Origin: Armatimonas rosea
Lineage (GTDB): Bacteria > Armatimonadota > Armatimonadia > Armatimonadales > Armatimonadaceae
Assembly: GCF_014202505.1 (NCBI RefSeq)
Contig: NZ_JACHGW010000001.1
Span: 62,001-126,000, forward strand
Direction: 5' to 3'
Length of the DNA: 64,000 nucleotides
Shown here: positions 1 through 64,000 of the stretch, one piece after another
Layout: each line of letters begins with the position of its first letter
Position numbering within the stretch: the stretch's first letter is position 1
Translations under genes and position numbers: made by a program
The notes under the pieces: model-generated
Database searches by the model: none
Told to the model about the DNA's origin: nothing
Seen by the model: only the letters and a program-made list of their open reading frames with translations

Positions 1-53
1 CCAAGATCAAGGTGCCACCGTACCCGGATAAATCGTTTCCGAAAAGAAGATAG
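1..53 (+). CDS. possible 3' end of a truncated gene
   Basis: The reading frame from base 3 to the TAG at 51-53 is open and would give a basic C-terminus ending PKRR. Only 16 residues are inside the window, so no family can be named. The TAG touches the left arm of the inverted repeat that starts at 53, as expected if that repeat lies in the 3' untranslated region. It may equally be chance, because 17 open codons is short. Confidence 0.3.
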   Translation, partial: KIKVPPYPDKSFPKRR

Positions 54-378
54 CCATCTCCCTGCCGCTGAGACGGCTTCCCTCTTCCCCGATTTGCTCC
101 TTCGTCGCGGGAAGAGGGACTTTTCATGAAAAAGGCTTAGAGGGGAGACCTTTTAAATCAAAAAACTGAGCTTTAATCTAAAAATCCGACCCTAGAATCT
201 TTTCTCCAGAAAATAAATTATCTCTGGCAGTTTTAGCCCTAGGAACAGAGATTTAATTCTTAACGCCGAGTTTTTGTTTAAAACTCGGCGTTTTGATTCT
301 TAATGCTGAGTCCCTCTTCCTAGCGAGGCACGAGCGACACAGGGAAGAGGGAAGCCGTCTCAGCGGCAGGGAGATGGC
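53..378. repeat. AT-rich element bounded by 37-base perfect inverted repeats
   Basis: Bases 53-89 are the exact reverse complement of 342-378. Further in, 110-120 is the reverse complement of 310-320, and each end can also fold on itself (CCCTCTTCCC with GGGAAGAGGG). The interior, about 125-300, is strongly AT-rich in a GC-rich genome and contains a terminator-like hairpin at 262-292. The element fills the space between a possible plus-strand stop codon at 51-53 and the acs stop codon at 401. No transposase gene and no clear target-site duplication are visible. It could be a MITE-like non-autonomous element or an elaborate bidirectional terminator region. This is the only content of the first 400 bases besides the possible gene end. 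Confidence 0.8.
262..292. terminator. intrinsic terminator-like hairpin inside the inverted-repeat element
   Basis: AACGCCGAGTTT (262-273) pairs perfectly with AAACTCGGCGTT (281-292) across a 7-base loop. A-rich and T-rich bases flank the stem on both sides, so it could terminate transcripts from either direction, including acs read-through on the minus strand. Confidence 0.7.
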
Positions 379-400
379 GCGAAGCGGCGGGGGAGCTGCC

Positions 401-2368
<1,968 letters not shown>

Positions 2369-2395
2369 AACGCTTAGAGTATAGCCCATGTCGGC

Positions 2396-2532
2396 AGGGC
2401 CTGAAAGTCCCCGCCTAAAGCCGCGCAAGCGCGAAGTGGGCCGAGCCCACACCAAATCTTTCTACGCGGCCTCGGGCCGCTTCGCGGAGTGAGGAACGAA
2501 CGGAGCGGCCAAGCCGGGGACTTTCAGGCCCT
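2396..2532. repeat. imperfect palindromic element with 18-base perfect terminal inverted repeats
   Basis: Bases 2396-2413 (AGGGCCTGAAAGTCCCCG) are the exact reverse complement of 2515-2532. The halves between them are also related in opposite orientation (GGCC, CTTCGCG and GCGG blocks), so the unit looks like a degraded long palindrome. It fills the gap between the divergent acs and tsaC genes and lies directly upstream of both -10 hexamers, so it replaces or overlaps the -35 regions. No protein-coding potential is seen. Confidence 0.75.
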
Positions 2533-2551
2533 GGCACGATAAAATAAGGGC

Positions 2552-3475
2552 ATGTCCGCCCGAATCGCTCTCCCCGAACCCGCCGCGCTCGCCGAGGCCG
2601 CCGAGCGCCTGCGGGCCGGGGAGCTGGTCGCGTTTCCCACGGAGACAGTCTACGGGCTTGGGGCCAACGCGCTCGATGCGGTGGCGGTGGCCAAGATCTA
2701 CACCGCCAAGGGGCGCCCGGCGACCAACCCACTGATCGTCCATGTGGCGAGTGTCGCGCAGGCGAAAACATTGGTCAAGACCTGGCCCGCCCTCGCCGAC
2801 GAGCTGGCCGCCGCGCACTGGCCGGGGCCGCTCACCCTGGTGCTGGAGCGAGCCAACCACGTCCCGGATAGTGTCACCGCAGGCGGCCCGACGGTCGGTA
2901 TCCGCATCCCGAGTCACCCGGTCGCGCTTGAGCTCCTGCGCCTCGCGGGGGTTCCGGTCGCCGCGCCCTCGGCTAATCGCAGTGAGGAAATCTCCCCGAC
3001 GCGTGCCCAGCATGTCGCGGACTCACTCGGGGCGTTCGTGGACGACCTGCTGATCCTCGATGGCGGTGCCTGCGATGTGGGGATCGAGAGCACGGTCTTA
3101 GATGTCACGTGCGAGCCGCCGCGGGTCCTACGGCCGGGGATGTGCCTCCCCCCACTCGCACCGCTCGTGACCCCCTCCGGCTCCGCGAAGGGGGACGTTG
3201 CACGCTCGCCGGGACAGATGCTGCGGCACTATGCGCCTAAGAAGCCCACTCTGGTGCTAGGCTTCGGCGAGAAGTACACACAAGTGGAAGGCGATGCGTG
3301 GCTGACGCTCCCTGCCACACCCGAAGCCGCGGCCCAGGCGCTCTATGTCGAGCTACGGAGGCTCGACAGCGACCCCCATGTCGCACGTATCGTGCTCCCG
3401 GTTGTCCCAGACAGCCCCGAGTGGGACGCGATTCGGGACCGCCTACGGCGGGCCGCGACACCCCGTCACGAATAA
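2552..3475 (+). CDS. tsaC: L-threonylcarbamoyladenylate synthase (Sua5/YwlC type)
   Basis: It makes threonylcarbamoyl-AMP from threonine, bicarbonate and ATP, the first step of the t6A37 modification of ANN-decoding tRNAs. The 307 aa protein has the full Sua5 layout: a YrdC/Sua5 domain (FPTETVYGLGANA, KGRPATNPLIVHV, WPGPLTLVL, PSANRSEEISPT) and a C-terminal Sua5 domain beginning near SPGQMLRHYAPKKP. That length favours the longer Sua5/YwlC subtype over short TsaC. TAAAAT at 2540-2545 ends six bases before the ATG, with no Shine-Dalgarno, so it is probably leaderless. It is monocistronic as far as can be seen. Confidence 0.95.
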   Translation: MSARIALPEPAALAEAAERLRAGELVAFPTETVYGLGANALDAVAVAKIYTAKGRPATNPLIVHVASVAQAKTLVKTWPALADELAAAHWPGPLTLVLERANHVPDSVTAGGPTVGIRIPSHPVALELLRLAGVPVAAPSANRSEEISPTRAQHVADSLGAFVDDLLILDGGACDVGIESTVLDVTCEPPRVLRPGMCLPPLAPLVTPSGSAKGDVARSPGQMLRHYAPKKPTLVLGFGEKYTQVEGDAWLTLPATPEAAAQALYVELRRLDSDPHVARIVLPVVPDSPEWDAIRDRLRRAATPRHE

Positions 3476-3558
3476 TTTAGAACGCTCGCTGATTTTTCAC
3501 GTTTTTTTTACGCGACATTCACTGGGGCTTTACGCACGGGGCCTAAGATGGGAGCATC

Positions 3559-3918
3559 ATGACTCTGACCACAACCTCCCTCGACACCCCGCACGCCGAC
3601 GTGAGCGCGCTCAATACCCTCTCGCTCCGTGAGCGCCTCGCCTGGCTCCGGGCCTTAGACGCCCAGACTCCCTGTGGCTCGCTCTTGGTGCTGAGTGTGA
3701 TCGAGCTGCATCAGCCGGTCGAGGGGCTCTACTCCCTCACTCCACAGGAGCTGCGGGCCTACTTCGCCAGCGGCTACGAGCTCACCCTACTCTCGTCGGA
3801 GCCCTGCCCCCACGGGATCGAGCACCGCTTCTTTCTGGTCAAGCAAAACTCACTGAGCCCCATCATGATCACCGAGGCCCTTCGTCGTCTCTTTCCCAGC
3901 ACGCCTTCAGGTACGTGA
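3559..3918 (+). CDS. hypothetical protein, 119 aa
   Basis: I do not recognise this protein. It is soluble-looking, with no signal peptide or membrane segment, and codon third positions are rich in C and G like the neighbours, which supports real coding. Its last 50 bases overlap the 3' end of the convergent isomerase-like gene. TAAGAT at 3544-3549 lies nine bases before the ATG, a spacing seen at several other starts in this window. Confidence 0.6.
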   Translation: MTLTTTSLDTPHADVSALNTLSLRERLAWLRALDAQTPCGSLLVLSVIELHQPVEGLYSLTPQELRAYFASGYELTLLSSEPCPHGIEHRFFLVKQNSLSPIMITEALRRLFPSTPSGT

Positions 3919-4729
3919 GGCTCTCCCGCGCGATGGTCTCCGGGTCGGGGCTGTAGTCGAAGACCTCGACCGAGACATAGCCTGCAAAGTGGACCTCTTT
4001 CAGCGCGGCGGCGATGGGCACAAAGTCTATCTCGCCGAAGCCGGGACCGCGGCGGTTGGCATCGTTGGCGTGGACATGGACCGTGCGCGCACCAAACTGG
4101 CGGCAGAGCGCGGCGGGGGCATCGGGCCCCTCGGAGCACATGCTCTTGACATCCAGCATCATCCGAATGGCGGGATGGTTTATCTCCTCGACCATGCGCC
4201 AGGCATCGGACTGGGTGAGTAGAAAGTCCGCCTCGGGCCGGGGAAGCGCCTCCGGGCAGAGCACGGCGTTGCACGCGGTCAGAGTCTCTGTGAGCCCCGC
4301 CAGTGTCTCGCACATTCGCTGCCACGCCCCGGTTTCGTCGCCGTTCTCGATCGTCCTTGCCTTGGGCGAGCCCAGCACGAGCACCGGAGCGCCCACATCG
4401 CCGGCAAACTCGACCAAGGCTTTTAAGTAGTCCAGAGTCTTCTGACGAAGCGCAGTGTCTGTCGTGTGCAGGTGCAGGCCCGGCGGGGAGACCAAGAGCC
4501 AGTGCGCCCCGACGATCTCAAGGCCGTGGTCACTTGCGACACGCTTTATCTCGTTGCGTTGCGCCACGGAGATCTCACGAACATCGGGGGCAAAGGTAAA
4601 GGGGGCCAGCTCGACACCGTCGTAGCCTGTCTGAGAGAGAAACGCGCAGGTGCGCTCCCAGCTCCAGGGGTCGGTGGCTCCCAGCGGCGCAAAGGTCTCG
4701 TTGCAGATCGCAAATTTTTGTGCAGTCAT
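3869..4729 (-). CDS. sugar phosphate isomerase/epimerase-like TIM-barrel protein
   Basis: The 286 aa product fits the xylose-isomerase-like / AP-endonuclease-2 fold. It has an N-terminal GYDGVELAPF strand, metal-ligand-type acidic and histidine residues (CPEALPR, MMLDVKSM, VHVHANDANRRGPGFGEIDF) and a C-terminal YVSVEVFDYSPDP strand. Such enzymes isomerise or epimerise sugars, inosose or hydroxypyruvate; the substrate cannot be read from the sequence. TAAAAT (minus strand, 4736-4741) ends six bases before the ATG, so the mRNA is probably leaderless. The gene is divergent from sbcD and overlaps the 119 aa gene tail to tail. Confidence 0.85.
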   Translation of the reverse strand: MTAQKFAICNETFAPLGATDPWSWERTCAFLSQTGYDGVELAPFTFAPDVREISVAQRNEIKRVASDHGLEIVGAHWLLVSPPGLHLHTTDTALRQKTLDYLKALVEFAGDVGAPVLVLGSPKARTIENGDETGAWQRMCETLAGLTETLTACNAVLCPEALPRPEADFLLTQSDAWRMVEEINHPAIRMMLDVKSMCSEGPDAPAALCRQFGARTVHVHANDANRRGPGFGEIDFVPIAAALKEVHFAGYVSVEVFDYSPDPETIARESLTYLKACWERDDEGPR

Positions 4730-4735
4730 GGGCGC

Positions 4736-4757
4736 ATTTTATCGTAGCCGGTATAAT
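4736..4757. promoter_or_regulatory. back-to-back -10 hexamers of two divergent, probably leaderless genes
   Basis: TAAAAT on the minus strand (4736-4741) serves the isomerase-like gene (ATG at 4729), and TATAAT on the plus strand (4752-4757) serves sbcD (GTG at 4764). Each hexamer ends six bases before its start codon. The two start codons are only 34 bases apart, so the -35 region of each promoter falls at or inside the other gene's coding start. Confidence 0.65.
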
Positions 4758-4763
4758 TGCGAC

Positions 4764-6023
4764 GTGCCCCACCCCGCAGAGAAAATTCGTTTGCTTCACT
4801 TCGCCGATGTCCACCTGGGTGTCGAGACCCACGGCAAGTTCAACCCCGAGACCGGCCTCAACACGCGCCTGGAAGATTTTAAAAACTCGCTGGATCAGGG
4901 CATCTCCCTCGCGCTGGAGGCAGACATTGACCTGGCGATCTTTGCGGGCGATGCCTACAAGGCGCGCGACCCCAGCCAGACCCACCAGAAGCTCTTTGCC
5001 GCGAGCCTGCGCCGCCTGACCGATGCCGGTGTCCCCGTGGTCATGCTGGTGGGCAACCACGATATCCCCAACACCCGCGGCCGCGCCCACGCGCTCGAGA
5101 TCTACGACGTTCTCGGCGGTGCAGGCGTGCAGATTCTCTCCAGACCGGAGCTGATCCCGATCCAGACACGGCGCGGTGAGGTGCTGGTCGGGGGGATGCC
5201 CTATCTTCCCCGCGCCCGCGTGCTCACCCAGGACGAGACCAAGAACAAGACGGTCGAGGAGATCGCTCAGCTCATCCGCGATAAGTACATTGAGTACATT
5301 GCGAGCCTGGCGCACCAAGCCGCCGAGCACCCCGAGCACATCGCCCTGCTCACCGCGCACTTCACGGTCGCCGATGCACGGGTCGGGGTGCAGGGGGTCT
5401 TGCTCAACGCCGCCGAGCCGCAGGTGCCCGTGAGCGCGCTCGCCCTGCCCCAGTTCGACTATGTCGCTCTCGGCCATATCCACAAGCGCCAGGACTGCAA
5501 CAGCCGCCGCCAGCCGCCCGTGGTCTACTGCGGCTCGATCGACCGGCTCGATTTCGGCGAAAAAGACGAAAACAAGGGGATCGTCCTAGCCGATATCTCC
5601 AAACAAAACGCTGAGTTTCGCTATGTCGATGTCGATGTCCGCACGTTTCTGGAGATCGCGATCGACGCCACCGATGCCGACGAGCCCACGGAGAAGATTC
5701 TTGCCGAGCTGGCCAAGCGCCCGCTCAAAGACGCCGTGGTGAAGCTGAGCTACAAGGTCCCCCGGGAGAAAGCGCCGCTGGTGCGTGAGGAAGAGCTACG
5801 AAAAGCCCTCTCCGAGGCGCATAGCGTGGTCGCCATCTCCCGCGACCTCCCCGGCCAGACCCTCACCACCCGCGCCGAGGGCCTCACCGAGCAGCTCACC
5901 CCCGAGCAGGCGCTGACGCTCTACCTAGACACCCGCCGCCCCGACCTCGCCCCCCTGCGCGAGGACTTCATGGCCGCCGCCCGCCGCCTGATGGACGACC
6001 TCCGACAGGAGGCACTAGCGTGA
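4764..6023 (+). CDS. sbcD: SbcD/Mre11-type DNA repair exonuclease
   Basis: This is the nuclease subunit that pairs with SbcC to trim hairpins and blocked double-strand ends. The 419 aa product has the calcineurin-like phosphoesterase motifs in order: LHFADVHLG, FAGDAYKARDPS (D of motif II), LVGNHDIPNT, LTAHFTV and ALGHIHKRQ. These supply the two-metal-site aspartates, histidines and asparagine. A C-terminal capping region follows. I chose the GTG at 4764 because TATAAT ends six bases upstream and the protein then begins just before the first beta strand. The longer open frame back to 4650 would run antisense through the neighbour. sbcC follows after a 106-base gap filled by a hairpin repeat. 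Confidence 0.93.
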   Translation: MPHPAEKIRLLHFADVHLGVETHGKFNPETGLNTRLEDFKNSLDQGISLALEADIDLAIFAGDAYKARDPSQTHQKLFAASLRRLTDAGVPVVMLVGNHDIPNTRGRAHALEIYDVLGGAGVQILSRPELIPIQTRRGEVLVGGMPYLPRARVLTQDETKNKTVEEIAQLIRDKYIEYIASLAHQAAEHPEHIALLTAHFTVADARVGVQGVLLNAAEPQVPVSALALPQFDYVALGHIHKRQDCNSRRQPPVVYCGSIDRLDFGEKDENKGIVLADISKQNAEFRYVDVDVRTFLEIAIDATDADEPTEKILAELAKRPLKDAVVKLSYKVPREKAPLVREEELRKALSEAHSVVAISRDLPGQTLTTRAEGLTEQLTPEQALTLYLDTRRPDLAPLREDFMAAARRLMDDLRQEALA

Positions 6024-6027
6024 GAAT

Positions 6028-6123
6028 ACCTCTCCCCAACCCCTCACCTAAAGGCAAGGGGCTTCGAAAACCCCCTCCCTCTCCCCCCTTGCCTTTAGGT
6101 GAGGGGGGCCGGGGGGGAGAGGT
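6028..6123. repeat. GC-rich hairpin repeat between sbcD and sbcC
   Basis: The inner arms 6040-6061 and 6085-6106 are perfect 22-base reverse complements. The outer arms ACCTCTCCCC (6028-6037) and GGGGAGAGGT (6114-6123) also pair. The right arm ends only six bases before the sbcC ATG and carries GGGGGGGAGAGGT, which may double as its ribosome-binding region. The form resembles the C-run/G-run intergenic palindromes spread through some bacterial genomes. It has no T-tract, so it is more likely a mobile palindrome or an mRNA processing structure than a terminator. Confidence 0.8.
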
Positions 6124-6129
6124 GGCCCC

Positions 6130-8685
6130 ATGATCCCCCTCAAGCTCCAGCTCGAAAACTTCATGTCCTACGGCAAGGGAGTCCCGCCCTTGCCGCTCAG
6201 CGACATGCGCCTCGCTTGCCTCTCCGGCGACAATGGCAACGGCAAGAGCGCGATCCTCGATGCGATCACCTGGGTGCTCTTTGGCGAGACACGCGCCCCC
6301 CGCGAAGACGATGTGATCCGCCTCGGGGCGCCTAGCTGCAGCGTCATGCTGGACTTCCAGCTCGGGGAGACCAAGTACCGGGTCACCAAGCGCCGCGACC
6401 GCAAGGGGACATCGCCGATCTGGAGCCTGGCGGCGTGGCAGGACGACGACACGCTGCGCAATATCAGCGACGGGCGCGAGACCAAGGGCAAGCTCGAAGG
6501 GCTGCTACGGCTCAACTACGAGATGTTTCTCGCCACGGCCTACCTGGCCCAAGGCCGCGCCGATATCTTTGCCCGCGCCAAGCCCACCGAGCGCAAGCAG
6601 ATTGTCGCCGATATTCTGGACCTCTCGCGCTACGACGAGCTGGAAAAGCGTGCCCGTGAGACCCAGCGCGAGGCCCGTGAGCGCCGCAGTGCCGCCGAGA
6701 GCCAGCTCACCCTGATCGACGAGGAGCTCCAGGACAAAGATCGGATCGATGCGGAGCTGGAGTCCGCCGAGGCGCTCCTCGCCGATGCCGCCGCACAGCT
6801 CACCCAGCTCCAGCTCGCCCGAGACAGCGCCCATCTCGCGTTTGAGGAGTGCCAAAACAATGCGAACCTCGCACGGGACTGGGACGAGAAGCTGCGCGAG
6901 CTGGAGCAAGACCACGCGATCGCTCTGCGGGACTCCGAGGCGCTGCGAAAGCGTATCGCCGCCGCCGAGGCCATCTTGACACGTCGGCCAGAGATCGAGA
7001 AGCAAGAGCGCGAGGCCGCCGCGCTCGAGCAGCGCCTGAACGTACTCCAGAGCCAGGTCGACGAGGCCACGGCGCTCTACCGGGAGCGCGAGCAGCTCAC
7101 CGAGCAGATCCAGCGCGCCCGCACCGAGCTGGACCGCGAGCTCTACCGGGTAACCCGCGAGGTGCAGGACCTCCACGAAGAGGCCAAGGAGCTGGAGCGC
7201 TACGAGGCCGAGAGATCCACCACGGAGGCCGAGATCGCCTCCTACGGCGACCCCGAGGCCAAGCGGAGAGACGCCGAGGCGGAGCGTGCCAAGGCCGATG
7301 AAGCGTTTACGGAGCTAAAAGCACAGCGCAACACCGCCAAGGCGGAGCAAGAGCGCCTGGAGAAGCGCCTCTCCGCCCTCACCGGGTCGGATTCGTCGCA
7401 GTGTGAGTTCTGCGGCCAGCCGCTCACCCCCAAGGCACGCCAGGCCGCGATTGTCGAGGCAGAGACGGCACTGGAGGCAAACGGCGAGTACCAGGCCCAG
7501 CTCGGCGCACAGGGCCGCGATGCCAAGCGCCTCGCCGATGAGTGGCGGGCCTTCTCCGAGCAAGCCCTCACCGACTCCCGCACGGTCGCGCAGCTGGTCA
7601 ACCGCAACGCCCACGCCCAGCAGGAGGCACTTCGGATTCGGACGCGCCTTGAGCAGCTCCCCAATCGTGAGCGCCAGCGGGAGAAGCTCAGCCAGCAGCT
7701 GGAGTCCGGGGAGTTCGCCCGTGATGCGCAAGAGCGGGTGATGGCGCTCGCCGCCCACCTGGAGAAGCTGGAGCGCTCCCAAGAAGAGCTTCGCGCCCTG
7801 CGCCAGCAGGCCAGCACCTACCGTGAGCTCCCCCACGAGCGCGCTCGCCTCACGCAGGCTGAGGGAATTCTGCTGGAGGAGCCAGTGCGCCTGAGTGAGC
7901 TGGAGACACGCGCCCAGAGCCTCGCGACAAAGATAGAAAAAGCCCGCCCCCGTGTCGAGGAGATGCGCCAGCGCGCCGCCAACCTCCCCCTGCTCCGCCA
8001 GAGCCTCACGGAGGCCGAGGGCGCCCTGCGCTACCAGAACGACGCTACCAACCAAGCCCACACCCGAATCGGGCGCCTGAAAGCTGAGCGGGACCGCCTT
8101 CAAGCCCGGCTCACCGAGCGCACGAAGATCGAGTCCGACCGCGTGGCGGCCTCCCGCGACGAGCTTCTCTACGCGGAGCTGACCGCAGCGTTTGGGAAAA
8201 AAGGGGTTCAGGCGCTGATTATCGAGAACGCCCTCCCGGAGATTCAAGAGGAGACCAATCGTCTGCTGGGCCGCATGACCAGCGGCGCGATGCGGGTGAC
8301 CTTCGAGACCCACCGCGAGGCTCGCACCAAGTCAGCCAGCCCCATCGAGACCCTCGACATCATTATCGAGGACGATCTGGGAACCCGTGCCTACGAGATG
8401 TACTCCGGCGGCGAGGCGTTTCGGGTGAATCTGGCGCTACGGGTCGCCCTCTCCAAGATGCTCGCACGGCGCGCCGGGGCACCGCTACAAACGCTCATCC
8501 TCGACGAAGGCTTTGGCACACAAGACCCCCGCGGCCGCGAAGCAATCGCCGATGCGCTTGAGGCAATCGCGGAGGAGTTTGAGCTGATCCTGGTAATCAC
8601 CCATATCGAGGAGCTCAAGGACCGCTTCCCCACCCGGATCGAGATCACCAAAGGCCCCGATGGCTCACGCTTCTCGCTGAACTAG
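6130..8685 (+). CDS. sbcC: SbcC/Rad50-type ATPase
   Basis: The SMC-like ATPase partner of SbcD opens DNA ends for the nuclease. The 851 aa product has Walker A GDNGNGKS at residues 33-40 and a long coiled coil. A Rad50 zinc hook (C425-E-F-C428-GQPL) sits at mid-length, followed by a second coiled coil, the ABC signature YSGGEAF near residue 758 and Walker B LILDEGFGTQD near 791-801. It is shorter than E. coli SbcC (about 1050 aa) and closer to short Gram-positive and archaeal forms. The stop codon overlaps the convergent TM2 gene by four bases. The sbcDC order supports cotranscription in spite of the repeat between them. Confidence 0.95.
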   Translation: MIPLKLQLENFMSYGKGVPPLPLSDMRLACLSGDNGNGKSAILDAITWVLFGETRAPREDDVIRLGAPSCSVMLDFQLGETKYRVTKRRDRKGTSPIWSLAAWQDDDTLRNISDGRETKGKLEGLLRLNYEMFLATAYLAQGRADIFARAKPTERKQIVADILDLSRYDELEKRARETQREARERRSAAESQLTLIDEELQDKDRIDAELESAEALLADAAAQLTQLQLARDSAHLAFEECQNNANLARDWDEKLRELEQDHAIALRDSEALRKRIAAAEAILTRRPEIEKQEREAAALEQRLNVLQSQVDEATALYREREQLTEQIQRARTELDRELYRVTREVQDLHEEAKELERYEAERSTTEAEIASYGDPEAKRRDAEAERAKADEAFTELKAQRNTAKAEQERLEKRLSALTGSDSSQCEFCGQPLTPKARQAAIVEAETALEANGEYQAQLGAQGRDAKRLADEWRAFSEQALTDSRTVAQLVNRNAHAQQEALRIRTRLEQLPNRERQREKLSQQLESGEFARDAQERVMALAAHLEKLERSQEELRALRQQASTYRELPHERARLTQAEGILLEEPVRLSELETRAQSLATKIEKARPRVEEMRQRAANLPLLRQSLTEAEGALRYQNDATNQAHTRIGRLKAERDRLQARLTERTKIESDRVAASRDELLYAELTAAFGKKGVQALIIENALPEIQEETNRLLGRMTSGAMRVTFETHREARTKSASPIETLDIIIEDDLGTRAYEMYSGGEAFRVNLALRVALSKMLARRAGAPLQTLILDEGFGTQDPRGREAIADALEAIAEEFELILVITHIEELKDRFPTRIEITKGPDGSRFSLN

Positions 8686-9218
8686 AACCAGCCCTTTTTC
8701 CGCTTGACATAGGTCTCGATAAACTCTTCATCGGACTTTGTCAAGTAGATAATGCCTTCGATAAACCCAATAATGGCAAAAATGGGCAGGGCCGCCCCAC
8801 AGGTGAGGAGCGAGCCGAAGAGCATGATGAGCCCCTCGGTGGTGTAGCCGAGGATGAACTTGTGGACCCCCAGGCAGTTTAAGATAATCCCACAGATGCC
8901 GGCGGGGAGCTTATTCGCCGCCGTGAGTGTGCCGGCATTGTAGCTCTGGCTGGGAGGGGTGTAGGCCTGGGGACGCTGCTGCTGCGCCTGACCATAGCCA
9001 CCTCCCAGATTGGGGGGAAGAGGAACGGTGGGTGCAACGCGCTGGGGCAGGCGTGTGCGGAGCTGGGGGTGCTCCGCGACTGTGAACTTGATTCCCGTCC
9101 CCGTGTCCGTAATCACGGTATCTGCGGTGAGGCGCCCCTCAGCAGTCCACTGCTCCAGGGTGTCGATCGTGTCGGCCTCGTAGGCCACGCCATCCAGGGT
9201 GACGGTGTAGATAGCCAT
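8682..9218 (-). CDS. TM2-domain membrane protein with N-terminal GYF-2-like domain
   Basis: The 178 aa product begins with a small domain (MAIYTVTLDGVAYEADTIDT...) like those that precede TM2 or RDD membrane domains. A Pro/Gln-rich linker (about 80-105) follows, then a TM2-like pair of hydrophobic helices (GICGIILNCLGVHKFILGY, then IMLFGSLLTCG...IIGFIEGIIYL) and a basic tail KRKKGWF. Its function is unknown. I chose the ATG at 9218: TATAGT (minus, 9235-9240) and a GGAG motif five bases upstream give a normal short leader. The frame also opens at 9236, inside that -10. Confidence 0.8.
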   Translation of the reverse strand: MAIYTVTLDGVAYEADTIDTLEQWTAEGRLTADTVITDTGTGIKFTVAEHPQLRTRLPQRVAPTVPLPPNLGGGYGQAQQQRPQAYTPPSQSYNAGTLTAANKLPAGICGIILNCLGVHKFILGYTTEGLIMLFGSLLTCGAALPIFAIIGFIEGIIYLTKSDEEFIETYVKRKKGWF

Positions 9219-9252
9219 GTTTTTCTCCGCCCTCACTATACCAGATCAAGAC

Positions 9253-9290
9253 AAAAGCCCCTGCCTGGCAGCCGCCAGACAGGGGCTTTT
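9253..9290. terminator. bidirectional intrinsic terminator after the pseudopilin/giant-protein operon
   Basis: AAAAGCCCCTG (9253-9263) pairs with CAGGGGCTTTT (9280-9290), and the inner CTGGC/GCCAG extends the stem. Read on the minus strand, it ends in a T-run just after the 3472 aa gene and before the promoter of the TM2 gene. Confidence 0.88.
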
Positions 9291-9300
9291 AGCGGTGCTC

Positions 9301-12300
9301 CTACTGCCCGAAGGTAGAGAAGCTAGGAATCTCAAACTTGGGCGCGATGGTCTGGTAGAACAACTGGAACCCACTGGGGACGCGTACCAGTCCACCACCA
9401 AACGGTACCAAGCCAGCCTTGGGCCGCGAGCTCGTCCAGAACATCCAGAGCTTCCCGGGCTGTAGGGTCGGGTCGCCGTGGTAGTCGGGCACACGAGTAC
9501 TTGGCATCGGTCGGAGCAGATCGAGCTGGGTCGGATCGTAGCTGTAGAGATCGACAAAGCTGTAGACCTGCGCCTCGTTGATGGTCTGCTGCATGGGCGC
9601 TTGCACCCCCATGGAGTAGTTATCCGAGGGCGCGAGCTCCTCTACCCAGTCGAGGCGGGTAAGTACCTGACGGGTGGTTGTGGTCGCTCCCTGTGCCGCG
9701 GTGTACTCTATCTGGACACCCAAGCCTTCGTAGAGCGAGTCCACGTAGATCCGTCCGGTGACAAAGTCTACCTCGTAGGGTACCGAGCCAATCCCAGGAA
9801 TGACCACACCGCTTACCTGCGGAATCTGGTTGCCCTGGGCATCCCGTACAGAAAGTGCAATCGACTCCCGGGTGTTCAAGCGTCCCGCTGCGGGAATGCT
9901 CACAGAGCGCAGGTCCACCCCGATACGCCGTGCGGCGTAGTAGAGGCGGGCGGGGCGGTTAGGCTCCGCTCCCTTGCTCCACGTGAACCACTGCCGTCCC
10001 AGACCGGGTCGGGCAGCGGCGGGTGCCAGCGGAGCCCCCGCTTGCATCCAGCGGTAGACCTGTGCGTTGGGAACCGCAGGGGTCATCCGGTTATCGGTCG
10101 CGACGAAGACTCCCGAGTCGGAGGCGGCATCCGGGGTGAGCCGGTAGGTGGTGGGCTGGTAGCTCACCTCCACCGTATCCGTGGACTGAGGCTCATCGGC
10201 ACCGCGGAAGCGGACCTCGCCCGTATCCGGATCGACATAGACGAACAGGACACTATTTCCACGCCGGATGACCTGTGCCCAGCGCCGGCTATTGGCATCG
10301 TAGTCCCAGGCATTGTCGAGTGTCTCGTAGCGCACAGTCCCATTGGACTGCCTCACCCGGACCCAGAGGTTCTCTACCGGGTTGGTCGTGTTCTGGGGGT
10401 TGTAGCGGACGTACCAAGCGATGTGCTTGGAGCGCCATACCAGATCACGCCCTACCTGCACCAGTCGCTCACCGCTCGCATGGGGAACCCCAATCTGCGG
10501 AAGCGCGGTCAGGGTTAGCCGTGCGAGTGGCCCCGCCCCAACCGTCCGGTAGCGTCCCATAAAGAGATCCGGGGTCTGGGTGTTGCGGAGGACACCCGTG
10601 TAGATCACGTCTACTACCGGAGTTGTCGAGCTCACCGTGGGAGTAAAGACTGACCCCGCATAGCTCCCCTGACTGTAGTCCGGAATCACAAGCCGTCGGA
10701 TAACCGGGTTAGGCTCAGTGGCGGTGACTATTCCCGGAGGAACGGGCAACGCGACCTCGCCTGAGCCTCGGCGGCCCGTGACGATACTCGGCACCCCGTT
10801 GGGATCACCGACATAGGGGATGTAGTACAGCCCCAGCTTTCCAGGTGCTCCTCCGTAGAACGTCACAAAGCCCGTTCGAGTAGCACTATCGAAGGCGGCA
10901 CGTGGGCCGTAGCGACGGATAGTCGGGTCGGGCTGGTAGTTGGCCAGGATCGTGCTCAAGAGCGATGTCGGTGTTCCGGTCGGGTTACCGTTGGCATCGA
11001 GCCTTGAGAAGAAGATCGTATCGGTTGGCAGCGCCCCCGCATTGAGCTGGGAGTTCACCCAGAACAGAGTCGCCTGGGTTGCCAGTGGATCGATCTGGAG
11101 CACCGAGGGATAGATGTTGCTATCGTCCGCACTCGCCGTGGGAAGAACCGTCGGCTGCGTGAACATCTGGGCATCATTTGCCTGCGGTGCCAGGATCGGC
11201 GAGCCCGGGGCAACCGCCTGGAACGAGCCCGTCGTGGGATCCCAGTTCATGTGACTGTGGAAGAGCCCAAACGGTGCGCCGACGGCGGTCGGGTCCGATC
11301 CCAGAGGCCGGCTGTTGCGGGAGAAGTAGACATTGAGCCGCCCGTTTGCGCCACGGTAGGCCGCCGGTGTCACCACGGAGAGCGGGCGATCCGGATTGTC
11401 CACCAAGGGCTTCGAGTCGATTCCATTGAGCAAGCCAGAGAAGATACCGTCGTAGCCAAAGAGGGCATAGTCGGCGATCTGACCGGTCAGCGGGGTCTCG
11501 GTGACGGTCACCTTGACATCCACCGCAGGGTTGGTGTGCGGCTGGAACTCCACCGCGGTCATCACACCACTGCCATTGATACCAAAGTTTCGTGCACGGA
11601 GGGTTCCTTCCGCACTCACCCCGGCGTTTACAGGCTGGATCGGTGCCAAGCCGGGTGGCTGGACGTTCTGGCCGTTATAGAGTGGCCCTGCAGGAGCAAC
11701 CAGTGCCCCCCCACTGACCGAGGCATTACCTATAATCATGGGAGCACCGACATAGCCAACCAAGTTGGAGCCTGAGAGCGGATGTCCCGTGGGCAGGATC
11801 GTGTCGTGGTCCTCGTAGACTGCCAGCGACGGTGGCGCGGTCGCCGAGGCCGTCGTGACAGAGCGGTAGACTCCAACCGGCGTTCCAATCGGCACCGCAA
11901 CTCCAAGCCCAGGCAGGGTGGCATCGGGCTGTGGCACGGTCGGCAGATCCGGCACCAAGACCGTATTGCTTGGCACGTCGGGCAGGCTCAACACCGAGGG
12001 AGTGGCGCTACCGACCGACGGCTTGTGTAGGGTATGCCGACCAGCCAGCCCCGCGTAGTAGCGCTGGTAGACAGTCTGGCCCGTGTCGGTCACCTGGGAG
12101 AGCCAGGAGGTCGGCAGGGTGGACTGGGTCTGCAGGTAGTTGTTGAACGCCGCATCGAACTGGCGATCCAGCGATGTCACCACCTGAGGCATCAGAGTCG
12201 CCGGTGTATAGGGCACATTGGCGGTCAGGCTGGGGTCGGCCCCGACTGCCTGGATGCCGTAGCGCGAGTCCACGGTCTCCGAGACGAGCCCGAAGTAGCC

Positions 12301-15300
12301 GAAGAACTTGACATCGCGAACATCCACATCGGTAAGGGTCTCCGTCTTCTGCGCAGCACGCAGGTTGTAGAGGTTGACGTTCCCGATATTCTGGATCGTC
12401 ATCTTCTTGAAGAACTTATCGAAGGGTGCCCGGTCGTTCGGATCGGCAGGGTTGAGCCGCCCAATCGGGTCGGGCAGGAAGCCAGGGTTATTGGATGCCC
12501 CGGACTGGTAGCCCATGAGACCGTTCTGGATCCCAAAGCCAGCCGGCAGCGCCCCAAGATCAACCGGAGACTCGGTCGACCTCAGGCCCATGTCGACAGG
12601 AACTCCCGTCCAGACCTCGACGATTCGGAAAGGCTCACCGCTCTCCCAGCGTCCGTTGTAGTTGTTGTTGTTATTGCCACTTCCGAAGTCGACAAAGACC
12701 CTCAGGCGGGACGTGTAGCCAAACGGAGTGATGGCATAGTTTCCATCAAAGAGCCCACTGCCCGGGTTGTACTGGTGGAGATCACGGCTATTGAGACCAC
12801 GTGGCAGCTGCGTGTTGCCATTGGTGATAAACGGCTGTGCACCATCTTCCCTACTCGGAGCCTCATAGGTCGAGGTCATGCTGTGGGTCGCCACCAGGTT
12901 TGCAGGCTGGTAGAGTGGCACACGAACACTGACCGTTGCCCCAAAGGTGGAGTAGTTGCCCGGCAGGAAGGGCAGGGTGGCAGCCTGTCCATTGGCAACA
13001 TTGGCGAGCTGTCCACTGGGAAGCGAGACGGGCCCTTGAACGGCATCGGCTCCCGAGACCAGCACACTCACCGCCTGGCGGCCCTGCTGCGCTGTTGAGG
13101 CAGCAATGATGTCCGGGTAGTCCGGGCTGATATTGCCCAGGGAGACAATATTTCCGGTCGTGCGGCGACGCCAAGGCTGCGCCTGAGCGACATCTTGCTC
13201 CCAGGGTAGCGGGTTGATTCGGCCATCCCCACGCATCCCCACCGGCGTGATCGCCGGGTTGGAGGTGGGATCGGTATCCGCATTGGGAATCCGACCCGGC
13301 CACCAGCGCCAGACCAGATCGTCCATCACCTCAACGCGGACATTCGACAGGTTGATCGGTGCCCGGTTGACAATGCGCAGGTTGCGCTGGGTCGCGGACA
13401 GGTCGGTCGAGCCGGTACGGCCGTGACCGATGTAGCCCGTACTCGCCGCGATCGGAATCGAGAAGGTCGCATCCGACCCTCCATTTGCCTGCAGAGGCTG
13501 ACCAAACGACCGGTTTAGCGTGACTGCTCCCATCCCGGCAGGCAGGTACTGATCGTAGTCGTAGCGCTGAATGGTGTTGCCATTGGCAAGTGCCTGGCTG
13601 TACTCGTAGCCTGTCAGATCAGGATCCATTGCAGCGGTCGGGTTTTGCCCAGCAACACGGCTTCGGAAAGGATCAAGGTAGTTGTTTGTCGCGGGTGTTC
13701 GGAACGGGCCGATCCCTCCCGCCACGGGCTGCCCTGCAGCCTTCGCTGCCTGAACCGGTAGCCCTGTGTTCGTGCTAACCACAAAGCCTTGCACAGCAAG
13801 CGGGTTGGCGATAAACACCTGCGGCTTCAGGAACGAAGTCTGCTCCGAGAGGGTTCCCCCATTGAGTGTGGCTTGATTAGTAGCCCCCGTCTGCCCAATG
13901 GGAGTATTTATCTGGATATCGACTTCGATAGGCGTTCCTGGAGTCATGATGATCCCCAGAGAGTCGTCTAGCTTGATCTGTGAAAACGCAAGTCCAAGCT
14001 GTGCTGGTCGATTTCCACTTGGTGTGGGTGCTCCACTGCTCGAGTAGCTTGAGACATAAGGATAGGTAGCAACCAGGCCCGTTCCCGTATTGCGCTCCAA
14101 GCTGACCGGGATCGTTTTAATCGGTCCGCCCTTTGTGGGACGTAGCGTGATAGTAGCGCTCCAGGTAGCAGGAATTGCGGAGAGCACACCGGACGGGGGA
14201 GCGGGCTGGGAGGCAATTACGGTCACATCCCAAGCAACCACGTTTAGGGTCTCGCCCCACTCGTAGATATTCTTACTTCCCTTGGCGGCTACAGAGCGCA
14301 TGTTAGGATCGGTAACCGTCCGGCCCGCCCCGTAAGGAGGCATTGCCATCGGCCCGCCAAAGGGATTGAGGCTCTCCTCCGCATTTACCCAAGCCGCATC
14401 GGTCCCATCACGGTCGGGACGAACCGGGTTACCAGCACGAGCAGCATTGCGCAAGGCCGTGAAGACCTGGTCGTCAAAGACATCCACACGGGGCTGTGCG
14501 ATAAGTCCGCCCGTCACTTGGTTGGGAATGCCATCCACCAAACCGCTGGGCATACCACCAAGTTGGGGATTGAAGACCGGCGTGTAGGCGAAGAAGCGAC
14601 CATCCTCGCCTGTGGCATAGATCCAGGTGACGTTCTGGCCAGCGGCGTTGTCGTTCGCGTCTAGGGTCATCGCGAGCTTATGGCTCAGGCGCTCACCATT
14701 CGTCTCAGGCGTTCCCGTCGTTACAGGAGGCGTCACACTGAGCGTTCCCTGTTGATCGTAGGCAGGCAGTTTCAGCTGGCCATCGGCGTTGTGGTTCGTC
14801 GGACTAGCGCTTGCATAACGCTTGTCATAGAACAAGCCATTGAGATCAAGTGGGAAGCCGGTCTGACCGGTGTGCCAATCGGGGTCCACTTGAGCTGTTG
14901 GTGGCGTCGTGGCAGCATCGGCTGCATTGCCAGGGTAGAGCGAGCGTGGCAGCAAGCCGGGACGGGGTCCGTCGCCAAAGGTGCTGGTCAGCGAGCGTGG
15001 CTCGTCCTTAGGATAGGCCAAGAACTTCCCTGTGGGGTTGGGCGTCGGCAGGGTCTGCTTGGTCAGGCGATCCTTGCGGCGTGCATAGCCCGTGTCCAGT
15101 GAGGGGAAGTAGGCATTGGTCACCACCGAGATCCCACTTAGTGCCCCACCCGGTCCCACCATCGAGAAGAGGTGGACATGTCCGTGCGGGTTGTACGCAT
15201 TGATGTCATCGGTGAATGCCCAGCCGAGTGGTCCGAACTGGTTCCCGACGGTTCCAGCCCCCTTAACGGTCGGATCGGTCGCAACGGAGGGATCCTGGCC

Positions 15301-18300
15301 TTCAATATTCGTACTGATCTCGTGGAGGAAGCCTCCTTGAGTCGTCACGATCAGGGTTGGGTACTGGTAGGCAAGGTTTTGTGACTCTGCCAGGGTTGGC
15401 GCAACCGTGAGCGACTGCCACGAACCACGCGTGGTCGCAAGCGGATCGCCAATATCCTGATTGACAAAGCGCCCGGTCAAGTCCACGATGGGCAGAATGA
15501 CAGCATCCGGAAAGGGAATCGCAGGTGCCAACGACGAAGTCAGGTCTAGGTCGAATCCAAAGGGGCGCAGATCATAGATCACGGGGCCAACGGGATTGAC
15601 GATAACAGGCGGCTCTAGGGTTAGAATTGGCTTGTAGATCGGCGCATCCAGTGTCGGGATCAAAGGAGCGGTGGGATCGGTACCATTAACCAGCGGGGGG
15701 CGTTTCGTCTTGGTTAAGGCTGCGGCTACAACATTTGCCCTAGAGTTATTACGGTTCTGAACCGGACCACCCGTGACCACAATTTGACCATCGACAGAGC
15801 TTCCGTCACCAAGCAACGGAACCGTCCGGGCCATGACATGTTTGAGTGCAAGGCCAAGAGTATCCTGGTTCCCCACATTAAAGATCGGGCTGAAAGGGTT
15901 CCCTGTGATTGGCTCACTGGGGTTCAAGAAGTCATTGGAAGCTGCCGCGGTCAGACTCGGTGGAATGGGTAGACTCCCATCCAGCGGGATCGGCGAGGGC
16001 TGTGGGTCGGTCGCCTTGCGCCAGCGCAGGAAAAGCCCGGTCTCCGCGTCGATATCAAGGGCAAAGAGCCGACCTTGGCCACCCCAAAACACGGTTGGTA
16101 GGATGCGACGTGCGGGCTCGCCAGAGACAGGTGCTGGCAAACCAGTGGTGGGTTCAGAGGCCACACCCGGAGTCGGCCGGTTCCTCCGATTAATAAATGG
16201 TGCACTGCTACTGCTTGAATCGTAGGTATCGTAGATCGAACGGTAGGTCCAGACGGGTGCAGCCTTGCCAAACGGGGTATCCCAAACAAACTCGTCGAGC
16301 TGCTGGCTGTAGATCAATGCCCCCACGACGGGGTTGGGCTTAGCCGTTGGCCCAGAAGGACGGGAGGTATTGACAGCAGGATCGGAGGGAACGAACTTTG
16401 CAGAGGCTCGGGTCGGCATCGGGTTGGAGAGGAAGTCATTGCGATCCCCCTCTTGATCCAGAAGCAGGAGGCGCCCCTTGGCGGCAGCACCCGTGGCGCT
16501 ATCTTGGTCGTTGGCAGCAACGACAACATAGTGCCGAATCCCCGTCAGACCCGTGACACCACTATCGCTGTCCTGGATAGCAAAGTCCATTAGAACAGGA
16601 GCACTGTCTAAGGCAGCCAAGCCGGTGTCCGGAGTTGCCAGGCGCGAGTTGGACCCCGCATAGGCCAAGCTAAAGTCAGGTTGATCGAATCCACGGCGGT
16701 TGTCTCGAGCACTAGTACCACCATCCGTGATATCGGCATAACGATTGGGGAAGGCCCAGACAGGGCGGATCGTCCCTTCGGTGAGATCAGGGCGAGCACT
16801 AGGACGTGCGGCATAGACGGAGTCGTGGAAGCGACTGTTGTCGTTGAGTGCAGCAGCGGTCCCAAAGTTGGGTCGAGTCACAGGCACCGGAAGCGCAGTA
16901 CCAAGGAAAGCCTCAACACCGCTCGTACCGTCCCAGACCATGTTTTTCTCATGGTCCATCTTGGTCACCGGGCCATCCCAGTCCAAGGAGTAGACACGCC
17001 CCTCAGCGGTCGTGGTGTAGAGGCGGCGGCTTGCCGTGATAGGAGCGGCTCCCGCGTTGCGGGGGAAGGCAGTATCGGAGACCGCGATCGTGGAGTTAAT
17101 CGAGCCGTTGGTCTCAAACCACCACTTCAGCGCCATCCGGTGCCGCGTGGCGGGAGGCAGAGCTACCCCGGGAGTATTGTAGGCAGCAGCATTGTGATTG
17201 ACCTGCTCTCCCTTGCGAATGGGCAAGGTCGCCATGCCAGTTCCGGTCGCATAGTCCGGCCCTGCATTCGCACGAGGATCAAGGGCATAGACAATACCGT
17301 TCTGGTTTCCAATAAAGAGACGTGGCTCCTCGGCGCGCCGATTGAGGGTGTCGTCATCGTCCTGCTTGGCCCAAGTGACGACCGGGGATGAACCTCCGAA
17401 GGCACTCGGGGTTGGTATCTCACCCTTTAGACGCAGATTGTACTTATCCCGAGTCTCGCGGAAGGGTCCACTAATGACCTGTGGCACCGATGTCGGGCTA
17501 AAGGTCCAGAGCAGGTTGGTGGTTCCAGGCCGGAACTCACCTAAGCTCCGGTAGACCCCCGGTGAGGTTGGAGCGCGCTCAATGTACTGGTTATCGTTGT
17601 TGCCAAAGGGATCCAGTGCGTAGAGAACACCGTTGTTGCCCCCGATAAAGGCCAGGGGCATGTAGATTGGCAAGCGCCCTGTAAGAGGGTTCATCGGGTC
17701 GGGCTGGTAGTAGCGGTACTGCGGCGCAGAGGTCACCGTGTTGATATCGAAGCGCCCACCACCCAAGGCCGTATACACGGGCACTTGGACATCGCCCATG
17801 ACCTCCATGTTGGGCACGATAGTCGGAGAGCCGGACAAGCCGCCATTGGGATTGGCTCCCTGGCCAACTAAGAAGATCTCGTCGTCGTCGTACTTCCCAT
17901 TCCCATTGACATCCACCGCACTGATTCCAGGAATCAGGTTGAACTTGGAGACATTGTCATACGGGTTTCGGAGAGCCGCTCCCGTCATCAATGAATTATC
18001 AGGGTGGCGCCAGGCAGCCCCCGATGGCAGTGCGGGCAGGTAGGTCTTGTCAGGGAAGCGCCAGAGCTGCGTCCCCGTTACCCAGTCAAAGGCAGAGATC
18101 GATCCGACCTCAATGGTCTTGGTTCCATCGACTTGCGAATCGGGCACCCCAGTCTCGGGGTCGATCACATAGTCCGTCTTATTGACCAGAACCTGCATGT
18201 GGGAGAAGAAGGGAACCGGATTTCCCAGGCTATCTCTGTATTGTTGGTGGTTCTCCGCATTGACTGCGGTCACGGTCACTCCAAGCGCATCCTTGGGAGA

Positions 18301-19719
18301 GATCAGGGACTCTGGTCCACGGAAGAGCACCGAAGGGTCCGACGAATCGAACTTACCAAAGAGAGGGTCGCCCAGAGTAGCGTAGGCGGGGTCGCGGGGG
18401 TTGTTGATGAAGTTGAACGAGTCGTTCAGGAAGGCGAGCCCGGTACCACTGGGATTCCAGATGTTGAGCGCATAGGTATTGGCTCCCTTAGCAGGCTGGT
18501 CATAGGGGTCCGCGTCGGGTGGCGTAGGCTTGGCCTGCGTGGTGTCGACCTTTCGGCCACCATGCGGCGGCGTCAGGGTCGGGGTGCCACGGGTGCTCCC
18601 CCCCGCGAGGCTCTGAACAAACGCAATCTGGTCGGCAATGACAAACTGAGTGCCATTAATGTCGTTTTCGGTGGTATTGTCCAGCGTGACGCGGGCACGA
18701 GTCAGGGGATCGCCATAGGTCAGCCCATTGGCAAAGGCCTGGGTCTTGAGGGTCGGATCATTGTAGGTGGCGTCGCTAAAGAACGTAAAGACTGCCGGCT
18801 TGCCATCGTCGCCCACCAACCAGAGATCACCACTCGTCACCTGGCTCAGCGTGCAGACTTTTTGCTTGTGCAGGTAGGTGCCATTTGACTTCTGCACCAC
18901 ATAAGAGACGATATAGCGGGCATCCGAGATGCGAGTCTCAACGCCTGTGGTATCCGCGATGGGGATATGGAGCTTGATCGAGTAGTAACGAACCTCCCCT
19001 GGGCCACCCGGTACGGTGGGGTACCAGATAAACTTGTTGGGATCGTTGGGGTCGTTGGGATCCGCGAGCGCTCCTGCTGGCCGGGCCTGCGCAGGCGAGC
19101 GGGTGTACTGCGTCCCCACATAGCCGGCACCTCCGTTGGGCGTAGGAGCGGTCACCACGGCCCAGTTCGCCCCTGCAAAGAAGCCTCCCACAAGCCCAAG
19201 AGCGGTGACGGGATGCGTCAGCGAGACAACATTAGGCCCATTCGTTTCGTCGTCGAAGATAATACTAGGGTTTCTATTTGTCGCTGTGGTTCGTCGGTAG
19301 ATAGGCGCAGCGACAGTCCCCTCATTTCTAACGTTGTAGGGGAACGACCACCCATCGGGCTGGATCGAGTTGTCAAATGTCTGATTGGGAATACGTCCCA
19401 TCGGTGGCTTTTTGTAGGTACGATTCCCGTTGGTGACTCCCCAGAGGAAGTCCGCACTCATGCGGCCACGGTTCGTGGTATCACCGTGTGCCTTGGGAGC
19501 AGGGCTGAGCTGCGACTGCCGCTCCGTGACGCGCGAGCGGGCCACGGTAGGGCTGATGGTCTCAGTTGCCTTGGGAAGGGGATCGCCGGGTGGTGTCTGT
19601 GCAACAGCAGGAAGCGCTATTGCAAGCGATAAGACCACCGCGCCAACCAGTCCCTGCAGAGTGCTAAGGCGCTCTTTGCAGCTTCGGGTGATTGTCGTAC
19701 AGAACTCAGAGGATTTCAT
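9301..19719 (-). CDS. giant exported beta-propeller-type protein, 3472 aa (PilY1-like role suspected)
   Basis: A Sec signal peptide spans residues 1-40 (hydrophobic VGAVVLSLAIALPAVAQ, cleavage after AVA). PQQ/WD-like blades recur between about residues 690 and 1720: GGNNGVLYALDPFG, GNQNGIVYALDPRA, AEGRVYSLDWDG, GGQGRLFALDIDAETG and GEDGRFFAYTP. An EF-hand-like loop DVNGNGKYDDDE lies near 600-612. A second, looser Asn/Asp-rich loop before GRWESGEPF lies near 2350. The C-terminal half appears beta-rich with recurring motifs such as YFSRNSRP, FFSRLDANG and WMFWTSSRPK, somewhat like sialidase-type blades. There is no lipobox, no C-terminal anchor and no sorting motif. It is the last gene of the pseudopilin operon. 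The start at 19719 follows from the signal peptide; the frame extends upstream to 20073, antisense-like and overlapping the next gene. No recognised family covers the whole protein. A pilus-tip or surface adhesin role is inferred from context only. Confidence 0.85.
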   Translation of the reverse strand: MKSSEFCTTITRSCKERLSTLQGLVGAVVLSLAIALPAVAQTPPGDPLPKATETISPTVARSRVTERQSQLSPAPKAHGDTTNRGRMSADFLWGVTNGNRTYKKPPMGRIPNQTFDNSIQPDGWSFPYNVRNEGTVAAPIYRRTTATNRNPSIIFDDETNGPNVVSLTHPVTALGLVGGFFAGANWAVVTAPTPNGGAGYVGTQYTRSPAQARPAGALADPNDPNDPNKFIWYPTVPGGPGEVRYYSIKLHIPIADTTGVETRISDARYIVSYVVQKSNGTYLHKQKVCTLSQVTSGDLWLVGDDGKPAVFTFFSDATYNDPTLKTQAFANGLTYGDPLTRARVTLDNTTENDINGTQFVIADQIAFVQSLAGGSTRGTPTLTPPHGGRKVDTTQAKPTPPDADPYDQPAKGANTYALNIWNPSGTGLAFLNDSFNFINNPRDPAYATLGDPLFGKFDSSDPSVLFRGPESLISPKDALGVTVTAVNAENHQQYRDSLGNPVPFFSHMQVLVNKTDYVIDPETGVPDSQVDGTKTIEVGSISAFDWVTGTQLWRFPDKTYLPALPSGAAWRHPDNSLMTGAALRNPYDNVSKFNLIPGISAVDVNGNGKYDDDEIFLVGQGANPNGGLSGSPTIVPNMEVMGDVQVPVYTALGGGRFDINTVTSAPQYRYYQPDPMNPLTGRLPIYMPLAFIGGNNGVLYALDPFGNNDNQYIERAPTSPGVYRSLGEFRPGTTNLLWTFSPTSVPQVISGPFRETRDKYNLRLKGEIPTPSAFGGSSPVVTWAKQDDDDTLNRRAEEPRLFIGNQNGIVYALDPRANAGPDYATGTGMATLPIRKGEQVNHNAAAYNTPGVALPPATRHRMALKWWFETNGSINSTIAVSDTAFPRNAGAAPITASRRLYTTTAEGRVYSLDWDGPVTKMDHEKNMVWDGTSGVEAFLGTALPVPVTRPNFGTAAALNDNSRFHDSVYAARPSARPDLTEGTIRPVWAFPNRYADITDGGTSARDNRRGFDQPDFSLAYAGSNSRLATPDTGLAALDSAPVLMDFAIQDSDSGVTGLTGIRHYVVVAANDQDSATGAAAKGRLLLLDQEGDRNDFLSNPMPTRASAKFVPSDPAVNTSRPSGPTAKPNPVVGALIYSQQLDEFVWDTPFGKAAPVWTYRSIYDTYDSSSSSAPFINRRNRPTPGVASEPTTGLPAPVSGEPARRILPTVFWGGQGRLFALDIDAETGLFLRWRKATDPQPSPIPLDGSLPIPPSLTAAASNDFLNPSEPITGNPFSPIFNVGNQDTLGLALKHVMARTVPLLGDGSSVDGQIVVTGGPVQNRNNSRANVVAAALTKTKRPPLVNGTDPTAPLIPTLDAPIYKPILTLEPPVIVNPVGPVIYDLRPFGFDLDLTSSLAPAIPFPDAVILPIVDLTGRFVNQDIGDPLATTRGSWQSLTVAPTLAESQNLAYQYPTLIVTTQGGFLHEISTNIEGQDPSVATDPTVKGAGTVGNQFGPLGWAFTDDINAYNPHGHVHLFSMVGPGGALSGISVVTNAYFPSLDTGYARRKDRLTKQTLPTPNPTGKFLAYPKDEPRSLTSTFGDGPRPGLLPRSLYPGNAADAATTPPTAQVDPDWHTGQTGFPLDLNGLFYDKRYASASPTNHNADGQLKLPAYDQQGTLSVTPPVTTGTPETNGERLSHKLAMTLDANDNAAGQNVTWIYATGEDGRFFAYTPVFNPQLGGMPSGLVDGIPNQVTGGLIAQPRVDVFDDQVFTALRNAARAGNPVRPDRDGTDAAWVNAEESLNPFGGPMAMPPYGAGRTVTDPNMRSVAAKGSKNIYEWGETLNVVAWDVTVIASQPAPPSGVLSAIPATWSATITLRPTKGGPIKTIPVSLERNTGTGLVATYPYVSSYSSSGAPTPSGNRPAQLGLAFSQIKLDDSLGIIMTPGTPIEVDIQINTPIGQTGATNQATLNGGTLSEQTSFLKPQVFIANPLAVQGFVVSTNTGLPVQAAKAAGQPVAGGIGPFRTPATNNYLDPFRSRVAGQNPTAAMDPDLTGYEYSQALANGNTIQRYDYDQYLPAGMGAVTLNRSFGQPLQANGGSDATFSIPIAASTGYIGHGRTGSTDLSATQRNLRIVNRAPINLSNVRVEVMDDLVWRWWPGRIPNADTDPTSNPAITPVGMRGDGRINPLPWEQDVAQAQPWRRRTTGNIVSLGNISPDYPDIIAASTAQQGRQAVSVLVSGADAVQGPVSLPSGQLANVANGQAATLPFLPGNYSTFGATVSVRVPLYQPANLVATHSMTSTYEAPSREDGAQPFITNGNTQLPRGLNSRDLHQYNPGSGLFDGNYAITPFGYTSRLRVFVDFGSGNNNNNYNGRWESGEPFRIVEVWTGVPVDMGLRSTESPVDLGALPAGFGIQNGLMGYQSGASNNPGFLPDPIGRLNPADPNDRAPFDKFFKKMTIQNIGNVNLYNLRAAQKTETLTDVDVRDVKFFGYFGLVSETVDSRYGIQAVGADPSLTANVPYTPATLMPQVVTSLDRQFDAAFNNYLQTQSTLPTSWLSQVTDTGQTVYQRYYAGLAGRHTLHKPSVGSATPSVLSLPDVPSNTVLVPDLPTVPQPDATLPGLGVAVPIGTPVGVYRSVTTASATAPPSLAVYEDHDTILPTGHPLSGSNLVGYVGAPMIIGNASVSGGALVAPAGPLYNGQNVQPPGLAPIQPVNAGVSAEGTLRARNFGINGSGVMTAVEFQPHTNPAVDVKVTVTETPLTGQIADYALFGYDGIFSGLLNGIDSKPLVDNPDRPLSVVTPAAYRGANGRLNVYFSRNSRPLGSDPTAVGAPFGLFHSHMNWDPTTGSFQAVAPGSPILAPQANDAQMFTQPTVLPTASADDSNIYPSVLQIDPLATQATLFWVNSQLNAGALPTDTIFFSRLDANGNPTGTPTSLLSTILANYQPDPTIRRYGPRAAFDSATRTGFVTFYGGAPGKLGLYYIPYVGDPNGVPSIVTGRRGSGEVALPVPPGIVTATEPNPVIRRLVIPDYSQGSYAGSVFTPTVSSTTPVVDVIYTGVLRNTQTPDLFMGRYRTVGAGPLARLTLTALPQIGVPHASGERLVQVGRDLVWRSKHIAWYVRYNPQNTTNPVENLWVRVRQSNGTVRYETLDNAWDYDANSRRWAQVIRRGNSVLFVYVDPDTGEVRFRGADEPQSTDTVEVSYQPTTYRLTPDAASDSGVFVATDNRMTPAVPNAQVYRWMQAGAPLAPAAARPGLGRQWFTWSKGAEPNRPARLYYAARRIGVDLRSVSIPAAGRLNTRESIALSVRDAQGNQIPQVSGVVIPGIGSVPYEVDFVTGRIYVDSLYEGLGVQIEYTAAQGATTTTRQVLTRLDWVEELAPSDNYSMGVQAPMQQTINEAQVYSFVDLYSYDPTQLDLLRPMPSTRVPDYHGDPTLQPGKLWMFWTSSRPKAGLVPFGGGLVRVPSGFQLFYQTIAPKFEIPSFSTFGQ

Positions 19720-19749
19720 GGTTTGGCTAAATCGCACTTTGATTTCATG

Positions 19750-19783
19750 CTTCTGTCGGGCCTGATACCCGACCCGACAGAAG
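19750..19783. other. intercistronic stem-loop between the two giant genes
   Basis: CTTCTGTCGGG (19750-19760) and CCCGACAGAAG (19773-19783) form a perfect 11-bp stem with a 12-base loop. No T-tract follows on the minus strand, so full termination is unlikely. It may set the level or stability of the downstream 10.4-kb coding segment relative to the upstream genes. Confidence 0.6.
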
Positions 19784-19792
19784 CGATTGGTT

Positions 19793-22700
19793 TTACTGAC
19801 GGTCTCCAAAGAGGGGATGTTCCAGCAGATTCGTATTGCTGTTGACCGTGCCCATTTTTTGCTCACGCCGGACGACCACGCCCATGGTGTTGCGAGTGAG
19901 CGCGATATTGGGAGCGGAGAATCCCGCGTAGAGCGGCACTCCCGCATCCAGCTGCGCCCCCGTGGTGTCGAACCGGCGCGCTCCGGTGACCTGGAACACC
20001 TCCCCAACAAACTGCCCCGCAGTAAAGAGCTGGCTCGCGCCAATCCAGGCATTGGTGATGAGGTAGTCCCCACTCGGCAAGCGCTTGACCGCCGTGGGCA
20101 AGAAGCCCAAGTCCGATGGCCCTTGTAGGCGTCCGGTCATCAAAGCACGGTAGTCCCGGGCATCGAAGTACCAGGTGACGTACCAGCGGCTGTCGGTGCC
20201 AAGCTCAGCCTGGTAGACCCCACTGGAGTCGCAGATGAGGAAGGCGGACTTCTGCGTGCCAAGCCCGGTTGGGACGCTGATCTGCTGGATGTAGGTAGGT
20301 CGTGCAATCCGACGGATCCGTCCTGCAGGAGTCCCTGCGATCGCATCGACCGGCATCACGAGCTCGTTCATGGTGCGGTCGACAAGCCCGTTGCGCTTGG
20401 GCTCATTGCCGCCGAACGACCAGAGGTTGTAGGTTGTCACGGGGGTCCCTCCGGCGTTGAAGAGAGGAACAACCGTGTTGATTGGGTAGTACTCCAGCGA
20501 GAGCACCGAGCCTCCGGTGAAGTCGGTTCGCGTGTCCCCACTAGACTCACCCGCTGTGTTGGAGTTCCCCACCGCCGCCACAATCGTGGGATACCCGTAG
20601 AGGGTGGGATCTTGGCCAAGGCGCGGATCGCCGGTGACCAGGATTCGCTGAACACTCTGGAAGCGCAGCAAGCGCCCTTCCCGTTGTGTGGTCCGGCTCA
20701 CCCAGACAACGACCTGCTCCCCACGGATCGGGCCATTGGGAGTGGTGATCGTGCGGATGTTGCCATCGCGATCAAAGTAGTCCGCGACCTCGACAATGCG
20801 ATTGTTGCCCGCATCGGCGATCAGGTAGTGCACTTCGTAGCCCGCGTTGGCTGGCGACAGAGTGGTGTAGATCTGCACATCGGTGGGCCCATTGAGGGTG
20901 GTCGGATCCGATGTATTCAGGACACCGAAACCGTCGTTGAGGAGGGTCAGCTCCCAGCGCACCAGCCCACTACGATCGGCACGAACCACGCGGTTGTTAC
21001 CCGTATCACAGATAAGGTAGTCGGTCGGGGAGAGGCGCCGGGCGAGCGCAGGACGGGAGAGAGGCTTCCGATCCACGCTCACGCGACCATTGCCATCCGT
21101 TGTGACGCCCCCAACTCCCGCGAAGGGTACCTGCCCCCCCGCAACGAGGTAGCGCATCGTCCCATCCAGGGTCCAGATAGCACTACTGCCCGCATCCACT
21201 TCAACAATACGCTTGGCATCGGTCACTAGGGTAACACCGCTCTCGTAGGCATCCACCCCTGCAAGCGTTGCCACCGCGAGGGTGCCCTGGCTTCCGACCG
21301 GTGCCCCCACAACCTGGCCCTCGGTGCGCTTTACCCAGCGAACATGGCTCAGCTTCTGCGTATTTCCATCCAAGTTCCCCACGACGGTCTCGACTTGCTG
21401 GCCCAGACCGGTGCGAACGGAGGGGTCGTTTGACGAAGGATCGGCATCGAGCGCGACCACCATCCCGGTCGCTCCCGCCCCTGCAACACCCAGGTAGAGC
21501 AGATCACCATTCAAGGTCAGCGACGAGGTCGGGCGGCCCGGCAGGACATAGTACCAGAGCAAGGGAGAGTAGTTTCCATTGTCAGGAAGCCCTGCCTCAC
21601 GAGGATCGATGTCGGTTCCTGTTCCAATATTAGGAAGAAACGCACTGGGTGCAAGGACAACCACCTCAGGCTGCTTCGAGCCCGCAGGCGTGTAGGTCAC
21701 CACAAAGGAAAGACTGGACGAGAAGTTGCTCGCGCCGGTCCGCATGTCATTGATGATGATACGTCCACGATCCGGGTCGCCGATAATCGCGTTCGTGACC
21801 TGAGCGGTCTGTGGCACGGAGGCCATCAGGATCCGTGGCGTGTCCGGTGTGCTAGGATCGAAGGCGGACATGTCCATCTGCCGAATAATCGGGGGAACCG
21901 CAGGATCGTAGCTCTTCGGGAGCCGCAGGACAATCTCTTTCTTCATGTCCAGGGCCGCCACGACCGTCACGTCACCATTAAAGGCAGATCTCGCGTGAAG
22001 GACCTGGTAGACCGTCCCCTCATTGGTGGTCACCGGTGCCCCCACAGGAGTGACACTGGTGAGGCCTTCGTAGCCACCCGGCCGAGTCGCGGTTGTGCTG
22101 AGGTCTTCCTGGAGCGGCCCCGAGAACACGAGGCGGTTTCGCAACGTGGGACGCTCGATCACCGGTTGGTTATTGACAACGATCGCTTGCTGAGCCGCTC
22201 CTCCTGGAGTCTCAAAGATTCCCAGAGCCTGGCGGAGCTTGGTCAAGCTACCGCCCCCGTTGCTCTGCTCGTAGTTGCCCAAGATCGTGGTGACCGGGGT
22301 TGCTCCCATCACACTCGGGTTGACATGACGGACAGCACTCACCAGGATGTCGTCGGGCGTCATGGCAATGCCCTCCGCACCACCCAGGAAGCCCGCTGTC
22401 AGCAAATTCGCACGGCGAGCCGCATCGGTGTTGGGTCCCGTCAGCCCCGGCGGAGTCGCACTGGGTGTCACGTAGTAGACATCGTAGTCCAGCGAGACAA
22501 TCGCATTGTCAGGAGTCGGGCCAGAGCGGCTCGGTGGGTTCCCCCCACTGTCCTGCACCTGGACAAACCCGGTTTGGTCGATAAAACGACCCGTAAAGGT
22601 CGGGCTAATCCGGCCCGCGTTCATGTTGTCCTGAGCCGTGTAGATAAGAACGCCAGCCGCGTAGGTATTGGTGTAGACCCGCACATTGGGACGGATAAAG

Positions 22701-24709
22701 GGAAAGCCTGCGGGGGCGGCTCCCGGGTAGCCCGGATTGAGCGCGACGTACTGATTCTGTGTGGCGGCAGCGCGTGACTTAAAGACACCACTTCCCACGG
22801 GCTGATCGATCAGCGAGACCTCGTGGCGTGCCCCAAGCCAGTAGGGCATGATCCGGTGGGTAAAGCCCCCACTGGGGTTCTCCTGCCAGACCGGAACATA
22901 GAGCATCAGATCGTTGCTATTACCCGCCGACCGTGCCCCAACACTTGGCTGAGAATTGGGGTCGGGGTTGTTCTGTGGAACCGTGATGGCAATTCGTGTA
23001 AAGCCAAGACTCGGTGTACCAGCGGGGTGGTAGAGGTTATCGGGCGCAGCCGCGAAGGAGTACCATAGAGTCTCCATGGTCGATGCATTGACACAGCGGA
23101 CCAAGCCATTGGGCTCGACCACATAGACCTTGCCGTCGGAGAACACCGGCGCAGGTGCGGGCATCGGTGCACTTGTGGGCGTGGTGTAGCTTCCCCCACC
23201 CCCGACAGCGGCATTTGAAGCAGCGCCCGGCGCAGGTAGGATGTTGCCCGCAGGATCGGCAGCCAGCGCGGTCAGACGCACCAGCGAGCCATCCGCGAGG
23301 GTGACAAAGATGTAGTCGCCGTACTGAAGTCGCGTATCCGAGGCACCGGAATTAAAGATCGTCCCCAAGACCGGCGAGGAGGGCATCCCAGAGCCACCTG
23401 CCCAGCGCCAGATCTCGTCGTAGGCCGTCCCCAGTGCCAGGTCACGAAGTCCGACATCACCCGAGATCAGCGACGGATGGGCGTTGTAGGCACGAACGGT
23501 CGCAGTCCCCCCGACAACCCCGGTAACATACACCGCTCCCTTGGCGATCAACGGCGCGGTAGTGGACTGGAGCAGCTCGGTGCCGGGTACCTGGAACGCA
23601 GAGATCAGGGGCGCACCAATCGACTCAAACGAGGAGGCGGTGCGACGAGGATCCTTGCGGTACTGGCTATTGGCACTCCCCCAAGACACAACATTATAGA
23701 GGAACTTGAGATCTTCCGCGTGGGCCGTGATCAGGTTCTCCCCGCAGAACGCCCCCGAGTTCCCTCCCGACGATGTTCGCACGCCACCGGCATAGTCGTT
23801 GATATCACAGCCGGAGTCTCCTGCGGTGGCGATCACACGGCCTGCTCCGTAGGTTCCCGCCGCAATGTACGGCAGGTCGCCGCGGCCTGTATTCCCCACC
23901 ACATTTACCAAGGTCTCGGGGTTCGGCGGAAGGGTTGCATCGTTGATGCTGGTCAGGGCGTAGTTGGAGTAGTCCTTGTCCCCTAGGTTTGCAATCTCTT
24001 GTGGGCTGAGCGGGTTGGGACTGTTGAGAATGGGGTGGTTCGGGACATTGACCTTCGGGCCTGGTGTCCCGGTAGTCGCCTCACCACGTCCCCCACTAAA
24101 CTGGAGCTGGTCCATGAAGAGAGGGCCACTCGGGTCCATCCGCATCCCGCCACAGTCCTCTAGCCAGAGGACACCGCCCGCATCTACCAGCTTGCGGAGT
24201 TTCTCGCGATCGGCGGCGGTCAGCCGCGTCACCCGGTGGTTGGTCAGAAAGAGCAGGTCGAACTGGAGCAGGTCCTGGATGGGAGTATCGGTCAGAGAGA
24301 CCTCCCAGTAGGCCGCCATGTTCTTGGTGACTTGCTGGCCCACCTGGTACTGCGGTCCATTGCCCCCCGTTCGCGCTGTCCACCGGTTGGCGATATCGTT
24401 GGTGACGGTCTTAGGCGAGAGGGGGTTGATAAACTCCCAGTTCTGTGGCTTGAGATCGACACGCGCATCGGCGATATAGAAGATAAACGGGTCGGGGTTC
24501 TCCGGCCCACGCGCTGCCTCTGCCGGCGAGATCACCCCGTCCAGGTCGGCATCCGTGGTGGAGTCCAGTAAGAGAATCCCCACCTTGAGTGTCCGTTTAT
24601 TGCTGGAGTAGGTTGTCGCCACCTGTGCCCGAACCACAGTCCCAGCCAGGCAGCACCCGACCATCAACAGCGAGAGCGCAGCCCCAAATATCTTCGTTCG
24701 CATCGCCAT
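19793..24709 (-). CDS. exported DUF4159-like / NHL-repeat protein, 1638 aa
   Basis: The N-terminus has a basic start and hydrophobic stretch (IFGAALSLLMVGCCLAGTVVRAQ). Cleavage could be after VRA, or at the cysteine of MVGC as a lipoprotein; the sequence does not decide. A canonical EF-hand loop DADLDGVISPAE occupies residues 53-64. Residues of about 90-200 (LLFLTNHRVTRLTAADREKLRKLVDAGGVLWLEDCGG) resemble DUF4159. PQQ-like blades follow, and the C-terminal third has NHL-type repeats (YLICDTGNNRVVRAD, YLIADAGNNRIVEVAD). The ATG at 24709 has AAGGA six bases upstream; a longer start at 24745 would overlap the previous gene. It sits 10 bases after the PilX/GspK-like gene. A role in an extracellular pilus-like assembly is inferred from context. 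Confidence 0.85.
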   Translation of the reverse strand: MAMRTKIFGAALSLLMVGCCLAGTVVRAQVATTYSSNKRTLKVGILLLDSTTDADLDGVISPAEAARGPENPDPFIFYIADARVDLKPQNWEFINPLSPKTVTNDIANRWTARTGGNGPQYQVGQQVTKNMAAYWEVSLTDTPIQDLLQFDLLFLTNHRVTRLTAADREKLRKLVDAGGVLWLEDCGGMRMDPSGPLFMDQLQFSGGRGEATTGTPGPKVNVPNHPILNSPNPLSPQEIANLGDKDYSNYALTSINDATLPPNPETLVNVVGNTGRGDLPYIAAGTYGAGRVIATAGDSGCDINDYAGGVRTSSGGNSGAFCGENLITAHAEDLKFLYNVVSWGSANSQYRKDPRRTASSFESIGAPLISAFQVPGTELLQSTTAPLIAKGAVYVTGVVGGTATVRAYNAHPSLISGDVGLRDLALGTAYDEIWRWAGGSGMPSSPVLGTIFNSGASDTRLQYGDYIFVTLADGSLVRLTALAADPAGNILPAPGAASNAAVGGGGSYTTPTSAPMPAPAPVFSDGKVYVVEPNGLVRCVNASTMETLWYSFAAAPDNLYHPAGTPSLGFTRIAITVPQNNPDPNSQPSVGARSAGNSNDLMLYVPVWQENPSGGFTHRIMPYWLGARHEVSLIDQPVGSGVFKSRAAATQNQYVALNPGYPGAAPAGFPFIRPNVRVYTNTYAAGVLIYTAQDNMNAGRISPTFTGRFIDQTGFVQVQDSGGNPPSRSGPTPDNAIVSLDYDVYYVTPSATPPGLTGPNTDAARRANLLTAGFLGGAEGIAMTPDDILVSAVRHVNPSVMGATPVTTILGNYEQSNGGGSLTKLRQALGIFETPGGAAQQAIVVNNQPVIERPTLRNRLVFSGPLQEDLSTTATRPGGYEGLTSVTPVGAPVTTNEGTVYQVLHARSAFNGDVTVVAALDMKKEIVLRLPKSYDPAVPPIIRQMDMSAFDPSTPDTPRILMASVPQTAQVTNAIIGDPDRGRIIINDMRTGASNFSSSLSFVVTYTPAGSKQPEVVVLAPSAFLPNIGTGTDIDPREAGLPDNGNYSPLLWYYVLPGRPTSSLTLNGDLLYLGVAGAGATGMVVALDADPSSNDPSVRTGLGQQVETVVGNLDGNTQKLSHVRWVKRTEGQVVGAPVGSQGTLAVATLAGVDAYESGVTLVTDAKRIVEVDAGSSAIWTLDGTMRYLVAGGQVPFAGVGGVTTDGNGRVSVDRKPLSRPALARRLSPTDYLICDTGNNRVVRADRSGLVRWELTLLNDGFGVLNTSDPTTLNGPTDVQIYTTLSPANAGYEVHYLIADAGNNRIVEVADYFDRDGNIRTITTPNGPIRGEQVVVWVSRTTQREGRLLRFQSVQRILVTGDPRLGQDPTLYGYPTIVAAVGNSNTAGESSGDTRTDFTGGSVLSLEYYPINTVVPLFNAGGTPVTTYNLWSFGGNEPKRNGLVDRTMNELVMPVDAIAGTPAGRIRRIARPTYIQQISVPTGLGTQKSAFLICDSSGVYQAELGTDSRWYVTWYFDARDYRALMTGRLQGPSDLGFLPTAVKRLPSGDYLITNAWIGASQLFTAGQFVGEVFQVTGARRFDTTGAQLDAGVPLYAGFSAPNIALTRNTMGVVVRREQKMGTVNSNTNLLEHPLFGDRQ

Positions 24710-24719
24710 AATTGTTTCC

Positions 24720-27700
24720 TTACGCCCCTGGAGTTTCCCCTGCATAGAGGAGCCCTGGCGCTACCGGCAGGCGCGGTGCCACCGGCAGGATATTTCTGTA
24801 TGCATCTTGTCGTAGCGGATTGTTGTTCGCATCGTAGGGCGAGACCAGCTTATCGTCGTACAGGTAGACAATTCCACTGTCGCCGCCATTGCCCGCTCCA
24901 CCAGGCTGCGGCCCAGGAAGAGCACCATGGGCCCCGTGGATACTCACCAGCCCAGTAGCCCCTTGGCTCGCATAGCCCGGTGCCGACGGTAGCCCGGTCG
25001 AGCCGTAGTAGTTGGGTATCCAGCCCCACTTCTCCAGCCACGCTCCCTGGTCCCCCACCTCAGCCGGCATGTTCTCGGTGATCGCGCCAAAGAGCGTGAT
25101 GCGGATATCCATGGGCTGGCCGTAGAACGGGAAGCGCGGATCGATTCGCCCTCGGGTGACGCCCTGTGCCAGGAGGTTATCCCCCGGACGGCGGTAGAGA
25201 GGTTGCCCGGTCGAGTCAAGGCTGATGTAGTTCTCGTAGGTATCGTTGGGATCGGGGTTGAACCACGGCCCGGGGATGATAAAGAACGAGCCTTCCTGAG
25301 CATAGATCAGGGCCTCGACTCGGATGTCCGCCGGCGCAATCCCCGCCCGAGAGAGTCGATAGTCGGTCTGGTTGGGAACGCCCGCATTCGCGTCCACCGA
25401 GAGGTTCAACAAGTTGTCGATCCCAAACTTGGGCACCTGAGCGTAGGGCACGGTCTGATCGGGGTAGAGCAGCGCAGGGTTATTGCCAGCGTCCTTCAGA
25501 TCAAAGACATGGTCGAAGTAGATCCCGGGCTCGGTGCTGGTCGGGCCGCCCATCGCCAGCGTGGTCAGGCTGGGATTGGCGTTGGGCCAAGCCATATCAA
25601 TCGGGAAGCGGAAGAACCCAAAGGGAGCCGCGAGGCTCGGATCGGCGTTTACCGCAAGCCGCATCGCCGTGGCCCCATCCACACCCGCCGCCGAGTGGCG
25701 CAGGTAGAGCTGGGGAATGTAGCTAGGCGCAAGCCGCCCCACGGGGTTGGGCATTCCATTGGGCAGGTAGGTCTGAACCGGTGCCTGATTCAGGCGCATG
25801 GCAAAGGTCGGGGAGGCCGGGTTTAAGAAGATCGCACGGGCATCCGAGCCAGATGCCTCGGGACCAGCCGCGTTGTCGCCAGGGTTGAAGAACTGGGTGG
25901 TGTTGAGCACGACATAGTTCTTCGCCAGGAGCGCAATCGACGACTTCCCACGCACGAACTCTTCGGTCGCGGGGACCGAACCATCGGGGATATTGTCCTT
26001 GAGGAGGTTTCCATCAATGTAGATATTGCCGCCCGAGACCACGGTCAGGTGCCGGATGTAGTAGCGCAAGGTCTGAGGATCCAGGCCGCCGACCGTTCCG
26101 CGGATACGGACATTGCCCTCGGCATAGACCACGTACTCACCCTGCCAGACACCAGGCTGGATCTGCTGGGCCGGATAGCCCTCCAGCTTGCGAACACTGG
26201 CGGGAAGCCCTGCACTAGGAATATCGGCAGCAGCCTCTGCTGTGCCATTTCCCAGGCCGGAGTAGCGGATCACGGTGGACTGGTTAATTCGGCGACCGGT
26301 GTTGTCACGCAAGAACGAGCGGTTCACACTGCTGGCGGAGCGCTGGATAATCATGGCGCGCGGCGTCAGGGTGATCACGACGGCCGGGGGGACGTAGCGG
26401 TTGTCGCCGTTCCACCACGTGCGATCGACACCCACCCAGTTGGAGCGCGGCGAGTAGGCACCGATCAGGCTATCGGAGGCGTTCTGCATGTCCTCGCGGT
26501 TGTCGAGGTAGAGGCCCGCGCCCCAGCCGATCCGCCCCGCTTGGGTGGTCCCCAGGCCGGCGATCGTATTGCCCGCAACGTACCGGGCATCGATAGGCTC
26601 GGAGTCTCGGGTGAGAGCACGGTAGCGGGTGAGACCGTTATCGCCGATGCTCTGGTCGATCAGCGGCGCGGTGGTCCGTGCGACCCGGCGGAGCGGGTCG
26701 GTAGTCTGAGGCGCATGGTCGCGGACGAGACCTTGGTAGGAGTTGAACACTCCGTTGCTCGCCACCACACTGGCATTGGTAAACGCACCTCCCAGCTCCG
26801 TTAGCAAGACCTGAGAGTTATTGGCGGGAATGTTTAGGCTCGACGAGACCGTCAGCGCATCGCCACGCTGTCCATCGAGGAGCAAGCGGTTTACCCCAAA
26901 GAAGGTAAGAGCGGCATTGGAGTGGATCGGGCCATGGTAGACCGACTCAATCTGTCGTGCGGTCGGTGCGCTGGTATCGCGCCCTCCCGAGATAAAGTTG
27001 GAGTCCAGCACCTTGCTCGCGGAGCCCAGCGCGGCCACGACCGAGCGGTTGTCTTTATTAGTGATATGGCGCAGGAACTCAACCGTCCCGATCTGCTTGT
27101 AGGCCACCTGCTCGCGGCGTGCGCCCTTGCCCTCAGAGCTGGCGAAGGTGGTGGGATCGCTTGGATCGACAATTCCCACCCGGCCAATGGAGAGTAGCTT
27201 CAGGAAGCGGTTGGTTGCGGAGCGATCCGGCGCTGCTGTCGCGCGGCTATCGGGCTTGTAGACGATCTTGACCAGCGCGCGCCCCCCGAGGTTGCCCGCG
27301 CCCGGGGTTCGTCCCCCGAAGTCCACACGGGAGTAACCACAAGGCTCAGGGTTGAGTGGGGTGCCATTGGAGGCACTACAGGGACGGAGCCAGTCGTAGT
27401 CAGGATCGCTAGGACGAAGCGGCTCGGCATTGCGGATGCCATCCCCATCGCTATCTTGGTCGTCGTAGGCCTGCCCCGTTAAAGCTATGTTGGTATCATC
27501 CGGGTCGGCGACAAAGGGCACAGGGCGCCAGTCGGCCCCCTCGGGCGACTTGGTCAGCTCATCGTCGAGGTACTTGATCCCTGCCTCGGCGAGCTTATCT
27601 GCCGCAACACCCTTCGACGAGGTGCTGGTCGCCCGCATGTTGTTGACGATCAAGGCGATAAAGAGCCCCCCCAGAAAGAGCAACAGGAACAGGACAATAA

Positions 27701-27785
27701 TCGCGACCGTGAGCGACTGTGCCGCCCGGTTTCGTCGCCGTGGGCGTCCCGGAGAAGGAATGGGTTGATTTGTCATCGTCGTCAC
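24720..27785 (-). CDS. giant PilX/GspK-like minor pseudopilin, about 1020 aa
   Basis: A basic N-terminus (RPRRRNRAAQ) leads into a hydrophobic helix (SLTVAIIVLFLLLFLGGLFIALIV), as in PilX and GspK. Like those, it lacks the Glu at position 5 of the mature protein, a feature of the pseudopilin that caps the tip. Residues 111-121 (DSDGDGIRNAE) form a TSP3/EF-hand-like calcium loop; calcium sites are known in GspK. The rest is a large predicted extracellular domain about three to five times the usual length for this family. The first codon is GTG at 27785, giving a four-base overlap with the PilW/GspJ-like stop; an in-frame ATG at 27776 is an alternative. No strong Shine-Dalgarno is visible, so translational coupling is likely. 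Confidence 0.82.
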   Translation of the reverse strand: MTTMTNQPIPSPGRPRRRNRAAQSLTVAIIVLFLLLFLGGLFIALIVNNMRATSTSSKGVAADKLAEAGIKYLDDELTKSPEGADWRPVPFVADPDDTNIALTGQAYDDQDSDGDGIRNAEPLRPSDPDYDWLRPCSASNGTPLNPEPCGYSRVDFGGRTPGAGNLGGRALVKIVYKPDSRATAAPDRSATNRFLKLLSIGRVGIVDPSDPTTFASSEGKGARREQVAYKQIGTVEFLRHITNKDNRSVVAALGSASKVLDSNFISGGRDTSAPTARQIESVYHGPIHSNAALTFFGVNRLLLDGQRGDALTVSSSLNIPANNSQVLLTELGGAFTNASVVASNGVFNSYQGLVRDHAPQTTDPLRRVARTTAPLIDQSIGDNGLTRYRALTRDSEPIDARYVAGNTIAGLGTTQAGRIGWGAGLYLDNREDMQNASDSLIGAYSPRSNWVGVDRTWWNGDNRYVPPAVVITLTPRAMIIQRSASSVNRSFLRDNTGRRINQSTVIRYSGLGNGTAEAAADIPSAGLPASVRKLEGYPAQQIQPGVWQGEYVVYAEGNVRIRGTVGGLDPQTLRYYIRHLTVVSGGNIYIDGNLLKDNIPDGSVPATEEFVRGKSSIALLAKNYVVLNTTQFFNPGDNAAGPEASGSDARAIFLNPASPTFAMRLNQAPVQTYLPNGMPNPVGRLAPSYIPQLYLRHSAAGVDGATAMRLAVNADPSLAAPFGFFRFPIDMAWPNANPSLTTLAMGGPTSTEPGIYFDHVFDLKDAGNNPALLYPDQTVPYAQVPKFGIDNLLNLSVDANAGVPNQTDYRLSRAGIAPADIRVEALIYAQEGSFFIIPGPWFNPDPNDTYENYISLDSTGQPLYRRPGDNLLAQGVTRGRIDPRFPFYGQPMDIRITLFGAITENMPAEVGDQGAWLEKWGWIPNYYGSTGLPSAPGYASQGATGLVSIHGAHGALPGPQPGGAGNGGDSGIVYLYDDKLVSPYDANNNPLRQDAYRNILPVAPRLPVAPGLLYAGETPGA

Positions 27786-29956
27786 CGTATCGTGTTCCCT
27801 ATGCGAACCTTGTCCGTCAGGTTGATCGAGGTCCCCTGGTGGGTATTGGAGTCGTAGACCAGCGCCCCGACATTGACCGTCAGCAGGTCGCGGGTGGCGT
27901 AGTCCACCTTCACCACATCCGGCTCAGGCGCGATAATCGCCTTGTCGCCAAGGACCCTCCCCTGTGCATCCACGGGCTTGCCATTGTCTGCCCCGCCACT
28001 ACGACGCGCGTAGTTGTTCTGCCAGAGGTAGGTCACCTGAACCTCACGCTCCGCCACGGCGGCGGGGTCGGTGAAGGAGCGGGCAGGGAGCCCAGGGCCA
28101 CCGGGGTTGTCAAACCGCAGGAAGGCAGTCGGTAGTGTCCCATTGATGCGGGTGTCCTGGTCCAGCAGGTAGGTGCGCTGTCCCACGATCGGTGTCCAGC
28201 GCTTGCGCACACTGTTGGCAGGATCGGTGATCAGGGTTGCCTTCTTCACCACACTGGTCAGCGCTCCGGGCGCACGGTAGTAGGTCACGTTTCCAAGACC
28301 ACTGCTACCCGCCGTCACGCTCATGTCCGGGCCAACCACACTCTCACTGCCCGCCGCGAGCATCAGCCCACCACCGGGCTGAAGACCGCCCGCCCCCACA
28401 TTGCCAAAGACCACCAGCGGCGAAGTATACGTTCCTGCCTGGGTCGTGAGCAGCGGTGTCGTCAGCGCGATGTCCGAGCCATCCGCACGGAAGTAGCGCA
28501 GCGTGGAGTCGTCGAGGAGGTTGATCTCTCCCCAACCCTGGTTCGATGGCGTGTTCACGTCGGAGTCCGCATCGGGGAAGCGCGTGTTGAGGCGATAGAG
28601 CGTCTCCACCAGCTCACCCGGGTTGGCATCGGGGAAGCCTCCCGGCACCATGGAGCGAACGGTCCCATTGGCGAGGCGGATCAGCGGCACGCCGGTGTTG
28701 TCTCCCGCCAGCGGCGCAAAGCCTGTCTTGATGGTCCCACGCTCCATGTTGAGCAGGAAGGTCAGGTTGGGAGTCTTGACAAAGATCTCATTGGTGCTGG
28801 TGATACGGGCGCAGTAGAGCACTGCGTCCGACGTGGCAAGCACCCCACCGGTCGCCGCCGTGTCCAGGTGCACATGCGGTGTGGTCGTGCCATCGGGGAG
28901 CAGCTCCGAGTCGACCGTCACGCGCAGTGCACCGTAGTCCGAGCTCCCCACCCGGCTCGCGGCCCGGTAGAAGGTCACCGAGCTCGGCAGGCTCCAGTGG
29001 CCCTGCTGCGACGAGTAGATGGTCGGGACGGCGTTGGGGACCTCGGCGGCGGCGGCGGTCATAAAGCCGGGGGTCGCGTTGTCGCCGGTCACCGCGCCAG
29101 GTGCGAACGAGACCAGAGGCCGGAACGGCGTGGTTAGCACGAGATCGCCCGTGTCGTCCTTGACCCAGTTCACCACATCCTGATTCGGACCATCCACCAC
29201 CGCAGACGCAATCGCCTTCCAGTTGGCAGCATAGCTCACCCCGTTCGATGCCAGGTTCGGGTTGTAGAAAAAGTTAGGATCGTTGAAGCCGCCCGCATCA
29301 GGCAGCATGCTGTTGTAGTTAGCTTGGTTGATCAGCTTCGGGTCGGTCGGATCGAACTCAACACGGTAGAGGACAAAGGGATTGTGACGGCCATCGGCGG
29401 AGAACTGTGCGACACGGCGCTGGTAGACATTCTCGTAGGGACGGGTGTTGTCCTTGAGGCCGATAAAGTAGCGCACGATCCGCGTCCCCGGCGCGAGCGG
29501 GAAGCGCACATCGGAGCCCCCGATCGTATCGCCCGTGGTCGGGTCCTTGGTGCCGCCCGAGGGCAGGTGGCCCGACGGGATAAAGTCCACCTTGCTGAAG
29601 AGCACGGGAGCGGGGAAGACCTGCACACCCCCCGCCCAGTTGTAGCCATAGGGCGTGGTCGCCGCTCCCCCCACCCCGATATTGACCGCAAACTTCAGGG
29701 GGAACATCACCGGGGTCGTGGTGTTGTCAAAGACAAACACGGCCTGGGACAGCTCACGAGAGATCTGGTGAAGACCATTGCGCGCCTGGGTCTGTGCCTG
29801 CACCTGGTTCTGCGCCTTGCGGGTCAGGTTGAAGCCCTGGATGATGGGGACAAAGAGCAACCCCAGCAAGATTCCGGTGATGGCGATCACCACCAGAAGC
29901 TCGGTCATGGTAAAGCCGCGCTGAACCCGGATAAGTTTTGCTAAATTTCGCTGCAT
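27782..29956 (-). CDS. giant PilW/GspJ-like prepilin, 724 aa
   Basis: The class III signal is clear: leader MQRNLAKLIRVQRG, then FTMTELLVVIAITGILLGLLF with Phe at +1 and Glu at +5, ready for PilD-type prepilin peptidase. The helix continues into FNLTRKAQNQVQAQTQARNGLHQISRELSQAV, typical of the PilW/GspJ family. The extracellular domain is about 690 residues, against roughly 200-300 in known PilW/GspJ. It starts 22 bases after the PilV-like stop and overlaps the PilX-like gene by four bases. Minor pilin/pseudopilin of a tip complex, by family and position. Confidence 0.86.
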   Translation of the reverse strand: MQRNLAKLIRVQRGFTMTELLVVIAITGILLGLLFVPIIQGFNLTRKAQNQVQAQTQARNGLHQISRELSQAVFVFDNTTTPVMFPLKFAVNIGVGGAATTPYGYNWAGGVQVFPAPVLFSKVDFIPSGHLPSGGTKDPTTGDTIGGSDVRFPLAPGTRIVRYFIGLKDNTRPYENVYQRRVAQFSADGRHNPFVLYRVEFDPTDPKLINQANYNSMLPDAGGFNDPNFFYNPNLASNGVSYAANWKAIASAVVDGPNQDVVNWVKDDTGDLVLTTPFRPLVSFAPGAVTGDNATPGFMTAAAAEVPNAVPTIYSSQQGHWSLPSSVTFYRAASRVGSSDYGALRVTVDSELLPDGTTTPHVHLDTAATGGVLATSDAVLYCARITSTNEIFVKTPNLTFLLNMERGTIKTGFAPLAGDNTGVPLIRLANGTVRSMVPGGFPDANPGELVETLYRLNTRFPDADSDVNTPSNQGWGEINLLDDSTLRYFRADGSDIALTTPLLTTQAGTYTSPLVVFGNVGAGGLQPGGGLMLAAGSESVVGPDMSVTAGSSGLGNVTYYRAPGALTSVVKKATLITDPANSVRKRWTPIVGQRTYLLDQDTRINGTLPTAFLRFDNPGGPGLPARSFTDPAAVAEREVQVTYLWQNNYARRSGGADNGKPVDAQGRVLGDKAIIAPEPDVVKVDYATRDLLTVNVGALVYDSNTHQGTSINLTDKVRIGNTIR

Positions 29957-29978
29957 CGGTCTTAGTCTTTCGCTCAGT

Positions 29979-32024
29979 CTACTGGAGAACGCCCTGTGTC
30001 AAGTAGGTATCCAGATCCTGAATCCGCCACGGAGCGTTGCGCTCCAGCCCATCTTTCCAGATCACACGGCTCTTGGCAGTCGCGCCCTTGATGTCGGTGG
30101 CCACTCGCCAGTTGGCATGCGTACCGTCCCAGCCCAGAGGCTTCAGGAACTTGGTGACATCCACCGACGCACTGATAACACGGCGCTCGTTGGCGGCGTT
30201 CAGCTGAACATTGGGAGTGTCGATCGCAAGCTGAACCGCCGCGCTTCGTCGCCAAGAACCGTTTGTTAGTACTTGGAAGACAACGGTGACACCTTTGTTC
30301 AATTCGGTTCCGGCAAAGTTGAGCGCTCCCACCGCCGCGGCCCCAGAGCCCGCCGTGGTGCGCCAGAACAGGTCAGGGCGGTCCGGCGACGTTGTCAGGC
30401 CCGTTAGCGCGTCCAAGGTCCAGTTCGACGGCATCGCCGTGACCTCGCGGTAGGTGGCCATGGCCTTGCTTAGCGCCGCGCCCCACTCGCCCTCCGCCTT
30501 GTAGAGAATGCGAATCGGCGTCCCCAGAGCCACACGGTTGGTATTGATGTAGAGCGTCCCCGTGGCGTACGAGCCGGTCTTGGGATCGGTGTTGACCCAG
30601 TAGTCTTGGTTTACCTGAGCAGGATCGCCCGCCTGGAGCAAGCCGTAGTCGCCAGGGCGTCCACTGGCACCGGGGTTTAGGATCGCGCCCGTGTCGAGGC
30701 GGACGATCATAATATCGGTGTTCTTGCTCGCATCGGTATCACCTGCGGGGAAGATTCCCTCGTAGAAGGTGTTGTCCGGGTTGATGTAGTCCAGCGACTT
30801 GATGCGGGTGAGCGTCGTCCGTAGCGGCACCTCGCCGTAGGCACCGATCGCCACTGCAGGAACATCGCGGTCGTCGTGGATGATGTGCCAGTCTAGAACC
30901 GCATAGTCCATGTAGGCCTTGAAGGGGTCCTGGCCGTTGTTGGCAAAGCGGGCACCCACCGGGTTGAAGGCGACAATGCCAGGGTTGGCGACACTACTCT
31001 TGCCGCTCGCCGCATCCAGGTTGTTGGAGACGAGCTGGTACTGATAAGGATCTTCCGGGTCCCAGGCCGCGCCGGCTGCCAGACGCGTAAACTCGCGGGT
31101 GACCACCTCGCTGCCCGACTGAATGGCATCATCGGCCGCAAAGGTCGTAGCGGGATCCAAGGTATTGTAGCTCAGGTGCGACGGATCACAGAGGCGAATC
31201 CAGACCGCTTGGGTGCTCGCGGGCACCACAAAGCGATCCGTCACCGCAACCGCATTGTCGTAGGGGTCGTCGTCGTGGTCGTTGACCAGCTTAATGAAGC
31301 GCACCGTAAAGACGCGGTCACGGCTCGACGGGTAGAACAGCATCCAGGCACCGCCGTTGGCATCCTCGTTCTCGTCCACCAAGCAGCTGGTCGGCCCGGT
31401 CAGGCGCGCCCGGTAGTAGTCGGAGAAGAAGAAGGGCTGGCCCGAGCTAGCCTGGTAGTAGGGATCGCGTGCGATAAAGGCAGGAGCGACATTGAGCGGG
31501 GCGCTACGGATCGACAGAAACAAGTTGTAGTAGAGCGAGTCCGCCGCGGTCGCCGGGGCGTTGGCGGGGTTGCCGACAAGAGCGTCCATGTAGATCGGCC
31601 CGAGCTTGGCCATGTAGATCGAGCCCGAGGTGGTCGCGGTGGGGGTCGGCAGCCCGATCTTCACCGGTTCGCCGACAATAAAGCGGAACTTGTTGACATC
31701 GCTGTAGTAGGGGCTCGCAGGGTCACCCGTGAGGTCATCGGGATCTTCGTCTACGACGAACGAGCGCACCATGCTCCCGGAGTTGCCCGAGAAGTAGGAG
31801 TAGGCGATGGCATCGGGCAGGTTGGCGGCCTCGTTCTGAGCCTTCTCCAGCAAGCCATGCCCCACACGCGTCCCACGCATGCGGCTCTCGCTATTGCGCA
31901 AAAACGTGAAGCCCAGCGGAAAGACCCGGATGACCGAAAAGACTCCGATCAGCAGGATGACCAGAACCACCAGAACCTCTACCAGGGAGGTGGCTCGCCG
32001 ACATTGCTTCATTGTTCTATCCAT
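29979..32024 (-). CDS. giant PilV/GspI-like prepilin, about 680 aa
   Basis: A short basic leader ending CRRA is followed by TSLVEVLVVLVILLIGVFSVIRVFPLGF, the SLVEVLV signature of PilV/GspI, with Glu at +5 and Ala in place of Gly at -1. The extracellular part is several times the usual size. In-frame ATG codons at 32042, 32024 and 32012 are all possible. I used 32024 because GAGAG lies a few bases upstream, but 32012 would give a more typical 7-residue leader. A 121-base gap with a stem-loop separates it from the GspG/H-like gene. Confidence 0.82.
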   Translation of the reverse strand: MDRTMKQCRRATSLVEVLVVLVILLIGVFSVIRVFPLGFTFLRNSESRMRGTRVGHGLLEKAQNEAANLPDAIAYSYFSGNSGSMVRSFVVDEDPDDLTGDPASPYYSDVNKFRFIVGEPVKIGLPTPTATTSGSIYMAKLGPIYMDALVGNPANAPATAADSLYYNLFLSIRSAPLNVAPAFIARDPYYQASSGQPFFFSDYYRARLTGPTSCLVDENEDANGGAWMLFYPSSRDRVFTVRFIKLVNDHDDDPYDNAVAVTDRFVVPASTQAVWIRLCDPSHLSYNTLDPATTFAADDAIQSGSEVVTREFTRLAAGAAWDPEDPYQYQLVSNNLDAASGKSSVANPGIVAFNPVGARFANNGQDPFKAYMDYAVLDWHIIHDDRDVPAVAIGAYGEVPLRTTLTRIKSLDYINPDNTFYEGIFPAGDTDASKNTDIMIVRLDTGAILNPGASGRPGDYGLLQAGDPAQVNQDYWVNTDPKTGSYATGTLYINTNRVALGTPIRILYKAEGEWGAALSKAMATYREVTAMPSNWTLDALTGLTTSPDRPDLFWRTTAGSGAAAVGALNFAGTELNKGVTVVFQVLTNGSWRRSAAVQLAIDTPNVQLNAANERRVISASVDVTKFLKPLGWDGTHANWRVATDIKGATAKSRVIWKDGLERNAPWRIQDLDTYLTQGVLQ

Positions 32025-32073
32025 CGCTGCTCTCGTTTTCATCGCTGCGCTTTTGCTCTTTATGGAGTTGGGA

Positions 32074-32100
32074 GAGCCTGCCGCGGGTGCGTACAGGCTC
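32074..32100. other. stem-loop in the gap between the first and second prepilin genes
   Basis: GAGCCTG (32074-32080) pairs with CAGGCTC (32094-32100), a 7-bp GC-rich stem without a T-tract. It may adjust or protect the junction between the small first prepilin and the large ones downstream. Confidence 0.4.
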
Positions 32101-32145
32101 CTCTTCGACCGCTGCCTGAGGGAGATTGTTCCCCTCCGCAAGACA

Positions 32146-33057
32146 CTAGTTGGTAAGCTGCCAGAACTGGGAGTCCCCCGCGGGATTGGCCGGCAGCGGG
32201 CTGAGCTTGCGCACATCCAGCACCTTGGCCGTGCCACTCTGGAAGAGAACCAGGATCTTGCCCTTCGGCACATGGTGGGTTGTCATGGTCACGACCGTGT
32301 CGGCGGGGGGACGAGCCCACAGGAGCTGGCGCTGGTAGAGCTGCAGGTTCGCCGGCGAGAGGCTATCCAGGGTGGTGTTGTCCACCACGGGCATCCAGAG
32401 CCGGGAGTAGCGTGCCACCAGGGTGTTGTTGTCGATCGTGTTGTTGTTGATATTGGTAATCAGAGGGCTGGCATCGAAGGCATCGTAGGCGTAGAAGGGA
32501 ATCTGCTGTGCGCCCAGCCCAAGCGCGGCGGTCCGCGGGACGTAGAAAGTCGGGCCCGCCGGGTTTAGCAGGCTGATGCGGCTCGCCAGACCAACCTTGC
32601 CCGTCACACTGGGAGTCGCCACGACGTTGTTTCGAGACTGGAAGGTATCCAGATCACGGATGTACTCGGGGTAGAGCGACTTGGTGAAGATCTTGCGGGC
32701 GTTGCGCGAGGCGACATACTCCGGGTCGGTGCTCCGGTAGCGCCCGGTCACCAGCGCCGCGGTCTCCTTCATGGTGTAGAAGTCAGAGCAGCTCGGATCG
32801 GGGAGGCCGTTGGTGCGGCAGATCGCCGGGCCAAAGAGAAACTCGGGGTACTCCCGGTTGTCGAGCTCATAGGCAGAGATCGCCTGGTGAATCTTCTGGA
32901 GGTTCGACATCGTGGCTCCACGACGTGCGCTCTCCTGCACGGTCCCGGCAACCGGGAAGAGAATGGCCGCAAGAATCGCGATAATCGCGATCACGACAAG
33001 CAGCTCAATCAAGGTAAAGGCCGCACGATAGTTGCGAACTCGCAGATTGGATGTCAT
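32146..33057 (-). CDS. type II secretion/type IV pilus prepilin (GspG/GspH-like), 303 aa
   Basis: Leader MTSNLRVRNYRAA is followed by FTLIELLVVIAIIAILAAILFPV, a textbook class III signal except for Ala at -1. Continuation into a helix (VQESARRGATMSNLQKIHQAISAYELDNREYPEF) matches the GspG-type amphipathic segment and the Y..DNREYP strand region. It is the first gene of the operon; AGAGGAT lies seven bases before the ATG. The C-terminal 150 residues have no named domain. It could be a major-like subunit or the GspH/FimT-like initiator of the tip complex; only its first position in the operon argues for the latter. Confidence 0.88.
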   Translation of the reverse strand: MTSNLRVRNYRAAFTLIELLVVIAIIAILAAILFPVAGTVQESARRGATMSNLQKIHQAISAYELDNREYPEFLFGPAICRTNGLPDPSCSDFYTMKETAALVTGRYRSTDPEYVASRNARKIFTKSLYPEYIRDLDTFQSRNNVVATPSVTGKVGLASRISLLNPAGPTFYVPRTAALGLGAQQIPFYAYDAFDASPLITNINNNTIDNNTLVARYSRLWMPVVDNTTLDSLSPANLQLYQRQLLWARPPADTVVTMTTHHVPKGKILVLFQSGTAKVLDVRKLSPLPANPAGDSQFWQLTN

Positions 33058-33110
33058 AACTTCTATCCTCTAAATCTTCAACGCAGACTCACCGTCGGCC
33101 TGCTCGGGGC

Positions 33111-33140
33111 ATTATACTATTGACTGGGTTGACGATGCAA
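33111..33140 (-). promoter_or_regulatory. sigma-70-type promoter of the pseudopilin operon
   Basis: On the minus strand TTGCAT (33135-33140) and TATAAT (33111-33116) are spaced by 18 bases. Transcription would begin near 33104 and give a leader of about 45 bases carrying the Shine-Dalgarno of the first prepilin. Confidence 0.7.
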
Positions 33141-33164
33141 CCGGGGGACATGTTCCCTATCTGG

Positions 33165-33170
33165 TACAAT
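33165..33170 (+). promoter_or_regulatory. extended -10 of a leaderless gene
   Basis: TACAAT with an upstream TG (TGGTACAAT) ends five bases before the ATG at 33176, leaving no room for a ribosome-binding site. Confidence 0.6.
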
Positions 33171-33175
33171 TTACT

Positions 33176-33367
33176 ATGAATCTCTCGCCTGAGCTTCTAA
33201 ACCTGCTTCGCTGTCCCCTCTGCCATCCCCCCTCCCCCCTGAGCCCTGTGGCAGAGGGGACGGTCTTGCGCTGCGCCGCAGGGCATTCCTTCCCGCTCAC
33301 CGAGGGATTCCCAGATCTACGGCCCGACGATCTCAAGGCCCCGGCACCCGCCGCGCAACAAAAATAA
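33176..33367 (+). CDS. Trm112/YcaR-like zinc-ribbon protein, 63 aa
   Basis: A small protein of the Trm112p-like type. An N-terminal helix LSPELLNLLRCPLC is followed by a strand, CAAGHSFPLTEGFPDL and a short Pro/Ala tail. C13, C16, C33 and the CAAGH histidine could bind zinc; the usual fourth cysteine seems to be replaced by His. Relatives act as partners of methyltransferases or are of unknown role in bacteria. Probably leaderless. aroQ follows after 18 bases, so the two likely share a transcript. Confidence 0.75.
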   Translation: MNLSPELLNLLRCPLCHPPSPLSPVAEGTVLRCAAGHSFPLTEGFPDLRPDDLKAPAPAAQQK

Positions 33368-33385
33368 ATCTCTCAAGGAAAAACT

Positions 33386-33853
33386 ATGCAACTCACTCCC
33401 TCTGGTAGCCTCCGTGTCTTGCTCCTCAATGGCCCTAATCTCAATCTCCTCGGGCAGAGAGAGCCGGACATCTATGGAACCATGACCTTTGAGGAGCTTA
33501 ACAAACGGATCCGGGACTACGCTAAAGAGATCGGCATCGAGCTCAAGTCCCTGCAGAGTAACCACGAAGGGGCGCTCATCGACGCGATCCACGAGGCCGC
33601 GGACTGGGCCGATGCGATTGTCATCAACCCTGGTGCCTACACCCACTACTCCTACGCCATCGCCGATGCCCTCAAGGCCGTGCGCCTCCCCGCGATCGAG
33701 GTACATCTCTCCAATATCCACGCCCGCGACGAGTTTCGGCGAACCTCGGTGGTGGCCCCGGCCACCGTGGGGCAGATCGCAGGCTTCGGGGCGATGTCGT
33801 ACCTGCTCGCTCTACAAGCGGCGAAAGCCATCGTCCAGCAAGGCCGGGAGTGA
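33386..33853 (+). CDS. aroQ: 3-dehydroquinate dehydratase, type II
   Basis: It converts 3-dehydroquinate to 3-dehydroshikimate in the shikimate pathway. The 155 aa product has the family length and motifs: LLLNGPNLNLLGQREPDIYG with the catalytic Tyr, SNHEGALIDAIHEA, INPGAYTHYSYAI with the active-site Asn and His, and EVHLSNIHARDEFRRTSV. AAGGA lies a few bases before the ATG. A strong terminator follows at once. Confidence 0.96.
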   Translation: MQLTPSGSLRVLLLNGPNLNLLGQREPDIYGTMTFEELNKRIRDYAKEIGIELKSLQSNHEGALIDAIHEAADWADAIVINPGAYTHYSYAIADALKAVRLPAIEVHLSNIHARDEFRRTSVVAPATVGQIAGFGAMSYLLALQAAKAIVQQGRE

Positions 33854-33855
33854 CG

Positions 33856-33903
33856 AAAAAAAATCACCCCGTGGGGAATGATCCTCACGGGGTGATTTTT
33901 TTT
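33856..33903. terminator. strong bidirectional intrinsic terminator
   Basis: An 18-base perfect inverted repeat (33856-33873 with 33886-33903) has A8 on one side and T8 on the other. It ends aroQ on the plus strand and the BsuPI-domain gene on the minus strand. Confidence 0.95.
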
Positions 33904-33913
33904 GTGACAGAGT

Positions 33914-34738
33914 CTAGAGAATAGTCAGAGCTCCGACTGCCTCGGCACTCTTCTGGGTCGCAGGGGTCGGAAGATACCCTACCAAGTCGTAGGTGCCCGC
34001 CGGAGTTCCTGGTGGCACGGTCCAGGACTCCGTGAAGACTTTCTTCTCCCCAGGTGCCAGGCTAAGGCGTGTAAACGACTGGATAAACGAGCGCCCCCGA
34101 GAGTACTGCCAGATCGTCAGCGCACCTTCCCGGTAGCGTGCGTTGGGCTCCGGGCGGCGGCGCACCTCAAGATCGTACTGGTTGCCTGTGGGGAAAGTGA
34201 GCACCGCTGGCTGGTCGCCGGTGTTGGTGACAGTGTAGGTCAGACGAACGCTCTCCCCGACACGGGCAGTGCGGCGGTCGGTTTGTAGGGTTGCTTGCAA
34301 CTGAGGACCTCTTCCTTTCGGGGTGCCGGGCGGGCTGGGAACACCAGGGTCGCCGCCCTGCCCACGCTCGGCGAGATAGACCTGGGTAGACACCGCCTCG
34401 CGAAACGGCAGGTGCACCAGCTCGATCTCATACGTTCCCTCCGGAACTCGCCTACCGCTATCGTCGCGGCGGTCCCAGAGCTCTTTGTGCTCGCGCCACT
34501 GGCCGGGCGCGAGGCGAATCTCCGTGCTCGGGGGGGCGGGCTTGTTTCGGGACCAAGTCCAGACCACCTTGCGAGTGCGACTGTCTCGGACCGTGATCTC
34601 GTACTCACGCCGCACCCCTATCTGGTAGGTGACCAGGGACGGGCTCCCGTTGGTGAGGCGCACGGTAAGCTCCACCGCACGCTGGGGAGGGTACTGCGAC
34701 CGGTCGGTGACAATATTCTGGGTCAATCCACGCTGCAT
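33914..34738 (-). CDS. protein with two BsuPI-like domains, 274 aa
   Basis: Two Ig-like domains of the BsuPI (intracellular proteinase inhibitor) type are in tandem. Each has the tract Y(E/D)(I/L)xVR near its start, W-S/Y-S-R-(G/N) in the middle, an LAPG turn, and a final (P)GTY(E/D) strand. They are joined by a Pro/Gly-rich linker near 120-135. There is no signal peptide, so it is likely cytoplasmic. The ATG at 34738 has GAGGAG nine bases upstream; a GTG at 34762 would overlap mazG. It is the last gene of the PPIase-mazG-BsuPI operon. Protease inhibition is known for the B. subtilis namesake only. Confidence 0.78.
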   Translation of the reverse strand: MQRGLTQNIVTDRSQYPPQRAVELTVRLTNGSPSLVTYQIGVRREYEITVRDSRTRKVVWTWSRNKPAPPSTEIRLAPGQWREHKELWDRRDDSGRRVPEGTYEIELVHLPFREAVSTQVYLAERGQGGDPGVPSPPGTPKGRGPQLQATLQTDRRTARVGESVRLTYTVTNTGDQPAVLTFPTGNQYDLEVRRRPEPNARYREGALTIWQYSRGRSFIQSFTRLSLAPGEKKVFTESWTVPPGTPAGTYDLVGYLPTPATQKSAEAVGALTIL

Positions 34739-34742
34739 AGGT

Positions 34743-36263
34743 CTATTCTCCTCGCTGTGCACGCTTGGCTGCCTGCCAGAGCGCCGCTTGCTCGGCCAGA
34801 GTGAGCTCCGAGACCGAGCGGCCCTGCGCGTGGGCAGCTTCCTCTATAAAACGCCAGCGACCGGAGAAACGTGACACCCCCACCCGGAGTGCCTCCTCGG
34901 CATCGACTCCCATCTTTCGCCCCACATTGACTAGGGTAAATAAGACATCCCCCAGCTCGTCGGAGATTCCCTGCGTGCGCCCCGCAGCCAGCTCGGCGCG
35001 GAGCTCCGCCAGCTCCTCCTCAACCTTGACAAAGACCTGGTCCACATCGGGCCACTCAAAGCCGACCTTGACCACGCGCTTGCTGGTCTCCAGCGCCTGC
35101 GAGAGCGCCGGGAGGCTGGTCGGAATCCCGTCGAGCACCGAGGGTAGCTTAGGGGCCTTCCCCTTCTCTTGCTTCTCCTGGGCCTTGATTGCGTTCCACT
35201 GTGCCAAGACCGCGTCGGAGTCGCGTGCGCTCGCATCGCCAAAGACATGCGGGTGGCGACGGATCAGCTTCTCGCAGAGGACGGCGCAGATATCGAGCGC
35301 ATCGAAGTCCGCACTCTCCCGTGCGATCTGGGCATGGAGCACTACTTGGAGCAAGAGATCGCCCAGCTCCTCGCAGAGTGCCTCTAGGTCCTCCTGGTCG
35401 ATCGCCTCCGCCACCTCGTAGGCCTCTTCGATTACGTAGCGGCGCAGGCTGGTGTGGGTCTGCTTTAGGTCCCAGGGACAGCCGCCCTCAGGGTCGCGCA
35501 GGCGGGCGACAACCTCCAGGAGCGTATCGAAGTCGGCGCGGCGCTGGTCGGCGGGGAGCTCTGGCACCCAGACCGTGGTGAGGTGATCGATGAGCTTCCG
35601 GTGGGCACTGCGGTCTAGCTCATAGAGGGGAAGAGTCGCGGTCTGCTCAAGGCCGGGAATACCACCACCGTGCACCACCGTGACCAAGAACTCGTCGGGA
35701 TAGCCCGCGCGGCTCAGTGCGAGCTTGGCATTGCTAGCCGCGGCCTGGCTGTGCACCTGGTAGAGCAGGAGCGGGCCGCCCGTGCGGAGCGCGGCGGGCG
35801 GGGCAGCAGCCTCCGGGTCGAGCAGAAGCGCGTCGATCACGTGGAGATCGCCCGTCACCGCCTCGCCGATGGCCTCCAGGCAGGCGTCCACAAACGACGG
35901 TGCCCCGATCACTTGGGTCTCCACCCCGAGCCGCTTGGTCTCGGCCAAGAGGCGGGCAATCGTGGTCTCTCCTACCAGGGGGTGCCCCGGGACGGCATAG
36001 ACCAGGCTCCCCTGGGCCGCATGTGCACGGAGCACCCGTGCGACAATAGCATCGTAGGTATCGGAGAAGGACGCCCCCGCCTCGTACTCATCGTCGAGGG
36101 GCGTCACATCGCAGCCCGCCAGCGCTGAGGCGAGCGGCTCGCTATGGAGAACCGGGTGACGCTCGGTGCGGACAAGCACGGGTAGCCCGCCGGTCAGTAA
36201 GGAAAAAGCCCGGGGAGGGAGCGCTTCCGCACTCCCCGGCCCCAGGCCAACAAGATAGAGCAT
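34743..36263 (-). CDS. mazG: MazG nucleoside triphosphate pyrophosphohydrolase with N-terminal tetrapyrrole-methylase-like domain (YabN type)
   Basis: The 506 aa protein is a YabN-like fusion. Residues 1-220 resemble SAM-dependent tetrapyrrole methylases (LVGLGPGS, YAVPGHPLVGETT). Residues 245-506 are MazG, with GCPWDLKQTH, EEAYEVAEAI, EELGDLLLQVVLHA (the Mg-binding EExxE/ExxD set) and a second MazG repeat (EELAELRAEL, DELGDVLFTLVNVGR). MazG removes non-canonical or excess NTPs; the role of the methylase-like part is not known. It is five bases after the PPIase gene and four before the BsuPI gene. Confidence 0.92.
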   Translation of the reverse strand: MLYLVGLGPGSAEALPPRAFSLLTGGLPVLVRTERHPVLHSEPLASALAGCDVTPLDDEYEAGASFSDTYDAIVARVLRAHAAQGSLVYAVPGHPLVGETTIARLLAETKRLGVETQVIGAPSFVDACLEAIGEAVTGDLHVIDALLLDPEAAAPPAALRTGGPLLLYQVHSQAAASNAKLALSRAGYPDEFLVTVVHGGGIPGLEQTATLPLYELDRSAHRKLIDHLTTVWVPELPADQRRADFDTLLEVVARLRDPEGGCPWDLKQTHTSLRRYVIEEAYEVAEAIDQEDLEALCEELGDLLLQVVLHAQIARESADFDALDICAVLCEKLIRRHPHVFGDASARDSDAVLAQWNAIKAQEKQEKGKAPKLPSVLDGIPTSLPALSQALETSKRVVKVGFEWPDVDQVFVKVEEELAELRAELAAGRTQGISDELGDVLFTLVNVGRKMGVDAEEALRVGVSRFSGRWRFIEEAAHAQGRSVSELTLAEQAALWQAAKRAQRGE

Positions 36264-36268
36264 CCGGT

Positions 36269-37408
36269 CTACTTGGGTGCCGCAGCGCCCGGCTTGCCCG
36301 CAGGAGCTCCCGCGCCACCGGCAGGAGCTGGTGCCATGCCCCCCGCCGCTGTCAGCCCACCCGGTGCGGCCGGTGCAGCAGGCGGGGTTACCGGAGGCTT
36401 GTCCAGACCGGCGTCTTGTGCGCTCTGCTTCACGGCCTTCCAGATAGTCTCCTGGACCGGGCTGGAGGTCTCGACTGTCGCATCGAACTTCTTCTTGATG
36501 ATCTCGTTGCGGATCTGGTTGAACTTAGGATCGCCCGTTGCCTGGAGCTGGAGGATCACCCGCTGGCGTGCGATCGGGGCGGCGGACTCAACCGGGACAT
36601 TGTACTGAGGAAGCTTCTTGTCCACCTTGACCCAGGCCTTGGCGATCCCCCCCTGGATGGGCCAGTCCACCGGCCCGATCACGGTTCCGGGGGCAGCCTG
36701 CTGGATCTTGTCCTTGAGCGAGGGCGGCAGTGCAGAGTTTGCAAGCACCTGGAGGCCACCGCTCACCTTGAGCTGGGGGATGATATTGAGCTCGCGGGCG
36801 GCCTGCTCGGTGAAGTTCTTTGGATCGCTGAGCTTCTTCTGGGCCTCGGCGAACTGCGGGGTGTTGGCCCCGACAAGCACGAGGCGGAGCTGGACGCGCG
36901 CGGGGAGCCCGAACTCGTCCTTATGGTCGTTGTAGTACTGGGTCACTTTGTCGTTGCCAACATTGAGCTGCTTGATCAGCACCGCGACCTCAGCGAGCTC
37001 GGCGCGCAGGTTGTCCTTAAAGACCTCCGGTGTGGTCCCCTGCTTCTGGAGCTCCTCCTCGAAGGTCTTGCCCGGCTGGCTCTGCTCCAGCATGTCCTTG
37101 CGGTACATAAACGCCTTGTTGACATCGTCATCGGAAGGGACCACTCCCTGGGCCGCGGCCTCCGCAAGGATGATCTTGCGCCCGATCAGCTGCTCTAGCA
37201 CCAGGCGCCCTGCTGGAACAGGAACCGCACCATTGGGCCCCGCGACTGCTAGAGTCTGCTCCAGAGCACTGATGTACTCGTCCTTGGTAATGACCTGTCC
37301 ATTGACCTTAGCAAAGGGTTTTTCCCCACAGCCTGCTGTCAGCGCCGAGGCAACTGCCAGGGCTGAGAGACCACTCCATGAAATACGATTGAGGTTCAAG
37401 AAAGACAC
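36269..37408 (-). CDS. parvulin-type (SurA/PrsA-like) peptidyl-prolyl isomerase lipoprotein
   Basis: A lipobox LTAGC puts the acylated Cys at residue 27. A SurA-N-like helical part follows (FAKVNGQVITKDEYISAL, LEQLIGRKIILAEA), then a degenerate parvulin domain (VQLRLVLV to VIGPVDWPI). A Pro/Ala/Gly-rich tail of about 40 residues ends the protein. It probably helps fold exported proteins outside the cytoplasmic membrane, and could serve the large exported proteins encoded nearby, though nothing links them directly. The start is GTG at 37408; no clear Shine-Dalgarno is seen. It is the first gene of the operon with mazG. Confidence 0.85.
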   Translation of the reverse strand: MSFLNLNRISWSGLSALAVASALTAGCGEKPFAKVNGQVITKDEYISALEQTLAVAGPNGAVPVPAGRLVLEQLIGRKIILAEAAAQGVVPSDDDVNKAFMYRKDMLEQSQPGKTFEEELQKQGTTPEVFKDNLRAELAEVAVLIKQLNVGNDKVTQYYNDHKDEFGLPARVQLRLVLVGANTPQFAEAQKKLSDPKNFTEQAARELNIIPQLKVSGGLQVLANSALPPSLKDKIQQAAPGTVIGPVDWPIQGGIAKAWVKVDKKLPQYNVPVESAAPIARQRVILQLQATGDPKFNQIRNEIIKKKFDATVETSSPVQETIWKAVKQSAQDAGLDKPPVTPPAAPAAPGGLTAAGGMAPAPAGGAGAPAGKPGAAAPK

Positions 37409-37608
37409 TCCATAATGAAAACTTTATACGCACCCCTATACGCTCCCAATCGGTTGGGTGTTCCCAATAACCGGGATTCGCTCGGGTTTTCGCGCAGATT
37501 TCCTGTAATTCTACCGTGGAGACTACCCACCTGCAATTTCAGCCAGAGAGGAAAGCCCCCCTAAAACGGCGAACCTAGGGCCACGGAAAGATTCCATAGG
37601 AGGATTTT

Positions 37609-38634
37609 ATGCGTATTCTAACAACCCGCCGCTCGGCGCTCTTCTCTCTAGGCGCGGTGGCGCTGACACTTCTGGTGGGCTGCGACCAAAAGCCCGCGAC
37701 AACGGGCGGGGACACTCCCGCGCCCGCGGGCGGCACCGCTCCGGCTCCCGCAGGGGGCAAGCTGACCCTCGCGGTGATCCCCAAGGGCATGACCCATGTC
37801 TTCTGGCAGTCGGTCAAGGCCGGTGCGGAGAAGGCCGGCGCGGAGCTGGGCGCGGAGATCAAGTGGGTCGGCGCACAAAAAGAGACCGACACCGCCGGAC
37901 AGATCGGCGTGGTCGAGAACCAGATGACCGCCAAGGTCGATGGGATCGCGCTGGCACCTCTGGACAAGGCCGCGCTGGTTCCGGTGATCAAGAAGGCACA
38001 CGAGGCCAAGGTTCCGCTGGTGATCTTCGACTCCGCAGCGGATGTCAGCGACGATCAATACGTGAGTTTTGTTGCCACCGACAACCGCGTGGGCGGCGAG
38101 ATGGCCGCCAAGCAGATGGGCAAGATCTGCGGCGGTAAGGGCAAGGTGGTGCTGGTGCCCAACGCCGCCAACTCGGCCTCGACCATGGATCGTGAGGCGG
38201 GCTTTGAGGAGACCATTAAGAAGGAGTTCCCTGGCATGACCGTGATCCGCTCCAACTACGGTGAGTCGGACCGCAGCAAGTCGCTCAATGTCAGCCAGGA
38301 TGTCCTCTCCGCCAACCCTGATGTGGTCGGGATCTTCGGCTCCTGCGAGCCCTGCGCGATCGGCGCTCTCAAGGCAGTCGAGGCCAAGGGGCTCAAGGGC
38401 AAGGTCAAGATCATCGGCTTTGACAACACCACCGAGATGGAAAAAGGCATCACCGAGGGAACCATCGACTCGGTCGTGATCCAGAACCCCGCCAAGATGG
38501 GCTATGAGTCGGTCAAGGCACTGATCGCCGCGAAAAAGGGCGAGAAGGTCGAGAAGAAGATCGATACGGGTGTTGTCCTCATGACCAAAGAGAACATGGA
38601 CAAGGACGAGATGAAGGACTTCCGCGCGAAGTAA
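37609..38634 (+). CDS. sugar ABC transporter substrate-binding lipoprotein (RbsB-like)
   Basis: A lipobox LLVGC puts the lipidated Cys at residue 25. A Pro/Ala/Gly linker follows, then a periplasmic-binding-protein type 1 fold (LAVIPKGMTHVFWQSVKAGAE, VDGIALAPLDKAALVPVI, VAFVATDNRVGG-like block, VKIIGFDNTTEMEKGI). This is the ribose/galactose/inositol-binding family; the ligand cannot be told. AGGAGG lies five bases before the ATG. No permease or ATPase gene is adjacent, so its transporter must be encoded elsewhere. The 200 bases upstream (37409-37608) separate it from the divergent PPIase gene and hold no feature I can name. Confidence 0.9.
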   Translation: MRILTTRRSALFSLGAVALTLLVGCDQKPATTGGDTPAPAGGTAPAPAGGKLTLAVIPKGMTHVFWQSVKAGAEKAGAELGAEIKWVGAQKETDTAGQIGVVENQMTAKVDGIALAPLDKAALVPVIKKAHEAKVPLVIFDSAADVSDDQYVSFVATDNRVGGEMAAKQMGKICGGKGKVVLVPNAANSASTMDREAGFEETIKKEFPGMTVIRSNYGESDRSKSLNVSQDVLSANPDVVGIFGSCEPCAIGALKAVEAKGLKGKVKIIGFDNTTEMEKGITEGTIDSVVIQNPAKMGYESVKALIAAKKGEKVEKKIDTGVVLMTKENMDKDEMKDFRAK

Positions 38635-38640
38635 CGCAAT

Positions 38641-38680
38641 AAAAAAGCCCCCCGCTTCGGGTGAAGCGGGGGGCTTTTTT
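38641..38680. terminator. strong bidirectional intrinsic terminator
   Basis: AAAAAAGCCCCCCGCTTC pairs with GAAGCGGGGGGCTTTTTT around a 4-base loop. It serves both the binding-protein gene and, seven bases past its stop codon, atpA on the minus strand. It marks a true end of the ATP synthase operon after alpha. Confidence 0.95.
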
Positions 38681-38686
38681 GTTTGG

Positions 38687-40201
<1,515 letters not shown>

Positions 40202-40213
40202 AATATTTCCGTT

Positions 40214-40756
40214 TTACTTTTTGGTGAGAAGCTGCTCGCGCAGGCGATCCAGCTTGCCTTTGACCGTGCCATCCAGCACCGTGTCGCCGATACGCACAAG
40301 AATGCCACCCATCAGGGAAGGATCGACACTGGTTGTCAGCTCGATGTCTTTCCCGGTGCGCGCCTCGAGCGCCTTCTCCAGCGCCGCAAGCTGCGCCGCC
40401 GTGAGAGGAACCGCTGTGGTTGCTGTGGCCGAGACAATGTTGTTGTGCGCCCGCAGGAGCTCATCGAACTCTTGCTTGGCACCGGCCAGCAGGTCGGTGC
40501 GGCGCTTGTCGGCCAGCAGGTTCAGAAACGCTAGGGAGGCCGGAGAGACCGCCCCCGAAAAGGCGGCACTCAGTACCGTCTTCTTGCGCTCCACGGTCGC
40601 CAGCGGGTGCCCAATCATGCGTGCCATCGCGGGGTTCTCCACCAAGGCCTTGGCCACGTAGGCCAGATCCGCTGAAGTCTCCTTCAGGGTTCCGGCGGCC
40701 TTTGCCTGGTTGAAGAGGGCGGCCGCGTAGCGGCGGGAGACAGACTCTTCGCGCAT
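40214..40756 (-). CDS. atpH: ATP synthase subunit delta (OSCP)
   Basis: The 180 aa product has the delta/OSCP layout: SRRYAAALFNQAK at the N-terminus, six-helix domain, and a C-terminal GGILVRIGDTVLDGTVKGKLDRL. It links F1 to the peripheral stalk. It overlaps atpF by one base and precedes atpA by 12. Confidence 0.96.
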   Translation of the reverse strand: MREESVSRRYAAALFNQAKAAGTLKETSADLAYVAKALVENPAMARMIGHPLATVERKKTVLSAAFSGAVSPASLAFLNLLADKRRTDLLAGAKQEFDELLRAHNNIVSATATTAVPLTAAQLAALEKALEARTGKDIELTTSVDPSLMGGILVRIGDTVLDGTVKGKLDRLREQLLTKK

Positions 40757-41262
40757 TACGCCTCCGCCACGCCCTTGGCGATGTACTCATCGATCAGCTT
40801 GCCGTGGCGATCCGCATCGAGGCTCTCGCCCACGACCTTGGTGGTCGCCCCCAGCGCCAGATCGACGATCTGCTGGCGCAGAGTGATCATTGCCTGCTCA
40901 CGCTCACGCTCCGCATCGGCCTCCGCCTTGGCGACGATCTCGCGAGCCTGCACGGTGGCATCGCTCACGATCTTGTCACGGGTGGCCTGAGCCTCCTTGA
41001 TGGCAGCGGAGATCTTCTCGCGTGCCTCGGACTCAATTGCCTCAAGCCGAGACTCATAGTCGCTCTTGAGACGCTGCATCTCCCGCTGATCGGCATCAAG
41101 CCGGTCGTAGGTACTCGCAATCTCCGTCTCACGACTCGTCAGAAGGGTTCCAATGGGATCAAAGACCAGCTTTTTGGCGATCGCGTAGAGCGCACCAAAA
41201 CCCGCGATATTGACAAGAATCAACCGCGGGTCAATGTTTAGGTCGCTCAGGATATTTGCCAT
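40756..41262 (-). CDS. atpF: ATP synthase subunit b
   Basis: The 168 aa product starts with a membrane helix (LILVNIAGFGALYAIAKKLVF) and continues as a long charged helix rich in Glu, Arg and Ala. It ends in a delta-binding segment (IDLALGATTKVVGESLD-type). It is the peripheral stalk dimer subunit. Only one b gene is visible. Confidence 0.95.
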   Translation of the reverse strand: MANILSDLNIDPRLILVNIAGFGALYAIAKKLVFDPIGTLLTSRETEIASTYDRLDADQREMQRLKSDYESRLEAIESEAREKISAAIKEAQATRDKIVSDATVQAREIVAKAEADAEREREQAMITLRQQIVDLALGATTKVVGESLDADRHGKLIDEYIAKGVAEA

Positions 41263-41317
41263 AGTAGATTAAAACTCCACGTCGTTTGCTTGGTGCTCAC
41301 ACAAGCACGCAACAGGA

Positions 41318-41333
41318 CACGCGAGAGCGCGTG
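41318..41333. other. hairpin in the atpE-atpF intercistronic gap
   Basis: CACGCG and CGCGTG form a 6-bp GC stem with loop AGAG. It lies in the 99-base gap, the longest in the operon. The position fits an mRNA processing or stability element that lets subunit c be made in excess; this role is inferred. Confidence 0.4.
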
Positions 41334-41361
41334 CCCCGTTTCAGCGTTGGTTGCCCGATGC

Positions 41362-41628
41362 TTACTTAAGCTGGAGAGCCTGCTCAGCGGTGAACTGAGG
41401 CAGCTTGCCCTGAAGCATGAAGAACATCAGGAGGGCGTAGATCACGAGCGACTCGATAATTGCAAGAGCGATAATCATCATCGTCTGCAGCTTGCTAGCC
41501 ATCTCCGGCTGGCGGGCAACACCCTCCAGCGCAGCGGCAGCCGCTTTCCCCTGACCGAGGCCTGCACCGATGACGGCGATAGGCAGACCAACAGCAACAC
41601 CAAGACCAAGAAGAGCCAGATACAGCAT
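41362..41628 (-). CDS. atpE: ATP synthase subunit c
   Basis: The 88 aa proteolipid has two membrane helices joined by the RQPE loop. Helix 1 holds GAGLGQGKA with the Gln found in sodium-binding rings. Helix 2 holds [11 protein letters not shown] with the ion-carrying Glu followed by Ser, and Tyr at +5. The Thr next to that Ser in sodium-specific rings is Leu here. A perfect GGAGG lies upstream of the ATG, the strongest ribosome-binding site of the operon, in line with the high c stoichiometry. Confidence 0.96.
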
Positions 41629-41666
41629 TTTACTTTTCCTCCAAAAAGTTGCCGCGCGACGCGAGT

Positions 41667-42590
41667 TTAGTGTGCGTGCGCTGCGTCCTGATGGGCGTGG
41701 GAATCGTTCCCATGCCCATGCTCGTCGTGACCATGACCATGGTCATGATCATGCTCACCGATGGCCAGCGCGATATACGAGCAAGCCAGGATCGAGAAGA
41801 CCCCCGCCTGAACGACCGCACCAAACACACCGAAAGCCAGCATCGGGGCGTGTAGCGGGACAATAAACGTCGCCGCAGACATCGTCACGAGTACCGCGAT
41901 CACGGTCTCTTCCCCGAAGATATTTCCAAAAAGGCGCATCCCAAGCGAGATCGGGCGAACAATCACCCCAATAATCTCAATCGGGAAGAGCAGCGGCGCA
42001 AGCGCAGGCAGAGGGCCTGCAAAGTGCGCCAAGTAGTTTTTCAGCCCGTTAGCCTTGATTCCCACCACGTTGAACAGAACAAAGACAATCGCCCCCAGCG
42101 CCAGGGTCATCGAGAGGTTGGCGCTCGGTGCGGGGGTAAAGGAGATCGCAGGAGCGCCCTCTTCGTGTCCTTTTTTCAGATAGAACGGCAGAACACCACA
42201 GAGGTTGGAGCAGAGCACAAAGGCAAAGAGCGTCCCCACAAAGGCGGTGAACTTCTCTCCCCCTGCTCCGATCGCCCCACGGCAGAAGTGCTGCATGGAA
42301 GCGACTGCCTGCTCGGCGAGGAGCTGACCGCGGCTCGGGTTACGAACAGAGAGGTTGCGCGAGCGGCTTGCAAAGACAATCAGGATCGCCGCAGCCACGC
42401 CCAAGCCCACGAGGCTGTAGTACCAGGGCTGGTGCTCTGCCAGGGGGTTGACGAGCTCATGCTCGCCACCTGCAGCATGCTCCCCGCCCGCCTCAGCGCC
42501 GTGCTCCTGGGCCCAGGCAAATGTCGTGGTGAGAGCCAGGGTTATCAGGCTCGCCCCTATTCGTTTTAGTTGTGTCGTCGCCAAGCTCAT
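41667..42590 (-). CDS. atpB: ATP synthase subunit a
   Basis: The 307 aa product carries the essential-arginine motif [12 protein letters not shown], five or more membrane helices, and the PISLGMRL proton-channel region. Two parts are unusual. The N-terminus is signal-peptide-like ([11 protein letters not shown]) and is followed by a His/Glu/Gly-rich stretch. The last 29 residues hold 11 histidines alternating with Asp, Gly and Glu, like a metal-binding tail. It overlaps the AtpI-like gene by four bases. Confidence 0.95.
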
Positions 42591-43021
42591 TTTTTATCCG
42601 TCGTGCCCTGTTCGGTGAGTAGCTTACCTACCGCGCGCAGAGCGATTGCTGCATGTAACAACAAAAATCCAATTACGAACGCTGCCAGCTCCCGCGCGCT
42701 CCACACACGCGTCAGCCACCAGATCAGCGCTCCGACCAGCGGGTATTTTACCAGAGCAAACAGCAGAAACAGGCCTGTTGTCCGCATCTTGCGCCTACTT
42801 TTTTCACTCGCGCTCGCTCCCACCGCTTTTTTGGCGGCCTGAACCAGCGCGTAGATGAACCCCCACCAGCCGAGCAAGAGTACCACGGCGAGCGCTAATC
42901 CCGCCAACAGCGGGACGATTGCCCACGACAAACCGAAGTTTGCCAGACAGAGAGCACTACACGTCGCTAAGATCGCTACCGCACGGAGCGTCTTTCGCAC
43001 ATAGTCGTAGGTCTCGTCCAT
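42587..43021 (-). CDS. AtpI-like membrane protein (ATP synthase subunit I family)
   Basis: The 144 aa protein has four hydrophobic segments in two pairs, with a basic linker (ASEKSRRKMR) between them, like the ATP-synt_I family. Its place directly before atpB supports the call. Relatives assist c-ring assembly or Mg2+ handling. Sequence similarity is weak, so the family call leans on topology and context. Confidence 0.7.
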   Translation of the reverse strand: MDETYDYVRKTLRAVAILATCSALCLANFGLSWAIVPLLAGLALAVVLLLGWWGFIYALVQAAKKAVGASASEKSRRKMRTTGLFLLFALVKYPLVGALIWWLTRVWSARELAAFVIGFLLLHAAIALRAVGKLLTEQGTTDKK

Positions 43022-43039
43022 CTTTCTATGCTACTTTAT

Positions 43040-43396
43040 CTACTTATTCAAATCATTGGTTAGCTTAATCAAGTTGGCAAACCCGGAGAATGTCCCCAGG
43101 ATAAACCCACCGATCAGGCCGTAGGGGGTCGCGGCTTTGATGAGATAGGTATCTGCGAGCCACCCCAAGATCACCCCTCCCACTATTGAGCCGACCAGGG
43201 CCGTTCCCACCCCCATGGCCTTGCCCATATTCCCTGCATCTTTCCCACCGATCCCACGACGGCTCAGAAAGCGCTCGGCAGGGTCTTCGACCGGCCTTGG
43301 GCGCTGGTAGCCGACACGGGGTGGGTCGGGAAACCGGGGCCGGGCCGGGAGCTGCGGCTCTGGGATAGAGTCGGCCTCACTCTCTGCGACACTCAT
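43040..43396 (-). CDS. AtpZ-like (F0F1 accessory) protein
   Basis: In this 118 aa protein the first 55 residues are a Pro/Arg-rich soluble stretch. Two membrane helices follow (GVGTALVGSIVGGVILGWLAD and YGLIGGFILGTFSGFANLIKL), with the G-x-GWLAD and GF-x-N pattern typical of AtpZ/AtpI. AtpZ and AtpI homologues form a membrane complex that helps assemble F0. The ATG overlaps the lysC stop by four bases. Confidence 0.8.
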   Translation of the reverse strand: MSVAESEADSIPEPQLPARPRFPDPPRVGYQRPRPVEDPAERFLSRRGIGGKDAGNMGKAMGVGTALVGSIVGGVILGWLADTYLIKAATPYGLIGGFILGTFSGFANLIKLTNDLNK

Positions 43397-44772
43397 GCTG
43401 TCTCCCCTCCCAAGCCAAACTCCTCGTGAAGGGCTCGCGTGGCTTTCTGGGCATCGGCCTCGGGGATCAGGGCGGAGATGGAGTGTCGGGAGTCGGCCAT
43501 CTGGTAGACCGGGACTCCTTGGGCATTGAGGGTCCCCAGGGTGCGTAGGACCACTCCGGGGATGTCCTCCAGCCCTGAGGCGATCACCGAGACCATGGTA
43601 CAGTTCTCGATCACCTCGGCCTGGACATGCCCCAGCGCGATATAGGCACGCGCCCCTTCCAGGAGCCCACTCTGGGCCACAAACCCTTTTCCCTTGGGCC
43701 CAATTCCCAGGAGGTAGATCGTCCCGAAGGGCGGCTGACGGCGGACAACCCCGAGCTGAACGGGGAGCACCAGGCCATCGAGGAGCTCTTTGAGGCGCGG
43801 CAGGTGGGTGCGCTCGACCGCAAAGGCGAAGTCGGTATCGCTGGCGCTGGTGAGGTGCACCGCGATCTTCTCGCGCTCCAAGAGGCGGTAGACCTCGACC
43901 TCGACCCGTGCGCGATCGGCCTCAGGGCTCTCTAGCGGCAAGGGAAAGCGCAGGTAGACCAGCTTGCCCGTGTGGGTTACCCCGGTAAAGCGTGCCTGGC
44001 CATTGCCCGAGTCCGACGTGATCAAGGTCCCTTGTTCATCGTCGAAGGTGTTCTTCACCCAGAGCGGAACCCCATGAATCCCCGCGATCTCAGCCGCACG
44101 CGGGTGAACTACTTTTGCTCCCTGGTGAGCCATCTCCGCCACTTCATCGTAGGTGGCACGGGCTAGGGTGCGGGCGGTGGGAACATGGCGCGGGTCGGCG
44201 GTCTTGACCCCATTGACATCGGTGTAGATCTCGACCTCGATCTGCTCGGCGTGGGGCTTGAGGGCCGCGCCAAGAGCCGCTGCCGTGGTGTCCGAGCCGC
44301 CGCGTCCCAGGGTCGTGATCGCGCCGCGCTCGGTGCCCCCTTGAAACCCCGCGACCAGCACCACTTTTCCCTGCCCGAGCATCTCCACCATGTAGCGTGG
44401 GTCGATATCGAGGATGCGGGCGTTGCCAAACTGGTAGTTGGTGAGAATCCCCGCCTGGAGCCCGGTGAGCGCGATGGTCTCGAGCCCCGCCGCGCGGAGG
44501 GTATGTGCCAGAACGACCGTGGAGATAATCTCCCCACAGGCCATCATCATGTCCAGCTCGCGGGCAGCGGGCTGCACGCCCGGATCGACATCACGCAGGG
44601 TCTGGATCAGAGTATCGGTGGCATAGGGTGCTCCCGCACGCCCGATAGCGCTCACCACCACGACTACGTGCCAGCCCGCTTGAACCGCACGGATAACCTT
44701 GGCTGCGGCTTTCTGACGAGCCTCTTCGGTCGCGACCGAGGTCCCGCCAAACTTCTGCACGAGAATCTTCAT
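43393..44772 (-). CDS. lysC: aspartate kinase
   Basis: It phosphorylates aspartate, the first step to lysine, threonine, methionine and diaminopimelate. The 459 aa product has the kinase domain (KFGGTSVATEEAR, SAIGRAG, GRGGSDTTAAALGAAL, IYTDVNGVKTADPR). Two C-terminal ACT modules follow (MVSVIASGLEDIPGVVLRTLGTL, VYQMADSRHSISALIPE). It is sandwiched by four-base overlaps between the ACT-domain gene and atpZ, so amino-acid and ATP synthase genes share one transcript. Confidence 0.95.
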   Translation of the reverse strand: MKILVQKFGGTSVATEEARQKAAAKVIRAVQAGWHVVVVVSAIGRAGAPYATDTLIQTLRDVDPGVQPAARELDMMMACGEIISTVVLAHTLRAAGLETIALTGLQAGILTNYQFGNARILDIDPRYMVEMLGQGKVVLVAGFQGGTERGAITTLGRGGSDTTAAALGAALKPHAEQIEVEIYTDVNGVKTADPRHVPTARTLARATYDEVAEMAHQGAKVVHPRAAEIAGIHGVPLWVKNTFDDEQGTLITSDSGNGQARFTGVTHTGKLVYLRFPLPLESPEADRARVEVEVYRLLEREKIAVHLTSASDTDFAFAVERTHLPRLKELLDGLVLPVQLGVVRRQPPFGTIYLLGIGPKGKGFVAQSGLLEGARAYIALGHVQAEVIENCTMVSVIASGLEDIPGVVLRTLGTLNAQGVPVYQMADSRHSISALIPEADAQKATRALHEEFGLGGETA

Positions 44773-45296
44773 ACGAGCGCCTCGTCACTGAGCTGGAACT
44801 GCTCTTTCAGGGCTGCCAGGGCACGTGGTGCATCGACTGCGGGCACCAAGCAGAGCACTGCATCGTAGGCATCCCCCACCTGGCGATTGGGGATCGAGGC
44901 GCTCAGGAGCGCTTCACAGATACGTGCAATCACCCCGGAGAGATCGCGCATCGCGCCGGCAATCGTACTAATCAAGGCCATGTTCCCCAGGACACTCACC
45001 TCGCCTTTTTGATCACGGAGGAGATTTTTGCAGGCGCTGGCATGGTTCTCGCTTATCACGAAGCAGAGCCCTTCGGGAAGGAGCTTAACTTGGTTGACGG
45101 GCACCCGTGCCTGTGCGAGGGTCTGGAGCAGTGTCAGGCGCTGTGCGGGGATATTATCGAGGAACCGGACACTCACCAGCGCCATCTGGTGCTCAACACG
45201 GATCGCGGTGACACCAGGCTCGCGCTCAAACGTACTTGAGCGTGGCGTGGGCGAGGCCGCGGAGCTTGTGTTAGAGGCAGTGAGTAGGTCAGACAT
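44769..45296 (-). CDS. ACT-domain regulatory protein
   Basis: The 175 aa protein has a low-complexity Ser/Thr N-terminus and then two ACT-like units: MALVSVRFLDNIPAQRLTLLQTL and VSVLGNMALISTIAGAMRDLSGVIARICEALLSASI. They resemble the C-terminal half of aspartate kinase without the catalytic domain. It could be a separate amino-acid-sensing subunit for the LysC encoded next to it (four-base overlap), by analogy with split alpha/beta aspartokinases. That function is inferred. It is the first gene of the lysC-atp operon. Confidence 0.8.
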   Translation of the reverse strand: MSDLLTASNTSSAASPTPRSSTFEREPGVTAIRVEHQMALVSVRFLDNIPAQRLTLLQTLAQARVPVNQVKLLPEGLCFVISENHASACKNLLRDQKGEVSVLGNMALISTIAGAMRDLSGVIARICEALLSASIPNRQVGDAYDAVLCLVPAVDAPRALAALKEQFQLSDEALV

Positions 45297-45326
45297 ATCC
45301 AGGCTACTTTGTGCGAATTTTCACGA

Positions 45327-45355
45327 AGTCTATCACACATGGTGCAGAATCGCAA
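45327..45355 (-). promoter_or_regulatory. putative promoter of the ACT-lysC-atp operon
   Basis: TTGCGA and TAGACT are spaced by 17 bases on the minus strand, and transcription would begin about 24 bases before the ATG at 45296. The -10 matches moderately. Nothing else of note is seen from 45356 to about 45485. Confidence 0.5.
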
Positions 45356-45489
45356 CAAAACTGGCGTCGTTAACAGTGCAGAGATAGTACATCGCTATAG
45401 CCTGGCCCTGAACCTGTCAGAATTACCTTTCAGCAATTGCGGTATTTTAGGAATTTCGTAGATCAAATCTGCTCCTAGGAGTGATGTGA

Positions 45490-45495
45490 TACGAT
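45490..45495 (+). promoter_or_regulatory. putative -10 of the riboswitch transcript
   Basis: TACGAT would start RNA about at the first base of the riboswitch P1 helix. An overlapping GATAAT (45493-45498) is an alternative. No good -35 is seen, so another sigma factor or an activator is possible. Confidence 0.4.
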
Positions 45496-45498
45496 AAT

Positions 45499-45597
45499 AA
45501 AGCGTGCAGGGCAAAGCGTCCCGAAAGGGCGTGACGCAAAACCACGGGCCTTCTGTCTTCCTCTCGGGGAAGTCCTGGTAGCCGGGTTGCCGCGCTT
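45499..45597 (+). ncRNA. cyclic-di-GMP-I riboswitch (GEMM)
   Basis: All conserved parts of the GEMM-I aptamer are present in order. These are the P1 strand AAGCG, the GTGCAGGGCAAAG core, a P2 hairpin capped by the GAAA tetraloop (CCCGAAAGGG), the GTGACGCAAAACC junction, and a P3 arm. The tetraloop receptor and ligand-binding segment CCTGGTAGCCGGGTTGCC follows, then the closing strand CGCTT. The P1 5' strand AAGCG (45500-45504) recurs at 45614-45618 against the ribosome-binding site of the next gene. The closing strand can therefore pair with one copy or the other. Ligand binding should favour P1 and free the ribosome site, so this is probably an ON switch. Confidence 0.93.
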
Positions 45598-45628
45598 ATG
45601 ATTTTCAATCGAAAAGCGAGGCAAGAAC

Positions 45629-45925
45629 ATGAGAATCTCAAATGAGGAGCTACGGCGAATTGCCGATCAGGGCAGCCGTGGGGCGGTTATCGAGGAGGGG
45701 TGCATGGTTACGAGCAGTGTCCACCTACCTGAAGAGAGCGTGGTTTCCGCGCTAGAGTCGTCAGATATGAAAATGATAAGCGATGCACTGGCAAGAGTAC
45801 CTGACACGCGTGATCAGATCGTTGCGAGCCTAAAAGAGCGGATTGAGTCGGGGAGCTACCAGGTGACTGGCGAGCAGATCGCCGAGATGATGGTGCGTCG
45901 TGCCCTCGCCGACAGGATGCGCTAG
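45629..45925 (+). CDS. FlgM-like anti-sigma factor, 98 aa
   Basis: The C-terminal part (MISDALARVPDTRDQIVASLKERIESGSYQVTGEQIAEMMVRRAL) matches the FlgM consensus of helices that wrap the flagellar sigma-28. The N-terminal half is divergent and probably flexible. GAGG lies seven bases before the ATG, beside the AAGCG segment that can be captured by the riboswitch. No flagellar gene is in the window. It may inhibit a FliA-type sigma for motility or pili when c-di-GMP is high; the target is inferred. Confidence 0.85.
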   Translation: MRISNEELRRIADQGSRGAVIEEGCMVTSSVHLPEESVVSALESSDMKMISDALARVPDTRDQIVASLKERIESGSYQVTGEQIAEMMVRRALADRMR

Positions 45926-45958
45926 CGTGTAGGCTTACCAGAGAGCCGTCTTTTATGA

Positions 45959-45992
45959 GAGGCAGGTCGGGCAGGTTGCCCCGACCTGCCTC
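45959..45992 (+). terminator. intrinsic terminator after the FlgM-like gene
   Basis: GAGGCAGGTCGGG (45959-45971) pairs with CCCGACCTGCCTC (45980-45992), followed by TTTTT. Confidence 0.92.
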
Positions 45993-46005
45993 TTTTTGCG
46001 TCAGA

Positions 46006-46021
46006 TGTTTCACGTGAAACA
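46006..46021. promoter_or_regulatory. parS: parS centromere site 1
   Basis: TGTTTCACGTGAAACA is a perfect copy of the bacterial 16-bp palindromic parS consensus. It lies 51 bases upstream of parA. Confidence 0.97.
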
Positions 46022-46025
46022 TTTA

Positions 46026-46055
46026 CGTGGCACAGATGTGGTATGCTGTGCCACG
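46026..46055. promoter_or_regulatory. inverted repeat over the parA -10 region
   Basis: CGTGGCACAG (46026-46035) and CTGTGCCACG (46046-46055) form a perfect 10-bp inverted repeat around TATGCT (46042-46047), the likely -10 of parA. It could be an operator for autoregulation, or a hairpin if the true start is upstream. Confidence 0.55.
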
Positions 46056-46072
46056 GGAGGAGACAACGCGTT

Positions 46073-46894
46073 ATGGCGCTTGTTTGGGCCGTCGTCAACC
46101 AGAAGGGTGGCGTCGGTAAGACTACCACGGCTATCAATCTGGCAGCCTATATCGCTCGGGAGCGACGCGTCCTGCTTGTGGATACGGATCCGCAAGGCAA
46201 TGCCACCAGCGGCCTGGGAATCGACCGGGCTGAGGTGGAGAAGGACGCCTATTCGATCCTGGTTCAGGGAGACAGTATCGCCGATACCCGGCGCAAGACT
46301 GCTATCCCCAACCTGGATCTCGTTCCTGCTACCATCAACCTCGCGGGAGCCGATCTTGAGATCGCCTCGCGTACCGAGCGCGAGTACATTCTCAAGAAAG
46401 CCCTCGCGGAGGTCGCAGACGAGTATGACTATGTCTTGATCGACTCTCCCCCCTCACTGGGGATGATTACCGTCAACACCCTCACCGCGGCAAACCAGGT
46501 TATTATCCCGCTCCAGTGTGAGTACTTTGCCCTGGAGGGAATTACCCAGCTCCTCGAGATCATCGACCGGGTTCGTCGTGGACTCAATCCCGATCTGGAG
46601 ATTGGGCGCGTGGTGCTGACCCTCTTTGATGGACGAACCAACCTGGCCAATCAGGTGATGCAGGAAGTGAAGTCCTACTTTGGCGAGGCGGTATCCCCCA
46701 CCGTGGTCCCACGAAATATCAAGCTCTCTGAGGCTCCAAGCTTTGGACAGCCCATCTCGGCCTACGATCCCAAGTCTAAGGGAGCGCTGGCCTACGAATC
46801 TATTGCGAAGGAGTTGATAGCGCATGTCGAGCGGAAAACGGGTACTGGGACGGGGTCTGGCCGATCTGATTCCCGTTGGTGGCGGCGCCGCTAA
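46073..46894 (+). CDS. parA: chromosome-partitioning ATPase ParA (Soj)
   Basis: This is the ParA/MinD-type ATPase that moves ParB-parS complexes over the nucleoid. The 273 aa product has the deviant Walker A KGGVGKTT, Walker A' VLLVDTDPQGN, Walker B YDYVLIDSPPSLG, and the NIKLSEAPSFGQPI segment of chromosomal Soj proteins. GGGAGGAG lies 10 bases before the ATG at 46073; the frame is open upstream, but that part crosses the inverted repeat. The last 71 bases overlap parB, and the terminal basic tail (after HVERK) is encoded in that overlap. Confidence 0.96.
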   Translation: MALVWAVVNQKGGVGKTTTAINLAAYIARERRVLLVDTDPQGNATSGLGIDRAEVEKDAYSILVQGDSIADTRRKTAIPNLDLVPATINLAGADLEIASRTEREYILKKALAEVADEYDYVLIDSPPSLGMITVNTLTAANQVIIPLQCEYFALEGITQLLEIIDRVRRGLNPDLEIGRVVLTLFDGRTNLANQVMQEVKSYFGEAVSPTVVPRNIKLSEAPSFGQPISAYDPKSKGALAYESIAKELIAHVERKTGTGTGSGRSDSRWWRRR

Positions 46895-47825
46895 TGTCTT
46901 AGGGGTAGGAATCGACGGGGAGCTAGCGCTGCCTGTCGCGGGGCAGGAGATCTCGATTGCGAGCCTCCATGCCAATCCCAACCAGCCCCGTACGCGCTTT
47001 GACGAGGGACCGCTTGAGGAGCTTGCCAACTCCATCAAGGCGAATGGCATCCTCCAGCCCATTCTTGTGCGCCCTCGAATCGCGGGGGGCTATGAGATTG
47101 TCGCGGGCGAGCGGCGCTACCGGGCAGCGCTCCGAGCGGGCTTGGTCAAGGTCCCGGTGGTCATCCGGGAGCTCACCGATGAGGACACGCTCGCTCTTGC
47201 CCTTATCGAGAACCTCATTCGTGAGGATATCGGGGCGATGGAGACCGCCCGTGCCTTCCGTCGCCTGATGGACGACTTTGGCTGGACACAAGAGGAGATG
47301 GGGCAGCGGGTTGGCAAGAGCCGCCCCGCCATTGCGAACTCGCTTCGCCTGCTAGAGCTCCCTCCCACCATCCAGGTAAGCCTAGAGAAGGGGGACATCA
47401 GCGAGGGGCACGCCCGTGCGCTCCTGGGAGACCGCAAGAGCCGGCAAGACGGCAGCTTTCTCAAGCGCCAGCAAGATGTCTACCAGCAGGCGGTTAACAA
47501 GGGTCTCAGCGTCCGCGATGTCGAGCGCATGATGGCTCCGCCTCCGGCTCCCGCATCGGGAGCAGCCTCGGCGGCCTCTAAAGTGACTCCCGCGGACTGG
47601 AAAGCCCTGGAAGACCGGCTCAGAACCGCACTGGGCACTCGCGTCCGGCTCACGGGTACCGAGGACAAGGGCAAGATCGAGGTGGAGTTTTTCTCGTCGG
47701 AGGAGCTTGAAGGGCTTCTGGTGCGGCTAGATCCCCCACCCGCCCCTCTGCCCAGTGCAGAGACACCGCAAAAAACCGGCGGCAGCCGAATCTCCGGCCT
47801 CCTCACCAACCGTCGATCTCTCTAA
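46824..47825 (+). CDS. parB: chromosome-partitioning CTPase ParB (Spo0J)
   Basis: It binds parS and spreads as a CTP-dependent clamp, recruiting SMC and ParA. The 333 aa product has the RGLADLIP N-terminal ParA-stimulating motif, PNQPRTRFD, the CTP-binding box GERRYRA, and ALIENLIREDIGAME. A helix-turn-helix follows (TQEEMGQRVGKSRPAIANSLRLLEL), then a C-terminal dimer region. It overlaps parA by 71 bases and is followed three bases later by the second parS. Confidence 0.96.
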   Translation: MSSGKRVLGRGLADLIPVGGGAANVLGVGIDGELALPVAGQEISIASLHANPNQPRTRFDEGPLEELANSIKANGILQPILVRPRIAGGYEIVAGERRYRAALRAGLVKVPVVIRELTDEDTLALALIENLIREDIGAMETARAFRRLMDDFGWTQEEMGQRVGKSRPAIANSLRLLELPPTIQVSLEKGDISEGHARALLGDRKSRQDGSFLKRQQDVYQQAVNKGLSVRDVERMMAPPPAPASGAASAASKVTPADWKALEDRLRTALGTRVRLTGTEDKGKIEVEFFSSEELEGLLVRLDPPPAPLPSAETPQKTGGSRISGLLTNRRSL

Positions 47826-47827
47826 TT

Positions 47828-47843
47828 TGTTTCACGTGAAACA
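47828..47843. promoter_or_regulatory. parS: parS centromere site 2
   Basis: A second perfect TGTTTCACGTGAAACA lies three bases after the parB stop codon and just before the ABC ATPase gene. Both sites share a following ATTTAC, which suggests duplication. Confidence 0.97.
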
Positions 47844-47849
47844 TTTACC

Positions 47850-48533
47850 ATGCAGCTCTCCGCGCAGTCCATTCGAGTCAGCTCCTTGCTTCAGGAGCTG
47901 ACTCTTTCCCTTTCAGAAGGGCAGCTCACCGGAATCATCGGCCCCAATGGAGCGGGCAAGACGACCCTCCTGCGCTGTCTCAGTGGAGATCTCGCCGTTC
48001 ACGCAGGGGAGATTGTCCTTGCCGGGATCCCTCTTCAGCGATGGAGTAGCCACGAGCGGGCCGAGCGTCTCGCGTATCTCCCCCAGAGTACGAGTGTCAC
48101 CTTTGCCTTCACGGTAGAGGAGCTTGTCGGGCTCCGGGCTCGGTCAGAAGAGCTGCGGGAGCAGGCACTCGACACCATGGAGCTCCCTGCTCTGCGGGAG
48201 CGCCCGCTAACAAGCCTCTCCGGTGGGGAGCAGCGACGCGCGGCGATTGCACGGGTGTTGGCACAAGGAGCGCCTTGCCTCCTGCTCGATGAGCCGCTCA
48301 CCCACCTCGACCCGCGCTACCAGCGACGGCTCCTGCTGTACCTGCAGGCGCACTGTCAACAAGGGGGGAGTGCCGCCCTGGTCCTGCACGATCTCCGCCT
48401 AGCACGGAAGTGGTGCGACCGCCTGGCTCTCCTGGTCGGGGGAGGGCTCCTGGCAGAGGGGACTCCCGAAGAGCTCCTCACCACCAAGGTACTGGAAGAG
48501 GTCTTCGGGGTCCCCGGGTCTTTCCTCGCTTAA
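47850..48533 (+). CDS. ABC transporter ATP-binding protein (FecE/BtuD/HmuV type), orphan
   Basis: The 227 aa ATPase has Walker A GPNGAGKTT, Q-loop YLPQST, signature LSGGEQRR, Walker B CLLLDEPLTHLD and H-loop LVLHD. The GDLAVHAGEIVLAG... and VEELV patterns resemble iron-siderophore, heme or cobalamin importers. No permease or binding protein is adjacent. It follows parB by 24 bases and probably shares its transcript, since no separate promoter is obvious and the gap is filled by parS. Confidence 0.88.
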   Translation: MQLSAQSIRVSSLLQELTLSLSEGQLTGIIGPNGAGKTTLLRCLSGDLAVHAGEIVLAGIPLQRWSSHERAERLAYLPQSTSVTFAFTVEELVGLRARSEELREQALDTMELPALRERPLTSLSGGEQRRAAIARVLAQGAPCLLLDEPLTHLDPRYQRRLLLYLQAHCQQGGSAALVLHDLRLARKWCDRLALLVGGGLLAEGTPEELLTTKVLEEVFGVPGSFLA

Positions 48534-48566
48534 CATGGTCTTAATGCGAGAGTGGCCAGTCTTTGA

Positions 48567-48572
48567 TATACT
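48567..48572 (+). promoter_or_regulatory. -10 of phoU
   Basis: TATACT preceded by TG-like bases ends eight bases before the GTG start of phoU, giving a nearly leaderless mRNA. Confidence 0.55.
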
Positions 48573-48580
48573 GGGCTCAC

Positions 48581-49216
48581 GTGGCAAAGTCAAAACAACC
48601 ATTTGAGGAAGAACTCAAGGAGCTCCGGCGAACCCTCCTCGAAATGGGAGTGGCCGCTGAGGAGATGGTGGGAGATGCCATTACCGCTCTCATTCGCCAG
48701 AACACCGAGCTTGCGGACGCTGTCATCGAGCGGGACTCTCTCGTAGACCGTCTTGAGCACGATGTGCAAGAGTACTGCCTGCGCCTGCTCGCACGAAAAG
48801 TGGCCTCCACCAGTGAGCTCCGCCATATTACCTCGGCGCTTCGGGTGGCGAGCGATATCGAGAGGATCGCGGACCACGCGGTCGATATTGCACAGGCGGC
48901 ACGCCGGCTCTCTCAAGAGGCGATCTACAAACCCCTCGTCGATATTCCGCACCTGGGTGAGGTGGCGCAGAACATGCTCCGAACGACCCTAGATGCATTT
49001 GTGCGGCGAGATCGAAAGCTGGCTCCAGTCTTGATCGCGGCCGACGATGAAGCAGATGCGCTCTATAAACACATGCGTAACGAGCTCAAGCAGACCCTAG
49101 AGACCGACCCCCACTCTGTGGCGCAGGCGATCTCTCTCCTCTTTGTAGCGCACTATCTGGAGCGGGTCTGCGACCACTGCACCAATATCGCGGAGCAGGT
49201 AAGCCTCACGTGCTAG
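48581..49216 (+). CDS. phoU: PhoU-family phosphate regulator
   Basis: The 211 aa all-helical protein has two PhoU repeats. Each carries the acidic metal-binding pattern (EMVGDAITALI...RDSLVDRLEHDVQEYCLRLL and MLRTTLDAFVRRD...ADDEADALYKHMRNEL), with SDIERIADHAVDIA and YLERVCDHCTNIAEQV between and after. PhoU restrains phosphate uptake and PhoR signalling. The pst genes are not nearby. The GTG at 48581 was chosen over a TTG upstream because it fits the TATACT hexamer and the family N-terminus. It overlaps the next gene by seven bases. Confidence 0.93.
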   Translation: MAKSKQPFEEELKELRRTLLEMGVAAEEMVGDAITALIRQNTELADAVIERDSLVDRLEHDVQEYCLRLLARKVASTSELRHITSALRVASDIERIADHAVDIAQAARRLSQEAIYKPLVDIPHLGEVAQNMLRTTLDAFVRRDRKLAPVLIAADDEADALYKHMRNELKQTLETDPHSVAQAISLLFVAHYLERVCDHCTNIAEQVSLTC

Positions 49217-49473
49217 ACCCCGAAGAAGAGATCCTCGACGAGTTCCTTGCGGGGAGCCCACGCGCCTCAACCTGGGGTGAGCTGCGCCTCGCCCTAGAGG
49301 AGCGCCTCGCCGATGCCCGGGAGCGAGGAGACACAGCGCGGATCGAGCAGCTCCAGCAGCAAGTCGCGGCCCTCGCACAGGAAGAGGCGATCACCCGCTT
49401 TGTCGAGGACTCCGTGCGGGTGACCCTTGTGCGCCCCCGTGTGGATGCCGACGACAACGAGTTTGAGCTCTAG
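49210..49473 (+). CDS. small acidic hypothetical protein, 87 aa
   Basis: I do not recognise this protein. It is acidic and helical (LDPEEEILDEFLAG; a charged coiled-coil-like middle, residues 25-60). The GTG start overlaps the end of phoU by seven bases, so translation is probably coupled and the product may work with PhoU. Codon third positions are GC-rich, which supports coding. Confidence 0.7.
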   Translation: MLDPEEEILDEFLAGSPRASTWGELRLALEERLADARERGDTARIEQLQQQVAALAQEEAITRFVEDSVRVTLVRPRVDADDNEFEL

Positions 49474-49490
49474 TAGCGCCTAAAATGCGG

Positions 49491-49496
49491 TATAAC
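49491..49496 (+). promoter_or_regulatory. -10 of the HAD hydrolase gene
   Basis: TATAAC ends five bases before the ATG at 49502; no Shine-Dalgarno could fit between. Confidence 0.55.
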
Positions 49497-49501
49497 CAGG
49501 C

Positions 49502-50266
49502 ATGGGCCGCCTGAAGGGGATCGTCTTCGATCTCGATGATACACTCGTCAACTCCACCGCCGCGATGCACGCCGCGATCACCGCGACCCTGCCGCTCCTG
49601 CCCGGCACCACTCCCTTGGCGCTGGCGAGCGCTCTCAAGCAGGGCTATCAGAACCTCTGGGGCTATCCCAGCGATGGCTACCAGCAACTAAAGACCCTCC
49701 CCCCCGAGGAGCTTCGTCACGCACTCACGGTCGAGGCGCTGGGACTGCTGGGATTCTCCGACCAAAGCCTCATCGCGGCCGTGCGGGAGCGCTACCAGAC
49801 CACCGAGGATTCTCTCCTGCAGCCTCTCCCCGGAGCGATTGCGCTGCTGACTGCGCTCAAGGAAGACTTTCGCCTCGGCATCATCACCAATGGTCCCTCC
49901 CTCTTTCAGCGGGCCAAGCTCACTCAGGTCGGGCTGGACTCGTTCTTTGAGGTGGTCGTCGCCGATGTGGACTTTGGTGCACCCAAGCCCGATCCCGCGC
50001 TCTTTGCCTACACGGCGGGGCTGTTAGGGCTGGAGAAAAGTGAACTACTGTTTGCAGGAGACTCGGTCGAGGCCGATATCGCCGGGGCGAACGCAGCGGG
50101 CTGGTGCAGCGTCTATGTGGGTAGTGCTGCCTGTGAGGAGGCAACCTACTCTCTTAGAGCACTCGAGGAAATCCTGACTCTAGAGCCCGTTCGTGAGGTA
50201 CAAATGAGAAAAAGACTTGCATCTGAGCCAAAGGTCGCCGATACTAGAGTAACAAGCGCTGGCTAG
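49502..50266 (+). CDS. HAD-superfamily hydrolase (phosphoglycolate-phosphatase-like)
   Basis: The 254 aa product has HAD motif I FDLDDTLVNS, motif II IITNGPS, motif III lysine near GAPKPDPALF and motif IV FAGDSVEADIAGANAAG. A helical C1 cap lies at about residues 20-90. The subgroup is like YjjG/pyrimidine-5'-nucleotidase or phosphoglycolate phosphatase; the substrate is unknown. The C-terminal 25 residues are encoded over the promoter of the next gene. Confidence 0.9.
   Translation: MGRLKGIVFDLDDTLVNSTAAMHAAITATLPLLPGTTPLALASALKQGYQNLWGYPSDGYQQLKTLPPEELRHALTVEALGLLGFSDQSLIAAVRERYQTTEDSLLQPLPGAIALLTALKEDFRLGIITNGPSLFQRAKLTQVGLDSFFEVVVADVDFGAPKPDPALFAYTAGLLGLEKSELLFAGDSVEADIAGANAAGWCSVYVGSAACEEATYSLRALEEILTLEPVREVQMRKRLASEPKVADTRVTSAG
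50217..50245 (+). promoter_or_regulatory. sigma-70-type promoter inside the 3' end of the HAD gene
   Basis: TTGCAT (50217-50222) and GATACT (50240-50245) are separated by exactly 17 bases. Transcription would begin near 50252 and give a leader of about 230 bases before the GTG at 50483. Confidence 0.6.
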
Positions 50267-50482
50267 AGATTTAACAAGATGTTAGCACGTGTGCCCGAGC
50301 TTCTGACGCCACGTCTCTGGACACCCGACCAGGGACCCGCAGGTCTGCTCGTGCTACCGCCCCCACGACGGCTCTTGACCGTTGTCGGAGGGCGGCTCCA
50401 GGGAGCAGGGAGCCCCCTTGGGAGACCAGAACACGCTGGAGACACACCGCGGTTTCGTACCACAGCAGGAGGGTTAATCATC
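50252..50482 (+). ncRNA. candidate structured 5' leader RNA
   Basis: Three strong hairpins follow one another. H1 is GTCTCTGG/CCAGGGAC at 50313-50336. H2 is CCGCCC with ACGACGG / CCGTTGT with GGGCGG at 50357-50395. H3 is GGCTCC/GGAGCC at 50394-50414. An AGGAGG at 50467-50472 follows before a GTG start. The frame from an ATG at 50279 is open through this part, but its third codon positions are rich in A and unlike the neighbours, which argues against translation. It matches no riboswitch class I know. Confidence 0.4.
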
Positions 50483-50848
50483 GTGAGCAGTTCGCGCAAA
50501 CGGGAACCAGCCCGGACCATAGGACACCCCGACCTGGCGTCTGGAGCCAGTGTGCAGCGGGGTGATGTCCTCTATGTCTCCATCGCGGAGGCTGTCTACC
50601 GCGAGTCACGGGGAGAGACCGTGGAGCTACACTTCGAGTCCACTGAGGAAGACAACGACGCCCTCCGGGAGCTCCGGGTCCGCGCACGCAACCGCTGGGA
50701 GAACGACCGCCTGCCCGATGGCTGGACCCGGCCGCTCCCCCTCCCCGCCCCAAGCCCCAAGAAAACCAGTATCCCCGAGGAGCTACGCGCCCTCGTGGAG
50801 GAGCTCAATAGCCGCCAGCAGCGTCCCGTGCTCGACGACGAAGACTAG
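50483..50848 (+). CDS. hypothetical protein, 121 aa
   Basis: I do not recognise this protein. From GTG 50483 codon use becomes typical of this genome. The product is hydrophilic, with a Ser/Arg/Lys N-terminus, a central beta-type stretch (VQRGDVLYVSIAEAVYRE, TVELHFES), a helical charged segment and a Pro-rich linker before an acidic end. AGGAGG lies 10 bases before the GTG. An alternative start is the ATG at 50279 (189 aa), which would translate the hairpin region. Confidence 0.6.
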   Translation: MSSSRKREPARTIGHPDLASGASVQRGDVLYVSIAEAVYRESRGETVELHFESTEEDNDALRELRVRARNRWENDRLPDGWTRPLPLPAPSPKKTSIPEELRALVEELNSRQQRPVLDDED

Positions 50849-50855
50849 GCAGAGG

Positions 50856-51983
50856 CTAGGGTGCCTCCGCCAGCCGTAGCTTGACCGTCCCCTGCTGGTT
50901 GTCGCGGATCACGACCGCCTCAACAGTCTGGCCGATCCGTAGCCCCGCAAGGGCCCGCCGGTAGCTCGCCTCATCACTAATCGCTTGACCCGCCAGGCTC
51001 ACCAGGACATCGCCCTGCTGGAGCCCCGCGTCTGCGGCCGGAGAGTCCCGGTAGACCGCACGCACCACAATTCCCTTGGTCTCTGACGGAAGCCGTAGCA
51101 TGCGTGTCAGACGCGCCGTCAGCTCCGTTGGGACGATGCCATCAAAGGGGCGGCGAACCTTCCCATTGCGCTTGAGCTCGTCGACGATCTGCATCGCGGT
51201 CTTGATGGGGATAGCAAAGCCGATATTCTGGGCATCGGTGCGCACGAGGGTGTTGATCCCGACAACCTTGCCTGCCAGGTCCACCAGTGCCCCGCCCGAG
51301 TTGCCCGGGTTGATCGCGGTATCGGTCTGGATCAGGTTCTCGTAGGTCCGGTCCTCCAGCACCAGGGGTCGCCCCAGCGCCGAGACCACGCCCGCCGAGA
51401 CCGAGTGCGAGAGCCCGACCGGATTTCCGATCGCTAGCACGGTCTGCCCCGGCTGGAGCGAGTCGTTCTCTCCTAGCTGTGCCTCGGGGAGCCGCGATGG
51501 GTTCTGCACCTTCAGGAGTGCCACATCGGTCGCACGGTCCGCTCCCACCGGCTGGGCAGAGAAGGCACGGCCATCGGTGAGGGTGATCGTGATCTTCCCC
51601 CCGGTCTGCACGGCATCGCCCACGACATGCTGGTTGGTGAGGACATAGCCCCCCTCCAGCAAGACCCCCGAGCCCGAGCCGGTCGGGACCTCTTGTGTCT
51701 CGCGCCGCCCCCGGCCAAAGAACCAGTCCTCTCGGCTGTCAAAGACCGTCCGGCTCTGTTTTGCGGTCGTGTCGATCGCCACCACCGAGGGTGAGGCAAG
51801 GCGCGCGGCCTGCACAATGGGCTCTTTGTCTGCGGAGTAGGGCGGAGCCGCCACCGCGGCCTTGCCTGGCAGGAGCGACTCGACGCTCCCCCCCCGTGCC
51901 GTCAGACACGCCCCTGCCACCGCTCCTGCCAGCAGCGTCCCCAGAGTCGCCGCGGGCCGATTCAGTAATCGAATACCTGCCAT
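50856..51983 (-). CDS. HtrA/DegP-type serine protease with PDZ domain
   Basis: The 375 aa product has an N-terminal hydrophobic signal/anchor (LGTLLAGAVAGACLTA) and a trypsin-like domain. The triad is His in LTNQHVV (about 119), Asp in ATDVALLKV (about 153) and Ser in NPGNSGGAL (about 229). One PDZ domain ends the protein (GIVVRAVYRDSPAADAGLQQGDVLVSLAGQ). It degrades or refolds misfolded proteins outside the cytoplasmic membrane. The ATG at 51983 has AAGGAA about 10 bases upstream; the open frame to 52172 runs antisense to the sigma gene. It is divergent from the sigma operon. Confidence 0.93.
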   Translation of the reverse strand: MAGIRLLNRPAATLGTLLAGAVAGACLTARGGSVESLLPGKAAVAAPPYSADKEPIVQAARLASPSVVAIDTTAKQSRTVFDSREDWFFGRGRRETQEVPTGSGSGVLLEGGYVLTNQHVVGDAVQTGGKITITLTDGRAFSAQPVGADRATDVALLKVQNPSRLPEAQLGENDSLQPGQTVLAIGNPVGLSHSVSAGVVSALGRPLVLEDRTYENLIQTDTAINPGNSGGALVDLAGKVVGINTLVRTDAQNIGFAIPIKTAMQIVDELKRNGKVRRPFDGIVPTELTARLTRMLRLPSETKGIVVRAVYRDSPAADAGLQQGDVLVSLAGQAISDEASYRRALAGLRIGQTVEAVVIRDNQQGTVKLRLAEAP

Positions 51984-52083
51984 TTTGAGTGAGTTCCTTT
52001 CGTCTTTTTCATACGCAAGAGCGCAAACAAAGTTCCCCAAGGTGAAAGAAAACGCGAGAGAGAACCGTCTAAGAGATAACGCC

Positions 52084-52590
52084 ATGCTTGGAGAGCTACT
52101 CACCCGCCGCCACGAGGGACGCCTAGAGCTAAAGACGGTCTTTGATGCCCACAAAGACCGTGTCTTTAGCACCGCGCTCGCCTGCCTGAGCGGGGATCAA
52201 GCGGCGGCGGAAGATGCGACCCAGGAGGTCTTTGTGCGACTTTCCAGCAAGCTAGGGCAGTTTCGGGGAGAGGCAAAGCTCACGACATGGCTGCACCGGG
52301 TGACCGTCAATATCTGCCGCGACGAGCTCCGGCGGCGGCAGCGTGCCCAGCGCCTCGTCCCCGAGCCCGCCGCCGTGAGCGAGTTTTCCGCACGCCGAGA
52401 GCTTCATGAAGCCTTGGAGAGCCTCCCGGAAGCCCTGCGAGCGCCGATCCTCCTGCGCTACTTCGAGGGCCTGAGCTACGACGAGATCGCGGACGCACTG
52501 GGCTGTCCTTCGGGAACCGTGGCGACACGCCTACACCGGGGGCTAAAGCGCCTCGAAAAGTACTTAGGAGAGGAGCCTTCATCACCATGA
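52084..52590 (+). CDS. ECF-type RNA polymerase sigma factor
   Basis: The 168 aa product has region 2 (FDAHKDRVFSTALACLSGDQAAAEDATQEVFVRL, WLHRVTVNICRDELRRR) and region 4 (LESLPEALRAPILLRYFEGLSYDEIADALGCPSGTVATRLHRGLKRL). No extra domain is present. The ATG at 52084 follows a weak purine stretch. It overlaps the FecR-like gene by four bases, the usual layout for a sigma/anti-sigma pair. The 100 bases before it also hold the start region of the divergent HtrA gene. Confidence 0.94.
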   Translation: MLGELLTRRHEGRLELKTVFDAHKDRVFSTALACLSGDQAAAEDATQEVFVRLSSKLGQFRGEAKLTTWLHRVTVNICRDELRRRQRAQRLVPEPAAVSEFSARRELHEALESLPEALRAPILLRYFEGLSYDEIADALGCPSGTVATRLHRGLKRLEKYLGEEPSSP

Positions 52591-53519
52591 ACAAAGACTT
52601 ACCCCCAAGCACGCAGGTCGAACGCCGTCTCCAAGAAGCCGCGTCACTTACCCCCGCGCCCGAGGGGCTCTGGGAGCGCCTGGAGAGCCGACAGAGCGCG
52701 AGGCTACCTCGGAAGCGCCACTTTGCGCTCGGGGTGGCTGTGGTTATGGCTGCCGCAGTGGGCGCGGGATTTTTTATGCTTCGGCCTCACGCGCCGCCCT
52801 CCGCCTGGTACCTGAACGGCCGCCCTCTCGCTCTGGGAGAGGCGCTGGAGGCCAAGCGTCAGCCCTTGACCCTCACGGCGGCGGGCGTGGGCAGTGTTCA
52901 GCTCCAGCCCCAAGGCAGGCTCCGGGTGCTCGAGAGCCACAAAACCCGCCAGCGCCTCGCGCTCGACTCCGGCATGCTGAAGGTGAAGGTCAGTGCGCCG
53001 CCGCGGCTCTTTGTGGTGGAGACCCCTTTTGCCACGGCGACCGACCTCGGCTGTGAGTACACGCTCTCCGCCAGCGACGAGCCCTGGCTCTATTTTTTCC
53101 GGCGTCGTCTTGGCTCCGCGCTACGGGTGGTCTCTGGCTATGTTGAGCTGGAAGATAAGAATAAAAACGTCGTTCTCGTGCCGGCGGGTGCCCTTGTCGT
53201 GATCACACGCGATAGCCACCAGACCCTCCCCGCCTTCGAGGCGGCGTCTTCCGCTGTCTTCACCTACGACAGCACCCATGCGCTTGCCCCCCTTCTGGAG
53301 GCTCTCAAAAAGCCCGAGGACACGCTCACGCTCTTTCACTTACTGCCACGAGTCAGCGGTGCGGAGCGCACCGCGGTTCTCGACAAGCTCTTGACCTTCA
53401 CGACCCTCCCAAGAGGCGTCACCCGCGCGCAGGTGCTCGCGCTCGACTCACACGCCCTCGCGCTCTGGCGCGACAAGCTTAAGCTACTGTGGGGAGGCGC
53501 CTCACAGCTTGGAATCTAG
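52587..53519 (+). CDS. FecR-like anti-sigma/sigma-regulator membrane protein
   Basis: In this 310 aa protein a short cytoplasmic part (1-44) is followed by one membrane helix (about 45-65). A FecR-type beta domain comes next (RVLESHKTRQRLALDSGMLKVKVSAPPRLFVVETPFATATDLGCEYTL, then LRVVSGYVELEDKNKNVVLVPAGALVVI). The C-terminal 100 residues are helical. FecR proteins pass an outside signal to an ECF sigma factor; here no TonB receptor is nearby. Translation is coupled to the sigma gene by an ATGA overlap. Confidence 0.88.
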   Translation: MNKDLPPSTQVERRLQEAASLTPAPEGLWERLESRQSARLPRKRHFALGVAVVMAAAVGAGFFMLRPHAPPSAWYLNGRPLALGEALEAKRQPLTLTAAGVGSVQLQPQGRLRVLESHKTRQRLALDSGMLKVKVSAPPRLFVVETPFATATDLGCEYTLSASDEPWLYFFRRRLGSALRVVSGYVELEDKNKNVVLVPAGALVVITRDSHQTLPAFEAASSAVFTYDSTHALAPLLEALKKPEDTLTLFHLLPRVSGAERTAVLDKLLTFTTLPRGVTRAQVLALDSHALALWRDKLKLLWGGASQLGI

Positions 53520-53529
53520 GAGAAATCAG

Positions 53530-54651
53530 ATGCAAAAACCACAACCGTTTATTGTCCACGAGTGGGGAACCTTCCTTGCGATCGCCGGCTCCAATGGAGT
53601 CACCCTGGAGGGAATGTCGCACGAGGAGCACCCGCTCCCGGACTTTGTCCACGCCGCAAAGGCAGACAGTGTCTTTCCGAAGTGGCCGACACTCAAGGGG
53701 GAGACTCCGGTGATCTACTTCTACACCGACAAGCCACGCAAGGTCCTGGTGGGAGTGGACTTTCCCAGCGGAGCCTGGACCCACTGGTTCCCCTCAGCTG
53801 CTAGCGCGGGGCGTTTCTCCGGCTCTGCGCCCAACACCAACGGGCATCTGGGGTGGATCACCCAGCTCGCGCCGCCCTCGCCCACGGACAGCCTGCCCGA
53901 GCTCGCGGCGGACTCTCTCTGGCGCTTCGCCCGCCAGGTCCCGGCGGCGGCGACCGTGACCAGCAATGGCGAGGTCGAGCGCTTTCTCTTCTACCGGGGA
54001 CTGGGCAAGGCAAACCTGCCGGTGGAGCTCTTCCCGGAGAAAAACGCCGGGCGACTCGTGGCGCACGTGCCTGTCCAGCGGGTGATCCTCCTTAATATCG
54101 AGCAGGGCAAGCTCACCTGGCGGCCTGTGATAGCGCTCAAGGCGGGGCAGATACTCGACGGCGTGCGAACAGGGCTTCGCCCTGGGAGCGTCGAGGAGAT
54201 AGCCCTCTATCTCACACGCGGCCTGATCCAGAGTGGGCTCTTCCCCGATGAGGCCCGCGCGCTGGTCAATACCTGGCGCTCTAGCTACTTTGAGCACGAT
54301 GGCTTCCGGGTGCTTTTTATCCTGCCCCAGGCCTGGACAGACCGCTTTATCCCTCTGCATGTGCGCCCTCAGCCCGACCAGCTCGTGCGGGTGATGGTTG
54401 GGCGAATCGAGGGGCTGACTAAGAAGCGTGAGGCCCTGGTCCGTGCGGCGCTCCTTGGCTTTGCCAGCAACCCGGAGAAGCACTTTGCCACCCTTGCTGC
54501 TCAGGGCCGCTACCTGGAGCCGATCCTGCGACGCCTGGCGCAGACCCCCTCTCTCAAGCCGCTGTGCGAGCGCTTTCTGGCCACGGAGCTCGTCACCAAA
54601 GGGCGGAGCGATGCGCGTGCTCTGGCTGAGCAGCTCCGGCTCGGGGTATGA
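53530..54651 (+). CDS. protein of unknown function with N-terminal VHEWGTF motif, 373 aa
   Basis: The protein opens with PFIVHEWGTFLAIAGSNGV, a motif I recall from uncharacterised proteins of Planctomycetes and related bacteria. No domain function is known to me and no signal peptide is seen in this copy. AGGAGA lies six bases before the ATG at 53530, 10 bases after the FecR-like stop, so it is the third gene of the sigma operon and may be a target or part of the signal path. The middle is beta-rich and the last 100 residues are helical. Confidence 0.75.
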   Translation: MQKPQPFIVHEWGTFLAIAGSNGVTLEGMSHEEHPLPDFVHAAKADSVFPKWPTLKGETPVIYFYTDKPRKVLVGVDFPSGAWTHWFPSAASAGRFSGSAPNTNGHLGWITQLAPPSPTDSLPELAADSLWRFARQVPAAATVTSNGEVERFLFYRGLGKANLPVELFPEKNAGRLVAHVPVQRVILLNIEQGKLTWRPVIALKAGQILDGVRTGLRPGSVEEIALYLTRGLIQSGLFPDEARALVNTWRSSYFEHDGFRVLFILPQAWTDRFIPLHVRPQPDQLVRVMVGRIEGLTKKREALVRAALLGFASNPEKHFATLAAQGRYLEPILRRLAQTPSLKPLCERFLATELVTKGRSDARALAEQLRLGV

Positions 54652-54652
54652 T
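54647..54652 (+). promoter_or_regulatory. -10 of the beta-lactamase-fold gene
   Basis: TATGAT overlaps the stop region of the preceding gene and ends nine bases before the ATG at 54662. Confidence 0.45.
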
Positions 54653-54661
54653 CGTCGTGTC

Positions 54662-55681
54662 ATGACACAAGAGAGCAAGCTGGAGGAGCTACGGGCAAAG
54701 CATGGCCTCCCCGCGCTAGGAATGGTCGCGGTGGTCGATGGCAAGCCCCAAGAGGTGGGCGTCGTGGGGATGCGCAAGTGGGAGGGAACCGAGCGCGTCC
54801 TTCCGGGCGATGCCTTTCACCTCGGCTCCGAGACCAAGGCGATGACCGCCACCCTGATTGGGCAGCTGATCGACAAGGGGAAGCTCACCCTGAAGAGCAC
54901 CCTGGGCGAGCTTCTCCCCGAGACACCAAGCGCCTGGAAAGCCACGACAATCGAGACCCTGCTGGCACACCAAGCGGGGCTTACCCGCGATGAGCCCAAG
55001 GGCAAGAACCTGCTCTATCTCCACCAGTTCACGGGGCCTCTGATGCAGCAGCGCGCACGGTGGTACCGCGAGCGCCTCGCGGACCTCCCCGACGAGACCG
55101 TGGGGAAGTACCAGTACGCCAATGCGGGCTACGCCATCTTAGGAGTGGTTGTGGAGCGTCTGACGGGCAAGCCCTGGGAGCAGCTCCTTACGGAGGGGCT
55201 CTGGAAGCAGCTGGGAATCCGAGGCGGAGGGTTTGGTGCTCCGCCCGTGGTCTGGCAGCACCTGTGTGAGGAGAAGAAGCCCGTCCCCATCGACCCACGC
55301 GAGAAGGCCGACAACCCGCCGCTGATGGGGCCGGCAGGTAGGGTGCACCTCCCCCTGGGAGAGTGGGCGAAGTTTGTCGCGGCCTTTGCCGATCCGGACC
55401 ATCAAAAAATCCTCTCCCCCGAGACCATGGCCGCACTCACCACCCCTGTCTTGGGCGGGGAGTACAACGGCGGCTGGGTGATTACGTCGCGTGGCTGGGG
55501 CGGAGGGCGCGTGCTGACCCATGCGGGGAGCAATACCATGAACTTCTGCGTCGCCTGGGTCGCTCCCAAGAGGCGCTTCGCGGCCCTTGTCGCCACGAAT
55601 ATTGTCGGGGACGAAGCCAGTAAGGCCTGCGATGCTGCGATTGGCCTGATGATTCGCCAGTACCTAAAGCCAGGTGCCTAG
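54662..55681 (+). CDS. class C beta-lactamase-fold serine hydrolase
   Basis: The 339 aa product has the SxxK motif SETK in LGSETKAMTA, YxN as YANAGY, and a C-terminal HAG motif in place of KTG (VLTHAGSNTMNF). These are the marks of the beta-lactamase/esterase/DD-peptidase family. No signal peptide is present, so an esterase or peptidase role in the cytoplasm is more likely than antibiotic resistance. Its stop overlaps the convergent YmdB-type gene by four bases. The frame stays open upstream inside the previous gene, but the family alignment starts near 54662. Confidence 0.88.
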   Translation: MTQESKLEELRAKHGLPALGMVAVVDGKPQEVGVVGMRKWEGTERVLPGDAFHLGSETKAMTATLIGQLIDKGKLTLKSTLGELLPETPSAWKATTIETLLAHQAGLTRDEPKGKNLLYLHQFTGPLMQQRARWYRERLADLPDETVGKYQYANAGYAILGVVVERLTGKPWEQLLTEGLWKQLGIRGGGFGAPPVVWQHLCEEKKPVPIDPREKADNPPLMGPAGRVHLPLGEWAKFVAAFADPDHQKILSPETMAALTTPVLGGEYNGGWVITSRGWGGGRVLTHAGSNTMNFCVAWVAPKRRFAALVATNIVGDEASKACDAAIGLMIRQYLKPGA

Positions 55682-56490
55682 AGCTTCTCTTGGGGCTCGC
55701 GGGGGTAGAGCTCCTCGCTCCGGCGAAGCCGCTGGATGCTATGGGCCTTGCCGGTCTGGTCGTCGAGGTCGATCACGACACCGCAGAGGGTTGCGACTCC
55801 CTCGGCGACCTTGAGGTGGTGTGGGAGCTGCGTGCGAAACCGCGCCAGCGCCGCCTCCACCTCCATCCCGATCACCGAGTCCTCGGGGCCACACATTCCC
55901 GTATCGGTGATGTAGGCCGTTCCCCCTGGTAAGATGCGCTCGTCGGCGGTCTGAACATGGGTGTGGGTCCCCACCACCGCCGAGACCCGCCCGGCGCAGT
56001 GCCAGCCAAAAGCGACCTTCTCACTGGTGGTCTCGGCGTGGAAGTCCACAAAACACAGCGGGGTCTGGAGCGCCGTAGCGGCCAGGATATCGTCGATGGC
56101 GCGGAACGGGTCATCGACCGGCTCCATCAGCGCCCGCCCAATTAAGTTCACCACGGCGATAAGATTCCCGCGTGTGGTGCGAAAGACCCCCCACCCGCGC
56201 CCCGGTGAGCCCGGTGGGTAGTTGCCAGGACGAAGCACCCGCGGCTCGTCGTCGAGCAGCCCCAGCTCCTCGGTCCGGGCCCAGACATGGTTGCCGGTCG
56301 TGATCACATCGACTCCACTGGCAAAGAGAGCCCGCACGATCGCTCGGGTCACGCCACGCCCGGCGGCCGCGTTCTCCGCATTGACAATCACCAGCTCAGG
56401 CGCAAGCTCCTCTTTCAGGCCCGGAAGCAGGCTCGCCACCGCCTCTCGGCCCGGTTTTCCCACAATATCCCCGATAAACAGTATCCGCAT
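55678..56490 (-). CDS. ymdB: YmdB-type metallophosphoesterase (TIGR00282 family)
   Basis: The 270 aa product has the family motifs in order: FIGDIVGKPGR, VNAENAAAGRG, TTGNHVWAR, VDFHAETTSEK and GTHTHVQTADERILPGGTAYITDTGMCGP. YmdB of B. subtilis hydrolyses 2',3'-cyclic nucleotides and affects the choice between motility and biofilm. TATAAT on the minus strand (56520-56525) and a leader of about 23 bases with GGAGAGAGAG precede the ATG. Confidence 0.93.
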   Translation of the reverse strand: MRILFIGDIVGKPGREAVASLLPGLKEELAPELVIVNAENAAAGRGVTRAIVRALFASGVDVITTGNHVWARTEELGLLDDEPRVLRPGNYPPGSPGRGWGVFRTTRGNLIAVVNLIGRALMEPVDDPFRAIDDILAATALQTPLCFVDFHAETTSEKVAFGWHCAGRVSAVVGTHTHVQTADERILPGGTAYITDTGMCGPEDSVIGMEVEAALARFRTQLPHHLKVAEGVATLCGVVIDLDDQTGKAHSIQRLRRSEELYPREPQEKL

Positions 56491-56586
56491 GCACCTGCTC
56501 TCTCTCCAGAGGTTGTGGGATTATACGCCTAAATTGCCCTAGAATTCGAAAATGTCCAGGAGAAGGTTGGAGGGAAAGATGGTTTA

Positions 56587-57774
56587 ATGGTTCCTATGCA
56601 GCCTCTCACCCGCCAAGCAGAGCTGGACGCTTTCTGTTTAGAGCTGACCTCTCGCCTCGCAGACGACCCACGCCTCGCGCTGGACACGGAGTTTATCCGT
56701 GAGCGCACCTACGAGCCCGTTCTGGAGCTGGTCCAGGTCGGAACTGCGGATGGGACGATCGCTCTGCTGGATATTCCCGCTCTGGGAAGCCTGGGTGCCC
56801 TCGCTCCCCTCCTCACCGACCCGAAGATTCTGAAGATCTTTCATGCGGGCGGACAGGACATGGAGATCCTCACCAGCCTCCTGGGCGAGATGCCCCAGCC
56901 CTTCTTCGATACCCAGATCGCGGCGGCGTTCTCGGGCTACGGCACGCAAGTTGGCTACGGGGCGCTGGTGCAGTCGGTGCTCAAGGTGCGGCTCTCCAAG
57001 GAAGAGGGGTTCTCGGACTGGTCGCGCCGCCCCCTGACCGCCTCGATGTGTAGCTACGCCGCCGACGACGTGCGCTACCTCCATAGCCTCCACGACCGCT
57101 TGATGACACGCCTCCAGCGCCGCGGCCGGGTCTCGTGGGCGGAGGAGCACACCCTGCGGATGCTGACGGCGGCGGCGGAGACCACGCCCATCGAAGACCT
57201 CTGGAAAAAAGTGGGGAGCAAGCAGGGGCTCAGCCGCCGGGACCTGGCGGTCCTGCAGGAGCTGGCGCTCTGGCGCGACGATGAGGCGCGGCGGCGCAAC
57301 AAGCCCCGCCGCACCGTCCTCAAGGACGAGCCGCTGGTAGAGCTGGCCAAGCGCAAGCCCAAGACCGCCGCGGCCGTCCTCGAGCTCCGGGCGGTCAATG
57401 GCGTGGGCTCGCGCCAGGCCGAGGAGCTGGTGCAGGCGATCCAGCGCGGCCTAGAGGTCCCCGAGTCGGAGTGGCCTGTCGTGGAGTCGTCGCCGCCCTT
57501 GGACGAAAACGGAGCGGCGCTGCTGGAGCTGCTCTCCGCGGTGGTCAAGGTGCGTGCGATGGAAGAGGACCTGCCGCCCTCGCTCCTCGCCCCCGCCGAT
57601 GCCCTGCGTCAGCTCGCCATCCAGCGCACCCCGGAGATTGTCGGCTCACTCTTCTCGGGCTGGCGCGGTGAGCTTTTAGGGGAGGCTCTCAAAGCGACCC
57701 TGGAGGGAACGCTCTCGGTGGTCTGGGACGCCAAGCAGGGGCGCCTCGCCTGCCGCACCGATAGCCTAGCGTAG
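56587..57774 (+). CDS. rnd: ribonuclease D
   Basis: In this 395 aa protein a DEDD 3'-5' exonuclease domain holds DTEFIRE (D33, E35), GGQDMEIL (second Asp) and YAADDVRYLHSL (DEDDy tyrosine/aspartate). One HRDC domain follows at about 205-290 (SRRDLAVLQELALWRDDEARRRNKPR). It trims 3' ends of tRNA precursors. GGAGG lies about 13 bases upstream; an in-frame ATG at 56596 is an alternative start. The 3' end overlaps the convergent ligase gene by nine bases. Confidence 0.92.
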   Translation: MVPMQPLTRQAELDAFCLELTSRLADDPRLALDTEFIRERTYEPVLELVQVGTADGTIALLDIPALGSLGALAPLLTDPKILKIFHAGGQDMEILTSLLGEMPQPFFDTQIAAAFSGYGTQVGYGALVQSVLKVRLSKEEGFSDWSRRPLTASMCSYAADDVRYLHSLHDRLMTRLQRRGRVSWAEEHTLRMLTAAAETTPIEDLWKKVGSKQGLSRRDLAVLQELALWRDDEARRRNKPRRTVLKDEPLVELAKRKPKTAAAVLELRAVNGVGSRQAEELVQAIQRGLEVPESEWPVVESSPPLDENGAALLELLSAVVKVRAMEEDLPPSLLAPADALRQLAIQRTPEIVGSLFSGWRGELLGEALKATLEGTLSVVWDAKQGRLACRTDSLA

Positions 57775-59214
57775 CTCCCGTCGCAGGAGCTTGCCGGAGA
57801 GATTCCGAGGAAGCGCCTCTAGAATCGTCACGCTCCGAGGACGCACAGCCCGCGGAAAGAGGGGCCTCAGCTGGTCGAGCAGGGCAGCGGCGGAGGTCTC
57901 GTAGCCCGGTTTTAGCACCACAAAGAGCTGGATCGCCTGCCCAAACTCCGGATCGGGCACCCCCACCGCGGCGCACTCCAGGACACTCGGGAGGTTCTGG
58001 CAGACCGCCGCTTCGATTGTCTGGGGAAAGACATTCTCCCCGCCGCAGATCAGCAGGTCATCGAGGCGGCCTTGCAGGTAGAGACGGCCCTCTGTGTCGA
58101 AGCGCCCCCGGTCGCCGGTCTCGAAGCGCTTTCCTCCCACGACCTGCTCCCCACCGACACAGACCCGCCCCCACTCCCCCACGGCAACGGGGACATCGCG
58201 CTCATTGAGGAGCTCCACGCGCACCCCTGGCAGCACCCGCCCCACGCTCTCCGGAGCGAGTTGCAGGTCCGCCGGGGTTGCCAGCGAGATCACGCCCGCC
58301 TCACTGGAGCCGTAGAGGTTGAAGAGAGTCGGGCCAAAGCGCTCCAGTGCCGCCGTGGCGAGCCGTCCCTCCAGTGGCGCGGAGCCACAGACCAGCACCC
58401 GCAGCGACGAGAGCTCCCACGCGCCGGGCTCTTGCAGGAGACGGTAGAGGATTGTCGGAACCAGCACGACCACTTGGATGGCGTGGGCCTCGATACACTG
58501 GAGAAAGTCCCGCGCGGTGGCCCGTGGAAACAGATAGAGCGGCGAGCCCAAGACCAAGCTCAGTGCAAGGGTTGCCAGGCCATGGCCATGGAGCAAGGGG
58601 AGGGTTAAAAGCGTCGGCTCACCCGGACGAAGCGTCAGCTGGGTCAGCAGTGCGCGTGCCATGCGCAGGGCCTGGGTCAGGGTCGGGCGGCGGCGAACGG
58701 GCTTGGCCGCTCCGGTGGTCCCCGAGGTCAGGATCGTCAGGCTCGCTCGACCGCGGCGGGGAGGCGTGGCGCGGGGCGGGGGCAGTGCCATATCGGTAAA
58801 GAGCGTGTTTTGCCCCGCAGCGAGCGCGGCAAACTCCCGGTCACAGACCAGGACATCCAGCTTGCGCCGCGTGAGCTGCTCGGCCGTAAAGTGGGTGTGG
58901 AGCAAGACTGCCTCCACGCCCAGCTTCCCGCAGGCCAAGAGAACCTCGACAAAGGCCGCGTGGTTGCGACAGAGAATCCCAACAATTCCAGGTTTCTGGA
59001 GAGCGAGCCGTGTTGCCCAGCGACTCGCTTGCTGCTCCAGCTCTGCGAAGGTCCGTGTCCCCTCCGGCTCGACCAGTGCGAGCGCCTCGGGGGTCTGGCG
59101 TGCGCGCCAGGCGACCAGGGTGTAGAGCGAGCCGCCGTGCCGCAGGTAGGCGGCTAAAAATGAGAACACCGCTACGAGAGGACGAGGCCCGAGTAGAGCG
59201 CGGAGCAGGCTCAT
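57766..59214 (-). CDS. AMP-dependent acyl-CoA synthetase/ligase
   Basis: The 482 aa adenylate-forming enzyme carries ILTSGTTGAAKP (A3), NLYGSSEAG (A5), FETGDRGRFDTEGRLYLQGRLDDLLICGGENVFP (A7/A8) and LPRNLSGKLLRREL with the catalytic Lys (A10). An N-terminal hydrophobic stretch (LVAVFSFLAAYLRHGGSLYTLVAW) suggests membrane association, as in some long-chain acyl-CoA ligases. It overlaps the upstream short-chain dehydrogenase by four bases. The acyl substrate is unknown. Confidence 0.9.
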   Translation of the reverse strand: MSLLRALLGPRPLVAVFSFLAAYLRHGGSLYTLVAWRARQTPEALALVEPEGTRTFAELEQQASRWATRLALQKPGIVGILCRNHAAFVEVLLACGKLGVEAVLLHTHFTAEQLTRRKLDVLVCDREFAALAAGQNTLFTDMALPPPRATPPRRGRASLTILTSGTTGAAKPVRRRPTLTQALRMARALLTQLTLRPGEPTLLTLPLLHGHGLATLALSLVLGSPLYLFPRATARDFLQCIEAHAIQVVVLVPTILYRLLQEPGAWELSSLRVLVCGSAPLEGRLATAALERFGPTLFNLYGSSEAGVISLATPADLQLAPESVGRVLPGVRVELLNERDVPVAVGEWGRVCVGGEQVVGGKRFETGDRGRFDTEGRLYLQGRLDDLLICGGENVFPQTIEAAVCQNLPSVLECAAVGVPDPEFGQAIQLFVVLKPGYETSAAALLDQLRPLFPRAVRPRSVTILEALPRNLSGKLLRRELR

Positions 59215-60047
59215 GGGGAGCGCTGGTCTCCCCAGGTGAGGGTGCGCTCAACCAGGGTCGGTAAGAGAGTTGCCAGGAGCTCGCAGGGGCGGAGCCACCA
59301 GGGAGCGACTCGGTCTGCACGGCGCACGATCGCATAGGCGAGCACCTGCGCGGCCTCGTGGGCGGTCAGGGCGGGCACGCGGTCGAAGAGGCCACTGGCG
59401 GCGCTCATCCGGGTGCGCACCAGCGGGAGATAGACCGACGAGAGCACGATCTTTTGCGGCCGGAGCTCCCCGGCAACACTCCGAAACCAGAGGTCGAAGC
59501 CGCCCTTGCTCCCTTGGTAGGTCCCCCAGCGTGGCGCTCCGGGGAGCCGTGCCACAACGGTCGAGACACTCACGACTTGACCGCCGCCGTGCGCTTGCAT
59601 CAGCGGCACCAGGGTTGCGACAAGCTGCGCGGGGCCCGTGAGGTTCAGTGCCAGCGAGCGCGCGAGATCGTCCCGGCCGAACGACTCCGTGGCGCGGCGG
59701 CGGATCGACTTGCCCGCATTGCAGATAAGTAGCTCGATCTTGGGGTGGTGGGAAGTGATGGTCGCCAGGAGCGCCGGGAGAGTCTCGAGCGTGTAGAGAT
59801 CCGCAGGGTAGGCCGTGGCCCTGCCGCCTTGGGCGCGAATCTGCGCGACGAGGGCCTCAAGCTTCTCCGCGCTCCGGGCGATCAGGAGCACCTCCGCCCC
59901 CGCCTCCGCCAGCAAGAGCGCAGTCGCCTCCCCGATCCCAAACGAGGCCCCCGTGATGAGAACTGTCTTTCCCGCCACCGCCGCTCTCAGCTGCGCTACC
60001 TGCCGACAGCGCGGCGGCGAGAGCAAGACACTCGACAGAAACGACAT
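59211..60047 (-). CDS. short-chain dehydrogenase/reductase
   Basis: In this 278 aa SDR the cofactor motif is LITGASFGIGEATA, then LICNAGKSIRR (NAG), the catalytic Ser in VSVSTVVARLPGAP and YQGSK (YxxxK). A basic residue after the cofactor strand (LIARSAEKL) hints at NADPH. The C-terminal extension (PWWLRPCELLATLLPTLV) is hydrophobic, as in lipid-acting SDRs. TACTCT (minus, 60053-60058) ends five bases before the ATG, so it looks leaderless. It is the first gene of the SDR-ligase pair. Confidence 0.9.
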   Translation of the reverse strand: MSFLSSVLLSPPRCRQVAQLRAAVAGKTVLITGASFGIGEATALLLAEAGAEVLLIARSAEKLEALVAQIRAQGGRATAYPADLYTLETLPALLATITSHHPKIELLICNAGKSIRRRATESFGRDDLARSLALNLTGPAQLVATLVPLMQAHGGGQVVSVSTVVARLPGAPRWGTYQGSKGGFDLWFRSVAGELRPQKIVLSSVYLPLVRTRMSAASGLFDRVPALTAHEAAQVLAYAIVRRADRVAPWWLRPCELLATLLPTLVERTLTWGDQRSP

Positions 60048-60143
60048 GGCTCAGAGTACCTTAAACTTGCAGGAAAACCAGGTTCGGTTTGGTTTGGTCA
60101 GAAACAGGACTGGGTATCCTGCGGTTTAGGAGAATATGTCACC

Positions 60144-61235
60144 ATGAAAAAATCCGTTTTAGTCCGTCTTTTGGGAGCAACGACCCTGGCCACCGCTGCT
60201 GCTGTTGCCTCCGCCCAGCTCCAGAAGATCCCCGACCTCAATACCCTCAAGCTCGACCTTCAGAAGCAGAAAATCAGCTTCACCATTGGGCAGACCAGTG
60301 TCTTAGGAAAGGATATCAAGCAGCTCACCGGCGATATCATCCCGCCCAATATCCAGCAGATCGCCGACCAGCAGGAGCCTATCTCCAAGCGCGTCCTGGA
60401 GCTGGACCGGCTGGAGCGCGAGAGCGCTGTGAAGATCAATCCCGCGCTACGGGGCAAGATCTACGAGTTTCAGATCCCTGCCAACCCCAATATGAAGCGC
60501 TGGGACTGGCGGACTCAGGGCAAGGTCAGCCCGGTTAAGGACCAGAACCCGGCGGGCACCTGCTGGGCGTTCTCCGCCATGGGAGCGCTGGAGTCGTCGT
60601 GGCTGATCCGCAACAATGTCACGGTCGATGCCTCGGAGCAGTTCATGGTCTCCTACAGCGGCGCGGGCACCACCAGTGGGGGGGATCGCGCTCCTGCCAA
60701 TGCCTGGCTTGTCGCCAATGGCACGACCGCGGAGGCGACCTGCCCCTACAACGCCACCATGACCACCTCGACTCCTGCCAGCACGGCCACTCCCTACGAT
60801 GCCCTTGCCTGGGGCTTTGTGGATGCCGCGGCGGATATTCCGTCGGTGCAGAAGATCAAAGAGGCGCTCTGTGAGCACGGGCCGGTCGAGGCCAGTGTCT
60901 ATGCCGATGGTAACTTTATCGCCTACACGGGCGGCATCTTCGACCATGTCGATACTGCCAACAACAACACCAACCACGCGATCTTGATCGTGGGCTGGGA
61001 CGATAACAAGGGCGCTTGGATCATCAAGAACTCCTGGGGAACCGGCTGGGGCGAGAGCTGCGACTACGGCAGTGGGCGTGGCTTTATGTACATCAAGTAC
61101 GGGACGCATAAGATCGGCCGCCGCGCCATGTGGATCAAGGCCAAGAGTGTCCACTACTTCATCAAGCCCGAGCTCCTCAAGAGCATCCCCTTCAACACGC
61201 TCATCAAGGCCAATATCCGCGCCATCCAGCGCTAG
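60144..61235 (+). CDS. secreted papain-like cysteine protease (C1A)
   Basis: In this 363 aa protein a signal peptide (VRLLGATTLATAAAVASAQ) is followed by a propeptide of about 100 residues that does not match the usual I29 inhibitor pattern. The mature protease begins near NMKRWDWRTQGKVSPVKDQ. Gln is in VKDQNPAG, catalytic Cys140 in GTCWAFSA, His278 in NHAILIVGWDD and Asn296 in IKNSWGTGWGE. AGGAG lies 12 bases before the ATG. The frame is open far upstream (from 59745), but that part is antisense to the SDR gene. Confidence 0.93.
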   Translation: MKKSVLVRLLGATTLATAAAVASAQLQKIPDLNTLKLDLQKQKISFTIGQTSVLGKDIKQLTGDIIPPNIQQIADQQEPISKRVLELDRLERESAVKINPALRGKIYEFQIPANPNMKRWDWRTQGKVSPVKDQNPAGTCWAFSAMGALESSWLIRNNVTVDASEQFMVSYSGAGTTSGGDRAPANAWLVANGTTAEATCPYNATMTTSTPASTATPYDALAWGFVDAAADIPSVQKIKEALCEHGPVEASVYADGNFIAYTGGIFDHVDTANNNTNHAILIVGWDDNKGAWIIKNSWGTGWGESCDYGSGRGFMYIKYGTHKIGRRAMWIKAKSVHYFIKPELLKSIPFNTLIKANIRAIQR

Positions 61236-61252
61236 ACCTGCGTAAAAATTCC

Positions 61253-61282
61253 AGCGCCGCGGGGGCTTGCCCCCGCGGCGCT
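61253..61282. terminator. intrinsic terminator after the cysteine protease gene
   Basis: AGCGCCGCGGGGGC pairs with GCCCCCGCGGCGCT around a 2-base loop, followed by TTTTATT on the plus strand. It lies just past the stop of the convergent GntR gene. Confidence 0.93.
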
Positions 61283-61284
61283 TT

Positions 61285-62118
61285 TTATTGTTCGCTCTCT
61301 CCGCGGAGCTGGCCCAGCAGCTTCTCGACAATGCGGCGCTGGGCGCGGATATGGGCGGAGAGGGTCGCGGTGGCGCGGTCGAGGTCTCGGTCGAGGAGCG
61401 CCTCTAGGATCGCGCGGTGCTGGGCAGCCATGGTCTCCTCCATCCGGGTCTCGGGGGCTGCGTGGTCGAAGAGGGCGGTGAAGTACGCCCCGTGCTGGGT
61501 AAAGAGAGTCGCCAGCAGAGGGCTCTGGGCACACTCGATTAGGTAGCCGTGGAGGGCGTTGTCGAGGCGGGCACCGGCGTTGCTGTCACGGAGCTGCGTG
61601 AGGGTCTCGGGCTCCAGGTGGGGCCAGGCCAGCTCCAGCGCGAGCAGCTCCAGGCGCTCCCGAATCCGCAGCCAGTCCTCGACTTCAGCAAGAGTGAGGG
61701 TGCGTGCACGCCAGCCACAGCGCGGGACATGCTCGACAAAGCCTTGGCCCGCGAGGCGGTGCAGCTCCTGGCGCAGGACCGTGCGTCCAATGGCCAAGTG
61801 CTCGGCGAGGGCCTCTTCCCGGAGGAACTCCTGGTCCCCAAGGAGCGAGCGGTGCAGGACATCGCGGCGCAGCTCGGCCTCCCAGGCCCGCCGGGGCAGT
61901 GTGGGCGCGAGCGCGGGCTGGCTGCCCAGGTAGCACAGGCGACCGGTCGCGGACTTGCCCAGCACGCCTGCCGCGATCAGCTCCCGCACCGCCTGGCGAA
62001 CCGGCGTGAGGCTGACCTTGTAGCGTGCCGCCAGCGCCGCCAGGGTGAGGGGCTGGTCGGGCGCGGGCGGATGGAGCGTCAGATCCGCAGCGATGAACTG
62101 TGAGAGAGTTGTTGACAT
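61285..62118 (-). CDS. GntR-family transcriptional regulator (FCD/FadR-type)
   Basis: The 277 aa product carries two winged-helix-like DNA-binding segments (TLAALAARYKVSLTPVRQAVRELIAAGVLG and EEALAEHLAIGRTVLRQELHRLAGQGFVEHV). A helical effector domain with FCD-like residues follows (RLDNALHGYLIECAQSPLLATLF). Duplication of the DNA-binding part is unusual for this family, which normally has one. The ATG at 62118 fits TACAAT (minus, 62133-62138). It is divergent from the MFS gene and probably controls it and the DapA-family gene. Confidence 0.85.
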   Translation of the reverse strand: MSTTLSQFIAADLTLHPPAPDQPLTLAALAARYKVSLTPVRQAVRELIAAGVLGKSATGRLCYLGSQPALAPTLPRRAWEAELRRDVLHRSLLGDQEFLREEALAEHLAIGRTVLRQELHRLAGQGFVEHVPRCGWRARTLTLAEVEDWLRIRERLELLALELAWPHLEPETLTQLRDSNAGARLDNALHGYLIECAQSPLLATLFTQHGAYFTALFDHAAPETRMEETMAAQHRAILEALLDRDLDRATATLSAHIRAQRRIVEKLLGQLRGESEQ

Positions 62119-62149
62119 ACCAGACAGAGCCGATTGTACCGGACACGGG

Positions 62150-62155
62150 TATAGT
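62150..62155 (+). promoter_or_regulatory. -10 of the MFS transporter gene
   Basis: TATAGT ends five bases before the ATG at 62161. It lies within the 42-base divergent region shared with the GntR gene; ATACC near 62117-62121 and GGTAT near 62149-62153 form a short inverted repeat there. Confidence 0.55.
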
Positions 62156-62160
62156 AAGCC

Positions 62161-63435
62161 ATGCAAGAGGCTACCCTACGAAAGGTGTCGAGGCGACTGA
62201 TCCCCTTCATTGCCTTGCTCTACGCCTTCAATATTCTAGATCGCACCAACATCAGTGTCGCCGCGCTCAGCATGAAGCCCGACCTCGGCTTCTCCGACAC
62301 GGTCTATGGGCTTGGCGCCGGGGTGTTTTTCCTGGGCTACTTTCTCTTTGAGGTTCCCAGCAACCTGATCCTAGAGCGTGTGGGCGCGCGCAAGTGGATC
62401 GCCCGCATTCTCGTGACCTGGGGCGCGGTCTCTGCGGCGATGCTCTTTGTCAAGACCGCGCCGGTGTTCTACGGCATGCGCTTTCTGCTGGGCCTCGCGG
62501 AGGCGGGCTTCTATCCCGGGATCATTCTCTACCTGACCTACTGGTTCCCCACCGCACAGCGCGCACAGGCGGTCGCGCGCTTTGTCGCGGTCTCAGCGCT
62601 GGTGGGGATTGTGGGGGGGCCGCTCTCGGGCGCACTGCTCAAGCTCGATGGCCTGCTTGGCATGAAGGGCTGGCAGTGGCTCTTTCTGCTAGAGGGTCTA
62701 CCGTCGTGCCTGCTCGGTGCCGTGGCCCTGCGCTACCTGACCGACCGCCCCGAAAAAGCGGAGTGGCTCAGCGGTGAAGAGAAGAGCTGGCTGGTGGGGC
62801 AGCTGGAGAGAGAGCGCAAGGAGCGGGAGGAGACCCACCAGCACCTCTCGCTTCTCGATGCCTTCAAGAGCCCGCGTCTCCTGCACTTCGCGCTGATCTT
62901 CTTTCTCTATGTCTCGGCGGGCTATGGGGTGAGCTTCTTTGCGCCGCAGATCTACAAGTCCCAGACGAATTGGAGCTCCCAGACTATCGCGCTGGTGGCC
63001 GCGCTCCCGGGAATCGCGGGCGCGATCTCGATGCTACTGACCTCGGCGCACTCGGACCGGACGGGCGAGCGCAAGAGATACGTCGCCTTTGGGACGACAC
63101 TCGCGGCGATTGGAGTCAGTGGCGCGGCGCTCTCGCCCAATGCCTATGTCACGCTGGCCGCACTGACAGTTGCGGAGTTCGGGCGCGGGATTGTTCAGGG
63201 GCCGTTCTGGGCCATGCCGACCAGCCTGCTCAGCGGCGCGGCGGCAGCGGGCGGGATCGCGGCGATCAACTCGATCGGCAACCTGGGCGGCTTTGCCGGG
63301 CCCTACGCGATGGGCTGGCTCAAGGACCGCACCCACGGCTACCAGACCGGGCTCTTCCTGCTGGCAGGGCTGCTGATCGGCTCGGCGATCAGCGCACTGC
63401 TCGTGCCCACCAAGCCCGCCAGCAAAGACACGTAG
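62161..63435 (+). CDS. MFS transporter, anion:cation symporter type
   Basis: The 424 aa product has 12 predicted membrane helices. Motifs match the ACS family of hexuronate, glucarate, tartrate and phthalate importers: FNILDRTNISVAALSMKPDLG, GYFLFEVPSNLILERVGARKWIARI, and GLAEAGFYPGIILYLTYWFP. A charged loop follows helix 6 (GEEKSWLVGQLERERKEREE). It takes up an organic acid, perhaps a sugar acid. It probably forms a regulon with the GntR gene and the aldolase downstream. Confidence 0.92.
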   Translation: MQEATLRKVSRRLIPFIALLYAFNILDRTNISVAALSMKPDLGFSDTVYGLGAGVFFLGYFLFEVPSNLILERVGARKWIARILVTWGAVSAAMLFVKTAPVFYGMRFLLGLAEAGFYPGIILYLTYWFPTAQRAQAVARFVAVSALVGIVGGPLSGALLKLDGLLGMKGWQWLFLLEGLPSCLLGAVALRYLTDRPEKAEWLSGEEKSWLVGQLERERKEREETHQHLSLLDAFKSPRLLHFALIFFLYVSAGYGVSFFAPQIYKSQTNWSSQTIALVAALPGIAGAISMLLTSAHSDRTGERKRYVAFGTTLAAIGVSGAALSPNAYVTLAALTVAEFGRGIVQGPFWAMPTSLLSGAAAAGGIAAINSIGNLGGFAGPYAMGWLKDRTHGYQTGLFLLAGLLIGSAISALLVPTKPASKDT

Positions 63436-63447
63436 AAAATCATAAAA

Positions 63448-63476
63448 TTGACATTGCACACAATGTGAAATATAAT
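63448..63476 (+). promoter_or_regulatory. consensus sigma-70 promoter with palindromic operator in its spacer
   Basis: TTGACA (63448-63453) and TATAAT (63471-63476) are both perfect consensus with exactly 17 bases between. The spacer holds ACATTG-CACA-CAATGT (63451-63466), a 6-bp inverted repeat placed where a bound repressor would block RNA polymerase. ATTGCAC here and ATTGTAC over the GntR -10 (62133-62139) may be the same half-site. Confidence 0.85.
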
Positions 63477-63485
63477 CGAACCACT

Positions 63486-64000
63486 ATGGCAAACCAACCT
63501 ATCTCCCCTATCTCTTGGCGCGGAGTCTTCCCCGCCGTCACCACCCAGATGCACGCCGACCAGAGTATCGACTGGGCCGCACAAGCACACCATCTTGAGG
63601 TGCTGATCGACTCGGGCATCCATGGCCTGATCCTGTGTGGCTCGCTCGGGGAGAACCAGACCCTGCTCCCCGACGAAAAACGCGCGGTGGTGAAGCACGC
63701 CAAGGAAGTGGCCGCAGGGCGTATCCCCGTGCTCTCCGGGGTCGCGGAGATGAGCACGGCGGCGGCGTGCCAGTATGTCCAGGACATGGAGGCGCTCGGG
63801 GCCGATGGCGTCATGGTCCTCCCCGCGATGGTCTACAAGTCCGATCCCCGCGAGACCATGGCGCACTTTAGGACGGTCGCAGCCGCCAGCAAGCTCCCGA
63901 TCATTGTCTACAACAACCCGGTCGGCTATGGAGTCGATATCACCCCCAAGATGTTTGCCGAGCTCGCCGATGTCGAGACCCTGGTCGCGATTAAAGAGTC
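63486..64000 (+). CDS. DapA/dihydrodipicolinate-synthase-family aldolase (truncated by window end)
   Basis: The first 171 residues are in the window. The DapA-family barrel shows FPAVTTQMHADQSID, LCGSLGENQTLLPDEK in place of GTTGE, the YNNP tyrosine (IIVYNNPVGYGVD), and the Schiff-base lysine at the very end in VAIKES. The altered GSLGE motif and catabolic neighbours suggest a sugar-acid or hydroxyproline-type aldolase/dehydratase rather than lysine biosynthesis. The ATG is nine bases after TATAAT, with no Shine-Dalgarno. Confidence 0.9.
   Translation, partial: MANQPISPISWRGVFPAVTTQMHADQSIDWAAQAHHLEVLIDSGIHGLILCGSLGENQTLLPDEKRAVVKHAKEVAAGRIPVLSGVAEMSTAAACQYVQDMEALGADGVMVLPAMVYKSDPRETMAHFRTVAAASKLPIIVYNNPVGYGVDITPKMFAELADVETLVAIKE

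Follow-up and report, generated by a model that had tools for sequence, protein, structure and literature searches.

A c-di-GMP-I riboswitch ahead of flgM in Armatimonas rosea: a probable translational gate on an anti-sigma-28 factor

Among the closest described relatives of the locus analysed here is Cd1 of C. difficile, a c-di-GMP-I riboswitch of the early flagellar flgB operon, which holds sigD; it is an OFF switch that acts on transcription (PMC5386303, PMC9262584). The leader of flgM in Armatimonas rosea, a member of the Armatimonadota, carries an aptamer of the same class, and both systems tie c-di-GMP to the output of a sigma-28 factor (SigD in C. difficile) at the RNA level. They differ in target, sign and level of control: Cd1 switches off transcription of the sigD operon, whereas at the A. 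rosea locus the target is an anti-sigma factor and the control is predicted to be ON and translational. The initial annotation of the locus put forward an RNA-level link between c-di-GMP and sigma control; we retain that idea, but the link would not be the first, as Cd1 controls an operon with sigD (PMC5386303). In the same organism flgM is SigD-dependent (PMC5386303). That FliA-FlgM feedback resembles the circuit proposed below in that the anti-sigma factor is transcribed by the sigma factor it inhibits, but there flgM is not described as riboswitch-gated.

A second precedent operates through a protein. The actinobacterial anti-sigma factor RsiG, once it has bound c-di-GMP, sequesters WhiG, a sigma factor of the FliA family; WhiG governs sporulation in Streptomyces and, it is believed, type IV pili in Rubrobacter (PMC8325347). 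There, too, c-di-GMP arms an anti-sigma factor against a FliA-family sigma factor, with the net sign that we predict for A. rosea; in contrast, RsiG itself senses the ligand, whereas in Armatimonadota the sensor would be the mRNA, and FlgM belongs to another family. Finally, Vc2 of Vibrio cholerae is a c-di-GMP-I ON switch whose target is a tfoX homologue (as described in PMC12564702); it shares the aptamer class and the ON response to ligand, but its target is not an anti-sigma factor. Our literature search returned no publication that describes flgM behind a c-di-GMP riboswitch, although an entry in the supplements of early GEMM surveys is possible, and none that treats signalling by c-di-GMP in Armatimonadota.

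The aptamer, the FlgM family match, their linkage across the phylum, the cognate anti-Shine-Dalgarno pairing and an upstream sigma-28 promoter in most families are computed. From these features we propose that translation of FlgM, an anti-sigma-28 factor, is probably controlled by a c-di-GMP-I riboswitch, which its ligand would switch on and which, in most relatives, would close a feedback loop on sigma-28.

The aptamer-flgM tandem and its promoter

The analysed stretch of DNA (the window) comprises 64,000 nucleotides of the 6.3 Mb A. rosea genome; its relevant features are collected in Table 1. The initial annotation described the aptamer as complete, and a covariance-model search with Rfam bears this out: RF01051 is matched over its full length (model positions 1-87, E 1.4e-8), above the gathering score, and is the sole Rfam match in the whole window. 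At the position equivalent to G20 of Vc2, in a numbering that we carried over to the A. rosea leader, the base is G, as it is in 67/67 aligned leaders of relatives. A G20A mutant of the aptamer binds cGAMP (PMC6274999), and the G found here rules out a cGAMP-type aptamer. Judged by its sequence, the leader is a c-di-GMP-I riboswitch that would be expected to bind c-di-GMP.

Table 1. Positions in the window of the features of the flgM leader and gene
Feature	Position	Strand	Evidence
-10-like element TACGATAAT, right before the aptamer, kept in the sister species; putative promoter	45490..45498	+	two-leader alignment
c-di-GMP-I (GEMM-I) aptamer	45500..45594	+	RF01051, 57.3 bits (gathering score 35 bits)
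P1 5' strand AAGCG of the initial annotation; sister species without it	45500..45504	+	sequence; two-species alignment
GUGC, putative alternative P1 5' strand, pairing with GCGC 45592-45595; in both species	45504..45507	+	alignment; inference from sequence
G at the Vc2 G20-equivalent position, c-di-GMP-type base (not cGAMP-type)	45510	+	RF01051 alignment
Aptamer 3' strand UUGCC-G-CGCUU, with P1/aptamer and the Shine-Dalgarno region as alternative partners	45587..45597	+	
AAGCG-A-GGCAA, Shine-Dalgarno region complementary to 45587-45597 (10/11 pairs)	45614..45624	+	kept in the sister species
Shine-Dalgarno GAGG	45618..45621	+	sequence
flgM, FlgM-family anti-sigma factor, 98 aa	45629..45925	+	PF04316, 46 bits (cutoff 25)
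Intrinsic terminator after flgM	45969..45995	+	terminator scan

The start codon of flgM lies 34 nt 3' of the aptamer, and the Pfam match of its product upholds the FlgM-like anti-sigma target that was first annotated. Given the strong terminator that follows it, flgM looks like a one-gene transcription unit; parA and parB come next. FlgM is present in a single copy in the genome and adjoins the only GEMM-I copy. None of the 67 FlgM proteins of the relatives (0/67) contains E-X3-S-X2-R-X3-Q-X3-D, which we take to be the c-di-GMP-binding motif of RsiG, and its absence rules out a protein-level sensor of the RsiG type.

The pairing of aptamer and gene is not peculiar to A. rosea. GEMM-I was found in 173 and FlgM in 215 of 291 Armatimonadota genomes, and the tandem was read in 67 of them, the leaders of which represent 45 genera and 13 families. 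These leaders run into FlgM-type starts (MRIS, MKIS, MQIS and similar), with 24-124 nt (median 57) between aptamer and start. Recurrence in 13 families rules out a chance neighbourhood, and a FlgM target, which the initial annotation thought unusual, is the standard arrangement in this phylum. A search of the collection with a narrow FlgM alignment returned seven Armatimonadota loci and one weak match outside the phylum.

Two further observations concern GEMM-I aptamers in the relatives. In family f15, those ahead of flgM (L083, L085, L087, L092 and others) mostly score 30-46 bits and often lack the CAAAC and GAAA tetraloop elements; they look like diverged GEMM-I aptamers in which binding is perhaps altered. 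Additional GEMM-I copies (L071, L072, L075, L034) precede mutually similar secreted proteins with lengths from about 490 aa upwards, a second shared target family that is perhaps subtilase-like.

To describe the promoter, we took the best match to TAAA-N14-16-GCCGATAA in the 90 nt upstream, scored out of 12. The mean over all leaders is 9.96, against 7.58 in shuffles; a score of at least 11 is reached by 26/67 leaders and 0/1779 control windows of the same loci, and a score of at least 10 by 42/67 and 15/1779, respectively. In most families outside f1, the family of A. rosea, and f15, the match is found about 12-28 nt upstream of the aptamer. A site scan likewise placed matches a short way upstream of the aptamer in genomes G163 and G222. 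Sites of this kind also stand ahead of flagellin in G163, where only one FliA exceeds the cutoff, and ahead of flgF-flgG in G183. It therefore seems that sigma-28 transcribes its own anti-sigma factor. In most relatives, then, the c-di-GMP-gated anti-sigma factor appears to be transcribed by the sigma factor that it inhibits, and the recurrence of the tandem together with this promoter points to a long-standing feedback loop with c-di-GMP as its gate. Family f1 has no recognisable sigma-28 promoter here (7-9/12), and ahead of A. rosea flgM a consensus scan gave no sigma-70 site and a sigma-28 match of only 7/12. Upstream of the promoter region, a block at 45412-45440 of the window (CCTGTCAGAATTACCTTTCAGCAATTGCGG) is well kept in the sister species and is perhaps an operator.

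Pairing over the ribosome site

The aptamer's 3' strand is complementary to the Shine-Dalgarno region: UUGCC (45587-45591) faces GGCAA (45620-45624) and CGCUU (45593-45597) faces AAGCG (45614-45618), with one G.A mismatch between the two blocks. The initial annotation had proposed a competing helix from the AAGCG repeat, and we confirmed its positions for both copies of AAGCG, for CGCTT and GAGG, and for the ATG at 45629. The helix is longer than it had recognised, and is supported by cognate-specific pairing over many genera. As for the repeat itself, the Shine-Dalgarno-side copy is conserved, but the 5' P1 copy differs in the sister species (G008), the nearest relative in the genome set. Including the apical stem that closes its loop, the competing hairpin has a folding energy of -15.1 kcal/mol (z -2.1), and over the paired core, that is, the aptamer 3' strand and the Shine-Dalgarno-side copy, it is unchanged between the two species. 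GGCAA was found upstream of 0/64 other gene starts in the A. rosea genome, and GGCAA or GGCAG directly follows the Shine-Dalgarno sequence in 22/26 flgM genes versus 1/96 other starts.

A permutation test on duplexes from 45 genus representatives, in which kinship among genera is uncorrected, gave -13.8 kcal/mol for the aptamer 3' tail with its own flgM ribosome site versus -11.5 kcal/mol for non-cognate pairs (p = 1e-5). In the own and allied families (f1, f7, f8, f9) the values are -17.3 versus -14.1 (p = 1e-5), and specificity for the cognate site is also seen in f2, f14, f16, f19 and f26 (p = 2e-4). It is missing in f15 (p = 0.92) and in f31-35 (p = 0.21), which rules out the competing helix as a phylum-wide universal. 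A terminator scan found terminators only after flgM and none between the aptamer and the start codon; translational control is therefore the simplest reading.

We propose the following model. When c-di-GMP is absent, the aptamer 3' strand would pair over the Shine-Dalgarno sequence of flgM and hide the ribosome site. Binding of c-di-GMP would fold the aptamer and take up this strand, so that the ribosome site opens and FlgM is made. FlgM would then bind sigma-28, a member of the FliA family, and keep it inactive. Because transcription of flgM would start at a sigma-28 promoter in most relatives, the outcome there would be negative feedback on sigma-28 that works only at high c-di-GMP. The mechanism first annotated is supported, at the level of sequence, for the clade of A. 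rosea, while its role in A. rosea itself is uncertain.

Sigma-28 and the flagellar state of A. rosea

The initial annotation expected the switch to shut a sigma-28-type regulon through a FliA-type sigma factor. Such a factor is encoded in the genome (TIGR02479, 234.8 bits), but its gene (L118:10289-11062; G000:C4, minus strand) is interrupted at codon 128, which is an in-frame TAA here and GAA in the sister species; the C-terminal part can restart at an ATG shortly after the stop. This single fliA lies outside any flagellar cluster and overlaps a downstream TPR gene. Compared with the gene of the sister species, it shows 17 changed residues, counting the stop, and 99 synonymous nucleotide changes; the stop therefore either arose recently, reflects an error in the assembly, or is read through. 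Furthermore, the flagellar export gene flhA was not found in the A. rosea genome. The sister species has it, in a flagellar cluster that also encodes another FliA and another FlgM, the latter without an aptamer. With the stop in fliA, no flhA found and weak evidence from the few sigma-28-type sites, the shutting of a sigma-28-type regulon is doubtful in A. rosea, where the switch may have become an orphan recently or may act on genes without a flagellar role.

A real switch might work, in aflagellate members, on a non-flagellar sigma-28 regulon, much as WhiG-RsiG is believed to control pili in Rubrobacter (PMC8325347); we regard this as possible, if on the doubtful side. It would fit the presence of FliA without flhA in many genomes. 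In G055, G123 and G222, among others, the aptamer, flgM and an intact FliA are all kept without flhA, which indicates that the module can outlive the flagellum. The A. rosea genome has five strict sigma-28-type sites versus two in a reversed-pattern control, and 3/5 are intergenic. Among the intergenic TAAA-N-GCCGATA sites, one stands 47 nt ahead of a PAS-GGDEF-EAL gene (L239:1426-3405), which would feed back on c-di-GMP if the site is real, and another precedes a group encoding a DUF4114 secreted protein, a TPR-like protein and an exosortase (L238:136-3717). However, five sites against two is a weak difference, and TAAA-N14-16-CCGATA is unenriched, with nine matches versus ten in the reversed control, most of them within ORFs, and no regulon visible. 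The interrupted FliA of A. rosea also speaks against such a regulon, as does the finding of no pilus genes behind the sigma-28-type sites of its genome.

Alternatively, the A. rosea switch could be a recent relic: with flagella lost and fliA broken by the stop, the riboswitch and flgM would still be there only because too little time has passed since the loss. The differences from the sister species in flhA and at codon 128 of fliA point this way, as do an aptamer bit score below that of most close relatives and a flgM promoter that is not sigma-28-like. Against it stand the conservation with the sister species of the aptamer core, the 3' strand and the Shine-Dalgarno copy, and the pattern of changes in fliA, by which both halves of the gene were selected until recently, unless the stop is an assembly error. 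The retention of the module with an intact FliA in the three genomes named above argues in the same direction, and we consider a relic possible but not the likelier outcome.

Sign of control and implications of the proposed circuit

The claim that c-di-GMP frees the ribosome site was examined by folding, with the bound state mimicked by swapping the aptamer for an inert hairpin, a crude model that picks no sign in several families. Accessibility of the ribosome site rises on aptamer formation in f1 (4/4), f7 (5/5), f8 (8/10) and f31 (3/3), in agreement with the claim; in the other families, including f2, f9, f26, f32 and f35, it is on average unchanged or lower. As the site opens in f1, f7, f8 and f31 only, the model supports an ON sign for the clade of A. 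rosea and not for the whole phylum.

The leaders of f31-35 (L126, L127, L129-L136, f32/f35) carry, shortly 3' of the aptamer, GUUUGCC, the complement of the aptamer's GGCAAAC, with a U-run. We read them as a second type of expression platform, which may have either sign.

The opposite sign, in which ligand lowers FlgM as in the Cd1 OFF switch of C. difficile, is unlikely. The unchanged or lower accessibility averaged over f2, f9, f26, f32 and f35 in the crude folding would agree with it, as would the U-run after GUUUGCC in f31-35, but folding gives ON in the family of A. rosea and in f7, f8 and f31, and the A. rosea leader has no terminator between aptamer and start codon. It is more improbable still that the FlgM-like protein targets a different sigma factor or serves some other function: the NCBIfam equivalog TIGR03824 gives 32.6 bits, below its cutoff of 40.75, so that the product is a FlgM-family protein and no proven FlgM equivalog, and the genome holds further sigma factors with FliA-like regions, but the Pfam FlgM score is well above cutoff and most relatives have a sigma-28 promoter ahead of flgM.

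The c-di-GMP-gated anti-sigma factor would be a case of convergence, as c-di-GMP would reach FliA-family sigma factors via different molecules in clostridia, actinobacteria and Armatimonadota. More tentatively, sigma-28 transcribing its own anti-sigma factor behind a c-di-GMP riboswitch could be the ancestral circuit of the Armatimonadota and a third independent route from c-di-GMP to a FliA-family sigma factor, besides Cd1-SigD and RsiG-WhiG; it could have outlived the flagellum in several lineages and serve other genes there now. It would offer a regulatory module whose persistence after loss of the organelle it served can be put to the test. If the proposed control is true, RNA alone would connect the main signal of sessile life with the final step in the control of flagellar genes, throughout a phylum that has been little studied.
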